A stretch of DNA of 64,000 nucleotides, taken from IMG/VR virus record IMGVR_UViG_3300046352_000068, positions 1 to 64,000 of that record; one strand, given 5' to 3'. The notes under the pieces are model-generated. The model was given only the letters and a program-made list of their open reading frames with translations, was not told the DNA's origin and ran no database searches. The position numbers and the translations under genes are program-made. Shown in pieces: positions 1 through 64,000 of the stretch; position 1 is the stretch's first letter; every line of letters starts with the position of its first letter. The stretch comes from a virus.

Positions 1-94
1 CTTTCATTGCTTTGCCAGCTGCTGCGATTTTAGTGATACCCATTTGCGTTTTAGGCATCGGGCGTGTCATTGGTGTTTTTTCTTGCTTTGCCAT
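1..94 (-). CDS. Partial small basic protein, 5' end only
   Basis: A minus-strand reading frame starts at ATG 94 and runs off the left edge. The 31 visible residues begin MAKQEKTPMTRP and are rich in Lys, Met and Thr. It lies 2 bases after the stop of the 85-residue gene upstream, so the two are probably co-transcribed. No family is recognised and the total length is unknown. Confidence 0.55.
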   Translation of the reverse strand, partial: MAKQEKTPMTRPMPKTQMGITKIAAAGKAMK

Positions 95-96
95 AA

Positions 97-354
97 TTAT
101 TCGAATGAAGGGGATTTAGCTAAAGGATAATCTCTTCCTGTTGCTTTTTTAACTGCAGCATTTGCTAATGAACGATAACGTTGAGCATTTGCATTCATAT
201 AATCAGCACGCTTGCGAGCATCTGAAATAATCTTATCTGCACCTTTTGTGCCTGTGCCCATTAAACCACGAACATTGTCCATTTCTAATCGAGCATCTTG
301 TTCTAATTTCTTTGCGGCTTGAACTGTTTGTAAAGCCGTGATTTTCTTAGCCAT
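97..354 (-). CDS. Hypothetical 85-residue helical protein
   Basis: The protein is Ala/Lys-rich and predicted mostly helical, with a middle stretch rich in Arg, Asp and Asn. No family is recognised. ATG 354 is preceded by a TAnnTTTG box on the minus strand (375-382), which fits a short leader of about 15 bases. It is transcribed divergently from the winged-helix candidate at 408, so the pair share a promoter region. The nearly abutting downstream frame (1-94) suggests an operon. Confidence 0.65.
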   Translation of the reverse strand: MAKKITALQTVQAAKKLEQDARLEMDNVRGLMGTGTKGADKIISDARKRADYMNANAQRYRSLANAAVKKATGRDYPLAKSPSFE

Positions 355-374
355 AATTTTTTATTATTATTTGA

Positions 375-392
375 CAAAGATAAGTAATTTTG
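375..392. promoter_or_regulatory. Divergent -7 boxes (TATCTTTG minus, TAATTTTG plus)
   Basis: The plus strand reads CAAAGATA at 375-382, which is TATCTTTG on the minus strand, and TAATTTTG at 385-392. Both match TAnnTTTG, the Bacteroidota primary-sigma -7 element. They point outward to ATG 354 and ATG 408. No clear TTG is seen at the ideal -33 distance, so strength is uncertain. Confidence 0.5.
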
Positions 393-407
393 TTAAATTT
401 TAATTCA

Positions 408-917
408 ATGATAAAAACATACATGAAGCCTCGAAAAATACAGCCGAGGACTATCAAGGTAAGGGAGTATAAGTCAAAACCAATCGTAGTCAATCGCTTC
501 GAAGTGCAACGTGACTACCTAAAATACATCAAAGTAGTGCGTGCGTGGGCTCGTCATAAGCACGGATTGGGCCTAGAAGACTTCGAAATGCTGTGCTATC
601 TGTACTCCGAGCACGTTTTTGACGCCAATCAGTTCGACCAATACTGCCAAATCTTTAATTTTACCCAAAATAGACGCAAAAGTCTAATGGATAAAGGGCT
701 TGTGGTACATTTTCGCAAGCCCGAACCACACAAACGCGCTATTTATGAGCTTTCTTACAAAGCCAAGACCATCATACGCATGGTTTACGAGATGCTCAAC
801 GGAGAAAGACCGGTCCCTAAGCTATCTGACATCAAACCCATACAACCACAAAGACCCAACCACTTCGCCAAAAGGCAATATGATCGGGTCATTGGTCGAA
901 TGAATAAAAAGTTTTAG
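408..917 (+). CDS. Putative winged-helix DNA-binding protein
   Basis: A 169-residue basic protein. A central segment (about residues 35-125) has a helix pattern like MarR-type winged helices, with a probable recognition helix around FNFTQNRRKSLMDKGLV followed by a Lys/His-rich wing. Upstream in-frame TTG (390) overlaps the -7 box, so ATG 408 is preferred. The C-terminus is Pro/Arg-rich. Its position, divergent from a small minus-strand operon and next to paired promoters, suits a transcription regulator. The family call rests on pattern only, and a structural DNA-binding protein is possible. Confidence 0.6.
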   Translation: MIKTYMKPRKIQPRTIKVREYKSKPIVVNRFEVQRDYLKYIKVVRAWARHKHGLGLEDFEMLCYLYSEHVFDANQFDQYCQIFNFTQNRRKSLMDKGLVVHFRKPEPHKRAIYELSYKAKTIIRMVYEMLNGERPVPKLSDIKPIQPQRPNHFAKRQYDRVIGRMNKKF

Positions 918-920
918 TCA

Positions 921-962
921 GGTGGCCGGCCGGGAAAACCCCTGATACGACCCATAGCCACC
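921..962. terminator. Inverted repeat after the 408-917 gene
   Basis: GGTGGC (921-926) pairs with GCCACC (957-962), and an internal GGG/CCC pair lies inside. There is no good T-run on either side, so it may be a rho-independent-like stop or a processing hairpin between the convergent gene at 408-917 and the minus-strand gene ending at 974. Confidence 0.35.
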
Positions 963-973
963 GACTAATGTTT

Positions 974-1099
974 TTAGAATTTTATCCACCAAGTACGAGT
1001 TAGCCAACCAAAAGAAATCTCTTTAGTACCATCTTCATACAGATGAAATGCAAGCAATGGAAATATAAGCCACGCATACCCTTTATTTTTCTTTGCCAT
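974..1099 (-). CDS. Small 41-residue protein with hydrophobic segment
   Basis: ATG 1099 to TAA 974 encodes 41 residues beginning MAKKNKGYAWLIFPLLAF. A short hydrophobic stretch (residues 8-19) follows a basic N-terminus, suggesting membrane association. It starts 1 base after the stop of the 53-residue frame upstream, an arrangement typical of coupled phage genes. No family is recognised. Confidence 0.5.
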   Translation of the reverse strand: MAKKNKGYAWLIFPLLAFHLYEDGTKEISFGWLTRTWWIKF

Positions 1100-1100
1100 T

Positions 1101-1262
1101 TTATTTTTGTTTGCTATAGTGTTCTTGCTTAATTGCTCTACCACCACAACTAGTTATTATTTTATCTGACCAAAATGGTAAAGTAATCCAATTGTAAATT
1201 AAATAATAGGAACCACCTTTAAATTTGCGATACCACTTATATTGCATTAATCTAAATCTCAT
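1101..1262 (-). CDS. Small 53-residue basic protein
   Basis: ATG 1262 to TAA 1101 gives 53 residues rich in Tyr, Trp, Lys and Arg, with two Gly-Gly turns. It follows the tRNA-like element on the same strand and almost touches the next small frame. A hairpin with GCACT/AGTGC arms and a short T-run lies about 15 bases upstream of the start. Function unknown. Confidence 0.5.
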   Translation of the reverse strand: MRFRLMQYKWYRKFKGGSYYLIYNWITLPFWSDKIITSCGGRAIKQEHYSKQK

Positions 1263-1323
1263 CTTATTTAATTTAAAAATTGCACTTCCTATATCGTCGC
1301 TGTGTAGTGCTAACCATCACCGT

Positions 1324-1394
1324 AGTCAGTAAAGGATTCGAACCTATAATACCTGCCTTCTCGGCCCGTGTGTTTCCAGTTACACTACCTGACT
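1324..1394 (-). tRNA. Degenerate tRNA-like gene, anticodon arm atypical
   Basis: Read on the minus strand, 71 bases fold as a tRNA. A 7-base acceptor (AGTCAGG with ACTGACT, last pair mismatched) is followed by TA at positions 8-9, a D-arm GTGT/ACAC with GG in the loop, a 4-base variable loop and a T-arm with loop TTCGAAT. The anticodon arm is abnormal: CGGGC opposite GCAGG has two mismatches, and the 7-base loop CGAGAAG lacks the near-universal T33. No CCA is encoded. It could be a decayed tRNA or a tRNA mimic. No amino-acid identity is assigned. Confidence 0.5.
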
Positions 1395-1442
1395 GAATTT
1401 GCCCGTCTTTCCGGGCTGTCAAGTTTGTTAATCAAAGTTTGG

Positions 1443-1470
1443 TCAGACAAATTTACTACTAATTGTCTGA
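1443..1470. terminator. Hairpin directly after groES
   Basis: TCAGACAA (1443-1450) pairs perfectly with TTGTCTGA (1463-1470), ending 1 base before the groES stop codon. It probably protects or ends the groEL-groES transcript, but no strong T-run follows on the minus strand. A second hairpin (GCCCG 1401-1405 with CGGGC 1412-1416) lies between it and the tRNA-like gene. Confidence 0.4.
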
Positions 1471-1471
1471 T

Positions 1472-1735
1472 TTACAACACCACCACCACATCTTTCTCAG
1501 TGATGACCGTATATAGGTCCTCATTGATGCGGATGGAGTGACCGGCCGCACGATCAAAGTAGATAAATGCCCCAGGCTTGATGCCGTCTACTGTTGAACC
1601 AGCAGCAACGACTGTTGCTTTTTTGTATCTAACTTCTCCTGCGTCAGAGACAGTCATGATTAACCCCCCAGCCGACTTTGTTTCTTCGGCTTGAGGCACT
1701 ATTAAGATATTTTTTCCGATTACGTGAAATCCCAT
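1472..1735 (-). CDS. groES: Phage co-chaperonin GroES (Cpn10)
   Basis: An 87-residue 10-kDa chaperonin that would cap the GroEL ring. It shows the N-terminal beta-strand (IGKNILIVPQ), the mobile loop with the hydrophobic tripeptide (SAGGLIM, about residues 21-27), a KPGAFIYFD turn and the closing LYTVITEKDVVVVL strand. It is slightly shorter than typical GroES (about 97). An in-frame upstream ATG (1837) would add 34 residues unrelated to the family, so ATG 1735 is chosen. It lies 127 bases downstream of groEL, opposite to the usual bacterial groES-groEL order. The spacer carries palindromes that may control it separately. Confidence 0.9.
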   Translation of the reverse strand: MGFHVIGKNILIVPQAEETKSAGGLIMTVSDAGEVRYKKATVVAAGSTVDGIKPGAFIYFDRAAGHSIRINEDLYTVITEKDVVVVL

Positions 1736-1779
1736 TGTGTTTATTTTTTTATTAAAATTAGTATTATTACTACTCAAAC

Positions 1780-1848
1780 CGTTACATTTTGTAACGCACT
1801 TCCGAATTTGGTAACATTTTGTTACAGATTTTGGCAAAATTTGTTACG
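1780..1848. promoter_or_regulatory. Operator-like palindromes between groEL and groES
   Basis: Two perfect inverted repeats with the same half-site lie 31 bases apart. CGTTACA-TTT-TGTAACG spans 1780-1796 and GTAACA-TTT-TGTTAC spans 1811-1825. A third half-site, TTTGTTACG, is at 1840-1848. They sit just upstream of groES in the transcription direction. No bound factor is known. A processing or termination role for groEL mRNA is also possible. Confidence 0.5.
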
Positions 1849-1862
1849 CAACTCGGAAAAGT

Positions 1863-3404
1863 CTACATCTGTCTTACGTTAGTAATGACTGTCTCCGTTG
1901 ATAGCAAGGTCGTTGCTACGCTGACAGAATTTTTTAGGGCTTCTTTAGCCACTTTCGTCGGGTCAATAATACCAACGCTCATCATGTGGCACATCGCCCC
2001 ATTAGACACGTTAATACCAACACCCTCCTTAGTCAAGATGTCGCCATCCATCTCAAGCCCTGCGTTCGACAATATCTTGCTCATCGGAGCAAGCATCGCC
2101 ACCTTCAGTATCATCGCACCCTTGTTCTCGATCTGAATCTTAGCCGCGATATCCTTCAAGGCCACGCCACCACCTGGCAGAATCCCCTCCTCCAAGGCAG
2201 CCTTCACCGCACACACCGCATCGTCCACCCGGTCCTTCTTCTCCTTCTGCTCAATGTCTGAGTTTGCTCCCACCTTAATCACACCAACACCACCACCTAA
2301 GTTCGCAATACGTTCCTTCAAGAACTCCTTCTCGATCGCTGAGCTCTCAACAGCTAACTGCTCTTGTAGCTCCTCGACTCTCTCCTCACCTGCACCCTCT
2401 GCTCCAAAAATAATCGTATTGAACCTGCCACTCACCACCTTACCTGCTCTTCCTAGGTCGTCGATGCTTGCCATCAACAGGTTATCACCCGTCTGCTCAC
2501 TGAAGTACTTAGCACCCGTAGCGGTCGCAATGTCCTGCATGATCTGGTGACGCTTATACCCAAACGATGGCGGGATGATCGTGCACACCTTCAGGCCACT
2601 CTTAATCTTGTTTACGTTCAATGAGTTTAGAGCGTTCTCCTCTAGCTCACCAATAATCAATAGCGACTTCTTGCCTTGCAAAATAAACTCAAGCATCGGC
2701 AGGATATCGTTCAAGTTCCCGATCGGCTGGTCAGTCACCAAGATGTATGGCTTGTCCATCACAGCCTCTTGCTTCTTGTGGTCTGTCACGAAGTACTTGC
2801 TCGTGTAGCCTCTGTCTATCTTCATCCCACTGACCACCTCAGAGTAGGTCTCAGCCGTTGCTGAGTTCTCGACCGTCACCACACCACTTAGACCAACCTG
2901 GTTATAAGCATCAGCGATAATCTGTCCAATCTCCGCGTCACCATTGGCCGAGATAGTCGCCACGTCGACTAGCTTCTCAGGGGTAATCTCTGTGGACATC
3001 TCCGTCAACTCATCTGCTACCTTCAACGCAGCCTCTTGAACATCTCTCAATACTTGAGTGACATTGTCCTCTGGTGTTATCAAGTCCGTTGCCGCATGGA
3101 TAATGGCTTGAGCTAGGACGACGGTCTGACTGGTTCCGTCACCAGCTGAATTCGCTGTCTTCTCAGAGGCTTCTCTAACGATCATAACCGCTAGGTTCTC
3201 TGTCGGGTCCATCAAATTAATGCCTTTGCTTACGCTGACGCCGTCTTTTGTGACAATAATGCCACCAACATGTTGGTCCGACTCCATCAGCACCGTTCTT
3301 CCACGAGCCCCCATTGTAGAACCAACCGCATTGGCTAGTGTATCCACACCTCTTATTAACTTCTCTCTAGCGGTCAATCCGCTTTCTACTTGCTTGACAA
3401 TCAT
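1863..3404 (-). CDS. groEL: Phage chaperonin GroEL (Cpn60)
   Basis: A 513-residue group I chaperonin that would form the ATP-driven folding ring. Equatorial motifs are intact: GARGRTVLM near 32-40, TKDG with the ATPase Asp near 54, the phosphate loop GDGTS near 88-92, and LEEGILPGGGVAL near the second catalytic Asp region (VDDAVCAVKAALEE). It lacks the Gly-Gly-Met C-terminal tail of bacterial GroEL and is about 30 residues shorter. It starts 3 bases after the stop of the upstream 162-residue gene and precedes groES. A likely role is folding the capsid or other large virion proteins during infection. Phage-encoded GroEL is uncommon but known. Confidence 0.95.
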   Translation of the reverse strand: MIVKQVESGLTAREKLIRGVDTLANAVGSTMGARGRTVLMESDQHVGGIIVTKDGVSVSKGINLMDPTENLAVMIVREASEKTANSAGDGTSQTVVLAQAIIHAATDLITPEDNVTQVLRDVQEAALKVADELTEMSTEITPEKLVDVATISANGDAEIGQIIADAYNQVGLSGVVTVENSATAETYSEVVSGMKIDRGYTSKYFVTDHKKQEAVMDKPYILVTDQPIGNLNDILPMLEFILQGKKSLLIIGELEENALNSLNVNKIKSGLKVCTIIPPSFGYKRHQIMQDIATATGAKYFSEQTGDNLLMASIDDLGRAGKVVSGRFNTIIFGAEGAGEERVEELQEQLAVESSAIEKEFLKERIANLGGGVGVIKVGANSDIEQKEKKDRVDDAVCAVKAALEEGILPGGGVALKDIAAKIQIENKGAMILKVAMLAPMSKILSNAGLEMDGDILTKEGVGINVSNGAMCHMMSVGIIDPTKVAKEALKNSVSVATTLLSTETVITNVRQM

Positions 3405-3407
3405 AGA

Positions 3408-3896
3408 CTACATTTTATTTTTTATGAAACTAACTTTTTTAATCCGACTTGTTTGGTTTCCTGCCGTGATAAACTTCTTACCCTGTAAATTCTTCTCAAT
3501 CTTGCATCGTCTGCATCTCACAAAATAGTTCGCTATCTCGTTCTTAAACGTTCGACCAACATTGTACTGCAAAACCGGGTTTTCGTTATTCACCGCATCA
3601 GCCACATCTGTTAGTGCATATCCCGTGCCATACTCCTTGAAGTAATTGTCACAAGCTCTGTACAACTCAAATATCGTAGCAGGAACGCTGAACATGTACT
3701 GATCCGTAACTATTATGTAATTACTGATGCCAACAAACTCTGACACTATGTCATCCATTTGAATCCTGAACTCAGCAGGACTAATCAGCGGAGCACCACT
3801 GGTTACATAATCCATGTACAAGTCCTCCCACTCAACCACTAACCCCTTAGACAATACACCCTCGATGTCTAATCTTTTTACTAACCAATCTTTCAT
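3408..3896 (-). CDS. Hypothetical 162-residue protein leading the chaperonin operon
   Basis: No family is recognised. The N-terminal 60 residues are acidic and rich in Trp/Tyr, and the C-terminal 45 are strongly basic with a CRRC pair (YFVRCRRCKIEKN) that could bind metal or nucleic acid. ATG 3896 follows a pseudoknotted leader ending in a U-rich tract. The stop is 3 bases before groEL, so translation is probably coupled. By position it might be a regulator of, or client for, the chaperonin, but this is only a guess. Confidence 0.7.
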   Translation of the reverse strand: MKDWLVKRLDIEGVLSKGLVVEWEDLYMDYVTSGAPLISPAEFRIQMDDIVSEFVGISNYIIVTDQYMFSVPATIFELYRACDNYFKEYGTGYALTDVADAVNNENPVLQYNVGRTFKNEIANYFVRCRRCKIEKNLQGKKFITAGNQTSRIKKVSFIKNKM

Positions 3897-3899
3897 ATA

Positions 3900-3981
3900 A
3901 AAATAAACCCGAAGATCTGAGGGTAGTGGACCTCTTCACTTCGGGGGTTTTAATAAGTTCTTTGATTCGGCCACTACTCCG
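3900..3981 (-). ncRNA. Pseudoknot leader, copy d (chaperonin operon)
   Basis: On the minus strand, stem 1 GTAGTGG (3977-3971) pairs with CCACTAC (3929-3923), and stem 2 CCCGAAG (3945-3939) pairs with CTTCGGG (3914-3908). The order S1, S2, S1', S2' defines an H-type pseudoknot with junctions of 25, 9 and 8 bases. A T-rich tract (TTTATTTTTAT) follows directly and leads into ATG 3896. Stem sequences differ from those of the other copies while the layout is kept. It could be a small RNA ending at the U-tract, or a translational/attenuation control element. Confidence 0.6.
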
Positions 3982-3987
3982 ACACCA

Positions 3988-3995
3988 CAAAGATA
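3988..3995 (-). promoter_or_regulatory. -7 box TATCTTTG for leader d
   Basis: The minus strand reads TATCTTTG (plus CAAAGATA), a perfect TAnnTTTG match, 10 bases upstream of stem 1 of the pseudoknot. The surrounding TTATTATCTTTG is identical to the box of copy c at 44938. A -33 TTG is only weakly placed (24-base spacing). Confidence 0.5.
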
Positions 3996-4028
3996 ATAAA
4001 GTTTTGAAAAACTTCCTAACAAGGAAGT

Positions 4029-4299
4029 GTACAAAATTTGTCTCTATACAGCTCTAATAAATAAATAGATAGATTTATTTCAATTATCTAAATAAAACTA
4101 TCTATTTTAATTTTTCTTAATATTCTTATTTATTTTATACATTCTTTACATAAATAAAGAATAATATATATAAATAACTATATATCAATAAGTTATAAAT
4201 GTAAACTTAAAAATAAAGTATACACTTTTAGGTGACCAAAGTGTACAACTTTACAAATAGTACAATTCATCTTGAAAAAGTACAATACTATAATTAGGT
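4029..4299. repeat. A+T-rich element, copy 1 (possible origin)
   Basis: No gene is seen here. The stretch 4110-4245 is a diverged duplicate of 14165-14302: both have a T-run, AATATTCT, TTTATTTT, a TACAT repeat, AAAGAATA(TA), an A/T stretch, AAACTT and the identical 14-mer TACACTTTTAGGTG (4221-4234). Four GTACAA boxes lie at 4029, 4243, 4260 and 4280, the last three spaced 17 and 20 bases apart like iterons. It could be a replication origin or a control region. Confidence 0.5.
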
Positions 4300-4332
4300 A
4301 AAAAAAAGACCCAAGTCTTTTAGAACCTGGGC
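4300..4332 (-). terminator. Intrinsic terminator after the 46-residue gene
   Basis: On the minus strand CCCAGGT pairs with ACTTGGG (one G-U) around an 8-base loop and is followed by TCTTTTTTTT. It lies 14 bases after the stop of the gene at 4347-4487, a classical rho-independent terminator. Confidence 0.8.
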
Positions 4333-4346
4333 ATAAACTTAATAGT

Positions 4347-4487
4347 CTATTTCTTTTTTGCTTTCGGGAACACACCTTTCTTCTCCATCTTCTCTACCTT
4401 CTTGCCCTCCATCTTCTCGTGTTTCATCTTAGCAGCCTTAGAAGCATACTTCTCCTTGCCACCGTATTCTTTGATCATTTTTGCCAT
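4347..4487 (-). CDS. Small Lys-rich protein (46 residues)
   Basis: ATG 4487 to TAG 4347. About 40 percent of residues are Lys and it begins MAKMIKEYGGKEKYASKAA. Short Lys/Met-rich proteins with this N-terminus are common next to virion or DNA-related genes in Bacteroidota phages (general recollection), and a DNA- or virion-associated role is inferred. It has its own -7 box (4511-4518) and terminator (4300-4332), so it is a one-gene transcription unit. Confidence 0.75.
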   Translation of the reverse strand: MAKMIKEYGGKEKYASKAAKMKHEKMEGKKVEKMEKKGVFPKAKKK

Positions 4488-4510
4488 TGTTGTTTTTGTT
4501 TAGTGAAATG

Positions 4511-4518
4511 CAAATATA
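4511..4518 (-). promoter_or_regulatory. -7 box TATATTTG for the Lys-rich gene
   Basis: The minus strand reads TATATTTG (plus CAAATATA), a perfect TAnnTTTG, 24-31 bases upstream of ATG 4487. No -33 TTG is seen at the usual distance. Confidence 0.5.
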
Positions 4519-5049
4519 CGATTAGAAAAATAGGGGTTGGGGGTAACACCCCCATCTCAGCCGACCGGCCCCTAAAAGGAAACGACCTGGATCGAGGTAC
4601 GGGGGGTGCGAATTCGGAAAAAGTTCGTAGGATTTTTGGCTTTTCTTGCGGGCGGGACACGGCGTGAACGCTCGGATATAATTTGGCTTATATAGCCCCG
4701 CGACGTTTAGATATTTGTCTAACTATCTAACCTTTCCGACTCGAAGCGTTTAGACGTTTGTCTAATTATCCCATTGCAAAGGATCTTTACTTTTAACATT
4801 ATGTTAAATAGAATTTTTAGGCTCGTCTAAAAAAAGTTTTCGGAAAGACTCAAAAAAAATTTAGCCACGTAGGCTTACTCTTTTACCCCCGCCTAATTCC
4901 TAACATTATGTTAAGTAGCCCCGATTTTTCCCCAAAATATCGCTAAAACGGCTACCAAAACTTCATTGCATTTTTTAAAGAACTTTCGCCATATTTGCCC
5001 CTATTCATTGCATTTTTCTAATAATCACAAAAAAGAATTCAACGAGTAC
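4519..5049. promoter_or_regulatory. Divergent control region with paired palindromes
   Basis: No credible gene lies in this 600-base interval between opposite operons. Two near-identical operator-like palindromes occur 43 bases apart: TTAGATATTTGTCTAA (4707-4722) and TTAGACGTTTGTCTAA (4750-4765), both preceded by CGT and followed by a TATC-containing tail. Another pair, TTTAACATTATGTTAAA (4792-4808) and TAACATTATGTTA (4911-4923), shares a core. A nested G/C-rich hairpin (TGGGGGT-aac-ACCCCCA inside TAGGGG/CCCCTA) lies at about 4531-4575, and TCATTGCATTTTT is repeated near 4961 and 5004. This looks like a regulatory switch or origin region. Confidence 0.5.
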
Positions 5050-5081
5050 TTGACACGGATGTGATTTTTTACATTACTTTG
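5050..5081 (+). promoter_or_regulatory. Promoter of the early plus-strand block
   Basis: TTGACA at 5050 and TTACTTTG at 5074-5081 (one mismatch to TAnnTTTG) are 21 bases apart measured from TTG, the spacing of Bacteroidota promoters. Transcription would begin near 5088, giving a leader of about 35 A-rich bases before ATG 5122. It is the likely driver of the first early operon. Confidence 0.6.
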
Positions 5082-5121
5082 CATCAACAAAAACGCAATA
5101 ACAATTTAAAAAAATAGTCTT

Positions 5122-5406
5122 ATGGAATTACACGGATTTAATCAAGATTTCATTTGTGCATTAGAGGCACAAGGTTTGGCAAAATGTTTTGAGGCTTATT
5201 CTGAATATTGTTCGGGGTCTGATATTATGCAAATAGGCTTTAATCCTAATTCGGGTTACGTTTATATTGCCTTAGAAATGGAACCTATTTCAATTTGCTC
5301 TAATATGGGCCGAAGCGTTGAATACATGTATACTAATCTTTATGATGGCGAAGAGATTTTCTTTGATACGTATGAAGAGGCCGTAAAATTTGATAATACT
5401 TTGTAA
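5122..5406 (+). CDS. Hypothetical 94-residue acidic protein, first early gene
   Basis: No family is recognised. It has an N-terminal helix, several beta-strands (GYVYIALEMEPISI) and an acidic C-terminal segment (DGEEIFFDTYEEAVKF). It is the first gene after the 5050 promoter and the control region, the position where phages often place host-takeover proteins. That role is inferred from position only. Confidence 0.7.
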   Translation: MELHGFNQDFICALEAQGLAKCFEAYSEYCSGSDIMQIGFNPNSGYVYIALEMEPISICSNMGRSVEYMYTNLYDGEEIFFDTYEEAVKFDNTL

Positions 5407-5407
5407 T

Positions 5408-5563
5408 ATGAAAAACTTAATCAGAGTATTCCGGGTATTCAAAGAGGGCACAACGTCCGAATGGGTTACAATTTTAATCCCTGAAACGGATCTTTGCGAC
5501 GTTTTATTGGAGCAAAAAATGAATAAGTATATCTATCTAGGTTATAAAATCAAATCAATATGA
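5408..5563 (+). CDS. Hypothetical 51-residue protein
   Basis: ATG 5408 to TGA 5563. It begins MKNLIRVFRVFKEGTTSEW and has the pattern of a small beta-rich domain. It starts 1 base after the preceding stop and overlaps the next start by 4 bases (ATGA), indicating translational coupling within the early operon. No family is recognised. Confidence 0.6.
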   Translation: MKNLIRVFRVFKEGTTSEWVTILIPETDLCDVLLEQKMNKYIYLGYKIKSI

Positions 5564-6258
5564 AAAAGTTAATATCAAAAGGCACAAGTAACGCCAAAAC
5601 AGCGAAAAACATTTTAGAGACTCATATTTTGTACATGAGCCCATATAACCAAAATTCAAAAGGTAAAAATATTTGCCCTAAAGCCTCTAAAGGTTGTATT
5701 TTGGGCTGTTTGTTCACTGCCGGCCGCGGGGCATTCAATAGCATCCAGGAAGCCCGCAAAAAAAGAACTGAATTGTATTTAAATAATCGCGCGGAATTTT
5801 GCGAGCGTATTGTAAAGGAATTGCAATTACTTAACACTAAAGCCGAAAAGAAAGGGGCTAAAATTGCGATCCGTTTGAACGGAACAAGTGATTTGGACTT
5901 TATTGGTATCATTAAAAATCGAATGGATATTAATATCCTAGATGCATTCCCAAACCTGGAATTTTACGATTATACAAAGATCCTAGGCAAGGTTGAAAAA
6001 TACGCGGGAACAAGATATAAATTAACTTTCTCGCGGGCTGAAGATAACGAAGCCGAAGCGAAAAAAGCCCTAATGTATGGCGTTCCCGTATCGGTTGTGT
6101 TTCACCACAAATTAGACCTACCATCTACCTACCTGGGTGCACCCGTAATAGATGGCGATAAAGCGGACGATCTAATGCTGGACTCAGGTGCGGTGATCCT
6201 AGGACTTAAGGCAAAAGGCAGGGCTAAAAAAGATATCACAGGTTTCGTGGTAGCATAA
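5560..6258 (+). CDS. GP88-family phage protein
   Basis: A 232-residue member of the phage 'gene product 88' family, whose biochemical role is not established. Matching blocks are CPKASKGCILGCLFTAGRG (about 40-58) with three spaced Cys, an Arg-Thr after the helix, IRLNGTSDLDF (near 110), FYDYTKI (near 133), a LTFSRAEDN segment (near 153) and the C-terminal IDGDKADD and GLKAKGRAKKD blocks. The invariant Cys, Asp and Lys residues suggest an enzyme, possibly metal-binding. It starts inside the stop of the preceding frame. Confidence 0.8.
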   Translation: MKKLISKGTSNAKTAKNILETHILYMSPYNQNSKGKNICPKASKGCILGCLFTAGRGAFNSIQEARKKRTELYLNNRAEFCERIVKELQLLNTKAEKKGAKIAIRLNGTSDLDFIGIIKNRMDINILDAFPNLEFYDYTKILGKVEKYAGTRYKLTFSRAEDNEAEAKKALMYGVPVSVVFHHKLDLPSTYLGAPVIDGDKADDLMLDSGAVILGLKAKGRAKKDITGFVVA

Positions 6259-6268
6259 ACAAAAAGAC

Positions 6269-6496
6269 ATGCAAAAGACATTCAAATTAAATTCATTAGG
6301 CGATAAATACCAGGTATTCATTAAGCCTAAAACAAAGTTAACCACCATTCAAACGGGTACGGAGGAAATAAATTTTTACTTTGGTCGGCCTGAATACATC
6401 CAGGCAGAAACGGAGTACCTCACAAATTTTCTAGAACATAGACTATGTATGAGCATGGCAAACGAAATTAAATCTTATATTTTAAATAATATCTAG
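6269..6496 (+). CDS. Hypothetical 75-residue protein
   Basis: Short protein with a beta-rich first half and a helical C-terminus (ETEYLTNFLEHRLCMSMANEI). It shares the ending pattern 'T.(S)ITQFLN/TEFLR' with the following two small genes, hinting that 6269-6964 may be diverged paralogues. No family is recognised. Confidence 0.6.
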   Translation: MQKTFKLNSLGDKYQVFIKPKTKLTTIQTGTEEINFYFGRPEYIQAETEYLTNFLEHRLCMSMANEIKSYILNNI

Positions 6497-6497
6497 G

Positions 6498-6773
6498 ATG
6501 GAATACAATACAGGATTTTATATGGATGGTACGCCATGGGCGATACCTTTGAAGGAAGTGAGATTAAAAAAGCAATGGACCAAAAAAAGCGTCACGTTAT
6601 ATATGGCTTTCGAGGACAACCAAACGCCTTATTGGATAGAGGTGACTGAATTAGGAGATAACAAAAGGTCTGTATTAATTACGGGATCAATCCTTCAGAC
6701 CACCACATTATCGTTAACCGAATTTTTACGCAAATTTTCATCCTTAAAATTATCATGGCACGCAAAATCATAA
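6498..6773 (+). CDS. Hypothetical 91-residue protein
   Basis: It starts 1 base after the preceding stop. Beta-strand-rich, with Trp-containing turns and a C-terminal TTTLSLTEFLRKF segment resembling the ends of neighbouring small proteins. It overlaps the next gene by 19 bases. Function unknown. Confidence 0.6.
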   Translation: MEYNTGFYMDGTPWAIPLKEVRLKKQWTKKSVTLYMAFEDNQTPYWIEVTELGDNKRSVLITGSILQTTTLSLTEFLRKFSSLKLSWHAKS

Positions 6774-6964
6774 ATCAAGGCGAGTATAGCCTCCACGTGG
6801 TGGCCTCAGAAGCTGGGGTAATCATTGTAAAAGTATTCAAGCGAGGCGATAAAGACCTGATTGAATGCTCAATTTTCACCGAGCAAGGCGAAGCATTAAC
6901 GGACTATATTAGCCAGTTCACCACCAAAACCGAGTCAATCACTCAATTTTTAAATACAATTTAA
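6755..6964 (+). CDS. Hypothetical 69-residue protein
   Basis: Compact alpha/beta protein ending in ESITQFLNTI, similar to the ends of its two upstream neighbours. Starts within the 3' end of the previous gene and ends 1 base before the next start. Function unknown. Confidence 0.6.
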   Translation: MARKIINQGEYSLHVVASEAGVIIVKVFKRGDKDLIECSIFTEQGEALTDYISQFTTKTESITQFLNTI

Positions 6965-6965
6965 G

Positions 6966-7430
6966 ATGGCAAACATTTGTTTTAACTACATTCAAGCCTT
7001 TGCACATCCTGAGGCACTTGATAAACTTCGCGATCACTTGATTAAAGACAAAGATGTGGACATAGTGGACATTGGCGATCCGATCGATGGCGAACTAACA
7101 TTCACCGTAGAGTCTAGATGGTCACCACCTGCGGAGTGGGTATGTGAACTAACTGAGAAGTTCTCAGGCGTTTTAATTGAATGCGAGTACGGGGAAATTG
7201 GCTCGGACATATGGGGTAAGTTTGGTTTTCGGGATGGTGTGTTATTGTTTACAATGGAATTACCATACCTTGAAGGCAGGCACAAATCTATGGTGTGGAA
7301 TGAGTTCCTTGAATGCGAGGTGTTACGTAGGCTAGATAGTGCGGATTCATTCGAGGGTTTTATTGAAGACTTTACTTTCTGCAGTGAAGAAGAAATAAAC
7401 GAACTAAAAGAAATCTATTATGAGAATTAA
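6966..7430 (+). CDS. Api92-like ferredoxin-fold protein
   Basis: A 154-residue protein resembling the Api92-like family of phage proteins. It begins MANICFNYIQ, then a helix, a negatively charged beta-sheet and the block FTVESRWSPPAEWVCELTEKF followed by EYGEIGSDIWGKF, which matches the family's 'W.PP..w...l...y' and 'E.g.d..G' pattern. The function of this family is unknown. It overlaps the next small gene by 11 bases. Confidence 0.6.
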   Translation: MANICFNYIQAFAHPEALDKLRDHLIKDKDVDIVDIGDPIDGELTFTVESRWSPPAEWVCELTEKFSGVLIECEYGEIGSDIWGKFGFRDGVLLFTMELPYLEGRHKSMVWNEFLECEVLRRLDSADSFEGFIEDFTFCSEEEINELKEIYYEN

Positions 7431-7560
7431 AATAGAGGCAATGTACCTAGACTGGTTGAACAATTTCATTACGCTGGATGCTTTCGCAGATTATTACGAG
7501 ATCAGTAAGTTTAAAGCACTTAGAGTTATCAAAATCGGTAGACAATTAAATGGATTTTAA
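7420..7560 (+). CDS. Small 46-residue HTH-like protein
   Basis: ATG 7420 to TAA 7560. The segment TLDAFADYYEISKFKALRVIKIGRQLNG resembles a helix-turn-helix of the 'AEYYGISKSRAYRLIKLGR' kind, so it could bind DNA. It is too short for a firm call. It overlaps both neighbours (ATGA-type coupling at the 3' end). Confidence 0.55.
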   Translation: MRIKIEAMYLDWLNNFITLDAFADYYEISKFKALRVIKIGRQLNGF

Positions 7561-7879
7561 CGAATGGGCAAAGTATTCGGGGATAGGGAGTACCTGCGAA
7601 TACGACGATAGAACGATGCAGTTCATCGAGCAATACAATAACGCAACATTTCAAACTTACATGGACAATGAAAGAAAGAACAGAGCAATTCAGAGAGCTG
7701 ATCAGATCAGGGCTCAAAGGGGGGAGATTTTATCTGCCAACAGCAAGCGGTCGAACAGTACAGTTCCAGTTCACCAGGGACGCGATCACCAAGAAGTTCA
7801 TCCTAAAATGTTTCGATGGGCGGGACTGGTTGTGGACATCATACGACAATGTGTCCGCAAATTTACTAAGGGATTTTAA
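7550..7879 (+). CDS. Hypothetical protein, overlaps next frame
   Basis: A 109-residue frame. The first 45 residues (acidic, Tyr-rich, beginning MDFNEWAKYSG) look like real protein, while the second half (low-complexity Arg/Ser, then a basic stretch) looks like an out-of-frame reading of 7668-7907. Either two genes overlap by 212 bases, or this is the front part of a gene joined to 7668-7907 by a +1 shift near the AAAGGGGGG run at about 7727. Confidence 0.5.
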   Translation: MDFNEWAKYSGIGSTCEYDDRTMQFIEQYNNATFQTYMDNERKNRAIQRADQIRAQRGEILSANSKRSNSTVPVHQGRDHQEVHPKMFRWAGLVVDIIRQCVRKFTKGF

Positions 7880-7907
7880 CGAAATAATCGAGCAGTACAA
7901 TGACTAA
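7668..7907 (+). CDS. Hypothetical 79-residue protein
   Basis: It begins MKERTEQFRELIRSG and continues as a well-formed alpha/beta protein with three aromatic strands (FYLPTASGRTVQFQF; FILKCFDGRDWLWTSY) and an acidic helical end. Its stop overlaps the next ATG (7900), fitting the coupled arrangement of this operon. It is more convincing than the second half of the overlapping 7550 frame. Confidence 0.6.
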   Translation: MKERTEQFRELIRSGLKGGRFYLPTASGRTVQFQFTRDAITKKFILKCFDGRDWLWTSYDNVSANLLRDFNEIIEQYND

Positions 7908-8226
7908 CATGAAAGAAGAGTTTTTAGAAGAAGTCAAAGGCAAAGAGGTTCTTTGCGTGGACTTGAAGTATGGATACAGCTGGGTTGATCCTGATGATAA
8001 TGAGAGGCAAGCAGAGATTCAGTTAGTTGCGGCTTACTCACAAGAAGAGTATGATAAGTTTTTAGAAAAGCTAAATTTTGAATACGATGATGGCTTCGGC
8101 TCGCAATTATTATCAGGCATCATTTGGTACAAAGATGGTACTTGGTCTGAGCGTGGCGAGTACGATGGCTCAGAGTGGTGGGAACATAAGTCAAGGCCAA
8201 AATTTCCTCGTTACTTGTTGCCATGA
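7900..8226 (+). CDS. Hypothetical 108-residue acidic protein
   Basis: Strongly acidic, with Trp-rich C-terminal half (IIWYKDGTWSERGEYDGSEWW). ATG 7909 is an alternative start. It overlaps the next minigene start by 4 bases. Small acidic early proteins often act as inhibitors or DNA mimics, but nothing specific supports that here. Confidence 0.65.
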   Translation: MTNMKEEFLEEVKGKEVLCVDLKYGYSWVDPDDNERQAEIQLVAAYSQEEYDKFLEKLNFEYDDGFGSQLLSGIIWYKDGTWSERGEYDGSEWWEHKSRPKFPRYLLP

Positions 8227-8294
8227 AAACTAAAACAATAATCATTATTTGGATTGTAACCATATTGGTTGCATTAATTGGACATATACTATGA
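8223..8294 (+). CDS. 23-residue membrane minipeptide
   Basis: ATG 8223 to TGA 8294 encodes three Lys/Thr residues, then about 18 hydrophobic residues (IIIIWIVTILVALIGHIL). It overlaps the preceding stop and the following start by 4 bases each, so ribosomes would pass from gene to gene. A single-span membrane peptide is inferred. It could be chance, but coupling on both sides argues for a gene. Confidence 0.5.
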   Translation: MKTKTIIIIWIVTILVALIGHIL

Positions 8295-8449
8295 ACACAC
8301 TACATTGGATTGCGATTGCATTGTTTGTGATGGCATTAGTTTCAGGCTTGTTATTATTTATTGAGGCCACGTTTTTATTATTCACCACTGGCGTGCTGGT
8401 ATTAGCCATCGCCACTTATGTTAAAGATCGTGCAGAATCAAGGGACTAA
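8291..8449 (+). CDS. 52-residue two-span membrane protein
   Basis: ATG 8291 is chosen because it overlaps the previous stop (ATGA); the longer frame from 8249 would need a TTG start. Two hydrophobic segments (about 5-23 and 25-43) separated by a short acidic turn are followed by a charged tail VKDRAESRD. Size and topology fit a small inner-membrane protein such as a holin-type or superinfection-exclusion protein. Function not provable here. Confidence 0.6.
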   Translation: MNTLHWIAIALFVMALVSGLLLFIEATFLLFTTGVLVLAIATYVKDRAESRD

Positions 8450-8510
8450 AGCGACTATCCTACTGGTAGGTATCGCAGTATTATTAATCTTATTTTTTAT
8501 TATAGTATGA
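8418..8510 (+). CDS. 30-residue single-span membrane peptide
   Basis: ATG 8418 to TGA 8510. A polar N-terminus of about 11 residues (MLKIVQNQGTK) leads into a hydrophobic run of about 17. It overlaps the preceding membrane gene by 32 bases in another frame and the next start by 4 bases. Confidence 0.45.
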   Translation: MLKIVQNQGTKATILLVGIAVLLILFFIIV

Positions 8511-8842
8511 TAATATCAGACGTAGAAAAAATCGATAGAATCGCTAGGCGAATTTGTTATCGGCATCGTATCCGCAAGAGGGATATGTTTTTAAACACGA
8601 AGGCTTTCCCGATCGTATCGGCCAGGCATCATTTTTACACGCTATGTGATATGGAGGGCATAGCGATTTGGGAGATACAGCGGTACTGCGAGCGGTACGG
8701 GTATCCGATCGACCATGCGAGTGTGTTGTATGGTATCACTAAGATGAAGGAATTTGAAAAGAATCAGACTGGCACTAAGAATTTGGTGACGGCTAAATCA
8801 AAACAAGAACTAGCAAGAGAACGCGATGGAAGAAAAATTTAA
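8507..8842 (+). CDS. DnaA domain IV-like helix-turn-helix protein
   Basis: A 111-residue protein. The region about 35-82 (SARHHFYTLCDMEGIAIWEI, then HASVLYGITKMKE) follows the DnaA C-terminal DNA-binding pattern: Arg-containing first helix, hydrophobic middle, and 'D/Y-H-S-V' followed by a Tyr-Gly-Ile recognition helix. There is no AAA+ domain, so it would bind DnaA-box-like DNA without acting as an initiator ATPase. Possible roles are origin binding or interference with host initiation. A basic tail follows. Confidence 0.6.
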   Translation: MIISDVEKIDRIARRICYRHRIRKRDMFLNTKAFPIVSARHHFYTLCDMEGIAIWEIQRYCERYGYPIDHASVLYGITKMKEFEKNQTGTKNLVTAKSKQELARERDGRKI

Positions 8843-8948
8843 CGTGGCAGAGATTGCCTTCAAACAATTTACGATCGGTGTCATCATCGGCATCACCGGC
8901 ACATTGAGTGCATTACTATGTGCTTACATTTTAATTAGACTATCGTGA
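8826..8948 (+). CDS. 40-residue single-span membrane protein
   Basis: ATG 8826 to TGA 8948. A charged N-terminus (MEEKFNVAEIAFKQ) is followed by a hydrophobic helix of about 22 residues with several Gly. It overlaps the previous gene by 17 bases and the next ATG by 1 base (TGATG). It belongs to the local cluster of tiny membrane proteins. Confidence 0.5.
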   Translation: MEEKFNVAEIAFKQFTIGVIIGITGTLSALLCAYILIRLS

Positions 8949-9205
8949 TGGAAAATAAAGAATTAGATTATTCTGGAGATTTAGGATTTATGAATCCACG
9001 CTGGGATTTAGAAGAAGTTGAAATTGATAGAGACACTATGGTGCTATATAACACAAGTCGTTATTGGTATGTCTTTTTTGACCCCGCAACAAAACGAGGT
9101 ATTAATCAATATGGTAGAGTTGTCCTAGAAGATGCTACGGAATACTTAATATCGAGAGGCTTGATGGATACAAACTATAATCAAATTAAATACTTTGAAG
9201 AATAA
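8948..9205 (+). CDS. Hypothetical 85-residue acidic protein
   Basis: ATG 8948 overlaps the preceding stop and is preferred over the in-frame GTG at 8945. Acidic N-terminal half, Trp/Tyr-rich centre (NTSRYWYVFFDPATKR) and a helical end. The stop shares a base with the next ATG. No family is recognised. Confidence 0.65.
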   Translation: MENKELDYSGDLGFMNPRWDLEEVEIDRDTMVLYNTSRYWYVFFDPATKRGINQYGRVVLEDATEYLISRGLMDTNYNQIKYFEE

Positions 9206-9489
9206 TGCAAAGGATATCTAGATCCCGAGAAGGATTCGAGGAATCCAACACGGTCTGCCCCTGGTGTGGGCACGAGCATGATGTGAATGTCTTACGTAAG
9301 ATATTCGAACGCTCAAACAATGTGTGCACGATGCACACTACCTGCGATGAGTGTGATAAGCGTGTGCGGTTGCAACGCCACAAGCTAGGTCATTTTACAT
9401 TTTACAAATACATTGACTATAAAAAAAGACGTTTAATTAAATCTGGTCATGTGCCAGTACTACGCAATGGGACGCAAGATTACGCCTGA
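9205..9489 (+). CDS. Zinc-ribbon protein
   Basis: A 94-residue protein with CPWCGHEHD (near 18-26) and a second CDEC pair (near 48-51), the four-Cys layout of a zinc ribbon, followed by a strongly basic C-terminal third. It is likely to bind nucleic acid or contact host transcription machinery. It overlaps the next frame by about 20 bases. Confidence 0.65.
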   Translation: MQRISRSREGFEESNTVCPWCGHEHDVNVLRKIFERSNNVCTMHTTCDECDKRVRLQRHKLGHFTFYKYIDYKKRRLIKSGHVPVLRNGTQDYA

Positions 9490-9727
9490 TGGACTATTGT
9501 CCAAGACACGCAGACACCTTCGACAGAGAGGGTTGCGGTACGCAAGTGTGGTAGGTGGTAAGAATCTATTGGTGCTTAAAGCATCAGGCGATTATCATTA
9601 CCTACTCATCCAATTCGATGCTCTACCTGAGCACTGGTTGGAGCAACAACGCTACTTTAACATTAAGATAGCTAGTGCTTTAAATTACGAGCAATTAACT
9701 AACGCAATAGACAGATATTTAGTATGA
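9467..9727 (+). CDS. Hypothetical 86-residue protein
   Basis: A basic N-terminus (GRKITPDGLLSKTRRHLRQRG) precedes an alpha/beta domain ending in YEQLTNAIDRYLV. An in-frame ATG at 9449 would add 6 residues; 9467 is chosen to reduce overlap with the zinc-ribbon gene, but either is possible. The stop overlaps the next ATG by 4 bases. Confidence 0.6.
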   Translation: MGRKITPDGLLSKTRRHLRQRGLRYASVVGGKNLLVLKASGDYHYLLIQFDALPEHWLEQQRYFNIKIASALNYEQLTNAIDRYLV

Positions 9728-10110
9728 AAGCAACAGAATTAAGAATTGGAAATTTTGTAGAATTTGAAAATGAAGTTTTTAGGATGCACATTATTTCAGA
9801 ATCTTATCCAGTATTAGACACGGATTTATTCGGAGCTTATGTAGTTGAATGGGATAAACTTTACCCTATACCTTTAACCGAAGAATGGTTGGAGAAATTA
9901 GGATTCTGGTCAAAGTATAAATCAAATCATTTGAAATGGTCATTTTATGGATTCGACATAGATCAAGTTTCTGATGAAGATGAAAATGGAAATGAGATAC
10001 CTCAAGAACAGATTTTTCATTATGCATATCAATATGAAATTAAATATGTGCATCAACTTCAAAACCTTTATTTTGCTTTATTCGAAAAGGAATTAACTAT
10101 TAATCTATGA
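9724..10110 (+). CDS. Conserved Bacteroidota phage protein (KATELRIGN type)
   Basis: A 128-residue protein of a type often seen in Bacteroidota phages and prophages: N-terminal KATELRIGNFVEF, middle IPLTEEWLEKLGF, C-terminal YVHQLQNLYFAL. The function is unknown. The C-terminal block is often annotated only as hypothetical. It overlaps the next gene by 4 bases. Confidence 0.7.
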   Translation: MKATELRIGNFVEFENEVFRMHIISESYPVLDTDLFGAYVVEWDKLYPIPLTEEWLEKLGFWSKYKSNHLKWSFYGFDIDQVSDEDENGNEIPQEQIFHYAYQYEIKYVHQLQNLYFALFEKELTINL

Positions 10111-10295
10111 AGATTATGATTATGTTGCTCGTGTGCCTGAGAGTGGGGCACGATCCGAAGCGGTCTGAACCTGAGGTGGTGACAGATGCATTTATGATGG
10201 ACACTTTTGAGCCCATCACTGATTTTGAGAAGGTATATTTTGACGAACAAAAAGGATTACAGCAATGGACGAGAATAAACTGTACACAGCCATAG
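10107..10295 (+). CDS. Hypothetical 62-residue protein
   Basis: Short frame starting in the preceding stop. The first ten residues are hydrophobic (MKIMIMLLVC) and the rest is polar and acidic, so an exported or membrane-tethered peptide is conceivable. It overlaps the next small frame by 31 bases, so it is uncertain. Confidence 0.45.
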   Translation: MKIMIMLLVCLRVGHDPKRSEPEVVTDAFMMDTFEPITDFEKVYFDEQKGLQQWTRINCTQP

Positions 10296-10390
10296 AACAT
10301 GCTATCATCAAATGGGTTATTGATGGTACCAGGACAGCAGGTTCGTTAACAAGAGAGATAATTTTAATAATAGAACAACAAGTCAAATGA
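10265..10390 (+). CDS. Hypothetical 41-residue protein
   Basis: ATG 10265 to TGA 10390, overlapping the next ATG by 4 bases. The sequence DENKLYTAIEHAIIKWVIDGTRTAGSL forms a helix with polar end. No family is recognised; the coupling at its 3' end supports it as a gene. Confidence 0.5.
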   Translation: MDENKLYTAIEHAIIKWVIDGTRTAGSLTREIILIIEQQVK

Positions 10391-10575
10391 AAAAGAAGAA
10401 GGGAGAACCAGAATTAGAAGTAAGTGGAGTATTGATTATCAAGACTAGCAAAGGAAATATCAGGCAGGTTATGCTTACTGAAAGAGAGGCTGATGCTGTA
10501 TTATCGCTTGCCAGGGCAATGCACTCCGGACAACTTAGGGTTAGTGAAAAAGTTTTAGAAGGTATAACATTTTAA
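10387..10575 (+). CDS. Hypothetical 62-residue protein
   Basis: Lys-rich N-terminus, a beta-hairpin (SGVLIIKTSKGNIRQVMLT) and a helix (EREADAVLSLARAM). It resembles small basic phage proteins of unknown role. Followed by an 11-base gap before the next gene. Confidence 0.6.
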   Translation: MKKKKGEPELEVSGVLIIKTSKGNIRQVMLTEREADAVLSLARAMHSGQLRVSEKVLEGITF

Positions 10576-10586
10576 ACAACAAGACA

Positions 10587-11054
10587 ATGACAATACAACA
10601 ATGGCTTAAAGATGTTTACTATGATGAGTATGGACAATACTTGTGGTCTAAACAATCATCAGATGGTGGTAGTCAAATGATTGCTGAGATAAGAGGTTGG
10701 GGTGCTATACAGAACTCATTCCCTTATCAGGAACAAGCTACTAAATTCCAAGATGAAGTGGGTAAGTTTATTGCTGATGCTATCAATGAGAAGATTGATA
10801 AGTCACATATTGTACAAAAAGTTGTATCAGAAACATTAGAACAGTTGTTGCCACAAACAGCAGCTGGTCAATGGGTTAAGTTTGACTTCTATGACCTAAG
10901 TACACGACCAATAAAATCTGGTAAGTATCTAGTATGCAGAAAGGATGGTAACATACATTGGGAAACATGGAATACATCAGGATGGGCATACAATCACAAT
11001 TCAATCACGCACTGGGCAGTGATTAAATCACCTAAACAAGAAGAAAATGACTAA
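10587..11054 (+). CDS. DUF551-like protein
   Basis: A 155-residue protein. The last 45 residues (SGKYLVCRKDGNIHWETW, then THWAVIKSP) match the C-terminal pattern of DUF551 proteins: 'P..G.Yl....g......' ending in 'THWmp'. The N-terminal half is helical and unassigned. DUF551 proteins are frequent in phages and have no proven function. It overlaps the next gene by 8 bases. Confidence 0.6.
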   Translation: MTIQQWLKDVYYDEYGQYLWSKQSSDGGSQMIAEIRGWGAIQNSFPYQEQATKFQDEVGKFIADAINEKIDKSHIVQKVVSETLEQLLPQTAAGQWVKFDFYDLSTRPIKSGKYLVCRKDGNIHWETWNTSGWAYNHNSITHWAVIKSPKQEEND

Positions 11055-11241
11055 TGAACCAATAATTAGAGTCAATATGTCAGAAGATACATTTGATTTT
11101 CTTAATATATCTTCTTCAGTAATTTATATAAACGAAGAGAGATACTTTCAACCAGCACCAGTTTGGTATAAATCTACAGATGTGCCTGGTGAGTTTGAAG
11201 TATTTTTGGAAAATCCACTCAACCAAAAAGACAATGCCTGA
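11047..11241 (+). CDS. Hypothetical 64-residue protein
   Basis: Acidic beta-rich protein without recognisable motifs. It overlaps the genes on both sides by 8 bases, consistent with tight coupling. Confidence 0.55.
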   Translation: MTNEPIIRVNMSEDTFDFLNISSSVIYINEERYFQPAPVWYKSTDVPGEFEVFLENPLNQKDNA

Positions 11242-11512
11242 ATTTACAGCAGAGGTAGAAATATCTGAATGGGAGTATGTGCGGGAGTGCACAGACTCTG
11301 AAGTCTCAAGACTAATCAAAGAGATATATAGTCAACACGAAGAAGTATGGGAGTATGAGTTAAATAAATATAAGGCAGAGTTCAAAGCTCCCGACACTAG
11401 CTCTATTGCTACCACAGAATTCTTTGAGGCAATGCAAAAGATTAGCAATAACTATTTAAGATTATCATTTGAACAAGAGGAAATCATTTTAAATTTATCT
11501 AAATCATTATGA
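11234..11512 (+). CDS. Hypothetical 92-residue acidic protein
   Basis: ATG 11234 is preferred over the upstream in-frame ATG 11180, which lies deep in the previous gene. The protein is Glu-rich and helical (ISEWEYVRECTDSEVSRL, EEVWEYELNKYK). No family is recognised. Overlaps the next ATG by 4 bases. Confidence 0.6.
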   Translation: MPEFTAEVEISEWEYVRECTDSEVSRLIKEIYSQHEEVWEYELNKYKAEFKAPDTSSIATTEFFEAMQKISNNYLRLSFEQEEIILNLSKSL

Positions 11513-11817
11513 CACAAGAACAATTCAACGAGGCGTACGATACGCTATACAACCATGCAATGTCTATACGAAAGGCAAAGCAACCTGAGTACACGCTAGA
11601 AAATGCAGATATTCTGCACAACTTTAAAGAGTCAGCCAAGCGTGCTGGTGTCACTCCATTACAAGTGTGGTCAATCTTTTTTGATAAGCAATTGAGTTCA
11701 GTCCAAGCACACATTAAGAATCCTGATCTAAAACCTGCTGAACCTTTGTCATCAAGATTTGCAGATTTGTATAATTATTTATTGCTTGGCTATTGTTTAT
11801 TCCAAGAAAAAAATTAA
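11509..11817 (+). CDS. Helical phage protein, Nmad1/DUF1599-like layout
   Basis: A 102-residue helical protein with YTLENADILHNFKESAKRAG (near 28-47) and a C-terminal FADLYNYLLLGYCLF. The layout, with an Asn-Phe pair after an acidic turn, a Lys-containing helix and a D..NYL end, recalls small helical enzymes linked to nucleotide modification (DUF1599). The match is weak and the catalytic residues cannot be confirmed. It is a common neighbour of phage recombination genes. Confidence 0.5.
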   Translation: MTQEQFNEAYDTLYNHAMSIRKAKQPEYTLENADILHNFKESAKRAGVTPLQVWSIFFDKQLSSVQAHIKNPDLKPAEPLSSRFADLYNYLLLGYCLFQEKN

Positions 11818-11822
11818 ATTTG
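11793..11822 (+). promoter_or_regulatory. Promoter of the recombination operon
   Basis: TTG at 11793-11795, a 19-base spacer and TAAATTTG at 11815-11822 match the Bacteroidota -33/-7 promoter exactly. Transcription would start near 11829, about 19 bases before ATG 11848. Confidence 0.7.
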
Positions 11823-11847
11823 TGCATCATTTTAATCAAATAATATA

Positions 11848-12432
11848 ATGGAAAAAACGAAATCAGTATTCGAGGTATTGTCCTCGATTAATCTATCGTC
11901 TAAGGTAGAGAAGCGTGGGAATCTATCCTACATTAGCTGGGCAAACGCCTGGAGTGCAGTTAAACAACACTATCCTGAAGTTCAAAGAACAGTTTTTGAG
12001 ACAGTGGATGGAGTTAATTATTTCACTGACGGGAGTTCAGCTTGGGTAAAAGTTGGCATCACTATTAATAACATAGAGCACATTGAGACATTGCCGGTTA
12101 TGGATATGCGTAACGCATCTATACCAGTCGAAAGTATCACGTCATTTCAGGTGAATAAATCTATTCAAAGATGTACAGTGAAAGCGTTAGCTCTACATGG
12201 CTTAGCTTTAAACATTTATTTCAAGGAGGAATTTCAAGATGACCCTAAGCCTATTGTGGCCAAATCTAATGACAAGGTAGTGTTAGTGGTCGGTGACAAA
12301 AACTGGGAGAAAGTAGTCAACTATGTTGTCGATAATATAGGGCTCAAGTCTGAGGATGTATTTAAGAACCTATCCAAGAAGTATGAGTTATCAGATCAGG
12401 TAAAGTCAGCAATCAATAAACTTAAGAAGTAA
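11848..12432 (+). CDS. Sak-type single-strand annealing protein (DUF1071)
   Basis: A 194-residue homologue of DUF1071 recombinases, which anneal complementary single strands during phage recombination. Conserved blocks: GNLSYISWANAWSAVKQHYP (about 24-43), a central TDGSSAWVKVGI strand and the hallmark NKSIQRCTVKALALHGLALN (about 107-126), followed by an acidic EEFQDD. The C-terminal 45 residues form a helical tail. It is the first gene after the 11793 promoter and lies just upstream of a PD-(D/E)XK nuclease and an SSB-like gene, the usual partner set. Confidence 0.9.
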   Translation: MEKTKSVFEVLSSINLSSKVEKRGNLSYISWANAWSAVKQHYPEVQRTVFETVDGVNYFTDGSSAWVKVGITINNIEHIETLPVMDMRNASIPVESITSFQVNKSIQRCTVKALALHGLALNIYFKEEFQDDPKPIVAKSNDKVVLVVGDKNWEKVVNYVVDNIGLKSEDVFKNLSKKYELSDQVKSAINKLKK

Positions 12433-12845
12433 TGGAGACTATATTTAAAGAAGGTGATAGAGTATTCTGCTATAATCTTGGGGGTTGGGGTGAGGTAATT
12501 AAAATATTTAATGATGATAATCCTTTCCCTATTTATTGTTCTTTTGACTCAGGAAACAGCAATTTTACTAAAGAAGGCAGGTTTTATATGGATGGTCCAC
12601 CAATATTATCCTTCACCGAATATACCCTCGAAGGATTCAGCCAAGAGCGACCTGAGCCATTGCCTAAGAAAGGTCAGATTGTTTGGGTAAGAGATTGGGA
12701 AGGGCAAAGTTGGTTTATTGCTCATTATGTTCAAAAATCAAAGGGTGGATATTATGTAACACATAGAGACCCTCTTAGTATACATTTGAATGGAAGTACT
12801 TATAGATATTTAACAACCAAAAACCCATACGCAAATGAGCAATAA
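12432..12845 (+). CDS. Conserved hypothetical protein (SH3-like repeats)
   Basis: A 137-residue protein with two beta-rich modules, GDRVFCYNLGGWGEVIKIF and GQIVWVRDWEGQSWFIAHY, resembling tandem SH3/KOW-like barrels. Between them is LSFTEYTLEGFSQERPEP, a phrase common in Bacteroidota phage proteins found beside recombination genes. Function unknown. It overlaps both neighbours. Confidence 0.6.
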   Translation: METIFKEGDRVFCYNLGGWGEVIKIFNDDNPFPIYCSFDSGNSNFTKEGRFYMDGPPILSFTEYTLEGFSQERPEPLPKKGQIVWVRDWEGQSWFIAHYVQKSKGGYYVTHRDPLSIHLNGSTYRYLTTKNPYANEQ

Positions 12846-13569
12846 CATTTTAGAAACATTGAAAAACGATTCAGAATACTATTCTGGAATTGGTAAGCAG
12901 TACCTATCTAACTCAGATATTGGTGCTCTATTGTACAACCCTACGCAGTATGGTGTGCCAAAAGAAAAGACTCCTGCTATGCTTGCAGGGTCTTACTTTC
13001 ATACGTTCATCCTAGAGCCTGATAAGTTAAAGAACTTCATGGCAGTGGAGGCATCGACACGTACGACTAACTTGTACAAAGATGCGTTGGCCTCATCAGG
13101 TGCTGATATGTTATTACTTCAGAAAGAAGTTGATGATTGTGAACGCATGGCTAAGGCGTTGATGGGAAACCTCACGTTTTATGACATGATCCGTGACTCA
13201 GCTAATTCGTACGAGGTTCCGGCCATCGGTGAGATTGGTGGCATCCAATGGAAAGGTAAGTCAGACATTGTAGGAGATGAGATTCTTATTGACCTCAAGA
13301 CCACGGCTAACCTTGATGACTTCAAGTTCTCTGCACGCAAGTATAACTACGATTCACAGGCTTACATCTACAACCAGTTATTCGGTAAGCCTATGGTGTT
13401 TATTGCAGTAGAGAAAGATAGCTGTCGCACAGGCTTGTTTGAATGCTCAGATGAGTTCTTGGATCGTGGCAGGGAGAAGGTATACAAGGCTATCGATGTA
13501 TGGCAAAAGTTCTTCGGGCCAAATGCGACCGATGATATTACTCAGTATTTTAAATTAGAAACGTTATGA
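12835..13569 (+). CDS. PD-(D/E)XK exonuclease (YqaJ/DUF3799-like)
   Basis: A 244-residue nuclease that would resect double-stranded DNA to load the annealing protein. The N-terminus LSNSDIGALLYNPTQYG and AMLAGSYFHTFILEP (near 45-60) are typical of this family. The catalytic core is GKSDIVGDEILIDLKTTANL (about 140-160), giving D-x(n)-D-x-K, then a Tyr/Gln helix (YNYDSQAYIYNQLF). Position directly after the Sak-type annealase supports an exonuclease-annealase pair. Confidence 0.85.
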   Translation: MSNNILETLKNDSEYYSGIGKQYLSNSDIGALLYNPTQYGVPKEKTPAMLAGSYFHTFILEPDKLKNFMAVEASTRTTNLYKDALASSGADMLLLQKEVDDCERMAKALMGNLTFYDMIRDSANSYEVPAIGEIGGIQWKGKSDIVGDEILIDLKTTANLDDFKFSARKYNYDSQAYIYNQLFGKPMVFIAVEKDSCRTGLFECSDEFLDRGREKVYKAIDVWQKFFGPNATDDITQYFKLETL

Positions 13570-13766
13570 AGCATAAAAAAACATATTCTGTCGTGTATAA
13601 AAAAACAGCATATTATATTGATGCAGATTATTGTATGGAAAATTATGAACATAATAGGCTTTCATTTTTTACGGGGAAAGAAGATTATTTTGATATGACA
13701 ATGAATCCATTAGTCGCCTCATTTCCATTAAACAAATCAGCGATTTATAGAGTAGTAAACAATTAA
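13566..13766 (+). CDS. Hypothetical 66-residue protein
   Basis: Basic, Tyr-rich small protein starting in the stop of the nuclease gene (ATGA). No motif recognised. Coupling with the nuclease suggests an accessory role in the same operon. Confidence 0.55.
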   Translation: MKHKKTYSVVYKKTAYYIDADYCMENYEHNRLSFFTGKEDYFDMTMNPLVASFPLNKSAIYRVVNN

Positions 13767-13783
13767 ACAAACAATAAACAATT

Positions 13784-14098
13784 ATGGCACAATTATTTTC
13801 AGCATCATTAGATGTAAAAAAAATCACTAAATCTAAATTAGTGGAAGGCAAGAAAGGTACTTACGCAAATGTAACTATCTCGATTAATGACGAGGCAGAC
13901 CAGTATGGCAATACTGCTAGTATCTATGAGTCTCAAACACAAGAAGAACGTGAGGCTAAAGCCCCTAAAGTTTACCTTGGCAATGCGAAGCTCGTATGGT
14001 CATCCGATGGTGGCTCTACGGCCAAGCAAAGTGGCTCTACGTCGAAGCCAGCTACTGCACCAGAAGTGGTTGAGGATTCATTAGATCTCCCCTTCTGA
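13784..14098 (+). CDS. SSB-like single-stranded DNA-binding protein
   Basis: A 104-residue protein with a beta-rich N-terminal 70 residues containing GKKGTYANVTISINDEADQYG, a Ser/Thr/Ala/Pro linker and the acidic-hydrophobic tip EDSLDLPF. A tip ending in D-x-P-F after a flexible linker is the mark of SSB proteins that recruit replication partners. The body is shorter than bacterial SSB, so a minimal OB fold is inferred. It is the last gene before the A+T-rich element and the primase-helicase. Confidence 0.75.
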   Translation: MAQLFSASLDVKKITKSKLVEGKKGTYANVTISINDEADQYGNTASIYESQTQEEREAKAPKVYLGNAKLVWSSDGGSTAKQSGSTSKPATAPEVVEDSLDLPF

Positions 14099-14102
14099 TC
14101 CT

Positions 14103-14305
14103 AGGTGTACAAATGTACAAAGTAGAGGAACATTAGCTTATATATAATTTTATATTTCTACATGAATTATTTTTTTCTAATATTCTCCTTTATTTTGTAC
14201 ATTTTGTACATTTAATCATAAAAAGAATATATAACTAACTAATAATAAGTAAGTTAGCTTATGCAAACTTTAAAAAACTTTCTACACTTTTAGGTGTACA
14301 ATTGC
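14103..14305. repeat. A+T-rich element, copy 2, upstream of primase (possible origin)
   Basis: No gene is seen in the 229 bases between the SSB-like gene and the primase. The element is a diverged duplicate of 4110-4245, sharing AATATTCT, TTTATTTT, tandem GTACATTTT/GTACATTTA, AGAATATATAA, a CAAACTT stretch and the exact 14-mer TACACTTTTAGGTG (14283-14296). AGGTGTACAA occurs at 14103 and 14292 and again at 26773. Iteron-like GTACA boxes next to a primase-helicase suggest an origin of replication, though promoter control is equally possible. Confidence 0.55.
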
Positions 14306-14327
14306 AAACTTTAATCTAATAAACGAG

Positions 14328-16706
14328 GTGCAAGTAACTATATTTTCAAATATCAAGGAAACGTCCGTCCCATTCTATCGGGATGTCCTAGCTATACTAG
14401 CCAGGGTGAAGGACGGCAAGTCCAAGGATCTAGTCCGTAAGATTAGATTAGAGAAGGACAAGGAGACCCGCAATAAACTAAAGCAGGAACTGCCAGCAAT
14501 TTGCTTCTCTGGAAAATTCTCTAAGCGTGAGGACTCAGCATTGTTGGAGCATAGTGGTCTGATATGTTTGGACTTCGATGACTTCCCATCAAATGATGAG
14601 ATACTAGCCAAGAAGGATGAGTTGGCTAATGACCCATATACATTTGCTGTGTTTATCTCCCCATCAGGTAGTGGCCTGAAGGTGTTGGTTAAAATACCAG
14701 CGGATACCTCTAAGCATAAGACATTCTTTAACGCCTTAGAGAACTACTACAACTGCGAGCAGTTTGATAAGACATCCAAGAACGTGTCACGTGTGTGCTA
14801 CGAGTCTTACGATCCGACTATTTACGTGAACATTAACTCACAAGAGTGGAACAAGATTGAGGAAGGCGAGATTGAGCACATGACCAAGGACATGCGACCA
14901 ACGATTGCAATCGATGACGAGGATGAGATTATTAGCCGTTTGGCTAAGTGGTGGGATAATAAGTTTGGGTTCGTGTCAGGTGCACGCAACAACAACTTGT
15001 ACGTACTAGCGATGGCGTTTAATGAGTACGGCATACACAAGGGTGATGCGATGTATCGCTTAATGAACTTTGCTACTGAGGACTTCCATCAAGATGAGAT
15101 TAAGTCCATTGTTGATTCAGCTTACAAGCATTTGGAGAAGCACGCCACGAAGTACTTCGAGGACACAGTGCGTATTGACTACGCAAAGACACAGCTAAGT
15201 AGAGGTGTGCCAAAAAAAGAAGTCCGTTCTCAACTGCAAGCCTCCGGGGTTAAGGACGGGATTATTGATTCAGTAATGACTCGAATCGAGGAGGAGCAGA
15301 GCAAGAACACATTTTGGACTAAGAGCGACAAAGGTGTGGTGAGTTTGGTGCACTATGAACTAAAGACATTCTTGGAGAATAGTGGATACCGAAAGTATAC
15401 ACCAGAAGGAAACAAGGGATTCATTTTTGTACGCATCAATCAGAATCTAATTGAGATGTGTACTGAGGATGACATCAAGGACTTTGTTCTTGACCACATC
15501 CTTAATAACTTCCAAGACCTTAGTGTGTACAATTACTTCGCAGATAAGACCAGGTTTTTTAGAGAGGACTTCCTATCTATGCTTGAGTCGGTGAGCATCT
15601 ACTTTGTGGAGGACACGAAGGATGAGGCGTATCTGTACTTTAGAAATGGTGTAGTGAAGGTGACTAAGGACAAAACGGTGCTCTTGAACTACGAAGACCT
15701 TGGTGGCTACGTGTGGTCAGACCAAGTTATCCAGCGTGACTTCAAGTTTTGCCCATCTGATGAGTGTGACTACAAGACGTTTATCCGCAACATCGGTGGC
15801 AATGATGACCAACGTGTGGCGTCGATTGAGTCAACGATCGGGTTTATCCTTCACGCATTCAAGAACGGTGGCTACTGCCCTGCGGTGATCATTAACGATG
15901 AGGTGATCTCGGAGAACCCTGAGGGTGGTACGGGTAAGGGCTTGTTTATGAATGGAATCAGCCGAATGAAGAAGGCGGTGACTATTGATGGTAAGTCGTT
16001 CTCGTTTGACAAGTCATTTGCTTATCAGCTAGTTAGCACAGACACGCAGGTGTTGGTGTTCGATGACGTGAAGAAGAACTTTGACTTTGAGCGTTTGTTC
16101 TCGGTAGTCACTGAGGGTATTACGGTTGAGCGTAAGAACAAGGACGCAATAAAGATTCCATTTCACAAATCACCTAAGGTGGTCATCACGACCAACTATG
16201 CTATACAGGGTAAGGGTAACTCGTTTGAGAGACGTAAGTGGGAGATGGAGTTCAAGCAATTTTATACTAAGGACTTCACGCCTCAGGATGAGTTCGGCCG
16301 GTTGTTATTCAATGACTGGAACGAGAAGGATTGGTGTGCCTTTGATAACTACATGATTAAGTTGTTGCAGAGTTATCTAAAGACTGGACTTGTGAAGTGC
16401 AACTTTGTGAATCTGAAGGAACGTAAGTTCAGGGCAGAGACGAACGCTGAGTTTGCGGAGTGGGTACATGAGTTTGGGCCTACATTGATGCCGATTAATC
16501 ATCGCTTCAGACCAGATGATGTGTTTGATAAGTTCATAGCGGACAACAACGGCATGTTTAGAATGTTGTCTAAGCAACGATTTAACTCATGGCTACGTAC
16601 GTACTGCTTGTATTTAACAGGCATGAATCCATTAGAGAGTAGAGATGGAGCAGGTAAATCAATGGTGTTCCCATCTAAATCCAATAAACAATTAGACTTG
16701 ATATGA
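14328..16706 (+). CDS. Primase-helicase (VirE/BT4734 N-terminus, SF3-type helicase)
   Basis: A 792-residue replication protein. The first 180 residues match the BT4734/VirE N-terminal primase-type domain: IKETSVPFYRDVLAI, LICLDFDDFP (acidic motif) and FISPSGSGLKVLVKI. A middle region follows (about 190-500). The C-terminal helicase has Walker A GGTGKG (about 532-537), Walker B VLVFDDV (about 575-581) and sensor VVITTNY (about 618-624). No ATG lies nearby, so GTG 14328 is taken as start. It overlaps the next membrane gene by 4 bases. It would prime and unwind DNA at the phage fork. Confidence 0.9.
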   Translation: MQVTIFSNIKETSVPFYRDVLAILARVKDGKSKDLVRKIRLEKDKETRNKLKQELPAICFSGKFSKREDSALLEHSGLICLDFDDFPSNDEILAKKDELANDPYTFAVFISPSGSGLKVLVKIPADTSKHKTFFNALENYYNCEQFDKTSKNVSRVCYESYDPTIYVNINSQEWNKIEEGEIEHMTKDMRPTIAIDDEDEIISRLAKWWDNKFGFVSGARNNNLYVLAMAFNEYGIHKGDAMYRLMNFATEDFHQDEIKSIVDSAYKHLEKHATKYFEDTVRIDYAKTQLSRGVPKKEVRSQLQASGVKDGIIDSVMTRIEEEQSKNTFWTKSDKGVVSLVHYELKTFLENSGYRKYTPEGNKGFIFVRINQNLIEMCTEDDIKDFVLDHILNNFQDLSVYNYFADKTRFFREDFLSMLESVSIYFVEDTKDEAYLYFRNGVVKVTKDKTVLLNYEDLGGYVWSDQVIQRDFKFCPSDECDYKTFIRNIGGNDDQRVASIESTIGFILHAFKNGGYCPAVIINDEVISENPEGGTGKGLFMNGISRMKKAVTIDGKSFSFDKSFAYQLVSTDTQVLVFDDVKKNFDFERLFSVVTEGITVERKNKDAIKIPFHKSPKVVITTNYAIQGKGNSFERRKWEMEFKQFYTKDFTPQDEFGRLLFNDWNEKDWCAFDNYMIKLLQSYLKTGLVKCNFVNLKERKFRAETNAEFAEWVHEFGPTLMPINHRFRPDDVFDKFIADNNGMFRMLSKQRFNSWLRTYCLYLTGMNPLESRDGAGKSMVFPSKSNKQLDLI

Positions 16707-16858
16707 GAACTATATTATTATTTTTTTTAATTATTATCTGGATGTTAATTACTTTATGTCTTGCAATAAGTGTTATAGGTATATTGGCTTTTATTGCTGG
16801 CGACGAAGAGTGGTTTAAACTAGGTAAAAAATTAATTGATAGCTTTTTAATTAGATAA
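16703..16858 (+). CDS. 51-residue membrane protein
   Basis: ATG 16703 overlaps the primase stop (ATGA) and TAA is at 16856. The first 33 residues are almost wholly hydrophobic (one long or two short spans), followed by an acidic turn (GDEEW) and a basic amphipathic tail. Role unknown; it might anchor replication proteins to the membrane or be part of the early membrane-peptide set. Confidence 0.6.
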   Translation: MRTILLFFLIIIWMLITLCLAISVIGILAFIAGDEEWFKLGKKLIDSFLIR

Positions 16859-16859
16859 A

Positions 16860-17714
16860 ATGACAACAGTTAACTCTTTAAGTGGTGGCAAAACATCATC
16901 CTACATGGCAGCTCATTTTCCTGCAGATGTGGAGTTATTCTCGCTTGTTCGCACAAGTGATGAGTCTTGCAAGTTTAAGGACGATGCAATCAGAAAGATT
17001 GTAGAAGATAGAATTCAGACAGACTTCATAGGTACGTTGGAAGAAGATGCAATCATCTACACAATGCTTGATCTCGAGCAATTTTTAGGCAGAGAGATAA
17101 CTTGGGTAACTGGGCCGACATTTGACTCGATTGTGAACAAGAATAGAAAAGACAATGGGGATTACTATAAATACTTACCGAACGTAACTCAGAGATTCTG
17201 TACTGTGCACATGAAAGTTAACCCAATCTTTGAATTCTGCAGAGCCACCACTGAGCTACCTGTCGAGATGCGTATTGGATTCAGAGCTAATGAGACCAGG
17301 AGAGCTAACAATATGCTGAAGCGTTGTGTTGATGGCGTTGAGAGCTTTCGAGTAATCAAGTCAACAAATGAGCGTGGCAGACATAAGTGGCACTCTGTTC
17401 CTTATCGTACACCTAGATTCCCTTTGATTGAGCAGAACATATTGCGTGAGCAGGTCCATGAGTATTGGAAGGATAAGCCAGTTAGGTTCGCTTACATGAA
17501 CAATTGTGTTGGATGTTTTCATCGCAATCCTGCTTTACTTAAGTTAATGTCGGAAATTCAGACTAATAAGTTTGATTGGTTTGCTAATCAAGAGACCGAT
17601 ACGGCTAAATTTATTAAGGGTACATCGTATAATAAAATTAAAGAATCATTTAAACAAGTGGAGTTATTTGAGTCAGACTTTAACGAGTGCGACTCAGGTT
17701 TCTGCGGACTATAA
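16860..17714 (+). CDS. PP-loop ATPase, PAPS reductase-like
   Basis: A 284-residue protein starting with the PP-loop motif SLSGGKTSSYMAA (about 6-18), which binds and activates ATP in the PAPS reductase/adenylyl-transfer family. Conserved RFCTVHMKV, RIGFRANE and three Cys clusters (RFCT; NNCVGCFHRN; the terminal CDSGFCGL) suggest an Fe-S or zinc site, so nucleic-acid thiolation or base modification is as likely as sulfate reduction. It lies between primase and phosphoesterase genes. Substrate unknown. Confidence 0.8.
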   Translation: MTTVNSLSGGKTSSYMAAHFPADVELFSLVRTSDESCKFKDDAIRKIVEDRIQTDFIGTLEEDAIIYTMLDLEQFLGREITWVTGPTFDSIVNKNRKDNGDYYKYLPNVTQRFCTVHMKVNPIFEFCRATTELPVEMRIGFRANETRRANNMLKRCVDGVESFRVIKSTNERGRHKWHSVPYRTPRFPLIEQNILREQVHEYWKDKPVRFAYMNNCVGCFHRNPALLKLMSEIQTNKFDWFANQETDTAKFIKGTSYNKIKESFKQVELFESDFNECDSGFCGL

Positions 17715-17716
17715 TT

Positions 17717-18037
17717 ATGGAAGAACCAATTATTTTAACAATTAAAGTCGACGGTAAGACGCTTACTGTTGAGACGCCATACGATAGCGATATGGATGAT
17801 TTGACGCAAATCTTTCACGTGATGAGTAGATTTGCTGGGCTAGAGTTTGAGTCTACATTTGAGAAGGCTTACAAGTCTTGGAATGCAGGAGTAAGTGATG
17901 ATGACATTCTTGTTGAGTCACAGAATAGATACGCTAACGAGGTAAAAGATTTCATAAGAATGGTAGACAATGCACCACTTAGATTAGCGTTTCAACAAGG
18001 GGCACGCTGGGCTAGAGCTAAACTAAACGAGATATGA
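17717..18037 (+). CDS. Hypothetical 106-residue protein
   Basis: ATG 17717 is chosen over 17687, which lies inside the previous gene. Beta-strand N-terminus (IILTIKVDGKTLTVETPY) is followed by helices (DDLTQIFHVMSRFAGLEF). Such 'DMDDLTQIFHVM' proteins are common small phage proteins of unknown role. The stop overlaps the next ATG by 4 bases. Confidence 0.6.
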   Translation: MEEPIILTIKVDGKTLTVETPYDSDMDDLTQIFHVMSRFAGLEFESTFEKAYKSWNAGVSDDDILVESQNRYANEVKDFIRMVDNAPLRLAFQQGARWARAKLNEI

Positions 18038-18744
18038 AAACCATAGCAATCGGAGATATCCACGGCAGAACAATCTGGCAAGATATAGTAGCGAAGGAGA
18101 AACCCAATAGAGTAGTGTTCATTGGTGACTACTTTGATAGTTACGATGATTATACTGCGGCTGAGCAGATGCACAACTTCAAAGAAATCATTGAGTTTAA
18201 GGAGTCAGGTGAGGTGATTATGATGATCGGGAATCACGACTTTCATTACATAGAAGGCTCTGAGCACTATTCTGGGTACCAAGCAGGAGCTGCTGCTGCG
18301 ATTAATGATTTGTTGCACAACAACCTTCACCACTTGCAGATGTGTTATCAGATGGATGAGTTTTTATTCTCTCACGCAGGTGTTAGCCACGACTGGTTAG
18401 AGTTGCACTCTAAGGAGTACAAGGATAATAACGATGTAGATGTGGCACAAATTGTGAATGATTTGTGGGAGTTTACACCACGAGCGTTTAAGTTTGCAGG
18501 TTGGGATCCGTACGGAGATAGTGTGATATCATCACCTATTTGGATACGACCTCGCTCATTGATTGTTTCCAACAGAGAAACGCTACGTGACCGATTTATC
18601 CAAGTCGTTGGGCACACCCAAGTAAAACGCATGGATAGAGAAGGCAACGCAACCGGTGGTAGATACCACTTGATTGACACACTAGGAACATCAAGAGAGT
18701 ACTTAATAATCGAAGACGACGAAGTAAAATTTGGCACAATATGA
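18034..18744 (+). CDS. Calcineurin-like metallophosphatase
   Basis: A 236-residue enzyme of the serine/threonine phosphatase-type metallophosphoesterases. Motifs run in order: GDIHGR (about 7-12), GDYFDSYDD (about 31-39), GNHDFHY (near 68-74), SHAGVSHDW (near 113-121) and VGHTQVKR (near 189-196), so the two-metal site is complete. It resembles phage lambda-type protein phosphatases; nucleotide or protein phosphate substrates are possible. It overlaps both neighbours by 4 bases. Confidence 0.88.
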   Translation: MKTIAIGDIHGRTIWQDIVAKEKPNRVVFIGDYFDSYDDYTAAEQMHNFKEIIEFKESGEVIMMIGNHDFHYIEGSEHYSGYQAGAAAAINDLLHNNLHHLQMCYQMDEFLFSHAGVSHDWLELHSKEYKDNNDVDVAQIVNDLWEFTPRAFKFAGWDPYGDSVISSPIWIRPRSLIVSNRETLRDRFIQVVGHTQVKRMDREGNATGGRYHLIDTLGTSREYLIIEDDEVKFGTI

Positions 18745-18956
18745 AAGCAAAATTAATTTTTAATCTACCAGATGATAATGATGACTACAAGAGATGTAAC
18801 CTGTCATTAAATATGGCCTTAGCTATCAATGAGTACGACCAATGGCTAAGAGGTCAGTATAAGCACGCAGACGATGAGGAGGCTGTAAGGTTCCGAGATA
18901 AGTTCAGAGAAATAATGAGTGAAAATGATATAGACGTAAATACTTTACTACAATGA
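18741..18956 (+). CDS. Hypothetical 71-residue protein
   Basis: Helical acidic protein (MALAINEYDQWLRGQYKHADDEEAVRF has the look of 'DF..AL...D..LR......' repair-associated small proteins of phages). Overlaps flanking genes by 4 bases. Function unknown. Confidence 0.6.
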   Translation: MKAKLIFNLPDDNDDYKRCNLSLNMALAINEYDQWLRGQYKHADDEEAVRFRDKFREIMSENDIDVNTLLQ

Positions 18957-19162
18957 AAAAAATAACAAGATCAGTAATTAAGCTATCAGAGATACCTGAA
19001 GAATTACAAAAGAGCAAAGTATTTCGTGGACTTAAAGAACACACTTACCTAGAAGCTCATATTGATGATGAGTTTGGAGCAAGTCCACTCACGGTATGGT
19101 TAATAGAAACATATCCAACAATAAAACGTAAGATTAGTTTTCTTATTCATATTGATAAATAA
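18953..19162 (+). CDS. Hypothetical 69-residue protein
   Basis: Basic N-terminus, acidic middle (AHIDDEFGASPLTVWLIETYP). It ends just before the next start. No family is recognised. Confidence 0.55.
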   Translation: MKKITRSVIKLSEIPEELQKSKVFRGLKEHTYLEAHIDDEFGASPLTVWLIETYPTIKRKISFLIHIDK

Positions 19163-19163
19163 T

Positions 19164-19406
19164 ATGGAAGATAACGTAATAAACAGATTAGTGACTAGGC
19201 TTAAGAAGATAGGCATTGAGGTTCAATTATTTGGTAACTATCCTTGGATATATCTTGATAGTATAAACGGAAATAGAATCAAGAAGGAAGACTATTATCT
19301 TGGCAACCATGGGTTCACGATCGCGTTCTATCCCAACAAAGAGGAAAAGGTAATGCAGCTAAATGATATCAAAAAAACGTTTGAAATAATCAGAAAATAT
19401 AGATGA
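19164..19406 (+). CDS. Hypothetical 80-residue protein
   Basis: ATG 19164 is chosen; the longer frame would need a non-standard start. It has an N-terminal helix (VINRLVTRLKKIGIEVQLF) and the block YPWIYLDSINGNRIKKE, a pattern common in small hypothetical proteins of Bacteroidota phages. Function unknown. Confidence 0.6.
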   Translation: MEDNVINRLVTRLKKIGIEVQLFGNYPWIYLDSINGNRIKKEDYYLGNHGFTIAFYPNKEEKVMQLNDIKKTFEIIRKYR

Positions 19407-19407
19407 T

Positions 19408-19653
19408 ATGGAAAAGAAACAGACGGCAGTAGAATGGCTTGAAAATGAATTAGCCTTTTTTTTAAAAGACATTATAGAAAATAAAAATCATTTATTGATG
19501 ATTAACTTGTTTGAACAAGCCAAAGCAATGGAGAAAGAGCAGATGGTAAAGTTTGCTTTGCATCTACATAATGTAGATATGAGCAAAACGGGTACTGATA
19601 TTCTTATTGATGAGGCAGAACAATATTACAACGAAACTTATAACAAACAATGA
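19408..19653 (+). CDS. TAVEW-type small protein, paralogue A
   Basis: An 81-residue helical protein with KQTAVEWLENEL at the N-terminus, QAKAMEKEQM in the middle and an EAEQYYNETY end. The same blocks occur in the gene at 19998-20300, so the two are paralogues. This type is widespread in Bacteroidota phages without assigned role. Confidence 0.65.
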   Translation: MEKKQTAVEWLENELAFFLKDIIENKNHLLMINLFEQAKAMEKEQMVKFALHLHNVDMSKTGTDILIDEAEQYYNETYNKQ

Positions 19654-19654
19654 A

Positions 19655-20008
19655 ATGAATTATAAAGAAAATTACGCACAATCTTATGCGGCATATAAAG
19701 GTATAGTTACACTTGAGAACTGGAATATAAATGAAATACAAGAAATTATTAATTCAGTAAGAGGGTATGAGAACGTAAAAATTGCATTCGAATTATTTCA
19801 GAACATTGAATACAAGAACCCTTCCTATACTTGCAGAATTAAACTCGTAGATGGACAAAACATACTACTTAGATACGAATGGGTTATAAAATCTGTTTCT
19901 GATGAGAATGTTCATTCAGTAGCATTAAACGATGCGACAAGAATACTTATGAGAGACATTTGGCTTACAGCAATAGATTCATTTAAAAATTTAGCTTATG
20001 GAAAATAA
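19655..20008 (+). CDS. Hypothetical 117-residue protein
   Basis: ATG 19655 lies 1 base past the previous stop and is chosen over the longer frame from 19607. It sits between the two TAVEW paralogues. Alpha/beta pattern with no recognised motif. Overlaps the next ATG by 11 bases. Confidence 0.6.
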   Translation: MNYKENYAQSYAAYKGIVTLENWNINEIQEIINSVRGYENVKIAFELFQNIEYKNPSYTCRIKLVDGQNILLRYEWVIKSVSDENVHSVALNDATRILMRDIWLTAIDSFKNLAYGK

Positions 20009-20300
20009 ACAGACGGCAGTCGAATGGGCTGAAGATAAATTATCTGATTTAAACTCAGCAGTTGTTAATGGAGAAATCGCTCCTGAAGAATACCACGAAA
20101 TAAGGGTTAATATATGGAAGAAAGCCAAAGCAATGGAGAAAGAGCAGTCAATAAAAGACTACAAAGCTGGGGCCGTAGGCGAAATATGGGAGCTTAATAT
20201 TGACGAGAGTGCAGAATCTTATTACAATAAAACATACGCAAATGATACAACTAAGGGATTACCAGAAGAAAATAGTAAGCGACGGGGTTGGCATTATTAA
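19998..20300 (+). CDS. TAVEW-type small protein, paralogue B with odd tail
   Basis: A 100-residue paralogue of 19408-19653 (KQTAVEWAEDKL; KAKAMEKEQS; ESYYNKTY). The last ~20 residues (after YYNKTYAN) have no counterpart in paralogue A and are read, out of frame, from the helicase-like remnant at 20242-20301. The tail is probably not original, so the gene's true end may have been altered by the nearby HNH insertion. Confidence 0.6.
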   Translation: MENKQTAVEWAEDKLSDLNSAVVNGEIAPEEYHEIRVNIWKKAKAMEKEQSIKDYKAGAVGEIWELNIDESAESYYNKTYANDTTKGLPEENSKRRGWHY

Positions 20301-20301
20301 T
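20242..20301 (+). pseudogene. Diverged duplicate of the helicase 5' end
   Basis: Codons from ATG 20242 encode MIQLRDYQKKIVSDGVGIIN, which aligns with the first 20 residues of the helicase at 20810 (MLELRDYQKDIVKKGSSVIS): LRDYQK-IV is identical and the DNA shares GATTACCAG. The frame then runs into the HNH gene. This is best read as the original helicase start, cut off when the HNH gene arrived with its own replacement start. Confidence 0.75.
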
Positions 20302-20823
20302 ATGGAAGCACAAATGATATTAGAACATACTGATATGAGATATACGTATGTTAATGGTTATGAAAGGCTATATAGATTGTATATTGATGGAGAAATTTGG
20401 TCAGTAAGATCTGGTAAGTTTTTAAAACAAGAGCTATCTAAAGGCTATAAAAGAGTAACATTGTGTATCAATGGTAAAACAAAAAGATATCAGGCACACA
20501 GATTAGTGGCTATGCATTTTATATTAAATCCATTGAAAAAACCTTGCGTAAACCATAAGGATGGCGATAGAATAAATAACCATATGCGTAACTTAGAATG
20601 GTGCACATATAAAGAAAATGAAAATCATTCGTATGACATATTAGGTAAAATAAATCATAACAGAAAATTATCTGCCGAAGCCTTAGAAGATATAAGAAGT
20701 AATGCTATAAAAGGTGTAAACAAATCAAACAAAGGCAATGTTGATAAATTTGCCAGTAAATACAATGTTAAATCAGGTACTATATTGAATGTATTAAAAA
20801 ACAAATTTTATGTTAGAACTTAG
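20302..20823 (+). CDS. HNH homing endonuclease inserted at helicase start
   Basis: A 173-residue protein. A NUMOD4-like start (YVNGYERLYRLYIDGEIWSV) is followed by the HNH core: HRLVAMHF, then CVNHKDGDRINNHMRNLEWC, with the paired His/Asn of an HNH nuclease. The C-terminal segment (KFASKYNVKSGTILNVL) looks like a DNA-reading helix-turn-helix. It is in frame with the upstream helicase remnant, so a fused start at 20242 is possible. Its last 14 bases contain the helicase start codon. Confidence 0.85.
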   Translation: MEAQMILEHTDMRYTYVNGYERLYRLYIDGEIWSVRSGKFLKQELSKGYKRVTLCINGKTKRYQAHRLVAMHFILNPLKKPCVNHKDGDRINNHMRNLEWCTYKENENHSYDILGKINHNRKLSAEALEDIRSNAIKGVNKSNKGNVDKFASKYNVKSGTILNVLKNKFYVRT

Positions 20824-22042
20824 AGATTACCAGAAAGATATTGTCAAAAAGGGCTCTTCTGTAATTTCTGAACACGGACTACTATACTTGTCTATGGCTG
20901 TACGCTTAGGGAAAACAGCTACGTCACTTGCTATCGCAGATGAGATTGGTGCAAATAATGTTTTATTTTTGACTAAATTGAAGGTTATTCCGGGTATTTA
21001 TAAGGATCACAAAGACTTTGGGTTTAAGAGTAAGATAACTTGCATAAATTACGAATCCATCCATAAACTTGAGTCACAAAAATGGGACTTGATAATCGTA
21101 GATGAGTCGCATTCTTTAGGCGCACTGTGTAAGCCAAGCAAGCGAGCGAAGCAGGTGAAGGATTTGGTGTATAAGAACAAATGCAATGTAATATTCTTGT
21201 CGGGTACACCAACCCCTGAGAGTTACTCGCAGATATACCACCAATTGTACGTGCATCCTAACAACCCATTCAAACAATACGCTAACTTTTATCGGTGGGC
21301 GAATGACTATGTGAAGGTTAAGGTTAAATATATAGGTCAAATGAGGGCTAACGACTACTCAGGTGCGATTAAGGATAAGGTGATGGATGCTATCAAGCAT
21401 CTAATGATATCTTTTACTCAAGAGCAAGCAGGGTTTACCACATCAGTGGAGGAGGCTGTACTGAAAGTCAACATGAAGCCTATCACCTATAAGCTAACTA
21501 ACAAGTTAAAGAAAGACTCAGTAGTTCAGGGTGATGACGACACAATACTTGCTGACACCGGAGTGAAGATGATGAACAAGTTACACCAGATGTACTCTGG
21601 GACCATCATCCTAGAGTCGGGCAAAAGGTTGATATTCGACAACACCAAAGCTGAGTTTATCAAGTCTCACTTTGAAGGCAAGAAGATAGGTATCTTCTAC
21701 AAGTTCAAGGCCGAGTGGGATGCGTTGAAAGAAGTTTTTGGTGACAACCTAACCGATCAGCTAGATGAGTTCAATACCACAAACAAGAACATCGCACTTC
21801 AGGTGCTGGCAGGACGCGAAGGAGTTAGTCTTAAGAACGCTGACTATTTAGTGTACTATAACATTGACTTTAGTGCTACGTCATACTGGCAAAGCCGCGA
21901 TCGACTTACGACGATGGAACGAAAGTTCAACAAAGTCTATTGGGTTTTTGCAAACGGAGGCATCGAAGAGAAAATTTATGAGGCAGTACAACAAAAGAAA
22001 AATTTTACACAAGAGTATTTCAAAAAACATTTCTTAACTTAG
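20810..22042 (+). CDS. SF2 DEAD/SNF2-type DNA helicase
   Basis: A 410-residue ATP-dependent helicase. A Q-like N-terminal motif LRDYQKDIV is followed by Walker A AVRLGKT (about 30-36, first Gly replaced by Arg-Leu), motif II VDESH, motif III FLSGTPTPE, and C-terminal motifs including LQVLAGREGVSLKNADYLVYYN and SATSYWQSRDR (arginine fingers). It resembles phage replication/recombination helicases of the SNF2-like group. The start lies within the HNH gene upstream; the VRR-NUC gene follows 1 base after its stop. Confidence 0.9.
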   Translation: MLELRDYQKDIVKKGSSVISEHGLLYLSMAVRLGKTATSLAIADEIGANNVLFLTKLKVIPGIYKDHKDFGFKSKITCINYESIHKLESQKWDLIIVDESHSLGALCKPSKRAKQVKDLVYKNKCNVIFLSGTPTPESYSQIYHQLYVHPNNPFKQYANFYRWANDYVKVKVKYIGQMRANDYSGAIKDKVMDAIKHLMISFTQEQAGFTTSVEEAVLKVNMKPITYKLTNKLKKDSVVQGDDDTILADTGVKMMNKLHQMYSGTIILESGKRLIFDNTKAEFIKSHFEGKKIGIFYKFKAEWDALKEVFGDNLTDQLDEFNTTNKNIALQVLAGREGVSLKNADYLVYYNIDFSATSYWQSRDRLTTMERKFNKVYWVFANGGIEEKIYEAVQQKKNFTQEYFKKHFLT

Positions 22043-22043
22043 C

Positions 22044-22352
22044 ATGCTCGAATCGAAACGACAAACCAAAATACGCAATGCACTAATCAAAGACGGCTAC
22101 TTCGTAACTAAACTTACAGTTACAAGTACTCCAGGAATACCTGATCTGCTTGCGATAAAAGATGGCAAAGCCTTATTCATTGAGGTTAAGCAACCGGGTA
22201 ATGACCCAACTGAGTTACAATTATTCATGCACGATAAGCTGAGAGGCTTTGGATGCGAAGTTAAAGTTTGGACAGACTATGGAACAGATTATGGTAGCAG
22301 TACCAACGAGCATAATCAAGTGGATGGCAGCGATGCGGAAGGATACTTTTGA
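22044..22352 (+). CDS. VRR-NUC nuclease
   Basis: A 102-residue PD-(D/E)XK nuclease of the VRR-NUC type. The core GIPDLLAIKDGKALFIEVKQPGNDPTELQ (written in two parts: PD at about 31-32 and EVK at about 46-48) has the D...E-x-K catalytic set and the downstream Gln. Such stand-alone phage VRR-NUC proteins follow a SNF2-like helicase and probably cut branched DNA. The final ~25 residues overlap the next gene and are low complexity. Confidence 0.85.
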   Translation: MLESKRQTKIRNALIKDGYFVTKLTVTSTPGIPDLLAIKDGKALFIEVKQPGNDPTELQLFMHDKLRGFGCEVKVWTDYGTDYGSSTNEHNQVDGSDAEGYF

Positions 22353-22635
22353 TCAGGTAGCAGACGCATTAATCCACTTCTCGAATGAGTTGGAAGAAGA
22401 TTACGAGAGAACGATTGTGTTCAGCGTAGTCGATGATGAACCGAAGTACTTTAGGTTTCACGCCTCTCCTGGAGAACTAACCTTTGATGGTGAAGACGAA
22501 CCCACGGAGATGGTGTCAGTGGAATTACTCGAGCAGATAGATGTAGACGAGTTCTTAGATGAAGTCCTAGAAGGCAATCAAATTATTAAAGACAACAATT
22601 TAAAACGATTTATCGCAAGTTATGAGTTTATTTGA
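22279..22635 (+). CDS. Hypothetical 118-residue acidic protein
   Basis: ATG 22279 is chosen as a compromise; in-frame ATGs at 22249 and further downstream are possible. The C-terminal 70 residues are strongly acidic (DEPTEMVSVELLEQIDVDEFLDEVLEG). It overlaps the VRR-NUC 3' end by 74 bases and the nrdB start by 14. No family is recognised. Confidence 0.5.
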   Translation: MEQIMVAVPTSIIKWMAAMRKDTFDQVADALIHFSNELEEDYERTIVFSVVDDEPKYFRFHASPGELTFDGEDEPTEMVSVELLEQIDVDEFLDEVLEGNQIIKDNNLKRFIASYEFI

Positions 22636-23614
22636 AAAACGTATCGCATATAAACCTTTTGAATACCCAGAGTATTTTACTGAAGGGTGGTTAAAGCAAG
22701 CCCAGGCATTCTGGTTATATACTGAAATCCCTATGTCATCCGATGTAAAGGATTGGAATGAGAATCTAACAGAGAATGAGAAGCACGTAGTAGGTAATAT
22801 CCTATTAGGTTTTGCTCAAACAGAATGTGCTGTGTCTGACTATTGGACAGGCATGGTGACTGATTGGTTCCCTAAGCACGAGATTATTCAGATGGCAATC
22901 TTATTTGGAGCACAAGAGACAGTTCACGCAGCTGCTTACTCGTATCTGAATGATACCCTTGGTCTTGATGACTACGAAGGATTTATGCACGAGCCTGCGA
23001 TTGCTGGTCGTATTGAGTCGTTGACATCTGTGCCACATAATTACAACTATAAGATTCTGTGCACATCTGCACCAGCACGTAGAGATGTGGCTAGATCACT
23101 AGCAATCTTCTCGGCGTTCACTGAAGGAGTGGCCTTGTACAGCTCATTCGCTGTGTTGTATTCGTTCCAAATGAACAATAAGCTAAAAGGTATCGGACAG
23201 CAGATGAAGTGGTCTGTAAGGGACGAAGCCTTGCACTCTAAGATGGGATGTCAATTGTTCCGTCATATGTGTGAGGAGTTCCCTGACCTAAAGACCGATG
23301 CCAAAGATGCCATCATCGAAGCGGCTAAGTTAACTCTTGAGATGGAGATGAACTTCATCGACAAGATATTTGAGAGAGGTGACTTAGAGAATCTAAAGGC
23401 ATACGACCTTAAACACTTTATGCATAAACGCATCAATGACAAGTTAGTAGAGTTAGGCTACGATGCCATCTTTGCTTATGACCCTGCAGCTGCTGAGCAA
23501 TTGGATTGGTTCTACCAATTAACAGCAGGCGTTGAGCATTCTGATTTCTTTGCAACAAGACCAACAGCGTACAGTAAAGCCAACGAAGGCGAAGACTGGA
23601 GTGATATGTTTTAA
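22622..23614 (+). CDS. nrdB: Ribonucleotide reductase class I beta subunit
   Basis: The 330-residue small subunit carries the metal-radical cofactor for reducing NDPs to dNDPs with NrdA. Ligands by spacing: Glu68 (in FAQTECAVSDYW, where Escherichia coli has Asp84), Glu99 and His102 (QETVH), Glu168 (FTEGVAL), Glu202 and His205 (RDEALH). The radical Tyr is kept at 106. The C-terminus EDWSDMF is the peptide that docks on NrdA. The Glu in place of the first Asp is a variant seen in some subclasses. Followed by mazG-like gene and nrdA. Confidence 0.93.
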   Translation: MSLFEKRIAYKPFEYPEYFTEGWLKQAQAFWLYTEIPMSSDVKDWNENLTENEKHVVGNILLGFAQTECAVSDYWTGMVTDWFPKHEIIQMAILFGAQETVHAAAYSYLNDTLGLDDYEGFMHEPAIAGRIESLTSVPHNYNYKILCTSAPARRDVARSLAIFSAFTEGVALYSSFAVLYSFQMNNKLKGIGQQMKWSVRDEALHSKMGCQLFRHMCEEFPDLKTDAKDAIIEAAKLTLEMEMNFIDKIFERGDLENLKAYDLKHFMHKRINDKLVELGYDAIFAYDPAAAEQLDWFYQLTAGVEHSDFFATRPTAYSKANEGEDWSDMF

Positions 23615-23634
23615 CTTAAACTAAATATAATACA

Positions 23635-23943
23635 ATGGAAGAATTATCTTTTGACCAACTAATTATTAATGTACACGACTGGGCTAACGAGAAGGGTTTA
23701 ATAGACCCATCATTTGTAAAGTCTCAATTTGTAAAATGCGTCGAGGAGTTAGGTGAAACTGCCTCCGCTATCAGCAAGAATAAGCCCGATGAATTAATCG
23801 ATGGCCTAGGTGACACATTCGTGACGCTTATTATCCTATCTCTGCAATGCGGAGTTACTCCACAAGAAGCATTGAACGCAGCGTGGAACGAGATTAAAGA
23901 TCGCAAAGGGAAAATTGTTTCAGGTACATTCATTAAGCAATGA
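23635..23943 (+). CDS. MazG-like nucleotide pyrophosphohydrolase
   Basis: A 102-residue all-helical protein. KCVEELGETASAISKN (about 34-49) and DELIDGLGDTFVTLI (about 51-65) give the EE-x-x-E...E/D-x-x-D metal-binding layout of MazG/HisE-type enzymes, with a C-terminal NEIKDRKGKIV segment. It would hydrolyse NTPs or dNTPs, possibly dUTP or alarmone-related substrates, and sits between the two ribonucleotide reductase genes, so a role in nucleotide pools is likely. Confidence 0.85.
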   Translation: MEELSFDQLIINVHDWANEKGLIDPSFVKSQFVKCVEELGETASAISKNKPDELIDGLGDTFVTLIILSLQCGVTPQEALNAAWNEIKDRKGKIVSGTFIKQ

Positions 23944-24218
23944 CAAAGCACCATCCTATCCATGAACAGGACCTAATAGACTTAGGTTTTGAGAAAGTCT
24001 TTGTCTCTAAACACGAGTCAGGACATGAGCACGACTTCTACTACTATGTTTATGTAGTATCGAAGCACACCACAATGATAACTAACGCTGATGATGAGGC
24101 GAAACTTAGTACATGGCAGGTGTTTTTATTTGATGATGACTTTTACTTTGATGAGATAGAACCTCTAACAACTTTTTTAACATCCTTCAAATATGTCAAA
24201 CTCCCCGATAAAGATTGA
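23940..24218 (+). CDS. Hypothetical 92-residue protein
   Basis: His- and Asp/Glu-rich protein (HESGHEHDFYYYVYV near 22-36) with aromatic strands. Overlaps the MazG-like stop by 4 bases. No family is recognised. Confidence 0.6.
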   Translation: MTKHHPIHEQDLIDLGFEKVFVSKHESGHEHDFYYYVYVVSKHTTMITNADDEAKLSTWQVFLFDDDFYFDEIEPLTTFLTSFKYVKLPDKD

Positions 24219-24330
24219 GATAGTGTTGCCAGATAAGTCAAACGCCTCAATCGACGCAAGCAGTGCCGAGAGTGCTGTACAAATGATAGAATTTTTACTT
24301 GAACTAATAAAATCTTTAGAAAATGATTAA
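24193..24330 (+). CDS. Small 45-residue protein
   Basis: ATG 24193 to TAA 24330. A polar/acidic N-terminal half and an amphipathic helix (AVQMIEFLLELIKSLEND). It overlaps the previous gene by 26 bases and the nrdA start by 8. Function unknown. Confidence 0.5.
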   Translation: MSNSPIKIEIVLPDKSNASIDASSAESAVQMIEFLLELIKSLEND

Positions 24331-26089
24331 TCACGCAGAAAACCTAGGATGGGAACTAGATGTAGACTTCCCAGCTTGGGGTAACTCACCCGAATACGTA
24401 AAGACAATCTCAGGTGGATACCTATTAGCAGGAGAGAAACCAATAGATGCTTATCGCAGAGTGTCTAAGGCTGTAGCCGAAAGGTTAAACAAACCAGAGT
24501 TAGCAGATAAATTCTTTGACTATATCTGGAAAGGTTTTTTAAATTTAGCCACACCTGTGTTATCTAACACAGGCACTGATCGTGGCTTACCAATCTCGTG
24601 TTACGGCGTTGACATTGCTGACGCTGTTTATGACATTGGTACCAAGAACTTAGAAATGATGCTACTTGCAAAGCACGGAGGTGGAGTAGGCATAGGCTTC
24701 AATCGCATCCGTCCTGCAGGATCAAAGATATCTAAGAATGGTACATCAGATGGTGTTATCCCATTCACTAAGATATTTGATTCCACTATTCTTGCAACAT
24801 CACAAGGAAACGTGCGTCGTGGTGCTGCATCAAGTAACCTAAATATTGAGCACAAAGACTTTGAGGATTGGTTGGAGATTCGTGAACCTAAGGGTGATGT
24901 GAATCGCCAGTGCTTGAATCTACACCAATGTGCTGTGGTGGGTGATAAGTTTATGCGCAAGCTAGAAGACGGTGATCCGGATGCACGTCGCAAATGGGGT
25001 AAGTTATTGCAGAAGCGTAAGGCCACAGGTGAGCCGTACATTATGTTCAAGGGTAACGTGAACAAGCAGAACCCTGAGGCATACAAGAAGAATAGTTTGA
25101 AGGTTTATATGACGAACATCTGCAGCGAAATCGTTCTGCATACAGATGAAAGCCATAGCTTTGTATGCTGTCTGTCCTCAGTCAACTTAGCTAAGTACGA
25201 TGAGTGGAAAGACACGGACTTAATACACGTGGCTACTTGGTTCCTAGATGGTGTACTAGAAGAGTTCATTCAGAAAGCTAAGAATATGAAAGGCTTTGAA
25301 AACGTAGTTCGCTTTGCTGAGAAAGGTCGTGCTATTGGGTTAGGTGTTCTAGGATGGCATACATACTTACAACAGAAAGGTATCCCATTTGAAGGGTTGC
25401 TTGCTCAGTTTGAGACACGTAAGATATTCTCTCAGATTAAGATTGAGTCTGAGCGTGCATCACGTGATATGGCTGTTGAGTATGGCGAGCCATTATGGTG
25501 CGTGGAGACAGGTATGCGTAACACACACTTACGTGCTATTGCTCCAACGGTATCTAACTCTAAGCTAAGTGGTAATGTGTCAGCAGGTGTTGAGCCTTGG
25601 GCTGCTAACGTATTCACAGACCAATCAGCTAAGGGTACATTTATTCGTAAGAACAAAGAACTTGAGAAGGTGCTTAAGAAGATTGGCATTAACACTAAAG
25701 AAATCTGGGATAAGATTCTTGCTGATGGTGGATCAATCCAAGACATTGCTGAACTTGATGAATGGTATTATGTGAATGGTAAATTAACGAATGATGTTCC
25801 AGAAGATTCTGACCACATTAGAGTCAAAGAGGTGTTCAAAACATTCAAGGAGATTAACCAATTAGAATTAATTAAGCAGGCAGGTATTCGTCAGCAATAC
25901 ATTGACCAATCTGTTTCATTGAACTTGGCATTCCCATCACAGGCTACACCTAAGTGGATTAACCAAGTACACATGGAGGCTTGGAGACAACGCATCAAAA
26001 CATTGTACTATATGCGTACTGAGTCAGTATTGAGAGCAGATATTGCCACACGTGCTACTGATGAAAGTTGCATTTCGTGTGACGGGTAG
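24323..26089 (+). CDS. nrdA: Ribonucleotide reductase class I alpha subunit
   Basis: The 588-residue catalytic subunit. It lacks the N-terminal ATP-cone (shorter than the usual ~750), so it probably lacks dATP feedback through that domain. Active-site residues: Cys93 (ISCYGVD), Asn265-Cys267-Glu269 (NICSEI) with the thiyl Cys267, Cys282/283 (CCLSS) and the C-terminal shuttle pair Cys583/Cys586 (ESCISCDG). It works with NrdB, 700 bases upstream. A tandem repeat and an RNA ligase gene follow. Confidence 0.94.
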   Translation: MINHAENLGWELDVDFPAWGNSPEYVKTISGGYLLAGEKPIDAYRRVSKAVAERLNKPELADKFFDYIWKGFLNLATPVLSNTGTDRGLPISCYGVDIADAVYDIGTKNLEMMLLAKHGGGVGIGFNRIRPAGSKISKNGTSDGVIPFTKIFDSTILATSQGNVRRGAASSNLNIEHKDFEDWLEIREPKGDVNRQCLNLHQCAVVGDKFMRKLEDGDPDARRKWGKLLQKRKATGEPYIMFKGNVNKQNPEAYKKNSLKVYMTNICSEIVLHTDESHSFVCCLSSVNLAKYDEWKDTDLIHVATWFLDGVLEEFIQKAKNMKGFENVVRFAEKGRAIGLGVLGWHTYLQQKGIPFEGLLAQFETRKIFSQIKIESERASRDMAVEYGEPLWCVETGMRNTHLRAIAPTVSNSKLSGNVSAGVEPWAANVFTDQSAKGTFIRKNKELEKVLKKIGINTKEIWDKILADGGSIQDIAELDEWYYVNGKLTNDVPEDSDHIRVKEVFKTFKEINQLELIKQAGIRQQYIDQSVSLNLAFPSQATPKWINQVHMEAWRQRIKTLYYMRTESVLRADIATRATDESCISCDG

Positions 26090-26094
26090 CAATA

Positions 26095-26150
26095 TATTAT
26101 AATTTTAACACAGCACTGTATTATAATTTTAACACAGCACTATATTATAA
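26095..26150 (+). repeat. 24-base tandem repeat upstream of RNA ligase
   Basis: Two full units of 24 bases (26095-26118 and 26119-26142, one difference) and a third truncated after 8 bases run straight into the start codon. The unit is TATTATAATTTTAACACAGC plus four bases. It fills the whole nrdA-ligase gap and may hold repeated binding sites or reflect slippage. Confidence 0.8.
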
Positions 26151-26704
26151 TGAAGAAGATAAGTACACTATTTAGAAAGAATCCAGATAAACTTGGATTG
26201 GTTATCGATGAAATAGATCCTCAGAATACGTGGGTGTCAGAAATAGATGTTGTAGCGACACAGAAGTTTGATGGCACAGCATGTGCTATTATTAACGGAG
26301 AGTTGTATAAGCGATACGATGCAAATAAAGGTAAGGTTGCTCCTGATGGAGCAATCCCTTGCCAAGAACCAGATGAAGTCACAGGTCATCATCCACACTG
26401 GGTAAAGTGTGATAGATATAAGCCAGAAGATAAATATTTCTTTGAGGGGTTTGACGGAATGCCACCTTGGGAAAGAGTGTATGGTACTTATGAATTGTGT
26501 GGGCCAAAGATAAATGGTAACCCTGAAAATTTGTCAACCCACATGTTATTGAAACACGGGCTATTTAAAATTGGGTTATCCTCAACGGACTTCTGGTACT
26601 TAAGGGGAAGATTAAAGAAACTTGATATAGAAGGAATAGTTTTTCATCATCCTGATGGACGCATGTGTAAGATACGTAAGTCTGATTTTGGTCTTAAAAG
26701 ATAA
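26150..26704 (+). CDS. RNA ligase family nucleotidyltransferase
   Basis: A 184-residue minimal ligase core. Motif I QKFDGTACAI (about 45-54) gives the adenylated Lys; motif III-like GTYELCGPKI (near 113-122), motif IV LDIEGIVFHH (near 163-172) and motif V CKIRKSDFG (near 174-182) complete the nucleotidyltransferase pocket. There is no clear C-terminal accessory domain. It would seal broken RNA (for example tRNA cut by host defence), as known for phage RNA ligases. Ordinary DNA ligase is less likely given its size. Confidence 0.8.
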   Translation: MKKISTLFRKNPDKLGLVIDEIDPQNTWVSEIDVVATQKFDGTACAIINGELYKRYDANKGKVAPDGAIPCQEPDEVTGHHPHWVKCDRYKPEDKYFFEGFDGMPPWERVYGTYELCGPKINGNPENLSTHMLLKHGLFKIGLSSTDFWYLRGRLKKLDIEGIVFHHPDGRMCKIRKSDFGLKR

Positions 26705-26717
26705 ACATTTACCTTTG
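26687..26717 (+). promoter_or_regulatory. Promoter for the 26.7-26.9 kb non-coding region
   Basis: TTTG at 26687-26690, exactly 19 bases, then TACCTTTG at 26710-26717: a near-ideal Bacteroidota promoter lying across the 3' end of the ligase gene. Transcription would begin near 26724. Confidence 0.65.
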
Positions 26718-26723
26718 TTACAA

Positions 26724-26850
26724 CATACTTCTCCTGCATCCTATAAGAACTGCACGCTAAGGTTGGCTCTCCAGGTGTACAACTGCGACCCTTAAAGAAG
26801 TTTTTTCACAAGTTTGGTCAAGCCTCTTAGAAATAACGTAACCAAACAGT
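26724..26850 (+). ncRNA. Candidate non-coding RNA between ligase and 27.0 kb genes
   Basis: No reading frame of note occurs from 26705 to 27005. A strong promoter precedes and an intrinsic terminator follows (26851-26893), so a transcript of about 170 bases is expected. It can form TAAGG/CCTTA plus an inner CAG/CTG hairpin whose loop holds AGGTGTACAAC (a motif also at 14103 and 14292). ATAAGAACTG occurs twice (near 26743 and 26866). Confidence 0.5.
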
Positions 26851-26893
26851 AATCGGGTTCATGCCATAAGAACTGAGCCCGATTCATTTTTTT
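26818..26893 (+). terminator. Terminator hairpin, possibly pseudoknotted
   Basis: AATCGGGTTC (26851-26860) pairs with GAGCCCGATT (26875-26884, one G-U) and is followed by CATTTTTTT, a clear rho-independent terminator. TCTTA (26825-26829) can pair with TAAGA in its loop (26867-26871), giving the same interleaved layout as the four pseudoknot leaders. A near-match -7 box CAAGTTTG is at 26808. The stem-1 pairing is short, so the pseudoknot is tentative. Confidence 0.6.
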
Positions 26894-26963
26894 CTTTGAA
26901 AAAGTATACAAGTAATTAGATAATTAACTAAATTTACAAAGGTTAAAGTGATAATTATTTTGA

Positions 26964-26997
26964 AAGGGGAGGTGTTTATCGTTTTACATCTCCCCTT
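26964..26997 (+). promoter_or_regulatory. Long hairpin in the leader of the 27006 gene
   Basis: AAGGGGAGGTGT (26964-26975) pairs over 12 bases with ACATCTCCCCTT (26986-26997, one G-U) around a 10-base loop, 8 bases before ATG 27006. No T-run follows, so it is more likely a translation or stability control element than a terminator. Confidence 0.55.
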
Positions 26998-27005
26998 ACT
27001 TGTTT

Positions 27006-27206
27006 ATGAAAGAGCATATAGACTATACAAACACAACAATTCGCTTCATCAATAAGATGACAGACGAGATATACGAGGCTCTTATCGACAAAGAGTACGA
27101 GGATTTACAAGACTCCATTTCAATTTTAATCGAAAAATTAAATCAATTACGCAATGAAACCTTACCTAGAATTCGCACTAGAGTTGCACCAACAAGGCGA
27201 CCTTAA
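27006..27206 (+). CDS. Hypothetical 66-residue helical protein
   Basis: Coiled-coil-like acidic protein (DEIYEALIDKEYEDLQDSISILIEKL) with a short Arg-rich end. ATG 27006 is preferred over the upstream TTG at 27000. It overlaps the phosphoesterase gene by 53 bases. A regulatory or accessory role with that enzyme is conceivable. Confidence 0.6.
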   Translation: MKEHIDYTNTTIRFINKMTDEIYEALIDKEYEDLQDSISILIEKLNQLRNETLPRIRTRVAPTRRP

Positions 27207-28353
27207 CAAAGCCGAGATTGCCAAAAGAGTTCAAGAGCATTACAACATGCACGATCGAAACGTCGAGACTCTTCGCAAAAGAATATCCGCATACATTTTA
27301 AAATCAGAGCACCGTGGCCTTGCTGATGAGTGTGAAGCTGCAGGTATATCGCTGGCAGACACACAACACTATTGGTATAAAGGAAAGCATTACTCTGTTT
27401 TTGCAAAGTCAAATGTAAAGACGGAAGACGTTCCTTATGAGAATGTAATTCGTGACATCATAGGTTCTTATAATCCATCAAAGATACAATCAATAGCCAA
27501 ACACAAAATCTCCTCTCCTGTCGCAATTAAGGCTACTGTATCGGATTGCCACGTAGGATTAGAGCCTAATCCAGGTGGAACTTCTTTATTTGCTTACGAA
27601 TACAATGAACAGATTTTTAAAGATAATTTATCTAAAGTGTTTAACTCTTTATGTAAAGAACGAGACGCTAATGGTAAATTTGACTTATTGGTTATTGATG
27701 ATCTTGGTGATGGCCTTGATGGCTGGAATGGTCAAACCACAAGAGGTGGTCATGGTTTAGACCAAAATATGAATAATGAAGAGATGTTCCGAGTTTTTGT
27801 AGAAGGTAAGCTAAATCTTATTGAAAATTGCATCAAAGAGGGTATTGCTAATGAAATTGTAGTTCGAAATGTAGCTAACGATAATCACTCTGGATCATTT
27901 GCATCCATTGCAAATATGACTATTCAGATGCTATTAAATAGAACTTACTCGCCTGATGATGTGTCATTTTACATATTAAATAAGTTCATGGAGCATTTTG
28001 AATACGGAGACCATACATTTATCTTGACTCATGGCAAAGATGCCAAGCATATGTTTAAGGGTTTGCCTTACAACTTAAATGACAAGGCAGTGTCTTTTAT
28101 AAATGACTACATAGATCATTATGATATTCGTTCAAAATATATCCACGTAGAGAAAGGTGACTTGCACCGAGTTGGGTATGATAGAACAAAGAAGTTTGAT
28201 TACCGAAATTTCATGACATTTGCACCTCCTAGTGCATGGGTTAGCCACAACTTTGGGGATTGTTATTCAGGTTATTCAATTCAAACGGTGCCTAAATTTA
28301 ATGGAGAAATTAGTCATACAGATTACTATTTCGACATGAAAAAGAAGATTTAG
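27154..28353 (+). CDS. Metallophosphoesterase with N-terminal helical domain
   Basis: A 399-residue protein. The first ~60 residues (LNKAEIAKRVQEHYNM, VETLRKRISAYI) resemble a helix-turn-helix. A calcineurin-like core follows: SDCHVGL (about 129-135), DDLGDGLDG (about 181-189), NDNHSGS (near 243-249) and a THGKDAKHM histidine motif (near 289-297). It resembles phage SbcD/MRE11-like phosphoesterases found in replication blocks. DNA or nucleotide phosphodiester substrates are likely. It is followed by the copy-a pseudoknot leader. Confidence 0.85.
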   Translation: MKPYLEFALELHQQGDLNKAEIAKRVQEHYNMHDRNVETLRKRISAYILKSEHRGLADECEAAGISLADTQHYWYKGKHYSVFAKSNVKTEDVPYENVIRDIIGSYNPSKIQSIAKHKISSPVAIKATVSDCHVGLEPNPGGTSLFAYEYNEQIFKDNLSKVFNSLCKERDANGKFDLLVIDDLGDGLDGWNGQTTRGGHGLDQNMNNEEMFRVFVEGKLNLIENCIKEGIANEIVVRNVANDNHSGSFASIANMTIQMLLNRTYSPDDVSFYILNKFMEHFEYGDHTFILTHGKDAKHMFKGLPYNLNDKAVSFINDYIDHYDIRSKYIHVEKGDLHRVGYDRTKKFDYRNFMTFAPPSAWVSHNFGDCYSGYSIQTVPKFNGEISHTDYYFDMKKKI

Positions 28354-28361
28354 TATTTTTG
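28354..28361 (+). promoter_or_regulatory. -7 box TATTTTTG for leader a
   Basis: TATTTTTG (TAnnTTTG) lies 1 base after the stop of the phosphoesterase gene and 14 bases before stem 1. A degenerate -33 (TTTCG) occurs 20 bases upstream. Confidence 0.5.
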
Positions 28362-28367
28362 TTGTAA

Positions 28368-28447
28368 TTATAACTGTTGCAGAGTTAAATTATAAAAACA
28401 TTAGCATTGGAGAGTAAGGCTGCAACCCTGAAATCCAATGCTTTTTT
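28368..28447 (+). ncRNA. Pseudoknot leader, copy a (HNH gene)
   Basis: Stem 1 GTTGCAG (28376-28382) pairs with CTGCAAC (28420-28426). Stem 2 AGCATTGGA (28403-28411) pairs with TCCAATGCT (28434-28442). All pairs are Watson-Crick. The interleaved order gives an H-type pseudoknot with junctions of 20, 8 and 7 bases, close to copies c (23, 10, 8) and d. TTTTTATT follows and leads to ATG 28451, so stem 2 plus the U-tract would also read as an intrinsic terminator. Confidence 0.65.
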
Positions 28448-28450
28448 ATT

Positions 28451-28996
28451 ATGGAAGAAATATTTAAAGACATAGCTGGATACGAAGGCCACTATATGGT
28501 GAGTAATTTAGGAAATGTAATTTCATTAAAATACAATAAAGTTCGTAAAATGAAATTAAGGTTAGATCAACATGGTTACCCTACGATATGCCTATGGAAA
28601 GATGGTAAAAGCACATTTCCTAAAGTACACAGATTGGTATATGAAGCATTTATTGGTCCGAGAGGAGACAGTATGACTATAAATCATATTGATTATGATA
28701 GAGCAAATAATAATGTAAATAATTTAGAGTCAGTCACATATAGGGAAAATTCTTCACACAGAGCCTTAAGGGAAAATAAATCATCTAAATATCTTGGCGT
28801 GGACTATAAACGAGGCGTATGTAAATGGGTTTCCAGGATAACATTTGAAGGAAAAAGATATCACTTAGGTATATTTAAAACAGAAATAGAGGCATTTGAA
28901 GCTAGAATGAAGTTTGAAAAAGAAAACAATATTATTAATAAATATTTTAGTAATTTTACAGAAATATATGAAAATGACAGTACAAGAATACGTTAG
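28451..28996 (+). CDS. HNH homing endonuclease with AP2 domain
   Basis: A 181-residue free-standing homing endonuclease. NUMOD4-like start (DIAGYEGHYMVSNLGNVISL), HNH core VHRLVYEAF then NHIDYDRANNNVNNLESV, and a C-terminal AP2-type DNA-binding domain (SKYLGVDYKRGVCKWVSRI, then GIFKTEIEAFEAR). Expressed behind the copy-a pseudoknot leader. Its final 23 bases contain the start of the Dps-like gene. Confidence 0.88.
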   Translation: MEEIFKDIAGYEGHYMVSNLGNVISLKYNKVRKMKLRLDQHGYPTICLWKDGKSTFPKVHRLVYEAFIGPRGDSMTINHIDYDRANNNVNNLESVTYRENSSHRALRENKSSKYLGVDYKRGVCKWVSRITFEGKRYHLGIFKTEIEAFEARMKFEKENNIINKYFSNFTEIYENDSTRIR

Positions 28997-29327
28997 TGCA
29001 TTAATGGAGATTGAGAATGTATCTCATATCGCACACTTACAGACATCATCATTTGCAGAGCATAAGGCTTTGAATGAATTATACGATGGGATTGTTGACC
29101 AGTTTGATGCATTCGTTGAAGCATACCAAGGTAAGTATGGCATCATTAAGGGATACAAATCCTTTAAATTAGAAGAAGGCGTCGATATGATTTCTTACTT
29201 GAAAGAAAAAATGACAGCATTTGATGCGTATCGTGGCACGTTAACTGACGGATACTTGCAGCAAATGGTTGATAATACGCAAGAGTTATTAAGCTCTACG
29301 TTATACAAATTAAGATTTTTAAGTTAG
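28974..29327 (+). CDS. Dps/ferritin-like protein
   Basis: A 117-residue helical protein. HIAHLQTSSFAEHKALNEL (about 15-33), then Asp and Glu residues after YDGIVDQFDAFVE, reproduces the Dps ferroxidase spacing H..H....F..H..L...Y......D...E. It is shorter than Dps (about 160) and fits the DUF5856-type ferritin-like phage family. Possible roles are DNA protection or iron/oxidant handling. ATG 28974 (or 28968) is inside the HNH 3' end. Last gene of the early block. Confidence 0.7.
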   Translation: MTVQEYVSALMEIENVSHIAHLQTSSFAEHKALNELYDGIVDQFDAFVEAYQGKYGIIKGYKSFKLEEGVDMISYLKEKMTAFDAYRGTLTDGYLQQMVDNTQELLSSTLYKLRFLS

Positions 29328-29350
29328 AATTGCGTATAAGGTGATTAATT

Positions 29351-29378
29351 AAAAAGGGGACTCTTGGTCCCCATTTTT
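29351..29378. terminator. Two-way terminator between early and virion blocks
   Basis: GGGGAC-tcttg-GTCCCC (29356-29372) is flanked by AAAAA before and ATTTTT after, so it works as an intrinsic terminator in both directions. It separates the converging plus-strand early block and minus-strand virion block. Confidence 0.88.
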
Positions 29379-29379
29379 A

Positions 29380-32300
29380 TTACCTAGCATCTTTCTCAAT
29401 CTGCTGTTTTACCTTTTCGTTTACCCTAACAGCTTCCGTGAAAAGTATGTTGGTGGAAGCAAGCAATTCTACTGCTAGTACATACACTAACTTTGATTTA
29501 TCTTCGTAAGATAATTCAATCTCATTACCAAATCTGTCTGTATAACTGTCACTAGTAATCATATTAATAGTGTCAGCCATATCAATAAACGGTCTTACTG
29601 CAATCTCAGGAACACCTCCAATAAAACCAAGTAAAGCATCCCAGGTACTTTGTGGTTTATATTCATATAACTTAGCTCTTTCCTCTTCAGGTAGATCTGA
29701 TTGAACTAAATCAGCCAATGAATTTATAAGTGCCACTACAGCTGTATCTCCTATATTAGGTATTGGAGATAACACATCGGTTGCAAATTTTGTTGTTGCA
29801 GACTTTATGTATTTATCTCTTCGCTTTTCTTTTTCATCTTCATCCTCATCTATACCAAGTATTGAGTTAGCTACAATTATAATTCCTGAATTAATTGTGG
29901 CGGCCATCGCCTCAAATAAAACCATTTCTGCTGCTGTAGCTGAAAGCGACTTGATAGCATCGACCTTATCCTGGTCGCTAGATGCTTTAGACGTAAGTAT
30001 AGTTATGTCTGTAGTTATCTTATCCTTTGCATTAAAAATAAAACTACTGAATGGGAGTATCATTGACCTGGTCATGGTAGTCCATGGATTCTTTGTTGTC
30101 AAGAATTTACCCATCATATCAGATTCAGATACATTTTGCTGAAGATTTACTTGGTCTTCCGCGTAGTCCGCAGCCTTCTTGTTTAGCTCATGATTTTTCC
30201 AATCAAGGTTACTTGTATTAATACCTTGTTTCTTTAAGTCATGTAAATAGTAAGCAAACCAAGAAGCACGAGCAGCGATAACATCACCTTGCTTCAAAAA
30301 GTTATCTAAATATATCTTACCCGCTTTACCTATAAGCTCGGAAGATTTATTTACAAATTCTTCAACTTTAGTTGAGGAACCCAAATCAACCTGATCAATA
30401 ACCTTGTTAGCCGACTCGATAGCTGTTTGTGATTCTAAACCACGATTAGCAATGCCGTACCCTGAGTTCTGTAAGAACTTAGTAGCGTCTTTATTTTTCA
30501 GTAATCTAAATCCTTGAATTGTAGATGCTGGGTCATCCGCTAAATTTATTAGCGTATTTATTAAGGCTGTACCACCTTGCTTAATGAATGATGTAACTGA
30601 TCCTAATGCACGAGAAGTACCATATCGGCTAATAGATTGAATAATCTTAGCAGCAGCCTTCTCGTCTACGGAACCAGTAGCTACATTCTTTGACCTAACT
30701 TCATTTACATAGTAGTTTAATCTATCCTTTATTACCGCTCTATCTTTAGGGTCAGGATATATTTTATCAAATGAAGGAGACTGAGTGAACCCTCTGTATT
30801 GCTGAACGTATGGTGCGGTCTTTATGTCAACTAGCATTTTACGCAATGCAACAGAGTTATTGTAATCAAAGTCAAAACTTAAAACTCTACCCTTAGGCAA
30901 AGATTTAATTCTATTGTTCTTCATCAAAGTACCTGATGGTTTTTGATTTAAGAAATCAAATGCCATTTTATAAATAGATGATTCACCAACATCGCCAACT
31001 TCTTTTTCAACTATCTGTTCAAAAATGTCTGGAGTGTAATCAATATCATCTTCTAATACCGTATTGTATACAGAAGAAGCAATTTGTTTAACTTCTGGAT
31101 AAAACTTCTTATATGTGTTAACCCAAAAATCAACAGCTTCTTTATTTTTAGGGTCAATTAATTCACCTACCTGTTCTGGACTAGAAGCGTCTCTAATTTT
31201 ATCATAAATAGCATTTTCTATTTTACCCTTTTTAACCAACTTGGAATCTTTTGAGTTTAACAATTCTTGAATAGACTCTTCTACTATTTTTTTTCTTCTT
31301 GTAAACTCGTCTTGCTTCTGCTCTTGCGTTCCGTTTACCGATCTTTTTAAAGAAGCATAGGTTTGTCTTTCAAAAACATTTTCTATGTCGTTGAAGTTTT
31401 TTCCATTAGGTTTTGTTTTTTGGAATTTATTAGAATAGGCTTCTTCAATTCTGTCAACAATTGCATTAGCTTGGCTATTTGCATTAGAAATACCTCTAAG
31501 CCCCATTGCATCAAATACCTCAGACCCAACCTTGCGGCTTCTGTGAACTAAGTCTAAGATAGATTTTACTGGAGAAAACGCAGAAGTCCATATTCTTGAT
31601 AGATAATTAATAGGTTTACTACCAAATACTCTTCTAAAACTTTGAGCCACAACCCCTTTATCCTCAAAAGACTTAGCCTTTTCTGCACCTATGTAATTCT
31701 GGTACATAGTCTCCATATTATCAACAATATCATTTACGATATAATTTTCTAACGCTTCGGCAGCTCTGTACGAATCTCTAATAGACATTAAATCCAAATC
31801 CATACTAGTGAAGTTTTTAAGCAACTTCTTAGTATAAGCATCTAATTCCAATTCTTCGTTAGTCAAAGGATTAAAACCGTCTTCTAAAATAGAATCAGCA
31901 ATATCTGTCATTGAATAAAACAACTCCTTTATATTGCTTCTGATTTCAGCTTCGTTCTCTATTGTATCTGGTGCTGTGCCAGCCTCAACAGACATGACAT
32001 AACTCTGAATCTCGGCAAGACTCATGGATGCGTCGATAAGACCAGCTTCCGCTAAGTAATCGTATTGGTCTAGTAAAGTGTTCTTCACTTTCTCTTCTTG
32101 CTTTGCTAACTCGTCTGCAGTAAACGTAGACACAGCATTAATTGAAGCAGCCTTTCTAATTGGCTTCTTAATTGCATCATATACTTGTCTTGCATTCTCT
32201 AAGTATGTGTCAATATCAGTAAACTCAGGAATTACTTTTGCAAAGTCCTTAGCCATTTTAGCTACTGACGCTTGCAAAGTATCTGACTTAGACAACTTCT

Positions 32301-35034
32301 TAATTCTGTTTCTAAAGGTAGTTGCCTCTTTGATACGATCTTGGTAGTCCGCACGCTTGAACATCTTATCCATACGCTCAAACAAACGCTCACGCATAAC
32401 TGGGTTAAGGATGTTTGTCTTAGCTAATGAATTAAGCAATGACTTCTGTTGTGGTTTGCTTAATGCACCACGAGTAATCATTGACTTAATCTTTTCTACT
32501 ACATCTTTTCGCACTTGGTCAGTAGCTTTTTCTGCACCTTTAGCAGCCTTAGCTTCAAGTTTAATTTGGTCTTTAAGTGCAGTCATTTCATTGACTGTTA
32601 CTTTCTTTTGAGTAGGCTCTCCTAATACTTTTTTAGCAGATGGAGCCTTCTTTTCTTTTACACCAAACTCTTTGTTGATATCACGCAACATTTGCTCACG
32701 AGTCACATCATCTGCTTGCTCGTACGCAACTGTTTGTTGCATGTATGCAATACCGCCTTGAACAGCCTCTTTTCTTGGGCGACCACGCTGTAATGCTTTA
32801 TTAACAGCATCAATACCTTTTTGAACAGCATTAACTTGCGTTTCATCAGCAGGCTTAACCTGCTCTTCAACAACAGGTTCAGCTTTAAGTGACTTAGATG
32901 CATCAATAACCAAGATATTCTTAATACCTGGCTTCAATGTTTTTTGGTCAATATCAGTATATCTTACCGCTTCAAAACCTCTTTCTTTTAACGCATCAAA
33001 AACTTTCTTAATATCTTCTTCTGGCAATGCTTCTTCAAACCGAGGGTCGATTAACTCAAAGAAGTTAGCATCTGTAGGTAAACCTAATTCTTCCATTATA
33101 GAATAAGCATCTGCCTCGTCAGCAATCTTACCCTTATCTAAAAAGAATTTAGATACCTCACCATCAGACATTTTAGCATATTCATTAGCCTGACTAGCAT
33201 CTTCTGATACATATAAAGGTCTACCTTCTTCTAGTGATGGTAGATTACCTCCATGAAACACTTCAATAGTTTCGGTTGGTGCTACTTCTTCTGTAGCCAT
33301 CTGAATCATACCGCCTGCTTCAGGTTTTACTTCTTCTGCTTTAACATCTTCTGCTGGTAATGCTGCTAATTCTGCATCATACTTGGCATTTATGTTTTTC
33401 TTTTCATTTGTTGTTTTTGGATTTTCAATCAAATCACCTACACCATCTACTTCACCTGACCAAACAAAAGGACGCATTGGCATTGATTTTAACTCTGCTT
33501 GCCTCCTCGCTTCTATGTCAACTACTTCTTTTCTTTGACCTTCTTCGGCAGTGCCTTGAGGTTCTGCTTGGGTGATTCCTTCCGCCACTTCTCCGCTAAC
33601 TCCGGCTTCTGGCTGTACAGGTACTTCACTTGTTGTTTGCTTTTGAACGGCATCTTTTTGTTGTTTAAGGTTATTTTGTTGTTTAAGTAAATCGTCTAAT
33701 AGTAACTCCTTCGCACTCTTATCCATAGATGCATCATCTATAATAGACTTAGCACTATTAAAGTTCTCCTCTAACTTATCATCAATGTCAAATATCTGCT
33801 TCACTTGATCAGCAGATAAGTTGGCTGCAATTGCTTCGTTTTTTGCCATGATGGCTTCATTCTCCGCAACGAGTTCGTCAATCTTTTTGTTAACAATTTT
33901 GTTTACACGAGGATCAACATCATCGCCATGCTCAAGGTTGAGGCTTTGGATGGTATTTAAGTTATTGTTTAACTTATCTCTTTGCTCTTTAGGGATTATC
34001 TTACTAGCCACATATCTACGTGCAGCACCAACACCCTCACCTGCTAAAGATACACCACCACTCCCAACAAGACCAAGTACAGCACTATTAGCTGATTTTT
34101 TTAGTATATCAGAAATATTAATTTCTTCTCCCTTTGTTATTTTGTCTGAGGTTTCCTGAATTAAGGTAGTAGCACCCTCTGATAATCCCTCCAACCCCAT
34201 GTCCTTAACAACGGATGTAACAACACCTTCAGCAATAGCTCTTGCTGCAGTAGGAGAACCAACGGCATTGCCAATTGCTTTGCCAATAATGCCACGTGTA
34301 ATGCCTTCTGTTTTTTGCTCTACAACGCCATATATACCAGCATTTATCAAATCACCAATACCAACATTGCCTTTGGATTCAGTGATATCATCGGACCGTT
34401 TGCCTGCTGCAACAGAGACACCTAATAACGCTGGATTAATTGAATAAGAAGCAATTGCAGGTAGTGATTCTACAGTGGTTTTTAATCCTTGATAAAGAAT
34501 ATTTTTAACTGATTCTGCATTTGGATTGTTTTTGAATTTTATTAATTCATCAATCGCAGACACCTCTTGTTGTCTAGTCTTCTTGTATATGTCTTCCGAC
34601 TTTTTATTTAAAAAATCGGTAGCCTCTTGGGATGTTTCTGCCATCTGACCCATAGGTGTAGTAGCCGATAACGAATCTCGGATCTGTTTTTTTACAGAGG
34701 AAGGTAGCTTATTGAATTCACTGGAACGACCGGTAGCACTAGCAACAATGTCTAATGCTGCATTCTGTGCGAAAGCAGGAATAGATGCTATGTTAGCTAA
34801 TGTTTTTACACCAGCCCCTTTGAGCGTATTCCAAAGGTCGTCAATCATTCCGATTTCTTCCTTATCCTCTTTTAACTGAGAACCCGATAAAGATTTCGTA
34901 GGTTGAGATACAGATTTTGAATCCAAAGTAGTGGAACTTGCTACTTGTGGTTGGACTTTTTTTTTTACAGGTGTAGGTTTTTGAGCACCAACAATTGCCG
35001 AGCTAAAGTCTATATCTTGTTCTAATTCCGCCAT
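29380..35034 (-). CDS. Giant polyvalent/ejection protein with ART-like domain
   Basis: An 1884-residue protein. It has a disordered N-terminus, helical hydrophobic patches at about 70-340, coiled Gln/Lys segments at about 340-470, an ADP-ribosyltransferase-like domain at about 590-715 (VFHGGNLP, then GRPLYVSEDASQANEYA), long helical middle parts and a hydrophobic segment near 1695-1725 before an acidic turn. This mix is typical of large polyvalent proteins packed in phage heads and injected with the DNA. Its stop is at the two-way terminator. The first 13 codons overlap the end of the upstream gene. Confidence 0.8.
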   Translation of the reverse strand: MAELEQDIDFSSAIVGAQKPTPVKKKVQPQVASSTTLDSKSVSQPTKSLSGSQLKEDKEEIGMIDDLWNTLKGAGVKTLANIASIPAFAQNAALDIVASATGRSSEFNKLPSSVKKQIRDSLSATTPMGQMAETSQEATDFLNKKSEDIYKKTRQQEVSAIDELIKFKNNPNAESVKNILYQGLKTTVESLPAIASYSINPALLGVSVAAGKRSDDITESKGNVGIGDLINAGIYGVVEQKTEGITRGIIGKAIGNAVGSPTAARAIAEGVVTSVVKDMGLEGLSEGATTLIQETSDKITKGEEINISDILKKSANSAVLGLVGSGGVSLAGEGVGAARRYVASKIIPKEQRDKLNNNLNTIQSLNLEHGDDVDPRVNKIVNKKIDELVAENEAIMAKNEAIAANLSADQVKQIFDIDDKLEENFNSAKSIIDDASMDKSAKELLLDDLLKQQNNLKQQKDAVQKQTTSEVPVQPEAGVSGEVAEGITQAEPQGTAEEGQRKEVVDIEARRQAELKSMPMRPFVWSGEVDGVGDLIENPKTTNEKKNINAKYDAELAALPAEDVKAEEVKPEAGGMIQMATEEVAPTETIEVFHGGNLPSLEEGRPLYVSEDASQANEYAKMSDGEVSKFFLDKGKIADEADAYSIMEELGLPTDANFFELIDPRFEEALPEEDIKKVFDALKERGFEAVRYTDIDQKTLKPGIKNILVIDASKSLKAEPVVEEQVKPADETQVNAVQKGIDAVNKALQRGRPRKEAVQGGIAYMQQTVAYEQADDVTREQMLRDINKEFGVKEKKAPSAKKVLGEPTQKKVTVNEMTALKDQIKLEAKAAKGAEKATDQVRKDVVEKIKSMITRGALSKPQQKSLLNSLAKTNILNPVMRERLFERMDKMFKRADYQDRIKEATTFRNRIKKLSKSDTLQASVAKMAKDFAKVIPEFTDIDTYLENARQVYDAIKKPIRKAASINAVSTFTADELAKQEEKVKNTLLDQYDYLAEAGLIDASMSLAEIQSYVMSVEAGTAPDTIENEAEIRSNIKELFYSMTDIADSILEDGFNPLTNEELELDAYTKKLLKNFTSMDLDLMSIRDSYRAAEALENYIVNDIVDNMETMYQNYIGAEKAKSFEDKGVVAQSFRRVFGSKPINYLSRIWTSAFSPVKSILDLVHRSRKVGSEVFDAMGLRGISNANSQANAIVDRIEEAYSNKFQKTKPNGKNFNDIENVFERQTYASLKRSVNGTQEQKQDEFTRRKKIVEESIQELLNSKDSKLVKKGKIENAIYDKIRDASSPEQVGELIDPKNKEAVDFWVNTYKKFYPEVKQIASSVYNTVLEDDIDYTPDIFEQIVEKEVGDVGESSIYKMAFDFLNQKPSGTLMKNNRIKSLPKGRVLSFDFDYNNSVALRKMLVDIKTAPYVQQYRGFTQSPSFDKIYPDPKDRAVIKDRLNYYVNEVRSKNVATGSVDEKAAAKIIQSISRYGTSRALGSVTSFIKQGGTALINTLINLADDPASTIQGFRLLKNKDATKFLQNSGYGIANRGLESQTAIESANKVIDQVDLGSSTKVEEFVNKSSELIGKAGKIYLDNFLKQGDVIAARASWFAYYLHDLKKQGINTSNLDWKNHELNKKAADYAEDQVNLQQNVSESDMMGKFLTTKNPWTTMTRSMILPFSSFIFNAKDKITTDITILTSKASSDQDKVDAIKSLSATAAEMVLFEAMAATINSGIIIVANSILGIDEDEDEKEKRRDKYIKSATTKFATDVLSPIPNIGDTAVVALINSLADLVQSDLPEEERAKLYEYKPQSTWDALLGFIGGVPEIAVRPFIDMADTINMITSDSYTDRFGNEIELSYEDKSKLVYVLAVELLASTNILFTEAVRVNEKVKQQIEKDAR

Positions 35035-36542
35035 TTATATGTTTTGTTAGGAAATTGTTTAATAATTTTAGCTTTAATTTCTTCGTCAGTTAAGTTTTCG
35101 CCTCTATCCTGGGCAGCTTTTCTGGCAGCATTCATATCAAATGTCATTGTCTCTTTCTTTGCGGGCTTTATATTGACACCTCTTAAGTCCGCTTCTTCAA
35201 CCGCTTCATCAAAATCAGCAATTCCTTCTGATACATTTGATTTGCCTGTCATATAGGCATATGCCTGAGCTGGAGTTCTGAATTCCTGAATAACCTCTTC
35301 TTTTGTTTTACCACGAGGAATGCCTTTTAATACGTTTGTACCATCAGCTCTTTGCACTACAACTGGCTGTCTTACTCCATTATCAATAGCCACTTGCTTA
35401 ACTTCTCCAAATCTATTTAAACCACCTGTTGGATCCATAAACTCTAAAGCAGCTTTAGCTTTGTTAATATTTCTAGTCAACCTCTTCTCTTCCTTCAATT
35501 CAAATACAGAAGGTTTGTCAGCTTTCTCGGCTCTTTGAGGAGCATACCCTTGTGTCTGCGATTCTTTCTGTCCAACGCCAACTTCGATTTGGTCTCTAAC
35601 GTACGCTTCTGCAGCCTTTTGCTGTGTAGGAGTTAACTTAGGCGTTAGTACACCATTCACTCTTTCTGCTGTGATTATTTTGTCAGCAGGAACTCCTTTT
35701 GCAATAAGTGCTTTTTTCTCAGACTCTGTTTCTGCGGCTTGATATCCACCAGCATAGTCAATTAGTATACTAGTAGCTTTAAACGGAGTTACAGTCATCG
35801 CTGTTACCTGAGCACTTACCGCTGCTTGATACTTAGGATTCTCTCTAGCATTCTCACTAACCTTAATTTTACCCCCACCTAAATCTGTTACCTCTCCAAA
35901 TTCAGCAACACGTTTTAAGAATGTAGAAATTCCGTCATTTAAATCAACCCTCTTATCAACGATATTACTTTCGTTTATCATCGATACTGGGCTATAAACA
36001 TTACTAGTACTATCTACCTTACCGGTTTGAGGATTAGCTTTAGTTCCGTAAATACGCAATGAATCAGGATTTACATAAAGTTGGCCATCCTTAATATCTA
36101 ATTGTTGTCCATATTTTTCTGAACGATATCTTCCAAATCCAGACATCTCGCCACTTTCGTTCATTTTTTGGATTTTACTTAAAATACCTGCATTTAACTT
36201 AACGGCTTTAGACACATTGCCCCAATCAGTCATAAGCGTATTTTTCTTTAGCTTATAGTCTGACATGTTAATAGCACCTCTTTTCAATAAATCATATTGA
36301 GTTTTAAGTGCATTTCTAGCCTGATCAACACCTTTGTATAAATATTCGTTTAAGGTTTGGTCTGTCGTAGTTTCGTACTCTCCAATTTTCTGAAAGGTAG
36401 TTGCAAAATCATCTTCAATTACTTGTCGCTTATCGTCTCTGTCTTTCTTTACCTCATTGTATTGATCAAATAATTGCGTACCAATTTTACCCCAATCTGT
36501 TGGAGGTACTTGATTACCTATATATCCTGCAAATTCTGCCAT
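35022..36542 (-). CDS. Putative internal virion/ejection protein (506 residues)
   Basis: Predominantly helical, Lys/Glu/Gln-rich protein; its N-terminus contains GNQVPPTDWGKIGTQLFDQY. No enzymatic motif is seen. It lies between the Gln/Ala-rich 288-residue protein and the giant 1884-residue protein, the position of T7 gp15-like ejection proteins in podoviruses and of similar crAss-like cargo proteins. Its role in DNA ejection is inferred from position and composition. It overlaps the next gene by 13 bases. Confidence 0.65.
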   Translation of the reverse strand: MAEFAGYIGNQVPPTDWGKIGTQLFDQYNEVKKDRDDKRQVIEDDFATTFQKIGEYETTTDQTLNEYLYKGVDQARNALKTQYDLLKRGAINMSDYKLKKNTLMTDWGNVSKAVKLNAGILSKIQKMNESGEMSGFGRYRSEKYGQQLDIKDGQLYVNPDSLRIYGTKANPQTGKVDSTSNVYSPVSMINESNIVDKRVDLNDGISTFLKRVAEFGEVTDLGGGKIKVSENARENPKYQAAVSAQVTAMTVTPFKATSILIDYAGGYQAAETESEKKALIAKGVPADKIITAERVNGVLTPKLTPTQQKAAEAYVRDQIEVGVGQKESQTQGYAPQRAEKADKPSVFELKEEKRLTRNINKAKAALEFMDPTGGLNRFGEVKQVAIDNGVRQPVVVQRADGTNVLKGIPRGKTKEEVIQEFRTPAQAYAYMTGKSNVSEGIADFDEAVEEADLRGVNIKPAKKETMTFDMNAARKAAQDRGENLTDEEIKAKIIKQFPNKTYKWRN

Positions 36543-36552
36543 GTTTTATTAA

Positions 36553-37419
36553 TTAACGTATAGATCCTGTCAAACCACTTAAACCTAAAAAGTTTTCGTA
36601 TTGGCCTTGTCCATATCTAAGATTAGATAAGTAGTCGTTCTGTAATTGAGATTCATAACCGGCTCTTGCATTATCATAGTAATTTGACGGCATACTTGTT
36701 AATGATGGAGTCATCGCGTTCATTGCATTTGCTGTGTTGGCCTGACTAACCGGTGTGTTTATTTGACCACGCATTTGTTGCAACTGAGGAGTAAGTGCTT
36801 CGTAAGCATTTTTTTGAATCTGAGTACCAGTTAGTGTACCATTTCTATTCAATCCTTGTGCCGCTTGTTGTTCAAACAAAGGTCTATTTGCTAAGCTCTG
36901 AGCCATAACATTACCAGCCGTTTGAGCTAATCCTTGAATCCCTGCATTTATTTGACTCTGCCCTGCCGCTGCTGCACCCTGAGCACCTAACAATCTCTGT
37001 TGTTCTAAAGCAGCTTGTCTTGCTAAATTACGCTGCTCGACATTTTGTGCATTTTGTGCTTGGTATAAGTCTCTCTCGTATTGTGCTTGTTGTGCTTGTG
37101 CTGCTAAAGCTAAGTCTTCAGCACGACCTTGTGTATTCAAGGCCGTTAATCCACCAAGAACTCCTGCTGCACCAATATCTTGTAAACCTTGAAGTTGTTG
37201 TGCTTGACGTGCTTGAACGTTTTGTTGAGCCATGTCTAAACCAAGAGTTGGAACTTGTAGGTTTCTGAATCTGTCAGCCTCTTGCATTTGAGCAATAGAT
37301 TGAGCTGCTTTTGCTGCGGCTTGCTGAGCTTCACCTTTGGCGTTAGCTCCTTGAATGATATTCATCGCAGACCCACCTGCGGCAATACCTCCTAAAATTA
37401 TTGTTGATGCTGCGGGCAT
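36553..37419 (-). CDS. Gln/Ala-rich internal virion protein
   Basis: A 288-residue protein with a Gly/Ala-rich hydrophobic N-terminus (TIILGGIAAGGSAMNII) followed by long Ala/Gln heptad-like helices. T7 gp14-like core proteins have the same design (short membrane-active N-terminus and amphipathic helices). It is the first of the three putative ejection proteins in transcription order. No sequence-level family match is claimed. Confidence 0.65.
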   Translation of the reverse strand: MPAASTIILGGIAAGGSAMNIIQGANAKGEAQQAAAKAAQSIAQMQEADRFRNLQVPTLGLDMAQQNVQARQAQQLQGLQDIGAAGVLGGLTALNTQGRAEDLALAAQAQQAQYERDLYQAQNAQNVEQRNLARQAALEQQRLLGAQGAAAAGQSQINAGIQGLAQTAGNVMAQSLANRPLFEQQAAQGLNRNGTLTGTQIQKNAYEALTPQLQQMRGQINTPVSQANTANAMNAMTPSLTSMPSNYYDNARAGYESQLQNDYLSNLRYGQGQYENFLGLSGLTGSIR

Positions 37420-37420
37420 A

Positions 37421-37828
37421 TTATAACTGTTTTATCATTTCTGTGCAGTTTGTGGAAGACTTTTGAAATCCACAATTCTCGTATTTACTAATCAAACTAT
37501 TGTTAATAAGACAAGTCCAAACTGCTTTATGTCCAGCTTCTTTACAAGCCTGTGATATTGTTTCAATCAATAACTCAATAGCCTCGTGCCTATCCTTGTC
37601 TTTGTATTCAAAATTAGATACTATAAACTCGCAAAATGCGATTCCGGAATTCGTGAAATAGGCAAATCCTGCACATATATTCACGTTTTCTTTTGAAATC
37701 ATAAAACCACCTAATCCATTGTTGGGTAACATTTCTTTCGGAGGGGCTTGCCATCTCCAATCTTGCCACCATTTTACCAACGTATTATCGTAGTCACTTT
37801 CGTTTAGTAACCTAATATTAAATTTCAT
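37421..37828 (-). CDS. GNAT-fold N-acetyltransferase
   Basis: A 135-residue acetyl-CoA-dependent acetyltransferase by pattern: an N-terminal NIRLLNESDY, strand GGFMISKENVNICAGFAYF, a central strand AFCEFIVSN, a helix with EAIELLIETISQAC and a C-terminal KYENCGFQKSST, which matches the GNAT 'Y...GF' end. It sits among virion genes, as in several Bacteroidota phages, so it may modify a virion or host surface component. Substrate unknown. Confidence 0.75.
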   Translation of the reverse strand: MKFNIRLLNESDYDNTLVKWWQDWRWQAPPKEMLPNNGLGGFMISKENVNICAGFAYFTNSGIAFCEFIVSNFEYKDKDRHEAIELLIETISQACKEAGHKAVWTCLINNSLISKYENCGFQKSSTNCTEMIKQL

Positions 37829-37849
37829 TCTACAAATATAATTAAATTA

Positions 37850-38578
37850 TCAAGGATAACTCTTGAAAACATCAGAAGTTACCATAAACATTTCAGTGTA
37901 ATCAGTATCGCTGTTTGTGAACTCTACGCTAAGGTATGTGCCTCTTGTTGGTGTAGACTCTGCTACCGGGTTCTTTTCATAAAGAATAAAGCTACCATTA
38001 GTCGGTTCGGTTCCTGTTACATTAACTGTAACCGTTGTTGCGGTGTGTGCGGTAATCGGCCCAATCAATGTTAGTACACCTGCGTTAACCCAATAAAGGT
38101 TGTCGCCTGTGCTAATAATGTCACCTATATTAAACGTGAACGTAAGTAATCCTGCAGCGTAAGTTGTCACATTACCAATGCCCTGAACAGATGTCATTGA
38201 CACATCATTGTTTGATGAGCTCAATCTTCGAATGTAAGCGTACCAAGTTCCTTCTTTTAACTCATACCACGTCGAATCAATTTCACCAGCACCTTGGTCA
38301 GATATGATAGCTGTATCCCAAGCTGTTGTAGAGTTGGTAGCAATTGTTTTAAACGACTTAGTTTGATACGGCTCATTATTGAACACCGTAGTAATCTTCG
38401 ATGGATAAAGTACACCGTAGTAGCTGTTGCGTACCGGGTTTGAGTTATGCTTATAAAGATTACCGTTCTTGAACGTATACAAATAATTATTCATAGACAC
38501 CATCCACTCAGGTAAGTATGAGTGGTATGATGTCCATCCTGACAATCTTGGTGAATATGTTATTGTATAGTTAGCCAT
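37850..38578 (-). CDS. Tail-associated protein (242 residues)
   Basis: A beta-rich protein with GWTSYHSYLPEWMVSMNN (about 14-31), LYTFKNGNLYKHNS and NSYYGVLYPSKITTVFN. This 'GWTS..S..P.WM...N...YT.KNG.LY.HN' signature is typical of a tail protein found in crAss-like and other podovirus-like phages of Bacteroidota. It is next to the BACON-containing tail protein and has its own promoter. Confidence 0.7.
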   Translation of the reverse strand: MANYTITYSPRLSGWTSYHSYLPEWMVSMNNYLYTFKNGNLYKHNSNPVRNSYYGVLYPSKITTVFNNEPYQTKSFKTIATNSTTAWDTAIISDQGAGEIDSTWYELKEGTWYAYIRRLSSSNNDVSMTSVQGIGNVTTYAAGLLTFTFNIGDIISTGDNLYWVNAGVLTLIGPITAHTATTVTVNVTGTEPTNGSFILYEKNPVAESTPTRGTYLSVEFTNSDTDYTEMFMVTSDVFKSYP

Positions 38579-38586
38579 TTCTTATG

Positions 38587-38616
38587 CAAATTTACTTATT
38601 TAATTATACAGGACAA
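38587..38616 (-). promoter_or_regulatory. Promoter for the 37850-38578 gene
   Basis: On the minus strand TTG (38616-38614), a 19-base spacer and TAAATTTG (38594-38587) match the Bacteroidota promoter exactly; it overlaps the 3' end of the 1380-residue gene. Start of transcription would be right before ATG 38578, implying a very short or no leader. Confidence 0.65.
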
Positions 38617-41600
38617 CCATAAAAGGCTGTTATTTGTATTGAACCATTGTACGCTGGAGGAGGTGTGCTTTGTGTAAGCGTAGCTCCTGTGTAAGTGTAG
38701 AATGTTGTAGTTGGGAATGGTAACACATATCTTCTTCCTACAGAATCAGGAGCGATAGTTGTATAAGCAATTCCAACACCTGGAGAACACTCAGATAACT
38801 CATAATAAGTTGTAAGAGTTGGACATCCTGTCAATCCTGTATCTGTGATTGCAAGTAACGTTCCTCCTGGGCTAGACGACAACACACTAGTTACAGTATA
38901 AGTAGAACCGCCAGATTCGACTCTATCGTTTACAGCAAAAGTACCTATTGCATACGCTTGTGAGTTAGCAGTAGATCCGTCAGAACACTTGTATAATGCA
39001 TACCAATCAAACGTAGGCGTAGGACAACCCTCTTCTCCTGTAGTTACAATTGGAATCAATGTGCCAACTGGCTCTGTATTTAATATATCTGTAATAGTGT
39101 ACGTTGCTCCATCAGAAGTAACTCGCTCATTTAAAGCAAACGAATCTTCTGCATATTGCTCTGAATATGTTGTTGCTAATGTATCACAATTTAATAACTC
39201 GTACCAATCGTAAACCGGCGGCTTAGTGGCCTGAGTTACAGTTATAACAAGATTCTCTGTGCAACCGGATACTGTGATGTTTAAGTTTCTTGGAGCACCA
39301 AGGTTCTCAAGTACTTCTACATATATCACCTCATTGTCTGAACCATAGTTATCGCTAACTGTTAACCAGTCATTATAAGGAACCGTTACAACCCAATCCG
39401 TATTTGACTCGATGTAGAACGACTTCTTTTGAACCGTACCATCAAACGATAAACTAGTAGGCGTAACTGATATTGAGCACGTTCTTAGTTTTCTATCATT
39501 GTCAACAGATAATACATAGTGCTCAAAGTACGGATCAAACATACCTAACTTTACTACATTGGTGTCTAAGTTTGCTTTGAACCAGTTCTTTAATCCTTGT
39601 GATGAAATCTCAAACAACCCATTAGGTTGCAAAGCTAAAACAGCACCACGTCTAGCGTCAGTAAAGAATAAGTCATTACCCCATATCGCAAAGCTCTCTG
39701 GATTAAGACTAATACCATACTCTCCTTGATAAGAAATCTGCGTTCCTAATACCTCAGGGATAGATGCCACAACACCACCTCCAGTAGAGTCGCTTAGTAA
39801 GTTCTTCCCATAAAGCACCTTAGAGATTTTATTCTCTTGGAATACCACTAAGTCCGTGTCTCTTGAGTACAGCTTCTGGATTGAGCCAAAGAATCTATCT
39901 AAATACTTAAAGTTACCAAGCGATAGGTTAAACTCATTCAATCTGTTGATAGCAGATGTCTGAGTGTAAATACCGCTATAAGTAAGAGCTTGAACTAATG
40001 TCTGCTGCTCATATCCTTCAATAGTAGAGTTAGCACGTGGGCTAAACTGCATCGTTGCAGCATTCCAATCGTCTCTAATTCTGAAACTTTCTACTCCGTT
40101 ACCGAAAGTAAATGCATTAAAGTCTGAGTTAAAATCAAGCGTATTTAAATCTATTATCGCCGGAGCACCCAATGCAATGTCCTGATTGTCAATATTTCCA
40201 TAGTGATTGCCATCGATAATAGGATACGTTTGTGAAAGCTCATAGTATATATCTTGGTTGGTGTCTACTGGAACGGTCTCAAATATAATCGAAAACTCCG
40301 ATTGTTGTAATGAGAACTGGGTATCAATAGCAGGGTTTGTCCCACCTTGCTCTGAATAAAAATACATGTAAACAGGATACGACAAGGTCACAGGTCCAAT
40401 AGATGTACCTTGATCTATACTTCCTGGTCTTCCGGTTGTTAATAATTGACCTCTTCTAAAACAAACATTCTTGGGGCCAATGCTTTGTGCAGCATCGTCG
40501 TAAGCTACCCACTTTTGATATGCAGAATCTTCGATGAACCACTCCTCTATATTGACATAATCTCTTGTCGAGATAAATGTCTGAGTAATCCATTGATCTG
40601 TTCCATTAGTCTCCTTATACTTAAACGTCAAAACAGCACCTGCCTTAATCGGCCGATCGGTATTGTAAGCTAATGACTCACTCCAGCCATCTAATGTAAA
40701 GAATACTCCTGGAGGGAAATCGTCACCATAATCAATCGGGCCACCGAATATATTTAAACAAACATCTTGTAAGTTACCTCTACAGTTAACAACCCAGTAA
40801 TCTTTAGTGGTGTGACCTGTGTTAGATAAAAATCTAATTGAACAAGTACTTCCAGAGTATGTAAGTGTTTGATCTGCTGCCGAGTTTATAGTAACACCAC
40901 TGGCAACTAATGTTTTATAATTGCCATCGTAAGAAACGTAATATTTGAATGTATCTGCTACACCACCTGTAGAGTCTATCTCTACATAGAATCTAGCATC
41001 ATTTGTCCCTGTGTAAACATTGCTACCACCGGTAATCATGTCATCAATACCAATACCGTAGAATATCGACTCCTCTGCTACGTTAAATCTATTTTCAACT
41101 AACGTAGTTGCTGTACTAGGAAAACCACCTAAGTTGTCATCCTTGTAATAAGTAACAGGAGGAAGTACTGTGCTTTCAATCTTAACCTTAAAGTAAACAC
41201 CTGCAGGCTGATTTGTATCAGCACTGTTCAAGAAGTTTGCTGACTTAGATTGAACATCCAATACCTTATACTGAATATTGGTATTATTAGTAGCTCCTTT
41301 CAAAAACATGTAAGAACCAACAGTGATTTTATCTTGGTCTGCTTGGTTAATCAAGAACCACTTGAACTGACCGTCTTCAAAATAAGTCAATGGGAATACA
41401 TTGTAGTACTCCTGCTTATCTTGCTTAATCATGAAGCGGTAATGCGTAGCAAATGCTGGCGGCTGATAAGTCCCATCAATTGTCACTCGAATGTTGTTTG
41501 CATCAATTGCGTTAGATGCAGGGATGTATATCGTGTTTGTGTTCTCCGTTGGCGTAATGACAGTAGTTGTTCTACCGTAATCATCCAAGTACACAATACC

Positions 41601-42746
41601 AATCTCGTAATCTCTATTACTCTTAAATGTAGGCGTAGGCGTGCCACTAACTACACTGTTAGATAGTAATGATAAACTAAACTTAGGGTCAATCGGCTCC
41701 TTATTCTCTTTTACTAAATCAAAGAATTGAGTGTAGTTACCATAAACCAAACGGCTACCAATAAGCTCTTGAGACTTTGCCTTAATAGGCACGTTATCAA
41801 ATAGTCTATTAACCTGCTCGATAGGCAGAACCGTAAACACCTTATTGTTCTTAAAGGTGAACGAGTACTCTGTATTGTCGTCGTAGTTATTTAAGCTCTT
41901 AACTAAGCTGTCAATAATGTATGTATTAGTGCTCTGCGTATCTCTAAACACCAACTGAACCTCCTTCACGTTCTTTGAACCTGAATTAAAAGTAATGTCA
42001 GCAGTGTTGAAGTTGTTCACCATTGAGATGTTCTCAGACACACCATAGTCGTAGGCATACTCTTTAGGGAAGAACGCCACAGGAGAAAATGGTGCCAAAG
42101 CACTATACTCGTTATCTAAATACTTGTAACGATAAGAGAAATACAAAAACTTGTTCTCCAAGTTGTTTGCCTCACCTTCTGAATACAAGTTAATAGTTGG
42201 TGCAGACAATGGAGGTGCCAAGATGACGTTAATGTCGGCCTCAGTGAATCCATCTACTGCATAATTCTTAGCACGATCAATGTTGATCCTACGTGGAGGA
42301 TTTAGATTGTCAGTCCAGAAAAGTAGTCCGTTGATATAGTTTATGCCTGTAACAAAGAACGCCTTGTCAAAGCCAAGCAATGAAGCCGTAGTGGGTGTTG
42401 CCTTAGTGGCCTGCAACACAGGTGTAGTCGTATCTGTTAATTCATTGTATTCGTAGATAGCATCCAACGTATCAGATGCCACTAACCAATAAATACAGTT
42501 ATTCGCCTCGTATGCTAACGACCCAATAGTTAATGCGTTAGTTAACTCGTAGTCAGTTCCCTTCAGAATATTACCTAAGTAGTTCTGTGCCACACCATTG
42601 TGAGACCCTTCAGAAGACACGAATGCTCCGTCAGAATCACCCACAATAATGTTTAGTGCATCTTGATATACACCATCAGGTAAAAAGTGAGGGTCAAGGT
42701 CTTTATTCATGACCCCCGAAAGGAAATTTCTTTGAAGTTCTATCAT
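38604..42746 (-). CDS. Large tail protein with BACON domain
   Basis: A 1380-residue tail protein. The N-terminus (NFLSGVMNKDLDPHFLPDG, then YQDALNIIVG) is the signature of the tail tube/nozzle-like protein of crAss-like phages, comparable in place to T7 gp12. A beta-rich propeller-like body runs to about 1080, followed by a BACON domain at about 1088-1172 (SISVTPTSLSFDG, SNTDWVVTVPYNDWLTVS). Two ~65-residue repeats beginning YDWYELLNC and FDWYALYKC follow, and a last module (RRYVLPFPTTTFYTYTG) is shared with 58219-58653. Likely binds glycans at the host surface. Confidence 0.85.
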   Translation of the reverse strand: MIELQRNFLSGVMNKDLDPHFLPDGVYQDALNIIVGDSDGAFVSSEGSHNGVAQNYLGNILKGTDYELTNALTIGSLAYEANNCIYWLVASDTLDAIYEYNELTDTTTPVLQATKATPTTASLLGFDKAFFVTGINYINGLLFWTDNLNPPRRINIDRAKNYAVDGFTEADINVILAPPLSAPTINLYSEGEANNLENKFLYFSYRYKYLDNEYSALAPFSPVAFFPKEYAYDYGVSENISMVNNFNTADITFNSGSKNVKEVQLVFRDTQSTNTYIIDSLVKSLNNYDDNTEYSFTFKNNKVFTVLPIEQVNRLFDNVPIKAKSQELIGSRLVYGNYTQFFDLVKENKEPIDPKFSLSLLSNSVVSGTPTPTFKSNRDYEIGIVYLDDYGRTTTVITPTENTNTIYIPASNAIDANNIRVTIDGTYQPPAFATHYRFMIKQDKQEYYNVFPLTYFEDGQFKWFLINQADQDKITVGSYMFLKGATNNTNIQYKVLDVQSKSANFLNSADTNQPAGVYFKVKIESTVLPPVTYYKDDNLGGFPSTATTLVENRFNVAEESIFYGIGIDDMITGGSNVYTGTNDARFYVEIDSTGGVADTFKYYVSYDGNYKTLVASGVTINSAADQTLTYSGSTCSIRFLSNTGHTTKDYWVVNCRGNLQDVCLNIFGGPIDYGDDFPPGVFFTLDGWSESLAYNTDRPIKAGAVLTFKYKETNGTDQWITQTFISTRDYVNIEEWFIEDSAYQKWVAYDDAAQSIGPKNVCFRRGQLLTTGRPGSIDQGTSIGPVTLSYPVYMYFYSEQGGTNPAIDTQFSLQQSEFSIIFETVPVDTNQDIYYELSQTYPIIDGNHYGNIDNQDIALGAPAIIDLNTLDFNSDFNAFTFGNGVESFRIRDDWNAATMQFSPRANSTIEGYEQQTLVQALTYSGIYTQTSAINRLNEFNLSLGNFKYLDRFFGSIQKLYSRDTDLVVFQENKISKVLYGKNLLSDSTGGGVVASIPEVLGTQISYQGEYGISLNPESFAIWGNDLFFTDARRGAVLALQPNGLFEISSQGLKNWFKANLDTNVVKLGMFDPYFEHYVLSVDNDRKLRTCSISVTPTSLSFDGTVQKKSFYIESNTDWVVTVPYNDWLTVSDNYGSDNEVIYVEVLENLGAPRNLNITVSGCTENLVITVTQATKPPVYDWYELLNCDTLATTYSEQYAEDSFALNERVTSDGATYTITDILNTEPVGTLIPIVTTGEEGCPTPTFDWYALYKCSDGSTANSQAYAIGTFAVNDRVESGGSTYTVTSVLSSSPGGTLLAITDTGLTGCPTLTTYYELSECSPGVGIAYTTIAPDSVGRRYVLPFPTTTFYTYTGATLTQSTPPPAYNGSIQITAFYGCPV

Positions 42747-43643
42747 TTACTTAATCCACTTAGATTGGCCTCTCATGTTCATTAACAAGCGACCTGGGTG
42801 TAAATTACTTAATCTAATCTTTGCGTTTCTCCAATTGGAAACTTTCTCTTTGCGAGCTCTATTGATAATGTACTCAGGCTGGTTTGCTTTATTGTTCAAT
42901 ATCGCCCATTTGATGTACGAGTAAATGTACTCCTCTGCTAACTTGTTAACAATAATCAAGTTGTCATCACCTGGATACATGCCATCAGAGATGTATTCAA
43001 CCAACACAGATTGTCTTGCAACACCTGAACTAAAGTTAATTACACCTGATACCTTATCAATTCTGAATGAGGGGTTGACGTTTGCCACCTCTGTGTTCAT
43101 TCCGTAAGCCGCACCGAAGCCCTGAGTGAAGTACCATAGACCATCTACGTACCAACCCCACTGATTATTGAATGGACATAACATATAGTTCTCGCCATCA
43201 ATACGCGACAGGTCTAATTTAGAGGTTCCTTGTAACGCATTACCTTGGTCATCAAATAAGATTTGATAATCATTATCTTGTAAAAACTCAATAGCAGAAT
43301 TTGCTTGAGTATTCTCATGCATCGGATACAAATTACCACCCCAAAACAAAGAGATTCTAACATAGTTCACATAATCAGGAGGAAGCACAAACTTCAAATC
43401 ATCACCCACATCTAACTGAAGCGTGTTGACTTGGCGATTACCATCGTAGTTCAGTTCTTGAATCGCCCTTTTTGCGTGAAATAAAACCTTATATCTGCTG
43501 ATGTTATTAAGCAACTCGCCATCATCTGTATACATAAGGATGAAGTTATTCACTACATCACCTAACGTAACGTTCTGATACGAGCCCCAGTTGGCATCGG
43601 TAGGGTTTACCCCATCATTGGTGTAATATTTTTCCTGATTCAT
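42747..43643 (-). CDS. Tail adaptor/stabilisation protein (298 residues)
   Basis: Contains ISRYKVLFHAKRAIQELNYD (near 45-64) and LPPDYVNYVRISLFW (near 91-105), a layout common to adaptor proteins that join the neck to the tail in crAss-like phages. It ends with an Arg/Lys-rich tail. Starts 1 base inside the stop of the preceding connector. Assigned by order (connector, adaptor, tail tube) and motif recollection. Confidence 0.7.
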   Translation of the reverse strand: MNQEKYYTNDGVNPTDANWGSYQNVTLGDVVNNFILMYTDDGELLNNISRYKVLFHAKRAIQELNYDGNRQVNTLQLDVGDDLKFVLPPDYVNYVRISLFWGGNLYPMHENTQANSAIEFLQDNDYQILFDDQGNALQGTSKLDLSRIDGENYMLCPFNNQWGWYVDGLWYFTQGFGAAYGMNTEVANVNPSFRIDKVSGVINFSSGVARQSVLVEYISDGMYPGDDNLIIVNKLAEEYIYSYIKWAILNNKANQPEYIINRARKEKVSNWRNAKIRLSNLHPGRLLMNMRGQSKWIK

Positions 43644-44335
43644 TATTGTTGTTTTTGATCAGTGTAAGCCTCTTCTGCTCTAGCGGCTGTAACCACATCC
43701 ATCTCTCTAATACTAACGCCAGCATATTCACAAATTTTAACGACTAACTTAGGGAAGTCGGATATAGCCAACTCAAAATCTTGGTAGTCATTTGCCGATT
43801 GATTGAACAAAGGACTTCCGTTCACCACCGTATAAGTCCACTTCGGATCAGCTGGGTAACGAACGTAATAGATATTAATGTTATCTGTAATGGTAGCAGG
43901 ATACACAGCTACCTGAGTCCCTTGCATCACATACGTAGGATACGTTTCTGTGGGTGCTGTCAGATTGGAATTAAGCAAATAATGTAATTTACCTTGGTCC
44001 ACATGAGTAACTTCTTTACCATTATAATAGAGTACGTTTAATAAGAAAAAGTTTTCGGGTAAGTCAAACTTGAAGTTAACTCCGTTGTATACCAAGTCGG
44101 TATTCTTGGAGAATGCGTCGATTGTTTGATCTAGCTGCTTTGTAATATCAGAATATCCGCTAGTCTCCATACCCTTAAGGTCTGAAATCTTAGCTTTCTG
44201 GAAGTCGTAAAAATATTGTTGAAACAACTCAAGCTGAGCTTGCTTAGCAAAGCTATTGAACTCTTCTGGCGTAATGAAGCCGTTTCGCTCTTTAGCGACA
44301 ATGTTGAGAACAGTGTTGTATACCGAATTTACCAT
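43643..44335 (-). CDS. Head-tail connector/adaptor (230 residues)
   Basis: It begins VNSVYNTVLNIVAKERNGFI and has TPEEFNSFAKQAQLELFQQYF (near 22-42), a phrase typical of the neck connector in crAss-like phages, then beta-strands with LPENFFLLNVLYYNG. The start codon shares its first base with the last base of the HNH stop codon (44335), so expression is coupled to the HNH gene. Confidence 0.7.
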   Translation of the reverse strand: MVNSVYNTVLNIVAKERNGFITPEEFNSFAKQAQLELFQQYFYDFQKAKISDLKGMETSGYSDITKQLDQTIDAFSKNTDLVYNGVNFKFDLPENFFLLNVLYYNGKEVTHVDQGKLHYLLNSNLTAPTETYPTYVMQGTQVAVYPATITDNINIYYVRYPADPKWTYTVVNGSPLFNQSANDYQDFELAISDFPKLVVKICEYAGVSIREMDVVTAARAEEAYTDQKQQ

Positions 44336-44835
44336 TATAAATACTTATTTTGTATTTCTTTATGATACAAAAATAAGCATAATTTTTCGTATGCTATTTG
44401 TTCATCATTAAAGATGCCTATATACACTTGCTTGCCATCTATATATATTTGCGCCCTCCATTTATTCCTATCCTTATCCCATGTTATATTGGGATATTTA
44501 CTAGATTTTTTCTTCATAGAACTCCTGTGCACACAGTTCTCTCTAGTAGAAACCCACTCTAGGTTATTTATGTAATTATTTAATTTGTTACCATCTATAT
44601 GGTTTACGCACATAGAATCATATTTTCCCAAAAAACTTTCAGCAACTATTCTATGCACTTTTTTGCAAGTTTTTTTATAGTTTACAGTAAATGCGGCAGA
44701 CAAATAACCATCTTTTGTTATAAATGATTTAAGAGTTTTTCTTCCACTCTTTAGTATCCTTCTTAATTTGCCATAATTACTCACTTCGTAGAATGATTCA
44801 AATCCAAGAATTGGCACCCATATTTCATTTTCCAT
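44335..44835 (-). CDS. HNH homing endonuclease with AP2-like domain
   Basis: A 166-residue protein: NUMOD4-like FESFYEVSNYGKLRRI, HNH core VHRIVAESF then VNHIDGNKLNNYINNLEWV, and AP2-like YPNITWDKDRNKWRAQIYI ending NKYL. It sits between two neck genes, behind the copy-c pseudoknot leader, and its stop overlaps the next start. Confidence 0.88.
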   Translation of the reverse strand: MENEIWVPILGFESFYEVSNYGKLRRILKSGRKTLKSFITKDGYLSAAFTVNYKKTCKKVHRIVAESFLGKYDSMCVNHIDGNKLNNYINNLEWVSTRENCVHRSSMKKKSSKYPNITWDKDRNKWRAQIYIDGKQVYIGIFNDEQIAYEKLCLFLYHKEIQNKYL

Positions 44836-44841
44836 ATAAAA

Positions 44842-44931
44842 AAATAAATCCTACAAAATCCACTGCATCTCACCTCAGCTTCATTTATAGGACTATTTAT
44901 GTTTTCAGTTACGTAATGTGAGATGGTAACT
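44842..44931 (-). ncRNA. Pseudoknot leader, copy c (HNH gene)
   Basis: Minus strand: stem 1 CATCTCAC (44925-44918) pairs with GTGAGATG (44873-44866). Stem 2 AGTCCTATAAA (44894-44884) pairs with TTTGTAGGATT (44857-44847), 11 bp with two G-U. Junctions are 23, 10 and 8 bases. TATTTTTTTAT follows and leads to ATG 44835. Loop 2 (TGAAGCTGAG) resembles loop 2 of copy d (TGAAGAGGT). Confidence 0.65.
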
Positions 44932-44937
44932 ACAATG

Positions 44938-44945
44938 CAAAGATA
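44938..44945 (-). promoter_or_regulatory. -7 box TATCTTTG for leader c
   Basis: TATCTTTG on the minus strand, 12 bases before stem 1, with the same TTTATTATCTTTG context as copy d. It directly follows the end of the 247-residue gene. No clear -33 TTG. Confidence 0.5.
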
Positions 44946-44950
44946 ATAAA

Positions 44951-45694
44951 CTATCTATATTTTTTAGATAATAATTCATAAATTTCTAAGCCGTCATTAC
45001 TTTGTAGCCACGAGGCCAACAACTTAACCGGATCTTCGCCAAACGGCACACCCATTAGCTTCTTCTTGTTATCAGACAAGTTGTAGAAGATATCACGGTT
45101 CTTGTTCTTTAAAACAAATGTACCATCCTGGATAGACTTCACCGCAATGTTCTGTAACTTAAGTTCAGGGTCGTTCAACATACCAAGGAACTGAGCCGGA
45201 TGCGTTCTTGCGTAAACAAGTAAATCACGTCTAAGTTCTTCGCTAGATAACTTGTCTACACGTGTGCCTAATAGTACACGAGCAACAGCCTCTGCTGTAT
45301 TGATATCTAAATCACGAGCCGCTAATTGAGCATCCAATTGTAAGTTAATACTATCGAACTGAGCAGCAGCATCTTTCTGTGTATCCATCTCCTCGAATAA
45401 CACGCCATTGTCCGGGTGTAAAGCCAAGAATTGCTGTAACACTTGATTGGTCTTATTAACACTTAACAAGCCGTCCTCGAAAATAACTGGAGCTAAAACA
45501 AAGTTTCCGTCTTGCTCATCCTCAAATGGAGACTTCTGATTTGTTGCATAACGTAAAGCACGGTTTACACCGGTCTTTTCATCGAAGTAAAACAATGGTC
45601 TACTAGAAGTACTTCTTGCAGACAACATAAACGAGATAGGGAACGTTTTTCTTTTTAGGACATAGACTCTGTCCTTGAATTCTTTATTTGACAT
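44951..45694 (-). CDS. Capsid-associated protein (247 residues)
   Basis: It begins NKEFKDRVYVLKRKTFPISFML and has an N-terminal beta-rich region and a helical C-terminal half. This N-terminal phrase occurs in capsid-proximal proteins of marine and gut Bacteroidota phages (recollection). Placed right after the major capsid gene, it is likely a capsid decoration or head-tail joining protein. Confidence 0.6.
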   Translation of the reverse strand: MSNKEFKDRVYVLKRKTFPISFMLSARSTSSRPLFYFDEKTGVNRALRYATNQKSPFEDEQDGNFVLAPVIFEDGLLSVNKTNQVLQQFLALHPDNGVLFEEMDTQKDAAAQFDSINLQLDAQLAARDLDINTAEAVARVLLGTRVDKLSSEELRRDLLVYARTHPAQFLGMLNDPELKLQNIAVKSIQDGTFVLKNKNRDIFYNLSDNKKKLMGVPFGEDPVKLLASWLQSNDGLEIYELLSKKYR

Positions 45695-45729
45695 TATATT
45701 AGATTTTAAATTTTAAACAAATTAAATAA

Positions 45730-45749
45730 GGGGAGACCGAAGCCTCCCC
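45730..45749 (-). terminator. Terminator after the major capsid gene
   Basis: On the minus strand GGGGAGGC-TTCG-GTCTCCCC forms an 8-bp stem (one G-U) closed by a stable C(UUCG)G tetraloop, followed by TTATTTAATTT. It lies 9 bases after the capsid stop. It probably caps the abundant capsid mRNA and limits read-through to the connector genes. Confidence 0.85.
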
Positions 45750-45758
45750 CTAGTTTTA

Positions 45759-47174
45759 CTAGTTCTCGAACAAGAAGAAGTTGTTCGCACCAAGTGTACA
45801 TAATGCACGCTCAGATAAGAAGTTAACTTCCATTGCATCTAAAGAACTTGTTTGAGCACCACCAGCAGAACCAGTGATCCAAGTCTTGTAACGACGATCT
45901 TCAGTCTCAGAAGCACGGTAACGAACGTGTAAGAACGGACGCTTAGCATTCTTTCCTAAGATTTGGTCATATACGTTAGTTGAACCTGCAGGTACCAAGA
46001 TACCATTGATTCCACCACCTACGATTCCACCACGAGTAGTAGCATCGTTTAAGTATTTCCAGTCAGTCTTGTAGAAATCGTATCCACGCTTAAAGCCTGT
46101 GAAACCTAAGTTTAACGCCATGTCCTTATCGTTGTCGAATAAACCATAAGAAGTACCACCTGCTCCGTAAGAGTTTTGTGATGCTAACATATCGTCGATA
46201 TCGAAACCAAACTTACGGTTTAAGAAGATAACGTTCTCTTGGATTGCTCCTTGCTTGTCAAGACGTTGGATGATTGAATCGAAGTCAGACAAAGTAGTTG
46301 GATTACCACCAGCCCATACGTTACCACGCTCAGCTACAGCATCAAATAAACCTTGAGTACCAGCAGCACCAGGTTGTACTTGAGAAGAAGCAACTGTCAA
46401 GTAAGTAGCAGCAGCAGAACCAGCTTCAGCAGGAACACCTTCAACCATTGACATCTCTAAGTAATCTTCGAAACGTAAACGAGTCTCGTGCTCAGACTTG
46501 ATGTACCATAAGTAACCAGTAGCACCATTCTCAGAAGTCACTTCAACCCATCCGATTTGAGCCATGTCAGAACCAGAAACAGCATACTTATCTTTGATGA
46601 TAATTGGCTTGTTTTCGAAGAAGATATCTTGAGACTCTAAAGAACCGTCCATTCCTAATGAACCTTTAGTGAATTCAGAACCGTAAACGAATGCAGTAGA
46701 AGCAGTATCTACAGCGATTGATTGTCCTGAAGCAGCATAGTAAGCTACTGTGAAAGTGTTAGCAGTTGTATCTACTGCAGTGATAACCGCTTTATCAGAA
46801 GCAGAACCAGCGTTTGCAGATAAGAATACAGTTTGGTTAACACGGAAGTTAACAGTTACATCTGCATCTTCAACAGTCCACACAGCTGTATCTTGTCCTG
46901 CAGCAGCAGCTGAAGTACAGTTTACATACTTAGTGTGTAAACGACCTTGCTCTGCCCATTTGATTAAGTCAGAGTTAGAAGGTAATTCTGCACCTACCAT
47001 ACGTAAGAAAGATGCAATAGAACGATTACCATAACGCTCGAATTCTGCCTCGTAAGTATCAGGAAGATACTGGTTTAAGAAATCGAAGTTAGTAATGTAG
47101 TTTGTAGGCAATGTTGCCTTTACCGCTGAGGGCTCTAATTGAAAGCCCGGGGTAGCTTGAACTGATCCAGCCAT
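45759..47174 (-). CDS. Major capsid protein
   Basis: A 471-residue protein of HK97-type in crAss-like phages, by order and length. It begins AGSVQATPGFQLEPSAV, has an Ala/Ser/Thr-rich inserted beta domain near 85-165 (two 'TA(V)xxVDTTANTFTV'-like hairpins), FENKPIIIKDKYAVSGSDMAQIGWVEV in the core (two stretches), and ends EVNFLSERALCTLGANNFFLF. A cUUCGg terminator immediately downstream fits a very highly expressed gene. It lies between scaffold and connector genes. Confidence 0.85.
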   Translation of the reverse strand: MAGSVQATPGFQLEPSAVKATLPTNYITNFDFLNQYLPDTYEAEFERYGNRSIASFLRMVGAELPSNSDLIKWAEQGRLHTKYVNCTSAAAAGQDTAVWTVEDADVTVNFRVNQTVFLSANAGSASDKAVITAVDTTANTFTVAYYAASGQSIAVDTASTAFVYGSEFTKGSLGMDGSLESQDIFFENKPIIIKDKYAVSGSDMAQIGWVEVTSENGATGYLWYIKSEHETRLRFEDYLEMSMVEGVPAEAGSAAATYLTVASSQVQPGAAGTQGLFDAVAERGNVWAGGNPTTLSDFDSIIQRLDKQGAIQENVIFLNRKFGFDIDDMLASQNSYGAGGTSYGLFDNDKDMALNLGFTGFKRGYDFYKTDWKYLNDATTRGGIVGGGINGILVPAGSTNVYDQILGKNAKRPFLHVRYRASETEDRRYKTWITGSAGGAQTSSLDAMEVNFLSERALCTLGANNFFLFEN

Positions 47175-47192
47175 TTTTTTTGTTTTTTGGTT

Positions 47193-48278
47193 TTAGTTTT
47201 TTAAAGATTTAATCTTAAGTCTGTTACCATGGTCACTATCCAATGCTGTTACTTTAAACCCACCTTTGTCGATATTTTGTGGAGCATTTCTAACGCTCAT
47301 ATCGATGTTCTTGCTTTGACGAACTGAGTCATCAATTGCATCTGCTTTGCCCATATCATAAAAGAATTTGGCCATTGCATCAGGGTTCATTGCCGCAGCA
47401 ATTGTTTTGTGATACTGTTTAGCATCCTTAATGTATCCATTTTCATCAACGAAATTAGTGAAGAATTTGGAAATGTCTGTTTGTTGAGCTTTCAGCTGCT
47501 CTGGAGTTCCAGGTTTATAAGATACTTCCTTATCTCCAACTTTGAAATCAAAACCTTTGAATTCATCAGAGAATAATTCACTTGTCTTATTCATAAAGTA
47601 CTCCGACTTTTTAGCCTGGTCTTGCTGCATAGCAGTAGACTGACTGATATATTGCTTGTAAGATTCCAAAGCCTCTCTGTCCTCAGCAGGAATAGTAGCT
47701 TCCATCCTCGACTCAAGGGGAGCTTTATATTTTTCCTTTTGTTCTTCAAAGTACTTTGACGCCTTGCCAAGTTCTTTTTTAAGTGCTAACTTCTTGCGTT
47801 TGATTTCTTTCTCATCATCCATCTCCTCATCGTATGCAAACTTTGATTCGTATTCGAATGCGATATCCTCATCATCAAAATCAGGATTAGTCTCACGCAT
47901 GTAGTCAGCTAGAAGTCTTTCTGGGTTAACCTTAGAAAAATCTTGGTTAACACGATAGAAATCTTCTAAACCACGACCTGTGTCTTTCTTGAATTTTAAG
48001 AAAGCATTTACGTCTTCAGGAAGTAATTCCTGTTGTGGTTTCTCTACAAATAGTTCATCCAAAGAGTTTACCTCTCTGTTGAACTTTGTTTTTAAATATG
48101 AAAGAACGTCGTTATCACCAAATTGTGGTGATTCAATAACTGGCTCTTCTGTAGGTGTTTCTATAACAGTTTCTACAGGTTCTGCCATTTTTTGTTCGTG
48201 CTCCTCAAGCAACTTTTGCTCGATTTCTTGCACAGACTTTTCTTCAAAGTCTACAAGTTTTACTTGAATATTATCCAT
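47193..48278 (-). CDS. Putative scaffolding protein
   Basis: A 361-residue acidic, highly charged protein with a Glu/Pro/Val-rich N-terminus (EKMA-type Glu run, then PVETVIETPTEEPVIESP) and long Lys/Glu helices; the C-terminus is basic. Located between portal and major capsid genes, the standard site of scaffold genes. No protease motif is seen. Assigned by position and composition. Confidence 0.75.
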   Translation of the reverse strand: MDNIQVKLVDFEEKSVQEIEQKLLEEHEQKMAEPVETVIETPTEEPVIESPQFGDNDVLSYLKTKFNREVNSLDELFVEKPQQELLPEDVNAFLKFKKDTGRGLEDFYRVNQDFSKVNPERLLADYMRETNPDFDDEDIAFEYESKFAYDEEMDDEKEIKRKKLALKKELGKASKYFEEQKEKYKAPLESRMEATIPAEDREALESYKQYISQSTAMQQDQAKKSEYFMNKTSELFSDEFKGFDFKVGDKEVSYKPGTPEQLKAQQTDISKFFTNFVDENGYIKDAKQYHKTIAAAMNPDAMAKFFYDMGKADAIDDSVRQSKNIDMSVRNAPQNIDKGGFKVTALDSDHGNRLKIKSLKN

Positions 48279-48297
48279 TTAATTTAATTTAGTTGCA

Positions 48298-48305
48298 CAA
48301 AAGTA
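48298..48305 (-). promoter_or_regulatory. -7 box TACTTTTG upstream of scaffold gene
   Basis: The minus strand reads TACTTTTG (TAnnTTTG) 20 bases upstream of ATG 48278, in the short portal-scaffold gap. No TTG at the ideal -33 distance. It could boost scaffold and capsid expression. Confidence 0.45.
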
Positions 48306-48315
48306 ATAATAAAAT

Positions 48316-50748
48316 TTATCTTGGGTTGAATTGCTCTAAGCTAAAGCCATCCAATGAATCTTCTTCGCTCTCGAAGTCCATTGCTGGAAGGTCTTTTTGA
48401 CGCTGTTCAATTAACTTAGATTGTTGAGTAGCTTGAAGTTTTGTGCGATCGTCTTTAGCTTTCTCTTTATCCATATCTAGCTGCTTAATCTTCTCTACTT
48501 CCATGCCTCTTAGTTGCATGTTATAGTTAAATTCAACAGCCATAAGTTGTTCTTTAATCTGTGCTTCTGCTTGCATGCGTTGAATATCAAACTGCATTTG
48601 TGCTTGAGCAAGTTGTGCTTTAGCTTGAGATTCTGCTTGTACTTTTTGTAGTGCAGATTGAGCTGCTGCTTGAGAAGATTGGATATTACCTTGAGTCTGC
48701 ATTTGAATCTTAGCTTGCTCATTCTCCATATCTTTCTTACCCTTGTCCTTACGCTTCATCTTAAGTAACTCGTTAGCTAACTTAAGATTCTTCATTTGAC
48801 GAATATCAATAGCATCCTCAAGAGTGATTTGGTCACGCTGTAATGCCATCTGAATGTTAGCCTCTAATTGAGCCTTCTCTTCCTCGTCAGGAGCAACCTC
48901 GATGAAAATACCAAAGTCGTGTAAGTACAAGTCTTTGATTTCTTCTAAAAGACCAACAGCATATTTACCAATTTGCATCACGAACTCTTCTTTAAAGTCA
49001 GAGTATTCTAAGATGTCAGCAACACGAAGCGATAACGCTTCAGATAATCTGCGAGTAATAAATAAACTTCCTTCTAAGATGTGGCGAGTTGCTGTGTTTG
49101 AATTTAATGCAGCAAGTTTCTGTACACCAACTAATGCATCAGGATTAGGAGTAGAAGCATCACGAGCTTCATTTAATCCTGTTACATCACGTATCATGCT
49201 CATGTACTGATTGTATGCATTAATCAATGCAGTAATCTTACCTTGGCCACTATTAGTGTTTAACTCTTGGATTGGAATACGACCATGGTTTAAGTCACCA
49301 TCAGTAGTCATACTACGTCCAATAACACTACCTGTTTGGAAATACAAACGAAGAGCATCTTCTGGATTGTAAGCACCACCGGTTCCTAAGTCAACCTCAT
49401 TGATACCATCAGCATCGATGAACACACCATCCGGCACAACACGTTGTAGAACTTGTTGTAACTTAAGGTGAGTCATTTGAATCAAGTCAGCAAAAGGAAT
49501 CATACGACGAGTCAATGACTCAATGATACCTTTGTACATTCTTGGTGCTACAGCGATGTAGTTTGGTAACGCATACTGAGAAGCAGACTTAGGGCGAACC
49601 ATATTGCGAGCAAGCTCCCACTTAAGTAAATAAGGAGATCCAGGTACCATAATACCTTCGTACCAAACATCAATTCTCTTCTCAATTCTCTCAAATCTTT
49701 CTTCAGTTCCTTCAGGAGGGTTGAAATTTTCATCTTTTTGAATTACACGAACGCCATTGTTCTCAAGATATTTCTTCTTGTAAACAAACGTCTTGTCAGT
49801 TTTATAATTAAAATATAATAACGTAACTACATCTCTGTTGAATATATCGCTACGGTAAGGACGCATAATTCCATAATAATTGTACCACGCTGTTCCTAAT
49901 TGTTGAATCTCTGCCAACTCCTCTTTTGTAATGTCTGGCTTAATCTTAATTAGTTCAGTGATTGGTACTTGCTTTACTTCTCCCCAATAGAAACAATCGT
50001 CAAATGTTGGAGACTCAGTGTAACTATAAACAATGTTAGCGGGGTCAACATACTCCACACGAACTCCTGTTCCTGGTACAAATGAGTGCTTTACTACTCC
50101 GATACCAATTGTTGTGATGTCGTAGTCGACCCTTTTACGAACGTCTTGATAATGGTTTAAATCTAAGATAGTATTGATTGCCTCCTCTTCAGCAATCTCA
50201 ATTGCAGGCTTATAATTAAGCTGCATATATAACGATAACTCTTGGTCATTCTCAGGTAAATCATCCTCAGGAACATTGAATGCATCAATCCCAAACTCTT
50301 GCTTAGTTTGAACTAATAGGTCTTTGGCAATCATATCTGCCTCAACCATCTCTTGAAACTTAGAGCGTTTGTTAGATGACATTGCATCTTGTGCATATGC
50401 TTTAACCTCAAATAATCGGTCATGCATACCGTTAACAACGATGTCAACAAACTTAGGGATGATTGGTACAGGAGTCCAGTCTAGGTTAATGTGCGACATA
50501 TCGCCATCAACTTCTAATTGGCTTTTATATTTAGCTACTGGCTGCTCACCACGAGCATAAAGTCTAACTCTATGGAAATCAATCCATTGTGAATAGTATC
50601 GGCAGCTATTGCCTGTCTTTGCAAACCATTCATATGAAATGCTTTGCCCAATTCTTAAGCCATATTCCCAGGATGCCTTTTCCTGATCAGTCGCTAACTG
50701 CGAAGGGAATTGGGTATCTGGCATTAATATTCCAAGAGGTTTGTTCAT
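48316..50748 (-). CDS. Portal protein
   Basis: An 810-residue portal of the large crAss-like type. The N-terminal region has DFHRVRLYARGEQPVAKYK (near 58-76), a central DITTIGIGVVKHSFVPG, a long clip/stem region with IQMTHLKLQQVLQRVVP, and a C-terminal 120-residue Gln/Lys/Ala coiled coil (barrel-like). It lies between terminase and scaffold and overlaps the terminase stop by 4 bases (ATGA). It forms the dodecameric DNA entry port in the capsid. Confidence 0.88.
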   Translation of the reverse strand: MNKPLGILMPDTQFPSQLATDQEKASWEYGLRIGQSISYEWFAKTGNSCRYYSQWIDFHRVRLYARGEQPVAKYKSQLEVDGDMSHINLDWTPVPIIPKFVDIVVNGMHDRLFEVKAYAQDAMSSNKRSKFQEMVEADMIAKDLLVQTKQEFGIDAFNVPEDDLPENDQELSLYMQLNYKPAIEIAEEEAINTILDLNHYQDVRKRVDYDITTIGIGVVKHSFVPGTGVRVEYVDPANIVYSYTESPTFDDCFYWGEVKQVPITELIKIKPDITKEELAEIQQLGTAWYNYYGIMRPYRSDIFNRDVVTLLYFNYKTDKTFVYKKKYLENNGVRVIQKDENFNPPEGTEERFERIEKRIDVWYEGIMVPGSPYLLKWELARNMVRPKSASQYALPNYIAVAPRMYKGIIESLTRRMIPFADLIQMTHLKLQQVLQRVVPDGVFIDADGINEVDLGTGGAYNPEDALRLYFQTGSVIGRSMTTDGDLNHGRIPIQELNTNSGQGKITALINAYNQYMSMIRDVTGLNEARDASTPNPDALVGVQKLAALNSNTATRHILEGSLFITRRLSEALSLRVADILEYSDFKEEFVMQIGKYAVGLLEEIKDLYLHDFGIFIEVAPDEEEKAQLEANIQMALQRDQITLEDAIDIRQMKNLKLANELLKMKRKDKGKKDMENEQAKIQMQTQGNIQSSQAAAQSALQKVQAESQAKAQLAQAQMQFDIQRMQAEAQIKEQLMAVEFNYNMQLRGMEVEKIKQLDMDKEKAKDDRTKLQATQQSKLIEQRQKDLPAMDFESEEDSLDGFSLEQFNPR

Positions 50749-52961
50749 ATCTTGTTAATTCTACTGAAGGAACCAGTGTTATCGTAAGTTGCAAATTTAA
50801 TGCTTATTTTTGACTCTTTTTTCTCAGGCAAATATACGTGCTTTTGATTTGCCATAATAGCATACCCCGAACTAATTGACGCATCAAATTTAGTTCTATC
50901 GTTTACATCGAATCTAGCCCAGTCTTGAAGCGTTTTATTGAACGGCATATCTCCTATCTCATCAGGCTGACGATAGTTACCCTCCATGTCTAATCCCACA
51001 AAACGCTCGATGTATGTCTCGATTGCTGTGGCGTGTGCCTGCTTAATATCTTCACTTGAAGATGGTATACCACCAATCTCTCTTTCTGTGAACGACAATT
51101 TATGTGCATGCTTATCAGGACGGTTCATTGAGAAGCCACGATAGCCTCTATTCTTAAAGTGATACAGTAGACGAGCTTTATTGTTCTCACAAAGAATAGG
51201 CATGCCATAGAACACGCAAGCCATCAGTACTTCTTCAAAGAATATTTCTGCTGTCTGTGGACGAGCAATGTACTCTAGAAAGAATTGGTTGGATGGTGCA
51301 CCTGTCATATTAAACTTGGTTAACCCGTGGAGCGAACCGTTTGATCCACCAAAGGTCGCACCTGAGATGTCGTAGGGGTCACAGCCAAACGCACCAATAT
51401 GCTCATTACCCGGATATCTATTCCCATTTTTAGTAATATAATTATTGTTGATTCCTGGTCCCGGTATCCAAGATACTAAGAACCGACCATTCTTATCAGG
51501 AGTCCAAACAACTTTGGTATCCTTCTCTCCGTTAGCCCAATGAAAGTATCCACGTGTTACGACGTGGTCTTGTACTAAACTGTCATTGTAGTCTATCTGC
51601 TGATAGATTTTAGTCAAGTTAAATAGAGATGACTTAGTCTCATCACGGAAAGCGTGTGACTCTGTTCTAGGGAACTGACGATAATGCTCATTTAAAGCAT
51701 CTGGGTCACTCTTAAGTGAGTCGACTTCATTTTGCCAGTTGGTTATAACACCGTTTGTTATCCATTCGCCTTCTTGTGCTGAAGCAATTGGTTCCGAAGG
51801 GTCTTCTAATACTGCGTGACCAAACTCGTCAATATATCCTTCATAGTTTTGGTCCATCGGAATAAATAATGAATATAGACCCGACTTAGTTTGACCATTC
51901 GCATTTCTTTTTCGCACATCTGAGTCATAATATATCTTTTTATAGTTTTCTCCACCTTTATCTAATGCGTTAGATGTTGAGCCCATCATACACTTGCCGA
52001 TAATCCTAGAACCCAAACGAAGACAAGTCTTTCTTACACGCCACCCATTTAAAATACTTAATGGTTTTTCTAACTTAGCAGCCTCATCTTCAACAAGTAA
52101 TTTAAGTTTCTGGCCGTCAAATGAGTTGTCAGCTGTATTTTTCCAAGTAATAGTCGTATCTAATCCATCAATCTCTTCTTCCTCTTCCTTATCCATGTTC
52201 TTTCTAGTAATCTTAGAAGAAGGAACCCTAAAGGCAAGTTCTGTTACTGGGGATGAGTTACCATCACGAGTAGGCATAAAAAAGAATGGGTAGTTATTAA
52301 TTATGGGAACAACCTTACCCGTAAACATCATTTTAGCATCCGTACCTGTCTTAGACATAATACCTAGACTTGAATCGCGAGTTGACGTTGCAATATTAAT
52401 AACTTCTGACGAAGCCATAAAGGAGAATCCTGAACGACGATTCTTTAGGTAACACATGCCAAAACAACGATTGTCTGCTTTACACGCTTCCCAAAATAAA
52501 AAGAATATTCTATTAGCCTCTCGAAAGTCAGGATGCCCTACGTCTGTCTTTGTAAATTGAAGATACATGTAGTGAGACCCTGTTATATATGTAGGTACTT
52601 TGTTATTAATAAACCAATAACCTAAATCTCTCCTCCTAAACTGCTCCTCAATATAATCAATCCATTGTGATTTAAAAGCAGTATCCCGACGAGCCCAATC
52701 AAACTGAGTCTTAATTCTTGATAGTTCACGTGGGTATTCTTCAACTATCCACTTATTGTGTTTATAATTAATTTTATCAGGAGTAGAAGGAAGAGCGACT
52801 CTTAGATTTTGTATGTCGTAAATATTCCCAATAGTCCCATCTTTAGAAACAATAACTATATCATATTCTTGGTCATAGCCATATAACCAATCCTTTTTTG
52901 CATTACGCTTCTTAAGGATTTTTTCGGGGATAATATTGTCAACTATATGGTATAAACTCAT
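50745..52961 (-). CDS. terL: Terminase large subunit
   Basis: A 738-residue packaging motor. The ATPase has a Walker A-like KNRRSGFS (173-180), an adenine-motif-like upstream part and Walker B LLVEDEA (about 288-294). The C-terminal nuclease begins at IGAFGCDPYDISG (near 515-527), and IEYIARPQ and ENNKARLLYHF are further family blocks. The 'K.RR.G.SF' Walker A is typical of crAss-like and related phages. Its start overlaps the stop of the HNH gene by 4 bases. It cuts and pumps DNA into the head. Confidence 0.9.
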   Translation of the reverse strand: MSLYHIVDNIIPEKILKKRNAKKDWLYGYDQEYDIVIVSKDGTIGNIYDIQNLRVALPSTPDKINYKHNKWIVEEYPRELSRIKTQFDWARRDTAFKSQWIDYIEEQFRRRDLGYWFINNKVPTYITGSHYMYLQFTKTDVGHPDFREANRIFFLFWEACKADNRCFGMCYLKNRRSGFSFMASSEVINIATSTRDSSLGIMSKTGTDAKMMFTGKVVPIINNYPFFFMPTRDGNSSPVTELAFRVPSSKITRKNMDKEEEEEIDGLDTTITWKNTADNSFDGQKLKLLVEDEAAKLEKPLSILNGWRVRKTCLRLGSRIIGKCMMGSTSNALDKGGENYKKIYYDSDVRKRNANGQTKSGLYSLFIPMDQNYEGYIDEFGHAVLEDPSEPIASAQEGEWITNGVITNWQNEVDSLKSDPDALNEHYRQFPRTESHAFRDETKSSLFNLTKIYQQIDYNDSLVQDHVVTRGYFHWANGEKDTKVVWTPDKNGRFLVSWIPGPGINNNYITKNGNRYPGNEHIGAFGCDPYDISGATFGGSNGSLHGLTKFNMTGAPSNQFFLEYIARPQTAEIFFEEVLMACVFYGMPILCENNKARLLYHFKNRGYRGFSMNRPDKHAHKLSFTEREIGGIPSSSEDIKQAHATAIETYIERFVGLDMEGNYRQPDEIGDMPFNKTLQDWARFDVNDRTKFDASISSGYAIMANQKHVYLPEKKESKISIKFATYDNTGSFSRINKI

Positions 52962-53485
52962 ATATACTTGTTAATTATATTATGTCCCTTGAAATAATTG
53001 CATCTTTTTTTATACGCCTCGTCTTCAGAATTGAATGTGCCTAAATAGATTGTTTTGTTATTAATCTTTATTCTTGACATCCATTTTTTAGACAACTTAT
53101 GCCAATAAACACCAACATACTTGCTTGTGCTTTTTGTATTAGAAGCTCTGTGGCAGTTATTCTCAGCACGAGATACCCATTCTAAATTGGAGATGTGATT
53201 GTTATAGATATCCCCATCTATATGATTTACTTCTTCTTTAACATCATTACCAATAAAAGACATTGCACATAATCTGTGTATTTGAAATTGTCTAGTTTTA
53301 CCATTTTTAGACAAACCTACTTGTAAATATCCAGATGTATTCTTATTAGGAGATAATATTTTTTCTTTCAAATTTAACTTATCATTACCTCTAATAACAA
53401 TTCTTGCCAAACTTTTAATTTTAGAGTAATTGCTTACTTCATAAAATCCCTCGTATCCTATAACCGGTTTCCAAATCTCTTCCAT
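52958..53485 (-). CDS. HNH homing endonuclease with AP2 domain
   Basis: A 175-residue protein from ATG 53485 (the upstream in-frame extension lies in the preceding gene). NUMOD4-like GYEGFYEVSNYSKIKSL, HNH core IHRLCAMSF then VNHIDGDIYNNHISNLEWV, and AP2-type KYVGVYWHKLSKKWMSRI ending NKYI. It separates the small terminase candidate from terL and overlaps terL by 4 bases. No pseudoknot leader is seen here. Confidence 0.88.
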   Translation of the reverse strand: MEEIWKPVIGYEGFYEVSNYSKIKSLARIVIRGNDKLNLKEKILSPNKNTSGYLQVGLSKNGKTRQFQIHRLCAMSFIGNDVKEEVNHIDGDIYNNHISNLEWVSRAENNCHRASNTKSTSKYVGVYWHKLSKKWMSRIKINNKTIYLGTFNSEDEAYKKRCNYFKGHNIINKYI

Positions 53486-53486
53486 A

Positions 53487-53771
53487 CTATTTTTTCTTAG
53501 TTGCAAACTTTTCAGCAAATCCTTTATTAACAGTATTCTTTTCCACAACAACGCCCTCTAGTATATTTTGCTCGTCTTCAATACGTTTTAATATTTCAAA
53601 AGCATCTGTTATAGCCAATCGTTTACTTGCGGCTGCGTTTTTTAGCTTATCTGCAGTTAAATCATCCTCCATGTGAGTAATGATTTTCTCCTCAGCAACT
53701 TTAATTAGTTCCTCTACAGCCTTGTATCCGGACTCGATAATCTTCCTTTTAAGTTCTGTTACTCTATTCAT
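53487..53771 (-). CDS. Small terminase candidate (94 residues)
   Basis: All-helical charged protein (SGYKAVEELIKVAEEKIITH, DLTADKLKNAAASKRLAITDAFEIL). It is directly upstream of terL, with only the HNH gene between, and has the size and helical makeup of short crAss-like TerS-position proteins. No DNA-binding motif is evident, so this is a positional call. Confidence 0.5.
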   Translation of the reverse strand: MNRVTELKRKIIESGYKAVEELIKVAEEKIITHMEDDLTADKLKNAAASKRLAITDAFEILKRIEDEQNILEGVVVEKNTVNKGFAEKFATKKK

Positions 53772-54318
53772 CTAATTTAATTGTTAGATTCTTAGTATAC
53801 ATACGGTATACTTTCTCGCCATCAATATAGAACGGGTATTCGCTCTCAGGCTCAAACGTGACCGTGTCACCCTCTTTTAATCCTAGTGCTAGTACTTCTT
53901 CGTTTGGATACTTTATAGTGCCTACAAGAGGCTTCTCTGCGTCCGCAGTAAGTATGCCTGTGTAGTCATTCTCCACAGGAGAAATAAACACATAGCGACC
54001 AATGCCAATCCAATCAGCACCAGTCTTCTTATATGCATACGGATCGTCAATAAAGTACAAGTCCTCTCGGAAGTAATTCCAAGCAGACTTCTCTCTACCA
54101 CGCATATCGTAATACAGCCTAAAAGTATTGTGATGCACAATGACCGTATCACCTGGTTCAACAGGACCCTCGTATCCAATAGGCGTAGAGATAACAACAG
54201 CCTCACGCATAGTGGCAAGGTGGTCTTCTTTCGATGTAGAAATAACAATTTCACCCCTCGTGTTATCATATCTCTTGTTATCACGTGGTTGGACCAAAAA
54301 GTAGAAAGGACTTCGCAT
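53764..54318 (-). CDS. Two-domain GroES-like beta protein
   Basis: A 184-residue beta-rich protein. The first half has AVVISTPIGYEGPVEPGDTVIVHHNTFR (in two parts, about 38-66) and the second half GLKEGDTVTFEPESEYPFYIDGEKVYRM (about 147-175). Each follows the GroES pattern of a GD turn, a strand and a terminal Tyr/Phe-rich strand (compare groES at 1472). A virion-proximal beta-barrel is also possible. Overlaps both neighbours slightly. Confidence 0.5.
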   Translation of the reverse strand: MRSPFYFLVQPRDNKRYDNTRGEIVISTSKEDHLATMREAVVISTPIGYEGPVEPGDTVIVHHNTFRLYYDMRGREKSAWNYFREDLYFIDDPYAYKKTGADWIGIGRYVFISPVENDYTGILTADAEKPLVGTIKYPNEEVLALGLKEGDTVTFEPESEYPFYIDGEKVYRMYTKNLTIKLDE

Positions 54319-54536
54319 TAGAAATCTATATTATATTCAATTAAGAATGGCATATTGCCATTAATCTTTTTCCATAAGACCACCTCATCATTAGCCTCAA
54401 TGAAGATTTCAACATCTCCTGCATCGGTCTGACGAATCAAATGTATCTTGTAGTTACCCTGCAAAACTACTTGATTATGCATATAATTCATTGCATTCTT
54501 ATAATCTGCACCAACTGATATTTTACGAATTACCAT
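54318..54536 (-). CDS. Hypothetical 72-residue protein
   Basis: ATG 54536 is preferred over the longer frame from 54617, which lies in the previous gene. Beta-rich with a helix (YKNAMNYMHNQVVL). Overlaps the preceding stop by 14 bases. Function unknown. Confidence 0.6.
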   Translation of the reverse strand: MVIRKISVGADYKNAMNYMHNQVVLQGNYKIHLIRQTDAGDVEIFIEANDEVVLWKKINGNMPFLIEYNIDF

Positions 54537-54777
54537 CTTTGTTCTTGATTTCTCCAGTAGCAAAGTCAATCGTAATATCTCCGTACTTAGCGTGTAGTTC
54601 CTGCTGAATGGCAACATGTGTTGTGCCAGCTGTATCTAACTGAGCTAAAATAGATTGTTTCTCTACTTTGGAATTGTGAATTGTAATCTCAGCATCTGCT
54701 AATGCGTTGCGAAGATTTCTGATTTCTGTATGAGCGGCTCTGAAACGATCCAACTCGTCTTGTGTTAATTTATCCAT
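54523..54777 (-). CDS. Coiled-coil protein (84 residues), first virion-block gene
   Basis: Charged helix over residues 1-65 (ELDRFRAAHTEIRNLRNALA), then YGDITIDFATGEIKNKDG, a short beta tail often seen in phage coiled-coil proteins. It is the most upstream gene of the minus-strand packaging/virion block; the leader region is shared with the divergent HNH gene. Function unknown. Confidence 0.65.
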   Translation of the reverse strand: MDKLTQDELDRFRAAHTEIRNLRNALADAEITIHNSKVEKQSILAQLDTAGTTHVAIQQELHAKYGDITIDFATGEIKNKDGNS

Positions 54778-54822
54778 TGTATTATATTTTTTTGTAAAAG
54801 TACTAATTATATTTTATTATGG

Positions 54823-54842
54823 CGTAATATTACGTAATTTTG
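54823..54842 (+). promoter_or_regulatory. Palindrome abutting a -7 box
   Basis: CGTAATATTACG (54823-54834), a perfect 12-base palindrome, directly abuts TAATTTTG (54835-54842, TAnnTTTG). It would sit in the -33/-7 spacer of a plus-strand promoter for the HNH and glycosyltransferase genes, the usual site of a repressor operator. No -33 TTG is visible. Confidence 0.45.
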
Positions 54843-54873
54843 GATTATCATTATGCACAATAATAATATTAAA

Positions 54874-55356
54874 ATGGAAAAATTAATAGAAGCATATCCA
54901 AATTATACAATCGACTTACAAGGTATTGTTACAAACATCAATACAAAGCACAAAATCAAACAAACTGTCAAACAGGGTAGGCTTATGGTTGAATTGTGGA
55001 AAGATAACAAAAAGAAACACCAACTTGTTCATAGATTAATCGCTCAAGCATTTATCCCTAATACTTATAATAAGCCGCAGATAAATCATATAGATGGCAA
55101 TCCTTTAAATAATAATATTGAGAACCTAGAATGGGTTACAGATAGCGAGAATAAATATCACGCACATAGAACGGGTCTTATAAATTGCAGAAAAACACCT
55201 GTTATACAATATACTAAGGAAGGTGAATTTATTGCTGAACATAGGTCTGTATTAGATGCTTATAAAGCAACCAAAGTAGACAGAAAGAGTATTCATTTTA
55301 ATATTAAAAATATTTACAACCACGCTGGTGGATTTGTATGGAAGGAGAAAAAGTAA
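54874..55356 (+). CDS. HNH homing endonuclease with NUMOD1-type tail
   Basis: A 160-residue protein. ATG 54874 gives the family-typical start (MEKLIEAYPNYTIDLQG); ATG 54853 would add 7 residues. HNH core is VHRLIAQAF then INHIDGNPLNNNIENLEWV. The C-terminal TPVIQYTKEGEFIAEH and GGFVWKEK match NUMOD1/IENR1 rather than AP2. The glycosyltransferase start lies 19 bases inside its 3' end. Confidence 0.85.
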   Translation: MEKLIEAYPNYTIDLQGIVTNINTKHKIKQTVKQGRLMVELWKDNKKKHQLVHRLIAQAFIPNTYNKPQINHIDGNPLNNNIENLEWVTDSENKYHAHRTGLINCRKTPVIQYTKEGEFIAEHRSVLDAYKATKVDRKSIHFNIKNIYNHAGGFVWKEKK

Positions 55357-57380
55357 AAATATTATTCCTGCTTGCTCACTGTTCGACAGGGGGAATGCCT
55401 GCATTTGTTTTAAAGAGTGTTCAAACTCTTTACAAGACATTTGAAATAGAGGTGGTAGAGTATCAATGCCATAGCTTAGACTACGTTGTTCAACGCAATC
55501 AAATAAAGGAACTAGTTCCGTTTCACACCTTGCACGAGGACAAGATGGAGTTGTTCAACATCATCGCAAAATTCAATCCCGACATTGTTCACATTCACGA
55601 ACCAGCTGAACGCTTTAATCGTGATATGATTTCTGAATTATATCGGGAAGACCGAAGCTACCGAATCGTGGAGACGTGCCACGATGTGTCGTTTAACCAC
55701 GACAAAGAAAAGATATTTCATCCTGATGCGTACTATTTCTGCACGCCATATCACTTAGAGACATTTGCTTCATCGCCATCTTACAAAGAGGTGATTGAGT
55801 TTCCAATAGATGATAAAAGAAATCGTGATTATTATGATAACCCTTTTGATACAAAAAGAAAAAATGTTGTTAATGTAGGTCTTTGGACTCCTGGTAAGAA
55901 TCAAGCTGAGGGGATTGAGATAGCTAGAAAGTATCCTGATATGGACTTTCATTTTATCGGAAACCAAGCTATTAATTTTAAGCATTACTGGGAGCCATTA
56001 ATGAAGGATTTGCCATCTAATGTTCACGTGTGGTTGGAGAGAAATGATGCACATAGGTTCATTAAGATGGCAGATATCTTTATGTTTAATTCTACGTGGG
56101 AGTGTAACCCACTAGTATTACGCGAAGCCATATCTTTTGGTAAACCGATTATTGCTCACAACCTTCCTCAATATGGATCAATGTTTAGTAAATACATTCA
56201 ACCTATTGATACTGATTTAAATACTATCAAATGTAATTACATTATACCTACAGATAATACTTCGCAAATATTTTGGGAGAAGCAAATCGCATTCTACAAT
56301 AAAGTAATGACGCTTGACAAGCAAGAGCAAGATGTTAAAATCATCCAACACTTTGTTGGCCAACCATACCTAGAGATTAAGTCAGGACTGAAAGCCGACT
56401 TTAAGGTGCAATACTTTGATGGCGATAAATTAGTTTACGAGAATACTATCGGATCAAATAGCTGGGTAAAACTAAACAGGCAGTACTATACTGAATGGGA
56501 GAGCAAGGTTTTTATGAATGATAAACTAATACACAATGATATACTTTCACTAGAAGGTAAGCGTGTATATATCGCTCTATCAAGTAAGTCTTTAGGAGAC
56601 ACAATTGCCTGGGCACCATATGCTTACGAGTTTCAGAAGAAGCATAAGTGCAAAGTGATTTTGTCCACTTTTTTAAATAAAATACTGGACATTCCTGAGA
56701 TAGAATTAGTAGAGCCTGGAACTGTAGTTCCTAACATTTATGCTCAGTATAATATCGGTTGGTTCTACGACTCAAACAAAGAGCCTGAGTTACCAAATAC
56801 TATTAAGCTACAAGAGGCAGCAACTAAGATATTAGGGCTTGACTTTCAGGAGATTATGCCGAAGTTAAAGTACGATGCCGGTGAAAATAACTATGGCAAG
56901 TATGTGACAATAGCCACCAACTCCACATCAGGATGTAAGTTCTGGACAAAAGAAGGATGGCAAGGTGTGATAAACTATTTGCACGAGAAAGGGTACAAGG
57001 TAATTAATGTATCACTTGAAGAGAATCCGTTCGATAACTGTGAGCAGATTATTAATAAAGATATCCAAAAGACAATGGCTATTATTCACCATAGTCAATT
57101 TAGTATCTGTTTGGGAAGTGGCGTAGCTTGGTTAGCAAATGCCATTGGTAAACAAGTGGTTATGATAAATAACTTTGCTGCAGATGATCACGAGTTTGAG
57201 TGCATACGAGTTACTAACAAGTCAGTATGCAACAGTTGTTGGAATAACCCTAACTTTAAATTTGATGCTTCCGACTGGGATTTTTGTCCAATCTGGAAGA
57301 ATACTCCCCGACATTTTGAGTGTCAGAGGAGTATAGTTGCTGAAGATGTAATAGATAGATTAGTGTTACTTCTCGACTAA
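55338..57380 (+). CDS. Two-domain glycosyltransferase: GT4 plus TibC-like O-heptosyltransferase
   Basis: A 680-residue fusion. The N-terminal ~300 residues are GT4-like: VKILFLLAHCSTGGMPAFVL, NPDIVHIHEPAERF and STWECNPLVLREAISFGKPI (nucleotide-sugar site). A beta linker follows. The C-terminal part (about 410-680) resembles the autotransporter O-heptosyltransferase (Aah/TibC) family: ALSSKSLGDTIAWAPYAYEF, SGCKFWTKEGWQGVI, GSGVAWLANAIGKQVVMI and a Cys cluster CNSCW...CP...C near 631-662 that would hold iron. It may O-glycosylate Ser/Thr-rich virion proteins such as the nearby fibre, or modify host surface glycans. Confidence 0.8.
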   Translation: MEGEKVKILFLLAHCSTGGMPAFVLKSVQTLYKTFEIEVVEYQCHSLDYVVQRNQIKELVPFHTLHEDKMELFNIIAKFNPDIVHIHEPAERFNRDMISELYREDRSYRIVETCHDVSFNHDKEKIFHPDAYYFCTPYHLETFASSPSYKEVIEFPIDDKRNRDYYDNPFDTKRKNVVNVGLWTPGKNQAEGIEIARKYPDMDFHFIGNQAINFKHYWEPLMKDLPSNVHVWLERNDAHRFIKMADIFMFNSTWECNPLVLREAISFGKPIIAHNLPQYGSMFSKYIQPIDTDLNTIKCNYIIPTDNTSQIFWEKQIAFYNKVMTLDKQEQDVKIIQHFVGQPYLEIKSGLKADFKVQYFDGDKLVYENTIGSNSWVKLNRQYYTEWESKVFMNDKLIHNDILSLEGKRVYIALSSKSLGDTIAWAPYAYEFQKKHKCKVILSTFLNKILDIPEIELVEPGTVVPNIYAQYNIGWFYDSNKEPELPNTIKLQEAATKILGLDFQEIMPKLKYDAGENNYGKYVTIATNSTSGCKFWTKEGWQGVINYLHEKGYKVINVSLEENPFDNCEQIINKDIQKTMAIIHHSQFSICLGSGVAWLANAIGKQVVMINNFAADDHEFECIRVTNKSVCNSCWNNPNFKFDASDWDFCPIWKNTPRHFECQRSIVAEDVIDRLVLLLD

Positions 57381-57818
57381 TTCAACATCAGTTGAAATTT
57401 GGCTTAAGAACACACCGTAAAAACTTTCTCCTTTAATGTCTTTAATGTCATTCAATGTAACGTGAGGGAAATCAATTTCTTTTTCCTCAGCTAATAATGC
57501 ATTGTATTCATTTGCAAATGACACAAACTTTGGATTCTGAACAGTCTTGGCTTCGTCTGAGAAAGGATTAACCATAATTCCACCTTTACCGTCTTCTTCT
57601 CCATGCTTCTTAATTAACTCATCACGCAAACCGTCTAAAGTTTTCTTGTCACTAGCTAATAATTCAGCTAGTTTAGATAAACGATACTTAATAACTAAGT
57701 TAATGTTTTCAGACAACAATCCTTTAAGAACTACTTCTTTGGTTTGCTGATTCATTGCACCATTAATTTCTGCTTCTAAAGCAAGGATATCTCCAAGTGT
57801 TAATTTAATTTTATTCAT
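57366..57818 (-). CDS. Hypothetical 150-residue helical protein
   Basis: Helical, acidic: KIKLTLGDILALEAEINGAM at the N-terminus and a basic-acidic middle (KKTLDGLRDELIKKHGEEDG). Small phage proteins of this layout occur next to tail fibre genes. Its 3' end overlaps that of the convergent glycosyltransferase by 15 bases. It has its own promoter at 57837-57867. Confidence 0.65.
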   Translation of the reverse strand: MNKIKLTLGDILALEAEINGAMNQQTKEVVLKGLLSENINLVIKYRLSKLAELLASDKKTLDGLRDELIKKHGEEDGKGGIMVNPFSDEAKTVQNPKFVSFANEYNALLAEEKEIDFPHVTLNDIKDIKGESFYGVFLSQISTDVELVEK

Positions 57819-57836
57819 GATTTATGTTATTTTTAA

Positions 57837-57867
57837 CAAATTTAAGCAATAGGTTCTTCAGATGCAA
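57837..57867 (-). promoter_or_regulatory. Promoter for the 57366-57818 gene
   Basis: On the minus strand TTG (57867-57865), a 20-base spacer and TAAATTTG (57844-57837) fit the Bacteroidota consensus. It lies over the stop of the 57842 gene, so the next gene is transcribed independently. Confidence 0.6.
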
Positions 57868-58189
57868 CTACTTCTTCTACAATAGGCTCAGGAGTTGGTT
57901 CAGGAGGAACCGGAGGGATGAAGTCTCCTGTAATAGTAAGGTTTAACTGCTCTGCTATCCACTCCCAAGCAAAAACGTCACTCTGCCATTCAGCATAAGC
58001 CTCGCCTGTCATATTCAGGTTGCCTTGAGCAAGTTGTGCACCTACACTACCACTTTCGGTTGTAGCAAATAATCCGTACCAAAAAGTAGCGGATGTGTTA
58101 AGCGTTACATTAACTGCATAACAGTTCAGGATAGTCGCTTGTTGTACTGTACCATTGTCCCAAATTGAGACTGCTTCGATAGTTTTCAT
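57842..58189 (-). CDS. Putative tail-fibre accessory protein (115 residues)
   Basis: Beta-rich N-terminal half (AVSIWDNGTVQQATILNCYAV, SATFWYGLFA) with an aromatic block FAWEWIAEQLNLTI and a Pro/Glu-rich C-terminal tail (PPVPPEPTPEPIVEE). Lies in the fibre cluster. It may be a fibre cap or assembly protein; assigned by position. Confidence 0.55.
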   Translation of the reverse strand: MKTIEAVSIWDNGTVQQATILNCYAVNVTLNTSATFWYGLFATTESGSVGAQLAQGNLNMTGEAYAEWQSDVFAWEWIAEQLNLTITGDFIPPVPPEPTPEPIVEEVVASEEPIA

Positions 58190-58218
58190 TTATATATTTT
58201 TTTTAAAATTACTAAAAA

Positions 58219-58653
58219 TTAAGGACAATACGTTTGTCCTGATACGATTTGTATTGATCCGTTATATCCTGCAGGCAAAGTAGTTTGATTAATTCCATTA
58301 TAATAATAGAATACAGGACTACCACTAGGTAATACATAACGTTGACCTGTTCCCAATACAGGAGTAATTTTTGTCCACGCAGCAGGGCCACCTGAACAAT
58401 GATTAAGTTGATAATAAGTGTAAGCAGATGCTACCAAATTACTCTTAACAACTAATTGATTATCTGTTTTACCAGCTAATGGAGCTGTTTGAATATCGAC
58501 AGTTGTTAGTGCACCTAACTTAGTTATCTCCCTATTGCTAGGTATTCCTGGAGGAGGTATTATACCAATCTGTATGAATACATTATTATTTACTGCATCC
58601 TGAAGATTAGCCCAACTCACACATTGATTACTTGCTATTCCTGCCCAAGACAT
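58219..58653 (-). CDS. Small structural protein with shared C-terminal module
   Basis: A 144-residue protein. The last 65 residues (TYYQLNHCSGG, QRYVLPSGSPVFYYYNG, YNGSIQIV ending in CP) are homologous to the C-terminus of the 1380-residue tail protein (RRYVLPFPTTTFYTYTG, NGSIQITAFYGCP). The N-terminal part has SWAGIASNQCVSWANLQDAV. The module is probably a binding or trimerising unit exchanged between tail proteins. It starts 1 base after the fibre stop. Confidence 0.65.
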   Translation of the reverse strand: MSWAGIASNQCVSWANLQDAVNNNVFIQIGIIPPPGIPSNREITKLGALTTVDIQTAPLAGKTDNQLVVKSNLVASAYTYYQLNHCSGGPAAWTKITPVLGTGQRYVLPSGSPVFYYYNGINQTTLPAGYNGSIQIVSGQTYCP

Positions 58654-58654
58654 A

Positions 58655-61600
58655 TTAGTTTAGTTTTGCTTCTAGTTCTTTTACCTTTTGCTCCAAAAAT
58701 TGCACCTTAGCAACTAAAACCTCACGATAAGAAAGACTTAATAATCCATCAGTTCCTTTGCTTACTGCACTTGGTAGTATTCCTTGTACATCTTGTGCAA
58801 AATATCCAAGTTCCTCTATACCATTCTTAGTGTACAACTTAGCTACAACAGATTCAATGCCTTTTGTTTGATAGTTATCTTCAATTAAAGTCTTGATGGT
58901 AGCATCTGATGTTTCAAAATATGCTACTCCATAATAATTTCCATTATCAATATATGCCTGTCTTAATAATACACCCGGTTGTTTTTTGTAAAAATTAAAT
59001 ATTCCACCATATTCATAGAATGACATTTGGTCTCCTGCTGTAACACTATAATCTCCTGCTGCTGCAGGTATCCCTCGCAAAATTAATCCGTGATACATAT
59101 CGCCTGCTCCTGCAATGTTTGCATACGCATTACCTTGATTTAACATTATTGTAGGAACTGAAGTTGCTGCAGCAGGCGTAAATCTACCCCATCCATTTAC
59201 ATCTAATTTCCAACCACTATCCGTAGTGGTGCCTATTAGGAAGTTACCACTATTAAAATATGAAGCCCCATTAGCAGTTATATATATAGTGTTTGATTGA
59301 GCTTCATTGTATAAATATAATTGTGCAGGGTCAGCAGCTCCTCCCGGATTAAAGAACAACCTATTTTCGTTGCCATCACCATTAGTTGTCTTAACCTTAA
59401 ATTGTCCGTGAACAGCTAATACAGCATCAGGCGCCGTCGTTCCGATGCCTACGTTGCCAGAGGATGTAAAAGTCAATATATCACTTGATGTACTAAAGTT
59501 TCTAATACTACCATAAGCAGCTCCACTTGGTGTAAATAAAGAATAATATCTTACATTCCCATCGCCAAAAATTATATTATGCGCCCCTCCATTTTGAGCA
59601 AATAATACACCGGTTGAAACCGCATCAATAGCCCTACCACCACTATTATTAAATATATTGTTTCCGTTAGTAGTAACACTACTCGAAAACGTGGCTGCGC
59701 CTGTTGTTCCTAATGTTAATGACAATGTCCCATCATTAACATAAAAATAATGCCCTAACCCTAATTCTGCTGCATAAGCCATATTTCTGTCTGTGTTTCC
59801 TAACGCAGAACCTCTAACGCTTATAAATCCACTTGTTACACCATTTTGTCTGATTGACAAAATTCCACCACCTGTTGTTCCTGTATTGTCTGCAATAAAA
59901 ATTCCATTGTATGCTGCACTCCCTTTTGATGTTACTCCATTTATAAACCTTCCTGTACCATTAACATCTAGCTTGTAGCCTGCGTTAGTAATTGTACTGC
60001 TTGTTATGAGCACATTGCCATCCGAAAAAATACGCATTTTTTCACTAATAGCAAAAGATGAATTTGTAGCCGCAGTAAAAAATCTTATAACATTATCATT
60101 AGCAGCATTTGCAGAACCTGATGCAGATATAATTAATCCATCTCCACCTGTACCAATAGCCATTTCACTAGTATTGCTAGTAGAGTGTAAAACTATTCCC
60201 GGTACTGTTGCACCCCCAATATCTAATATTTTATTAATTCCAACTGAAGATTGACTTGGTGTAACTCCTAATCCTAAATTGCCTGAAGGATTTATGATAA
60301 GCCTTGAAGTTAAATCACCTCCATTTGCTCTTGTTACAAAACTTAATCCATAGCCATAATCACCATCAGTTCCATTTGCTTTAAATGAACTTATACCTGC
60401 TGCATCAACAAGTGTTGTGCCTGTATAAACTCCTCTAAATAATATACCACCACCATTACCTGCTGCTACTGCTGAATTGTCTGCAATACTTATATTATAT
60501 CTTGCAGCATTATTTGTTGCAGCAGTACTTATAAAACTTGCACTTGTTCCACTCAATGCTCTACTAATTAAAGTAACAGTTGTTCCATCATCAGTAATAG
60601 CACTATTCCCTATTGTACTTGCACCTGTAAACTTAGGTAGGTAGTTGGTTGTTCCTGACCCTGTAATCTGACCAACTGGAGTTGTTCCTGATGATCCTGA
60701 GGTGCCATTAACACCTGACGTGCCTGATGTACCGTTAACTCCACTAGTACCATTAACACCTGAAGTTCCGTTGATGCCTGATGTTCCAGATACACCTGAC
60801 GTACCGCTTGCTCCTGAGCTACCACTAGTTCCGCTAACTCCTGATGTGCCACTGCTACCGCTTACCCCACTTGTACCATCTACTCCTGACGTTCCACTCA
60901 CGCCTGACGTACCACTAACTCCGCTAGTACCATCAATACCTGATGTACCTGCAGTTCCAGATGTTCCATCTATCCCACTTGTACCAGCTGTACCTGATGA
61001 TCCGCTTGAACCAGATGTACCTGATGTACCACTAACACCACTCGTCCCTGATGCGGCAGCAATTGATGTAGTAACATATGAGTACTCACTATCTTCTGTG
61101 TACCACTCTGCAGTTTTTGCAGTGCTTACATTATTGTTATAGTAAATCTTAACAATCATTCTGTCAGTTGCAGAGATTGTCGTGTGTGGAAAAACAAAGT
61201 CTACGGTAGTCTCTGCAATAACACCTATTCCAAACCAAGCCAAAAGAACTACAGACGAAGTAGCTAATGTCCCGTAAGGTGTGCCTGTTGAGTCAGCAAG
61301 TTGTAATGTTACATAAACTTGTATATTGTCATTATCCTGAGGCTTTAATGTATGTAGATGAAATCTTTGTACGCCTGATGGGATAATAGTAAATCCTAAT
61401 TGCTCTGTTATAAATTGTTGAACCAACACATTTTGTTGGTTACCAGCCATATTAACAGTTATTGTCTGTAATCCTGCAAATGTGGGTTCAGTAGATAATA
61501 CTTTATATGGAGAAATAGAAGAAGATTGACTATTATTAAAATAGTAAACACGGCCACCACTAACACCATCAACCCCTGAAGTACCTCCTGTACCCGATGT

Positions 61601-62647
61601 GCCTGTTGTACCTGAGGTTCCTGCAGTACCACTAGTACCTGTAGTTCCTGATGTGCCACCTGTACCGTCAGTGCCTGATGTAGCTGACGTGCCCGATGTA
61701 CCATTGGTTCCACTAGTGCCATCAATTCCTGATGTACCGTTTATCCCTGATGTGCCATCAATACCGCTTGTCCCACTGCTTCCTGACATACCTGATGTAC
61801 CAGCAGAACCATTAGTTCCACTTGTACCACCTGTGCCATCTGTTCCTGAGCTACCACTAGTCCCATCTATACCATCAATACCTGACGTACCTGATGTACC
61901 ACGTGTTCCTGATGTTCCTCCTGTGCCATCAGTTCCTGAAGAACCCGATGTACCTGAGCTTCCTGATGTACCAGTAGTGCCTGAAGATCCTGATGTACCT
62001 GATGTTCCATCTATTGCTGAAGTTCCGCTAGTACCTGTTGTCCCTGATGACCCACTTGTTCCATCTGTACCACTAGTACCTGATGAGCCAGAACTTCCGC
62101 TTGAACCAGACGTACCTGTAGTACCTGATGTACCTGACTCTCCTGAGAATAAGCCAAAAGTAACAGACTCATCTTCATTTATGATACCTGAATTACCTTG
62201 TAAGAATGTTAAGTCTAAGAAATAGTAATCACCGGTATGAACAACAGCATCAACTCTATATAATGCATATTCACTAGGGAATCCTGGACGATTAACAAGT
62301 AAGATTCTATTTAACCAAACTTCTTCAATAAATACGCCTGGCTCTGTATTAGCAAGGGTTAAGAAAGAAACCTTGATAGTTCCTGCAAGAGCGATAACAT
62401 CTACTGTATCAAATGGATGGCCAACTAATTCGAATGTCTTTGCAGGCTGAGATTCTGTCGGGGCATACATTCTGTATGTCCAGTTAAAGTTACCTGTATC
62501 AATAATACCTACCCGATTGAAATAATCGGCAATATCATTGGTAGTGAAATTCTTAGTTGTCTTGTATTCTGTGTTCCAGTCTGAACCGATAACTCTATCA
62601 AGTCCTGTAACATAGGTATCAATGCTGTAAGTGCTAATCCGGGCCAA
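58655..62647 (-). CDS. Collagen-like tail fibre with S74 intramolecular chaperone
   Basis: A 1330-residue fibre. Residues 1-165 form an attachment domain. Two collagen-like blocks of Gly-X-Y repeats rich in GTSG/SGTSG span about 169-362 and 532-656, separated by a jelly-roll-like domain (about 365-530). A beta-helical shaft runs to about 1240. The end has the peptidase S74 chaperone: SDATIK (self-cleavage Ser-Asp...Lys, near 1248), ELGYFAQDVQGILP and a coiled coil. Start is TTG 62647; no ATG fits. The Thr/Ser-dense repeats are candidate glycosylation sites. Confidence 0.9.
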   Translation of the reverse strand: MARISTYSIDTYVTGLDRVIGSDWNTEYKTTKNFTTNDIADYFNRVGIIDTGNFNWTYRMYAPTESQPAKTFELVGHPFDTVDVIALAGTIKVSFLTLANTEPGVFIEEVWLNRILLVNRPGFPSEYALYRVDAVVHTGDYYFLDLTFLQGNSGIINEDESVTFGLFSGESGTSGTTGTSGSSGSSGSSGTSGTDGTSGSSGTTGTSGTSAIDGTSGTSGSSGTTGTSGSSGTSGSSGTDGTGGTSGTRGTSGTSGIDGIDGTSGSSGTDGTGGTSGTNGSAGTSGMSGSSGTSGIDGTSGINGTSGIDGTSGTNGTSGTSATSGTDGTGGTSGTTGTSGTAGTSGTTGTSGTGGTSGVDGVSGGRVYYFNNSQSSSISPYKVLSTEPTFAGLQTITVNMAGNQQNVLVQQFITEQLGFTIIPSGVQRFHLHTLKPQDNDNIQVYVTLQLADSTGTPYGTLATSSVVLLAWFGIGVIAETTVDFVFPHTTISATDRMIVKIYYNNNVSTAKTAEWYTEDSEYSYVTTSIAAASGTSGVSGTSGTSGSSGSSGTAGTSGIDGTSGTAGTSGIDGTSGVSGTSGVSGTSGVDGTSGVSGSSGTSGVSGTSGSSGASGTSGVSGTSGINGTSGVNGTSGVNGTSGTSGVNGTSGSSGTTPVGQITGSGTTNYLPKFTGASTIGNSAITDDGTTVTLISRALSGTSASFISTAATNNAARYNISIADNSAVAAGNGGGILFRGVYTGTTLVDAAGISSFKANGTDGDYGYGLSFVTRANGGDLTSRLIINPSGNLGLGVTPSQSSVGINKILDIGGATVPGIVLHSTSNTSEMAIGTGGDGLIISASGSANAANDNVIRFFTAATNSSFAISEKMRIFSDGNVLITSSTITNAGYKLDVNGTGRFINGVTSKGSAAYNGIFIADNTGTTGGGILSIRQNGVTSGFISVRGSALGNTDRNMAYAAELGLGHYFYVNDGTLSLTLGTTGAATFSSSVTTNGNNIFNNSGGRAIDAVSTGVLFAQNGGAHNIIFGDGNVRYYSLFTPSGAAYGSIRNFSTSSDILTFTSSGNVGIGTTAPDAVLAVHGQFKVKTTNGDGNENRLFFNPGGAADPAQLYLYNEAQSNTIYITANGASYFNSGNFLIGTTTDSGWKLDVNGWGRFTPAAATSVPTIMLNQGNAYANIAGAGDMYHGLILRGIPAAAGDYSVTAGDQMSFYEYGGIFNFYKKQPGVLLRQAYIDNGNYYGVAYFETSDATIKTLIEDNYQTKGIESVVAKLYTKNGIEELGYFAQDVQGILPSAVSKGTDGLLSLSYREVLVAKVQFLEQKVKELEAKLN

Positions 62648-62654
62648 AGTTTTT

Positions 62655-62677
62655 CAAATTTAGTTTTGGCAAATTTA
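62655..62677 (-). promoter_or_regulatory. Two -7 boxes upstream of the fibre gene
   Basis: TAAATTTG occurs twice on the minus strand (62677-62670 and 62662-62655), 15 bases apart, in the 37-base gap before the TTG start of the fibre. A TTG lies 17 bases upstream of the nearer box. Either could drive the fibre with little or no leader. Confidence 0.5.
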
Positions 62678-62684
62678 CGCAATT

Positions 62685-63215
62685 TTATAGATACTTATTG
62701 ACTATGCCATTATCTCTTTCATATTTGCACCTAGCAGCATAAGCATCTTCTTCGGTTAAGAAATGGCCAATTGTTTTTTGTTTTTGATTAATACATATTG
62801 AAGCCGTAAATCTTTGCTTTGCTTTTATCCAACTAACACCCGTGTATTTGCTTGTTGTTTTGGTTTTATCAAATCGGTGGCAATTATTTTCTTGCATTGA
62901 TACCCATTCTAAATTAGAATAATGGTTGTTTAATCTATTACCATCTAAATGGTTTACAAAGTCACGACCTTCTTCTCTCGGTATAAATGCTTCAGCAACT
63001 AATCTATGAATAGAGTACTTAATTGGTTTTCCTCCATTTCTTAGTGAAATTCTAGTGTAACCAACATTACTAATAAAAGGAGTTAGCTCCTTTCCTGTTA
63101 TAGGATATATAGATCCATCAGATCTCTTATATTTTCTATCCAATGATTTAACTTTTCCACTTTCGCTAACTATAAAGTGTCCTTCATAGCCAACAACATC
63201 TTTCCAATCTTCCAT
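62685..63215 (-). CDS. HNH homing endonuclease with AP2 domain
   Basis: A 176-residue protein from ATG 63215; the longer frame to 63233 reads into the leader. NUMOD4-like GYEGHFIVSESGKVKSLDRK, HNH core IHRLVAEAF then VNHLDGNRLNNHYSNLEWV, AP2-type KYTGVSWIKAKQRFTASICI ending NKYL. It follows the copy-b pseudoknot leader and lies between lysis and fibre genes. Confidence 0.88.
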   Translation of the reverse strand: MEDWKDVVGYEGHFIVSESGKVKSLDRKYKRSDGSIYPITGKELTPFISNVGYTRISLRNGGKPIKYSIHRLVAEAFIPREEGRDFVNHLDGNRLNNHYSNLEWVSMQENNCHRFDKTKTTSKYTGVSWIKAKQRFTASICINQKQKTIGHFLTEEDAYAARCKYERDNGIVNKYL

Positions 63216-63219
63216 ATAA

Positions 63220-63312
63220 AAACAAAACCCCAACGTGTAGGACCGTCGGGGTTGTTTAGTTTTTCAACTATTTAAAACGAATATTAGGTCCTACACTAAC
63301 ACTCGCTTTATT
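63220..63312 (-). ncRNA. Pseudoknot leader, copy b (HNH gene)
   Basis: Minus strand: stem 1 GTGTAGGACC (63296-63287) pairs with GGTCCTACAC (63244-63235), 10 perfect pairs. Stem 2 AACCCCGAC (63253-63245) pairs with GTTGGGGTT (63234-63226), 9 pairs with one G-U. If all pairs form there are no bases left between stems, so some end pairs must open. TTGTTTTTAT follows and leads to ATG 63215. Loop 1 holds GAAAAAC as in the other copies. Confidence 0.6.
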
Positions 63313-63318
63313 ACATCA

Positions 63319-63349
63319 CAAATATAAAAATAAATTACTTAAGAACCAA
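63319..63349 (-). promoter_or_regulatory. Promoter for leader b
   Basis: On the minus strand TTG (63349-63347), a 20-base spacer and TATATTTG (63326-63319) match the Bacteroidota promoter, 22 bases upstream of stem 1. It partly overlaps the 3' end of the spanin gene. Confidence 0.6.
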
Positions 63350-63784
63350 GAATTTAAAATAAGCATATAATACAATAATAGCCGACTCTATTAGTATAAC
63401 TATAATAGCCCATGTTGGGACCATGTATCTAATTGTGTCTACACTATCTATACTTACTTTTGATTCGCTTTTATTTCTATACTTATCTTCATACACATGA
63501 GCGATTGAATCAATGTCCACTGTGGCCTCAATCTTGCCACGTACAGAGCGAATTACTACTTGCCCTTGTGGTATCTTAATCTTGCTATAGAACGTGCTTA
63601 AAATGCCAGAAGAATCGCACGGATTCTCAATTGTTAGCGTGTCGTGTACGGCCTGAAATATCTTTTCTGTACGTGTAGTTTTGAACGTATCTACACGTAT
63701 AACTTCTTTGTACTCAGTCACCGTTTTTGTTTGACGGCAGGAAACTGTTATAATTAACAATAATAAGAAAAGTATCTTTTTCAT
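63335..63784 (-). CDS. Probable unimolecular spanin (u-spanin)
   Basis: A 149-residue protein. The N-terminal lipoprotein signal (KKILFLLLLIITVSC) has a lipobox Cys16, followed by a Thr/Lys-rich periplasmic region with a coiled helix and a C-terminal membrane helix (AIIVILIESAIIVLYAYF, about 126-143). A lipoprotein anchor in the outer membrane and a C-terminal inner-membrane span is the design of phage u-spanins, which fuse the two membranes in lysis. It starts at the stop of the M15 endolysin (TAATG). Confidence 0.8.
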   Translation of the reverse strand: MKKILFLLLLIITVSCRQTKTVTEYKEVIRVDTFKTTRTEKIFQAVHDTLTIENPCDSSGILSTFYSKIKIPQGQVVIRSVRGKIEATVDIDSIAHVYEDKYRNKSESKVSIDSVDTIRYMVPTWAIIVILIESAIIVLYAYFKFLVLK

Positions 63785-64000
63785 TAACTTACAAGTTTTT
63801 CATTTCCTTTATATGGAACATATGAGGTTTTAGTGCCGTTCTTTGTAGCAATTAAAATCTCATTCTTATTTAAGCCTTCACCATAAGCCACGTGAACCCA
63901 TCCCAGCTTTCCTTTCTCAGGAAACTCTGCAATTAATTGCTTGAATTTCAGGTTATCTTTAATCCAGTGAAAAATTTGATTATTAGTAACTCCTGACGTA
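63784..64000 (-). CDS. Peptidase M15-like endolysin, C-terminal part
   Basis: The frame is open from the right edge to TAA at 63784 (72 residues visible). It contains IFHWIKDNLKFKQLIAEFP and GWVHVAYGEGLNKNE, the C-terminal 'W.HV.y' metal-ligand motif of M15 D-Ala-D-Ala-type peptidases used as endolysins in Bacteroidota phages. The N-terminal catalytic residues lie outside the window. It overlaps the spanin ATG by 1 base, so the two form a lysis cassette. Confidence 0.75.
   Translation of the reverse strand, partial: TSGVTNNQIFHWIKDNLKFKQLIAEFPEKGKLGWVHVAYGEGLNKNEILIATKNGTKTSYVPYKGNEKLVS

Follow-up and report, generated by a model that had tools for sequence, protein, structure and literature searches.

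What precedes the chaperonin genes of this Bacteroidota virus, whether it is a genuine structured RNA, and what it could do to the genes behind it are the questions raised by a leader on the minus strand at 3995-3897 of the window (i.e. the whole stretch of DNA analysed, 64,000 bases out of a 68,255-base virus record). The original prediction, made from the sequence alone, had described this leader (copy d) as one of four, possibly five, in the window that share a pseudoknot architecture with changing stem sequences, and had taken its position ahead of groEL/groES as a sign that the element is not merely part of HNH genes.

Layout and fold of the leaders in the window

Every element that had been named for copy d (promoter box, stems S1 and S2, U tract and ATG) was found where it had been predicted, on the expected strand. 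The inventory of stems stood for S1 and S2 but had missed hairpin A and the inner helix of hairpin B; the presumed 20-30-base loop with an A-run was re-read as the 3' arm of hairpin A followed by an A/U-rich linker. The features are as follows.

3995-3897, minus: copy d leader, whole
3988..3995, minus: promoter box TATCTTTG, putative Bacteroidota-type -7 box (TAnnTTTG), read from the sequence
3967..3982, minus: hairpin A, TCGG (3982-3979) / CCGA (3970-3967) with loop AGTAGTGG (3978-3971), where the RNA 5' end is expected
3971..3977, minus: S1 5' strand GTAGTGG, inside loop A
3946..3966, minus: A/U-rich linker ATCAAAGAACTTATTAAAACC
3908..3945, minus: hairpin B, outer stem S2, CCCGAAG (3945-3939) / CTTCGGG (3914-3908)
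3938-3935 and 3918-3915, minus: internal loop of hairpin B, TGAA / AGAT
3934-3931 and 3922-3919, minus: inner helix of hairpin B, GAGG / CCTC
3923..3929, minus: S1 3' strand CCACTAC in loop B, partner of 3971-3977
3897..3907, minus: U tract TTTATTTTTAT, immediately 3' of hairpin B, reaching the ATG
3408..3896, minus: 162-aa ORF, first gene of the unit behind copy d
1863..3404, minus: groEL (Cpn60)
1472..1735, minus: groES (Cpn10), starting probably at ATG 1735 rather than at TTG 1837 as in the ORF list

Read along the minus strand, the order is TATCTTTG, a spacing of five bases between box and hairpin A, TCGG-A-GTAGTGG-CCGA, linker, CCCGAAG-TGAA-GAGG-T-CCACTAC-CCTC-AGAT-CTTCGGG, TTTATTTTTAT and ATG. 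The nested minimum free energy fold of 76 bases consists of exactly hairpin A and hairpin B with its inner helix (-20.5 kcal/mol); since its z-score, only -1.6, is unremarkable, the case for an RNA rests on comparison and not on energy. The 162-aa protein had no Pfam, PHROG or phage match, and relatives of its ORF were seen only in two near-identical contigs. Beside groES, at 1323-1394 on the minus strand, Rfam reports a tRNA (33.5 bits) that ARAGORN did not find.

The 8-nt loops of hairpins A and B are complementary over 7 bp, which makes copy d a kissing-loop complex. An H-type pseudoknot, with no extra stem around S1, was not borne out: both S1 strands sit in closed hairpin loops, the 5' strand being closed by hairpin A (100% paired, 4/4 pairs covarying) and the 3' strand lying in the apical loop of hairpin B, whose inner helix is 93% paired. 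As is characteristic of a kissing-loop RNA, the apical loops of two hairpins pair by at least six Watson-Crick pairs, kept by compensatory change. By sequence and covariation, the family fold is hairpin A (loop of 7-16 nt) and hairpin B, with loops joined by 7-8 Watson-Crick pairs and the U tract directly 3'; from the outside inwards, hairpin B consists of an outer stem (5' arm C-rich, 3' arm G-rich), an internal loop of GA or loop-E-like type, a short inner helix and the apical loop.

Four leaders were confirmed in the window (copies d, b, a and e), while the possible fifth was not found there. Copies b, a and e each precede a NUMOD4/HNH_3 gene.

28354..28450, plus: copy b, box TATTTTTG, hairpin A AACT-GTTGCAG-AGTT, hairpin B AGCATTGGA-GAGTA-AGG-CTGCAAC-CCT-GAAA-TCCAATGCT, U tract; leads the NUMOD4-HNH gene 28451-28996
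44836..44945, minus: copy a, box TATCTTTG, S1 CATCTCAC/GTGAGATG, S2 AGTCCTATAAA/TTTGTAGGATT; leads the NUMOD4-HNH gene 44335-44835
63216..63326, minus: copy e, box TATATTTG, S1 GTGTAGGACC/GGTCCTACAC, S2 CCCCGAC/GTTGGGG; leads the NUMOD4-HNH gene 62685-63215

By a score for paired interleaved stems the four copies took ranks 1, 2, 4 and 5 among the upstream regions of 114 ORFs (all ATG ORFs of at least 60 aa in the window); rank 3 (27006, plus strand) looks like an ordinary terminator. Eleven further genes of the window have a box a short way upstream and show no such structure, and the last 12 nt ahead of the ATG contain 30% T in other window genes versus 9-10 T out of 12 in leader genes. Copy e is supported by its own fold (z-score -6.5) and by relatives at loci L039 and L040; its linker carries an extra hairpin, TAGTT-GAAA-AACTA.

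Together with L033, L026, L039 and L040, the window leader at 63326-63216 (minus strand) forms a subclass with a long hairpin A. Copy e, L033 and near-identical relatives have a GAAA-loop hairpin in the linker (TCAAG-GAAA-CTTGA is the second form) and a hairpin B without the GA internal loop. Elsewhere in the window, near the ribonucleotide reductase gene, the C-terminal part of the protein encoded at 26150-26704 (plus strand) matches RNA ligase 1 (RLIG1, E 8e-8).

Covariation and model searches

HNH genes were gathered by protein similarity alone, and their upstream regions were read afterwards. A kissing-hairpin descriptor gave a score of at least 48 in 28 of 74 non-redundant HNH upstream regions (about 40%), with differing sequences; the same score was reached in 2 of 2220 dinucleotide shuffles and in 2 of 88 control upstream regions from an over-filtered set (88 kept of 466), both of which, on inspection, lay ahead of HNH genes. 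Interleaved stems are thus not equally good by chance.

In ten leaders, copy d among them (model R1, alignment A3), the kissing helix and hairpin A were 100% paired, with changes on both sides at 5/7 kissing pairs and 4/4 hairpin A pairs. The covariation score was 0.616, compared with 0.259 for shuffled alignments and 0.08-0.24 for slid registers. The outer stem was only 64% paired in this alignment, an undercount due to a slip of one or two bases in the MAFFT register; taken singly, every leader forms it.

For the rebuilt model, R2, we used 21 matches from outside the window; it contains no S1 pairs. Searched against 317 kb, which takes in 80 HNH loci of bacterial genomes, R2 recovered the four window copies at ranks 1-4, with E-values of 7e-9 (d), 7e-4 (b), 0.015 (a) and 2.3 (e); copy e is not significant by R2 alone. 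In 39 phage records there were 45 matches, and further ones were seen in isolates. Although R2 is blind to S1, kissing pairing of at least 7 bp was observed in 29 of 31 checked matches (nearly all with E <= 0.01, window copy a being at 0.015) versus 70 of 1240 shuffles (5.6%). We could parse 56 elements, 49 of them non-redundant, among which 42 different S1 sequences were counted and 44 elements had a kiss of 7 or 8 pairs. A motif AAGAA[A/C]TT was present in 10 of 48 family linkers versus 0.9 in shuffles.

The claim that a shared architecture with changing stem sequences marks a real RNA family is therefore upheld, by strong covariation and by S1 pairs recovered unseen. The element is also absent from Rfam: with Rfam 15 the whole window gave only a tRNA, 19 loci gave no match at E <= 0.5, and copy d alone reached at best 17.4 bits versus a gathering score of 80.4. 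In the open-access literature we found no paper describing an HNH-associated or phage RNA motif of such form. We conclude that the leader is an undescribed cis-acting RNA family of Bacteroidota phages, of a kind, structured phage leaders and attenuators, that is already known.

Distribution, downstream genes and the origin of copy d

Many copies were found by R2 in Flavobacterium, Polaribacter, Cellulophaga and uncultured phages. The isolates with the leader are Flavobacterium phages 11b, FCL-2, FCV-1.01 (two copies) and tooticki6-1 (two), Polaribacter phages P12002L/S, Freya_1 (two) and Danklef_1, and Cellulophaga phage phi19:1; it was not found in phages crAss001 and B124-14. The 80 HNH loci of bacterial genomes, mostly Firmicutes, contained no real element, and in searches of about 400 + 41 + 41 bacterial genomes, each search scoring only 10-101 candidates, the element was rare, absence not being implied.

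Weak R2 matches without S1 were judged false (L239, L240, L241 and Cellulophaga phages phi18:1, phi13:2 and phi38:1), L115 (E=4.9, at a bacterial HNH locus) is an ordinary terminator, and match L356 in G030 (E 0.001) did not parse into a kissing pair.

Most copies stand ahead of HNH genes. Others precede BT4734-like primase genes (L222, L237), replication initiation or helicase-loader genes (L223 in P12002L, L191), a 70-aa gene opening the tooticki primase operon, and small genes without assigned function; in Freya_1 one leader lies ahead of an MBL-fold gene behind recT and the other ahead of a regulator before a replication gene.

With the phage GroEL as query we collected 77 loci. In most close relatives a 97-105-aa gene is followed by groEL, with a plain promoter and no leader. 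In L285 and L347, by contrast, a leader and a NUMOD4-HNH gene are inserted between the 105-aa gene and groEL, the HNH stop overlapping the groEL start; both leaders align with copy d over its whole length, with different stems and loops. In the window the orphan 162-aa ORF occupies the place of the HNH gene ahead of groEL. Comparison of these loci suggests that copy d may have arrived as part of an HNH cassette, with subsequent loss or replacement of the HNH gene; alternatively, it could be a captured leader. Since relatives carry leader and HNH gene at the same locus, copy d alone is weak evidence for use outside HNH genes. That the element is not merely part of HNH genes holds by virtue of the replication-gene copies in other phages, on which its independence has to rest because copy d may be a cassette remnant.

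The chaperonin operon of these relatives has been entered repeatedly by homing endonucleases: in L347 (2033-5420) and L285 (1-2968) HNH genes lie both ahead of groEL and between groEL and groES, overlapping the start of the next gene. For the HNH gene between groEL and groES the model reported no kissing leader.

A second, different structured leader was seen ahead of NUMOD4-HNH genes of Bacteroidota phages. It has a three-way-junction-like fold (GCGGA..TCCGC, TTTAG..CTAAA, AAACC..GGTTT), a loop GCGTTTA that pairs with one or two downstream TAAACGC copies, and a U tract past the closing stem. The loci are L059 (about 1390-1500), L049, L090, L098, L021 (Polaribacter phage P12002L, HNH gene at 1501), L032, L046, L055, L092, L063, L029 and L051; there was no Rfam match in six of these loci or close relatives.

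Possible function and comparison with known systems

In the non-redundant set the distance from box to hairpin A is mostly 2-8 nt, with a peak at 5, which would place hairpin A at the very start of the transcript. At the other end, T occupies 76-93% of positions 1-7 3' of hairpin B; tails longer than about 10-12 nt turn A-rich, with the U tract staying on hairpin B. Outer-stem 3' arms contain 176 G versus 47 C, and 5' arms 135 C versus 70 G. The mean minimum free energy is -16.3 kcal/mol for hairpin B and -10.4 kcal/mol for the loop-loop duplex. In combining a stable hairpin with a U-rich tract immediately 3' of it, the leader has the anatomy of an intrinsic terminator; an automatic terminator scan listed none at copy d, because it allows loops of only 3-8 nt. 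The distance from match to start codon ranges from 0 to about 98 nt, and the U tract remains on hairpin B throughout. In most copies the ATG lies within about 15 nt of the U tract, often 8-12 nt past hairpin B; it is far from the leader in L222, L228 and phi19:1. Between U tract and start codon, L228 (tooticki6-1 12740-12778) and L274 (phi19:1 10461-10494) have a further conserved stretch, TTTAATAGTTRTMGGTAATCTTWAAACC, in common.

The leader probably controls whether the downstream gene is read. The best reading, to which we give about an even chance, is that of a promoter-proximal transcription attenuator controlled by the kissing contact; it is preferred because the U tract keeps its place next to hairpin B at every distance to the ATG, and because hairpin B with its U tract close behind the promoter has terminator anatomy. 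The RNA would begin just past the putative TAnnTTTG promoter, and hairpin B with the U tract, acting as intrinsic terminator, would end many transcripts at a length of about 75-90 nt, close to the start codon or short of it. How efficiently hairpin B closes would depend on its contact with the 5'-terminal hairpin, and RNA polymerase would pass once a change occurs in this contact or in a factor that binds the kissed structure. The downstream gene (a homing endonuclease, a replication gene or the 162-aa/groEL/groES unit) would thus be kept low or delayed until read-through. Read-through must occur, as groEL lies behind the leader in L285 and L347, where a strong unconditional terminator would cut it off; only partial or regulated termination fits. 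Two points speak against attenuation: proximity of ATG and U tract in most copies would suit control of ribosome access too, and a terminator alone needs no kissing loop, so that the central feature is left unexplained by termination. No alternative antiterminator pairing was found for the leader. The kissing helix is under selection and must serve some purpose beyond the needs of a terminator: it would set termination or else bind a factor via the internal loop of GA or loop-E-like type.

Kissing loops in a compact fold are typical of riboswitches, and the conserved GA or loop-E-like internal loops and the linker motif resemble a binding or docking site. One could thus think of a leader acting on translation or RNA stability, possibly with an aptamer, in which the kissed structure keeps ribosomes from loading or shields the 5' end, and is opened by a ligand or protein at the internal loop and linker. 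The frequent 8-12 nt between hairpin B and ATG would agree with this; the distant start codons of L222, L228 and phi19:1, at which the U tract still stays on hairpin B, and the lack of a common metabolic theme among downstream genes do not, and we consider such a role unlikely. A somewhat smaller chance is left to antitermination in the manner of HK022 put, where kissed hairpins behind the promoter would bind RNA polymerase and make it ignore later terminators. Copies ahead of replication genes and within gene runs fit this idea, as does the anatomy shared with put, a pair of stem-loops of about 70 nt immediately past phage early promoters, but neither kissing loops nor a U tract appear for put in the available part of the cited account (PMC9378689); furthermore, the leader often precedes a single HNH gene, and a U tract joined to a G-rich 3' arm is unexpected for an antiterminator.

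A stable trans-acting small RNA of about 80 nt, with the downstream gene read by leakage only, appears improbable: promoter and terminator-like end are both there and the loops do vary between copies, yet the parsed copies lie directly ahead of a gene on the same strand, and fast loop drift with internal complementarity kept points to a contact in cis rather than to a fixed target. That the paired segments are recognition or homing sites of HNH enzymes at the DNA level is very improbable, even though most copies lead HNH genes and leader plus HNH behaves like an inserted cassette, given covariation with full sequence drift, a fixed place behind the promoter, the single-strand logic of loop-loop pairing and U tract, and the copies ahead of non-HNH genes.

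A bolder form of the attenuator reading, which we regard as doubtful, is a protein-free, RNA-only switch wide in Bacteroidota phages, in which the kiss between first hairpin and terminator loop would decide whether RNA polymerase passes; endonucleases would carry switch and promoter in a mobile cassette and could leave it ahead of host-takeover genes such as groEL. Little is known of how Bacteroidota phages control gene expression, and a kissing-loop terminator ahead of replication genes and selfish endonucleases would, if true, be a common control point. As the unlisted family occurs in cultivable isolates (Flavobacterium 11b, FCL-2, FCV-1.01; Polaribacter P12002L, Freya, Danklef; Cellulophaga phi19:1), it is directly testable, and the orthogonal 7-bp loops are natural parts for RNA circuits.

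Several known systems resemble the leader in part. HEARO/OMEGA RNAs of IscB are also structured RNAs ahead of an HNH gene; the leader is much shorter, has no IscB, occurs ahead of non-HNH genes too and has no Rfam match. Type III toxin-antitoxin RNAs (ToxI) have, like the leader, a promoter, a pseudoknotted RNA and a terminator ahead of a gene; the ToxI fold differs, and in place of tandem repeats before a ToxN/AbiQ-type toxin we observed a single unit with HNH, replication or unassigned genes downstream. Riboswitches with loop-loop contacts (lysine, purine, guanidine-II) are compact leader RNAs with kissing loops, the lysine class having a loop-E motif as well, whereas the leader has only two hairpins, no Rfam match at a useful score and no shared metabolic gene.

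The put RNA of HK022 (putL/putR) acts in cis, measures about 70 nt and has two stem-loops; it lies past early promoters, putL immediately after PL (PMC9378689). The accessible part of that account describes no loop-loop pairing, U tract or Bacteroidota-type promoter, unlike the leader (PMC9378689), and the hosts differ. With its two stem-loops behind a phage promoter the leader comes closest to put in place and size.

In idea, the closest systems are the attenuators of the pT181 type, 5' leaders in which an intrinsic terminator is controlled by the kissing of hairpin loops. Their partner loop is supplied in trans by a separate antisense RNA, while in the leader both loops belong to one transcript.
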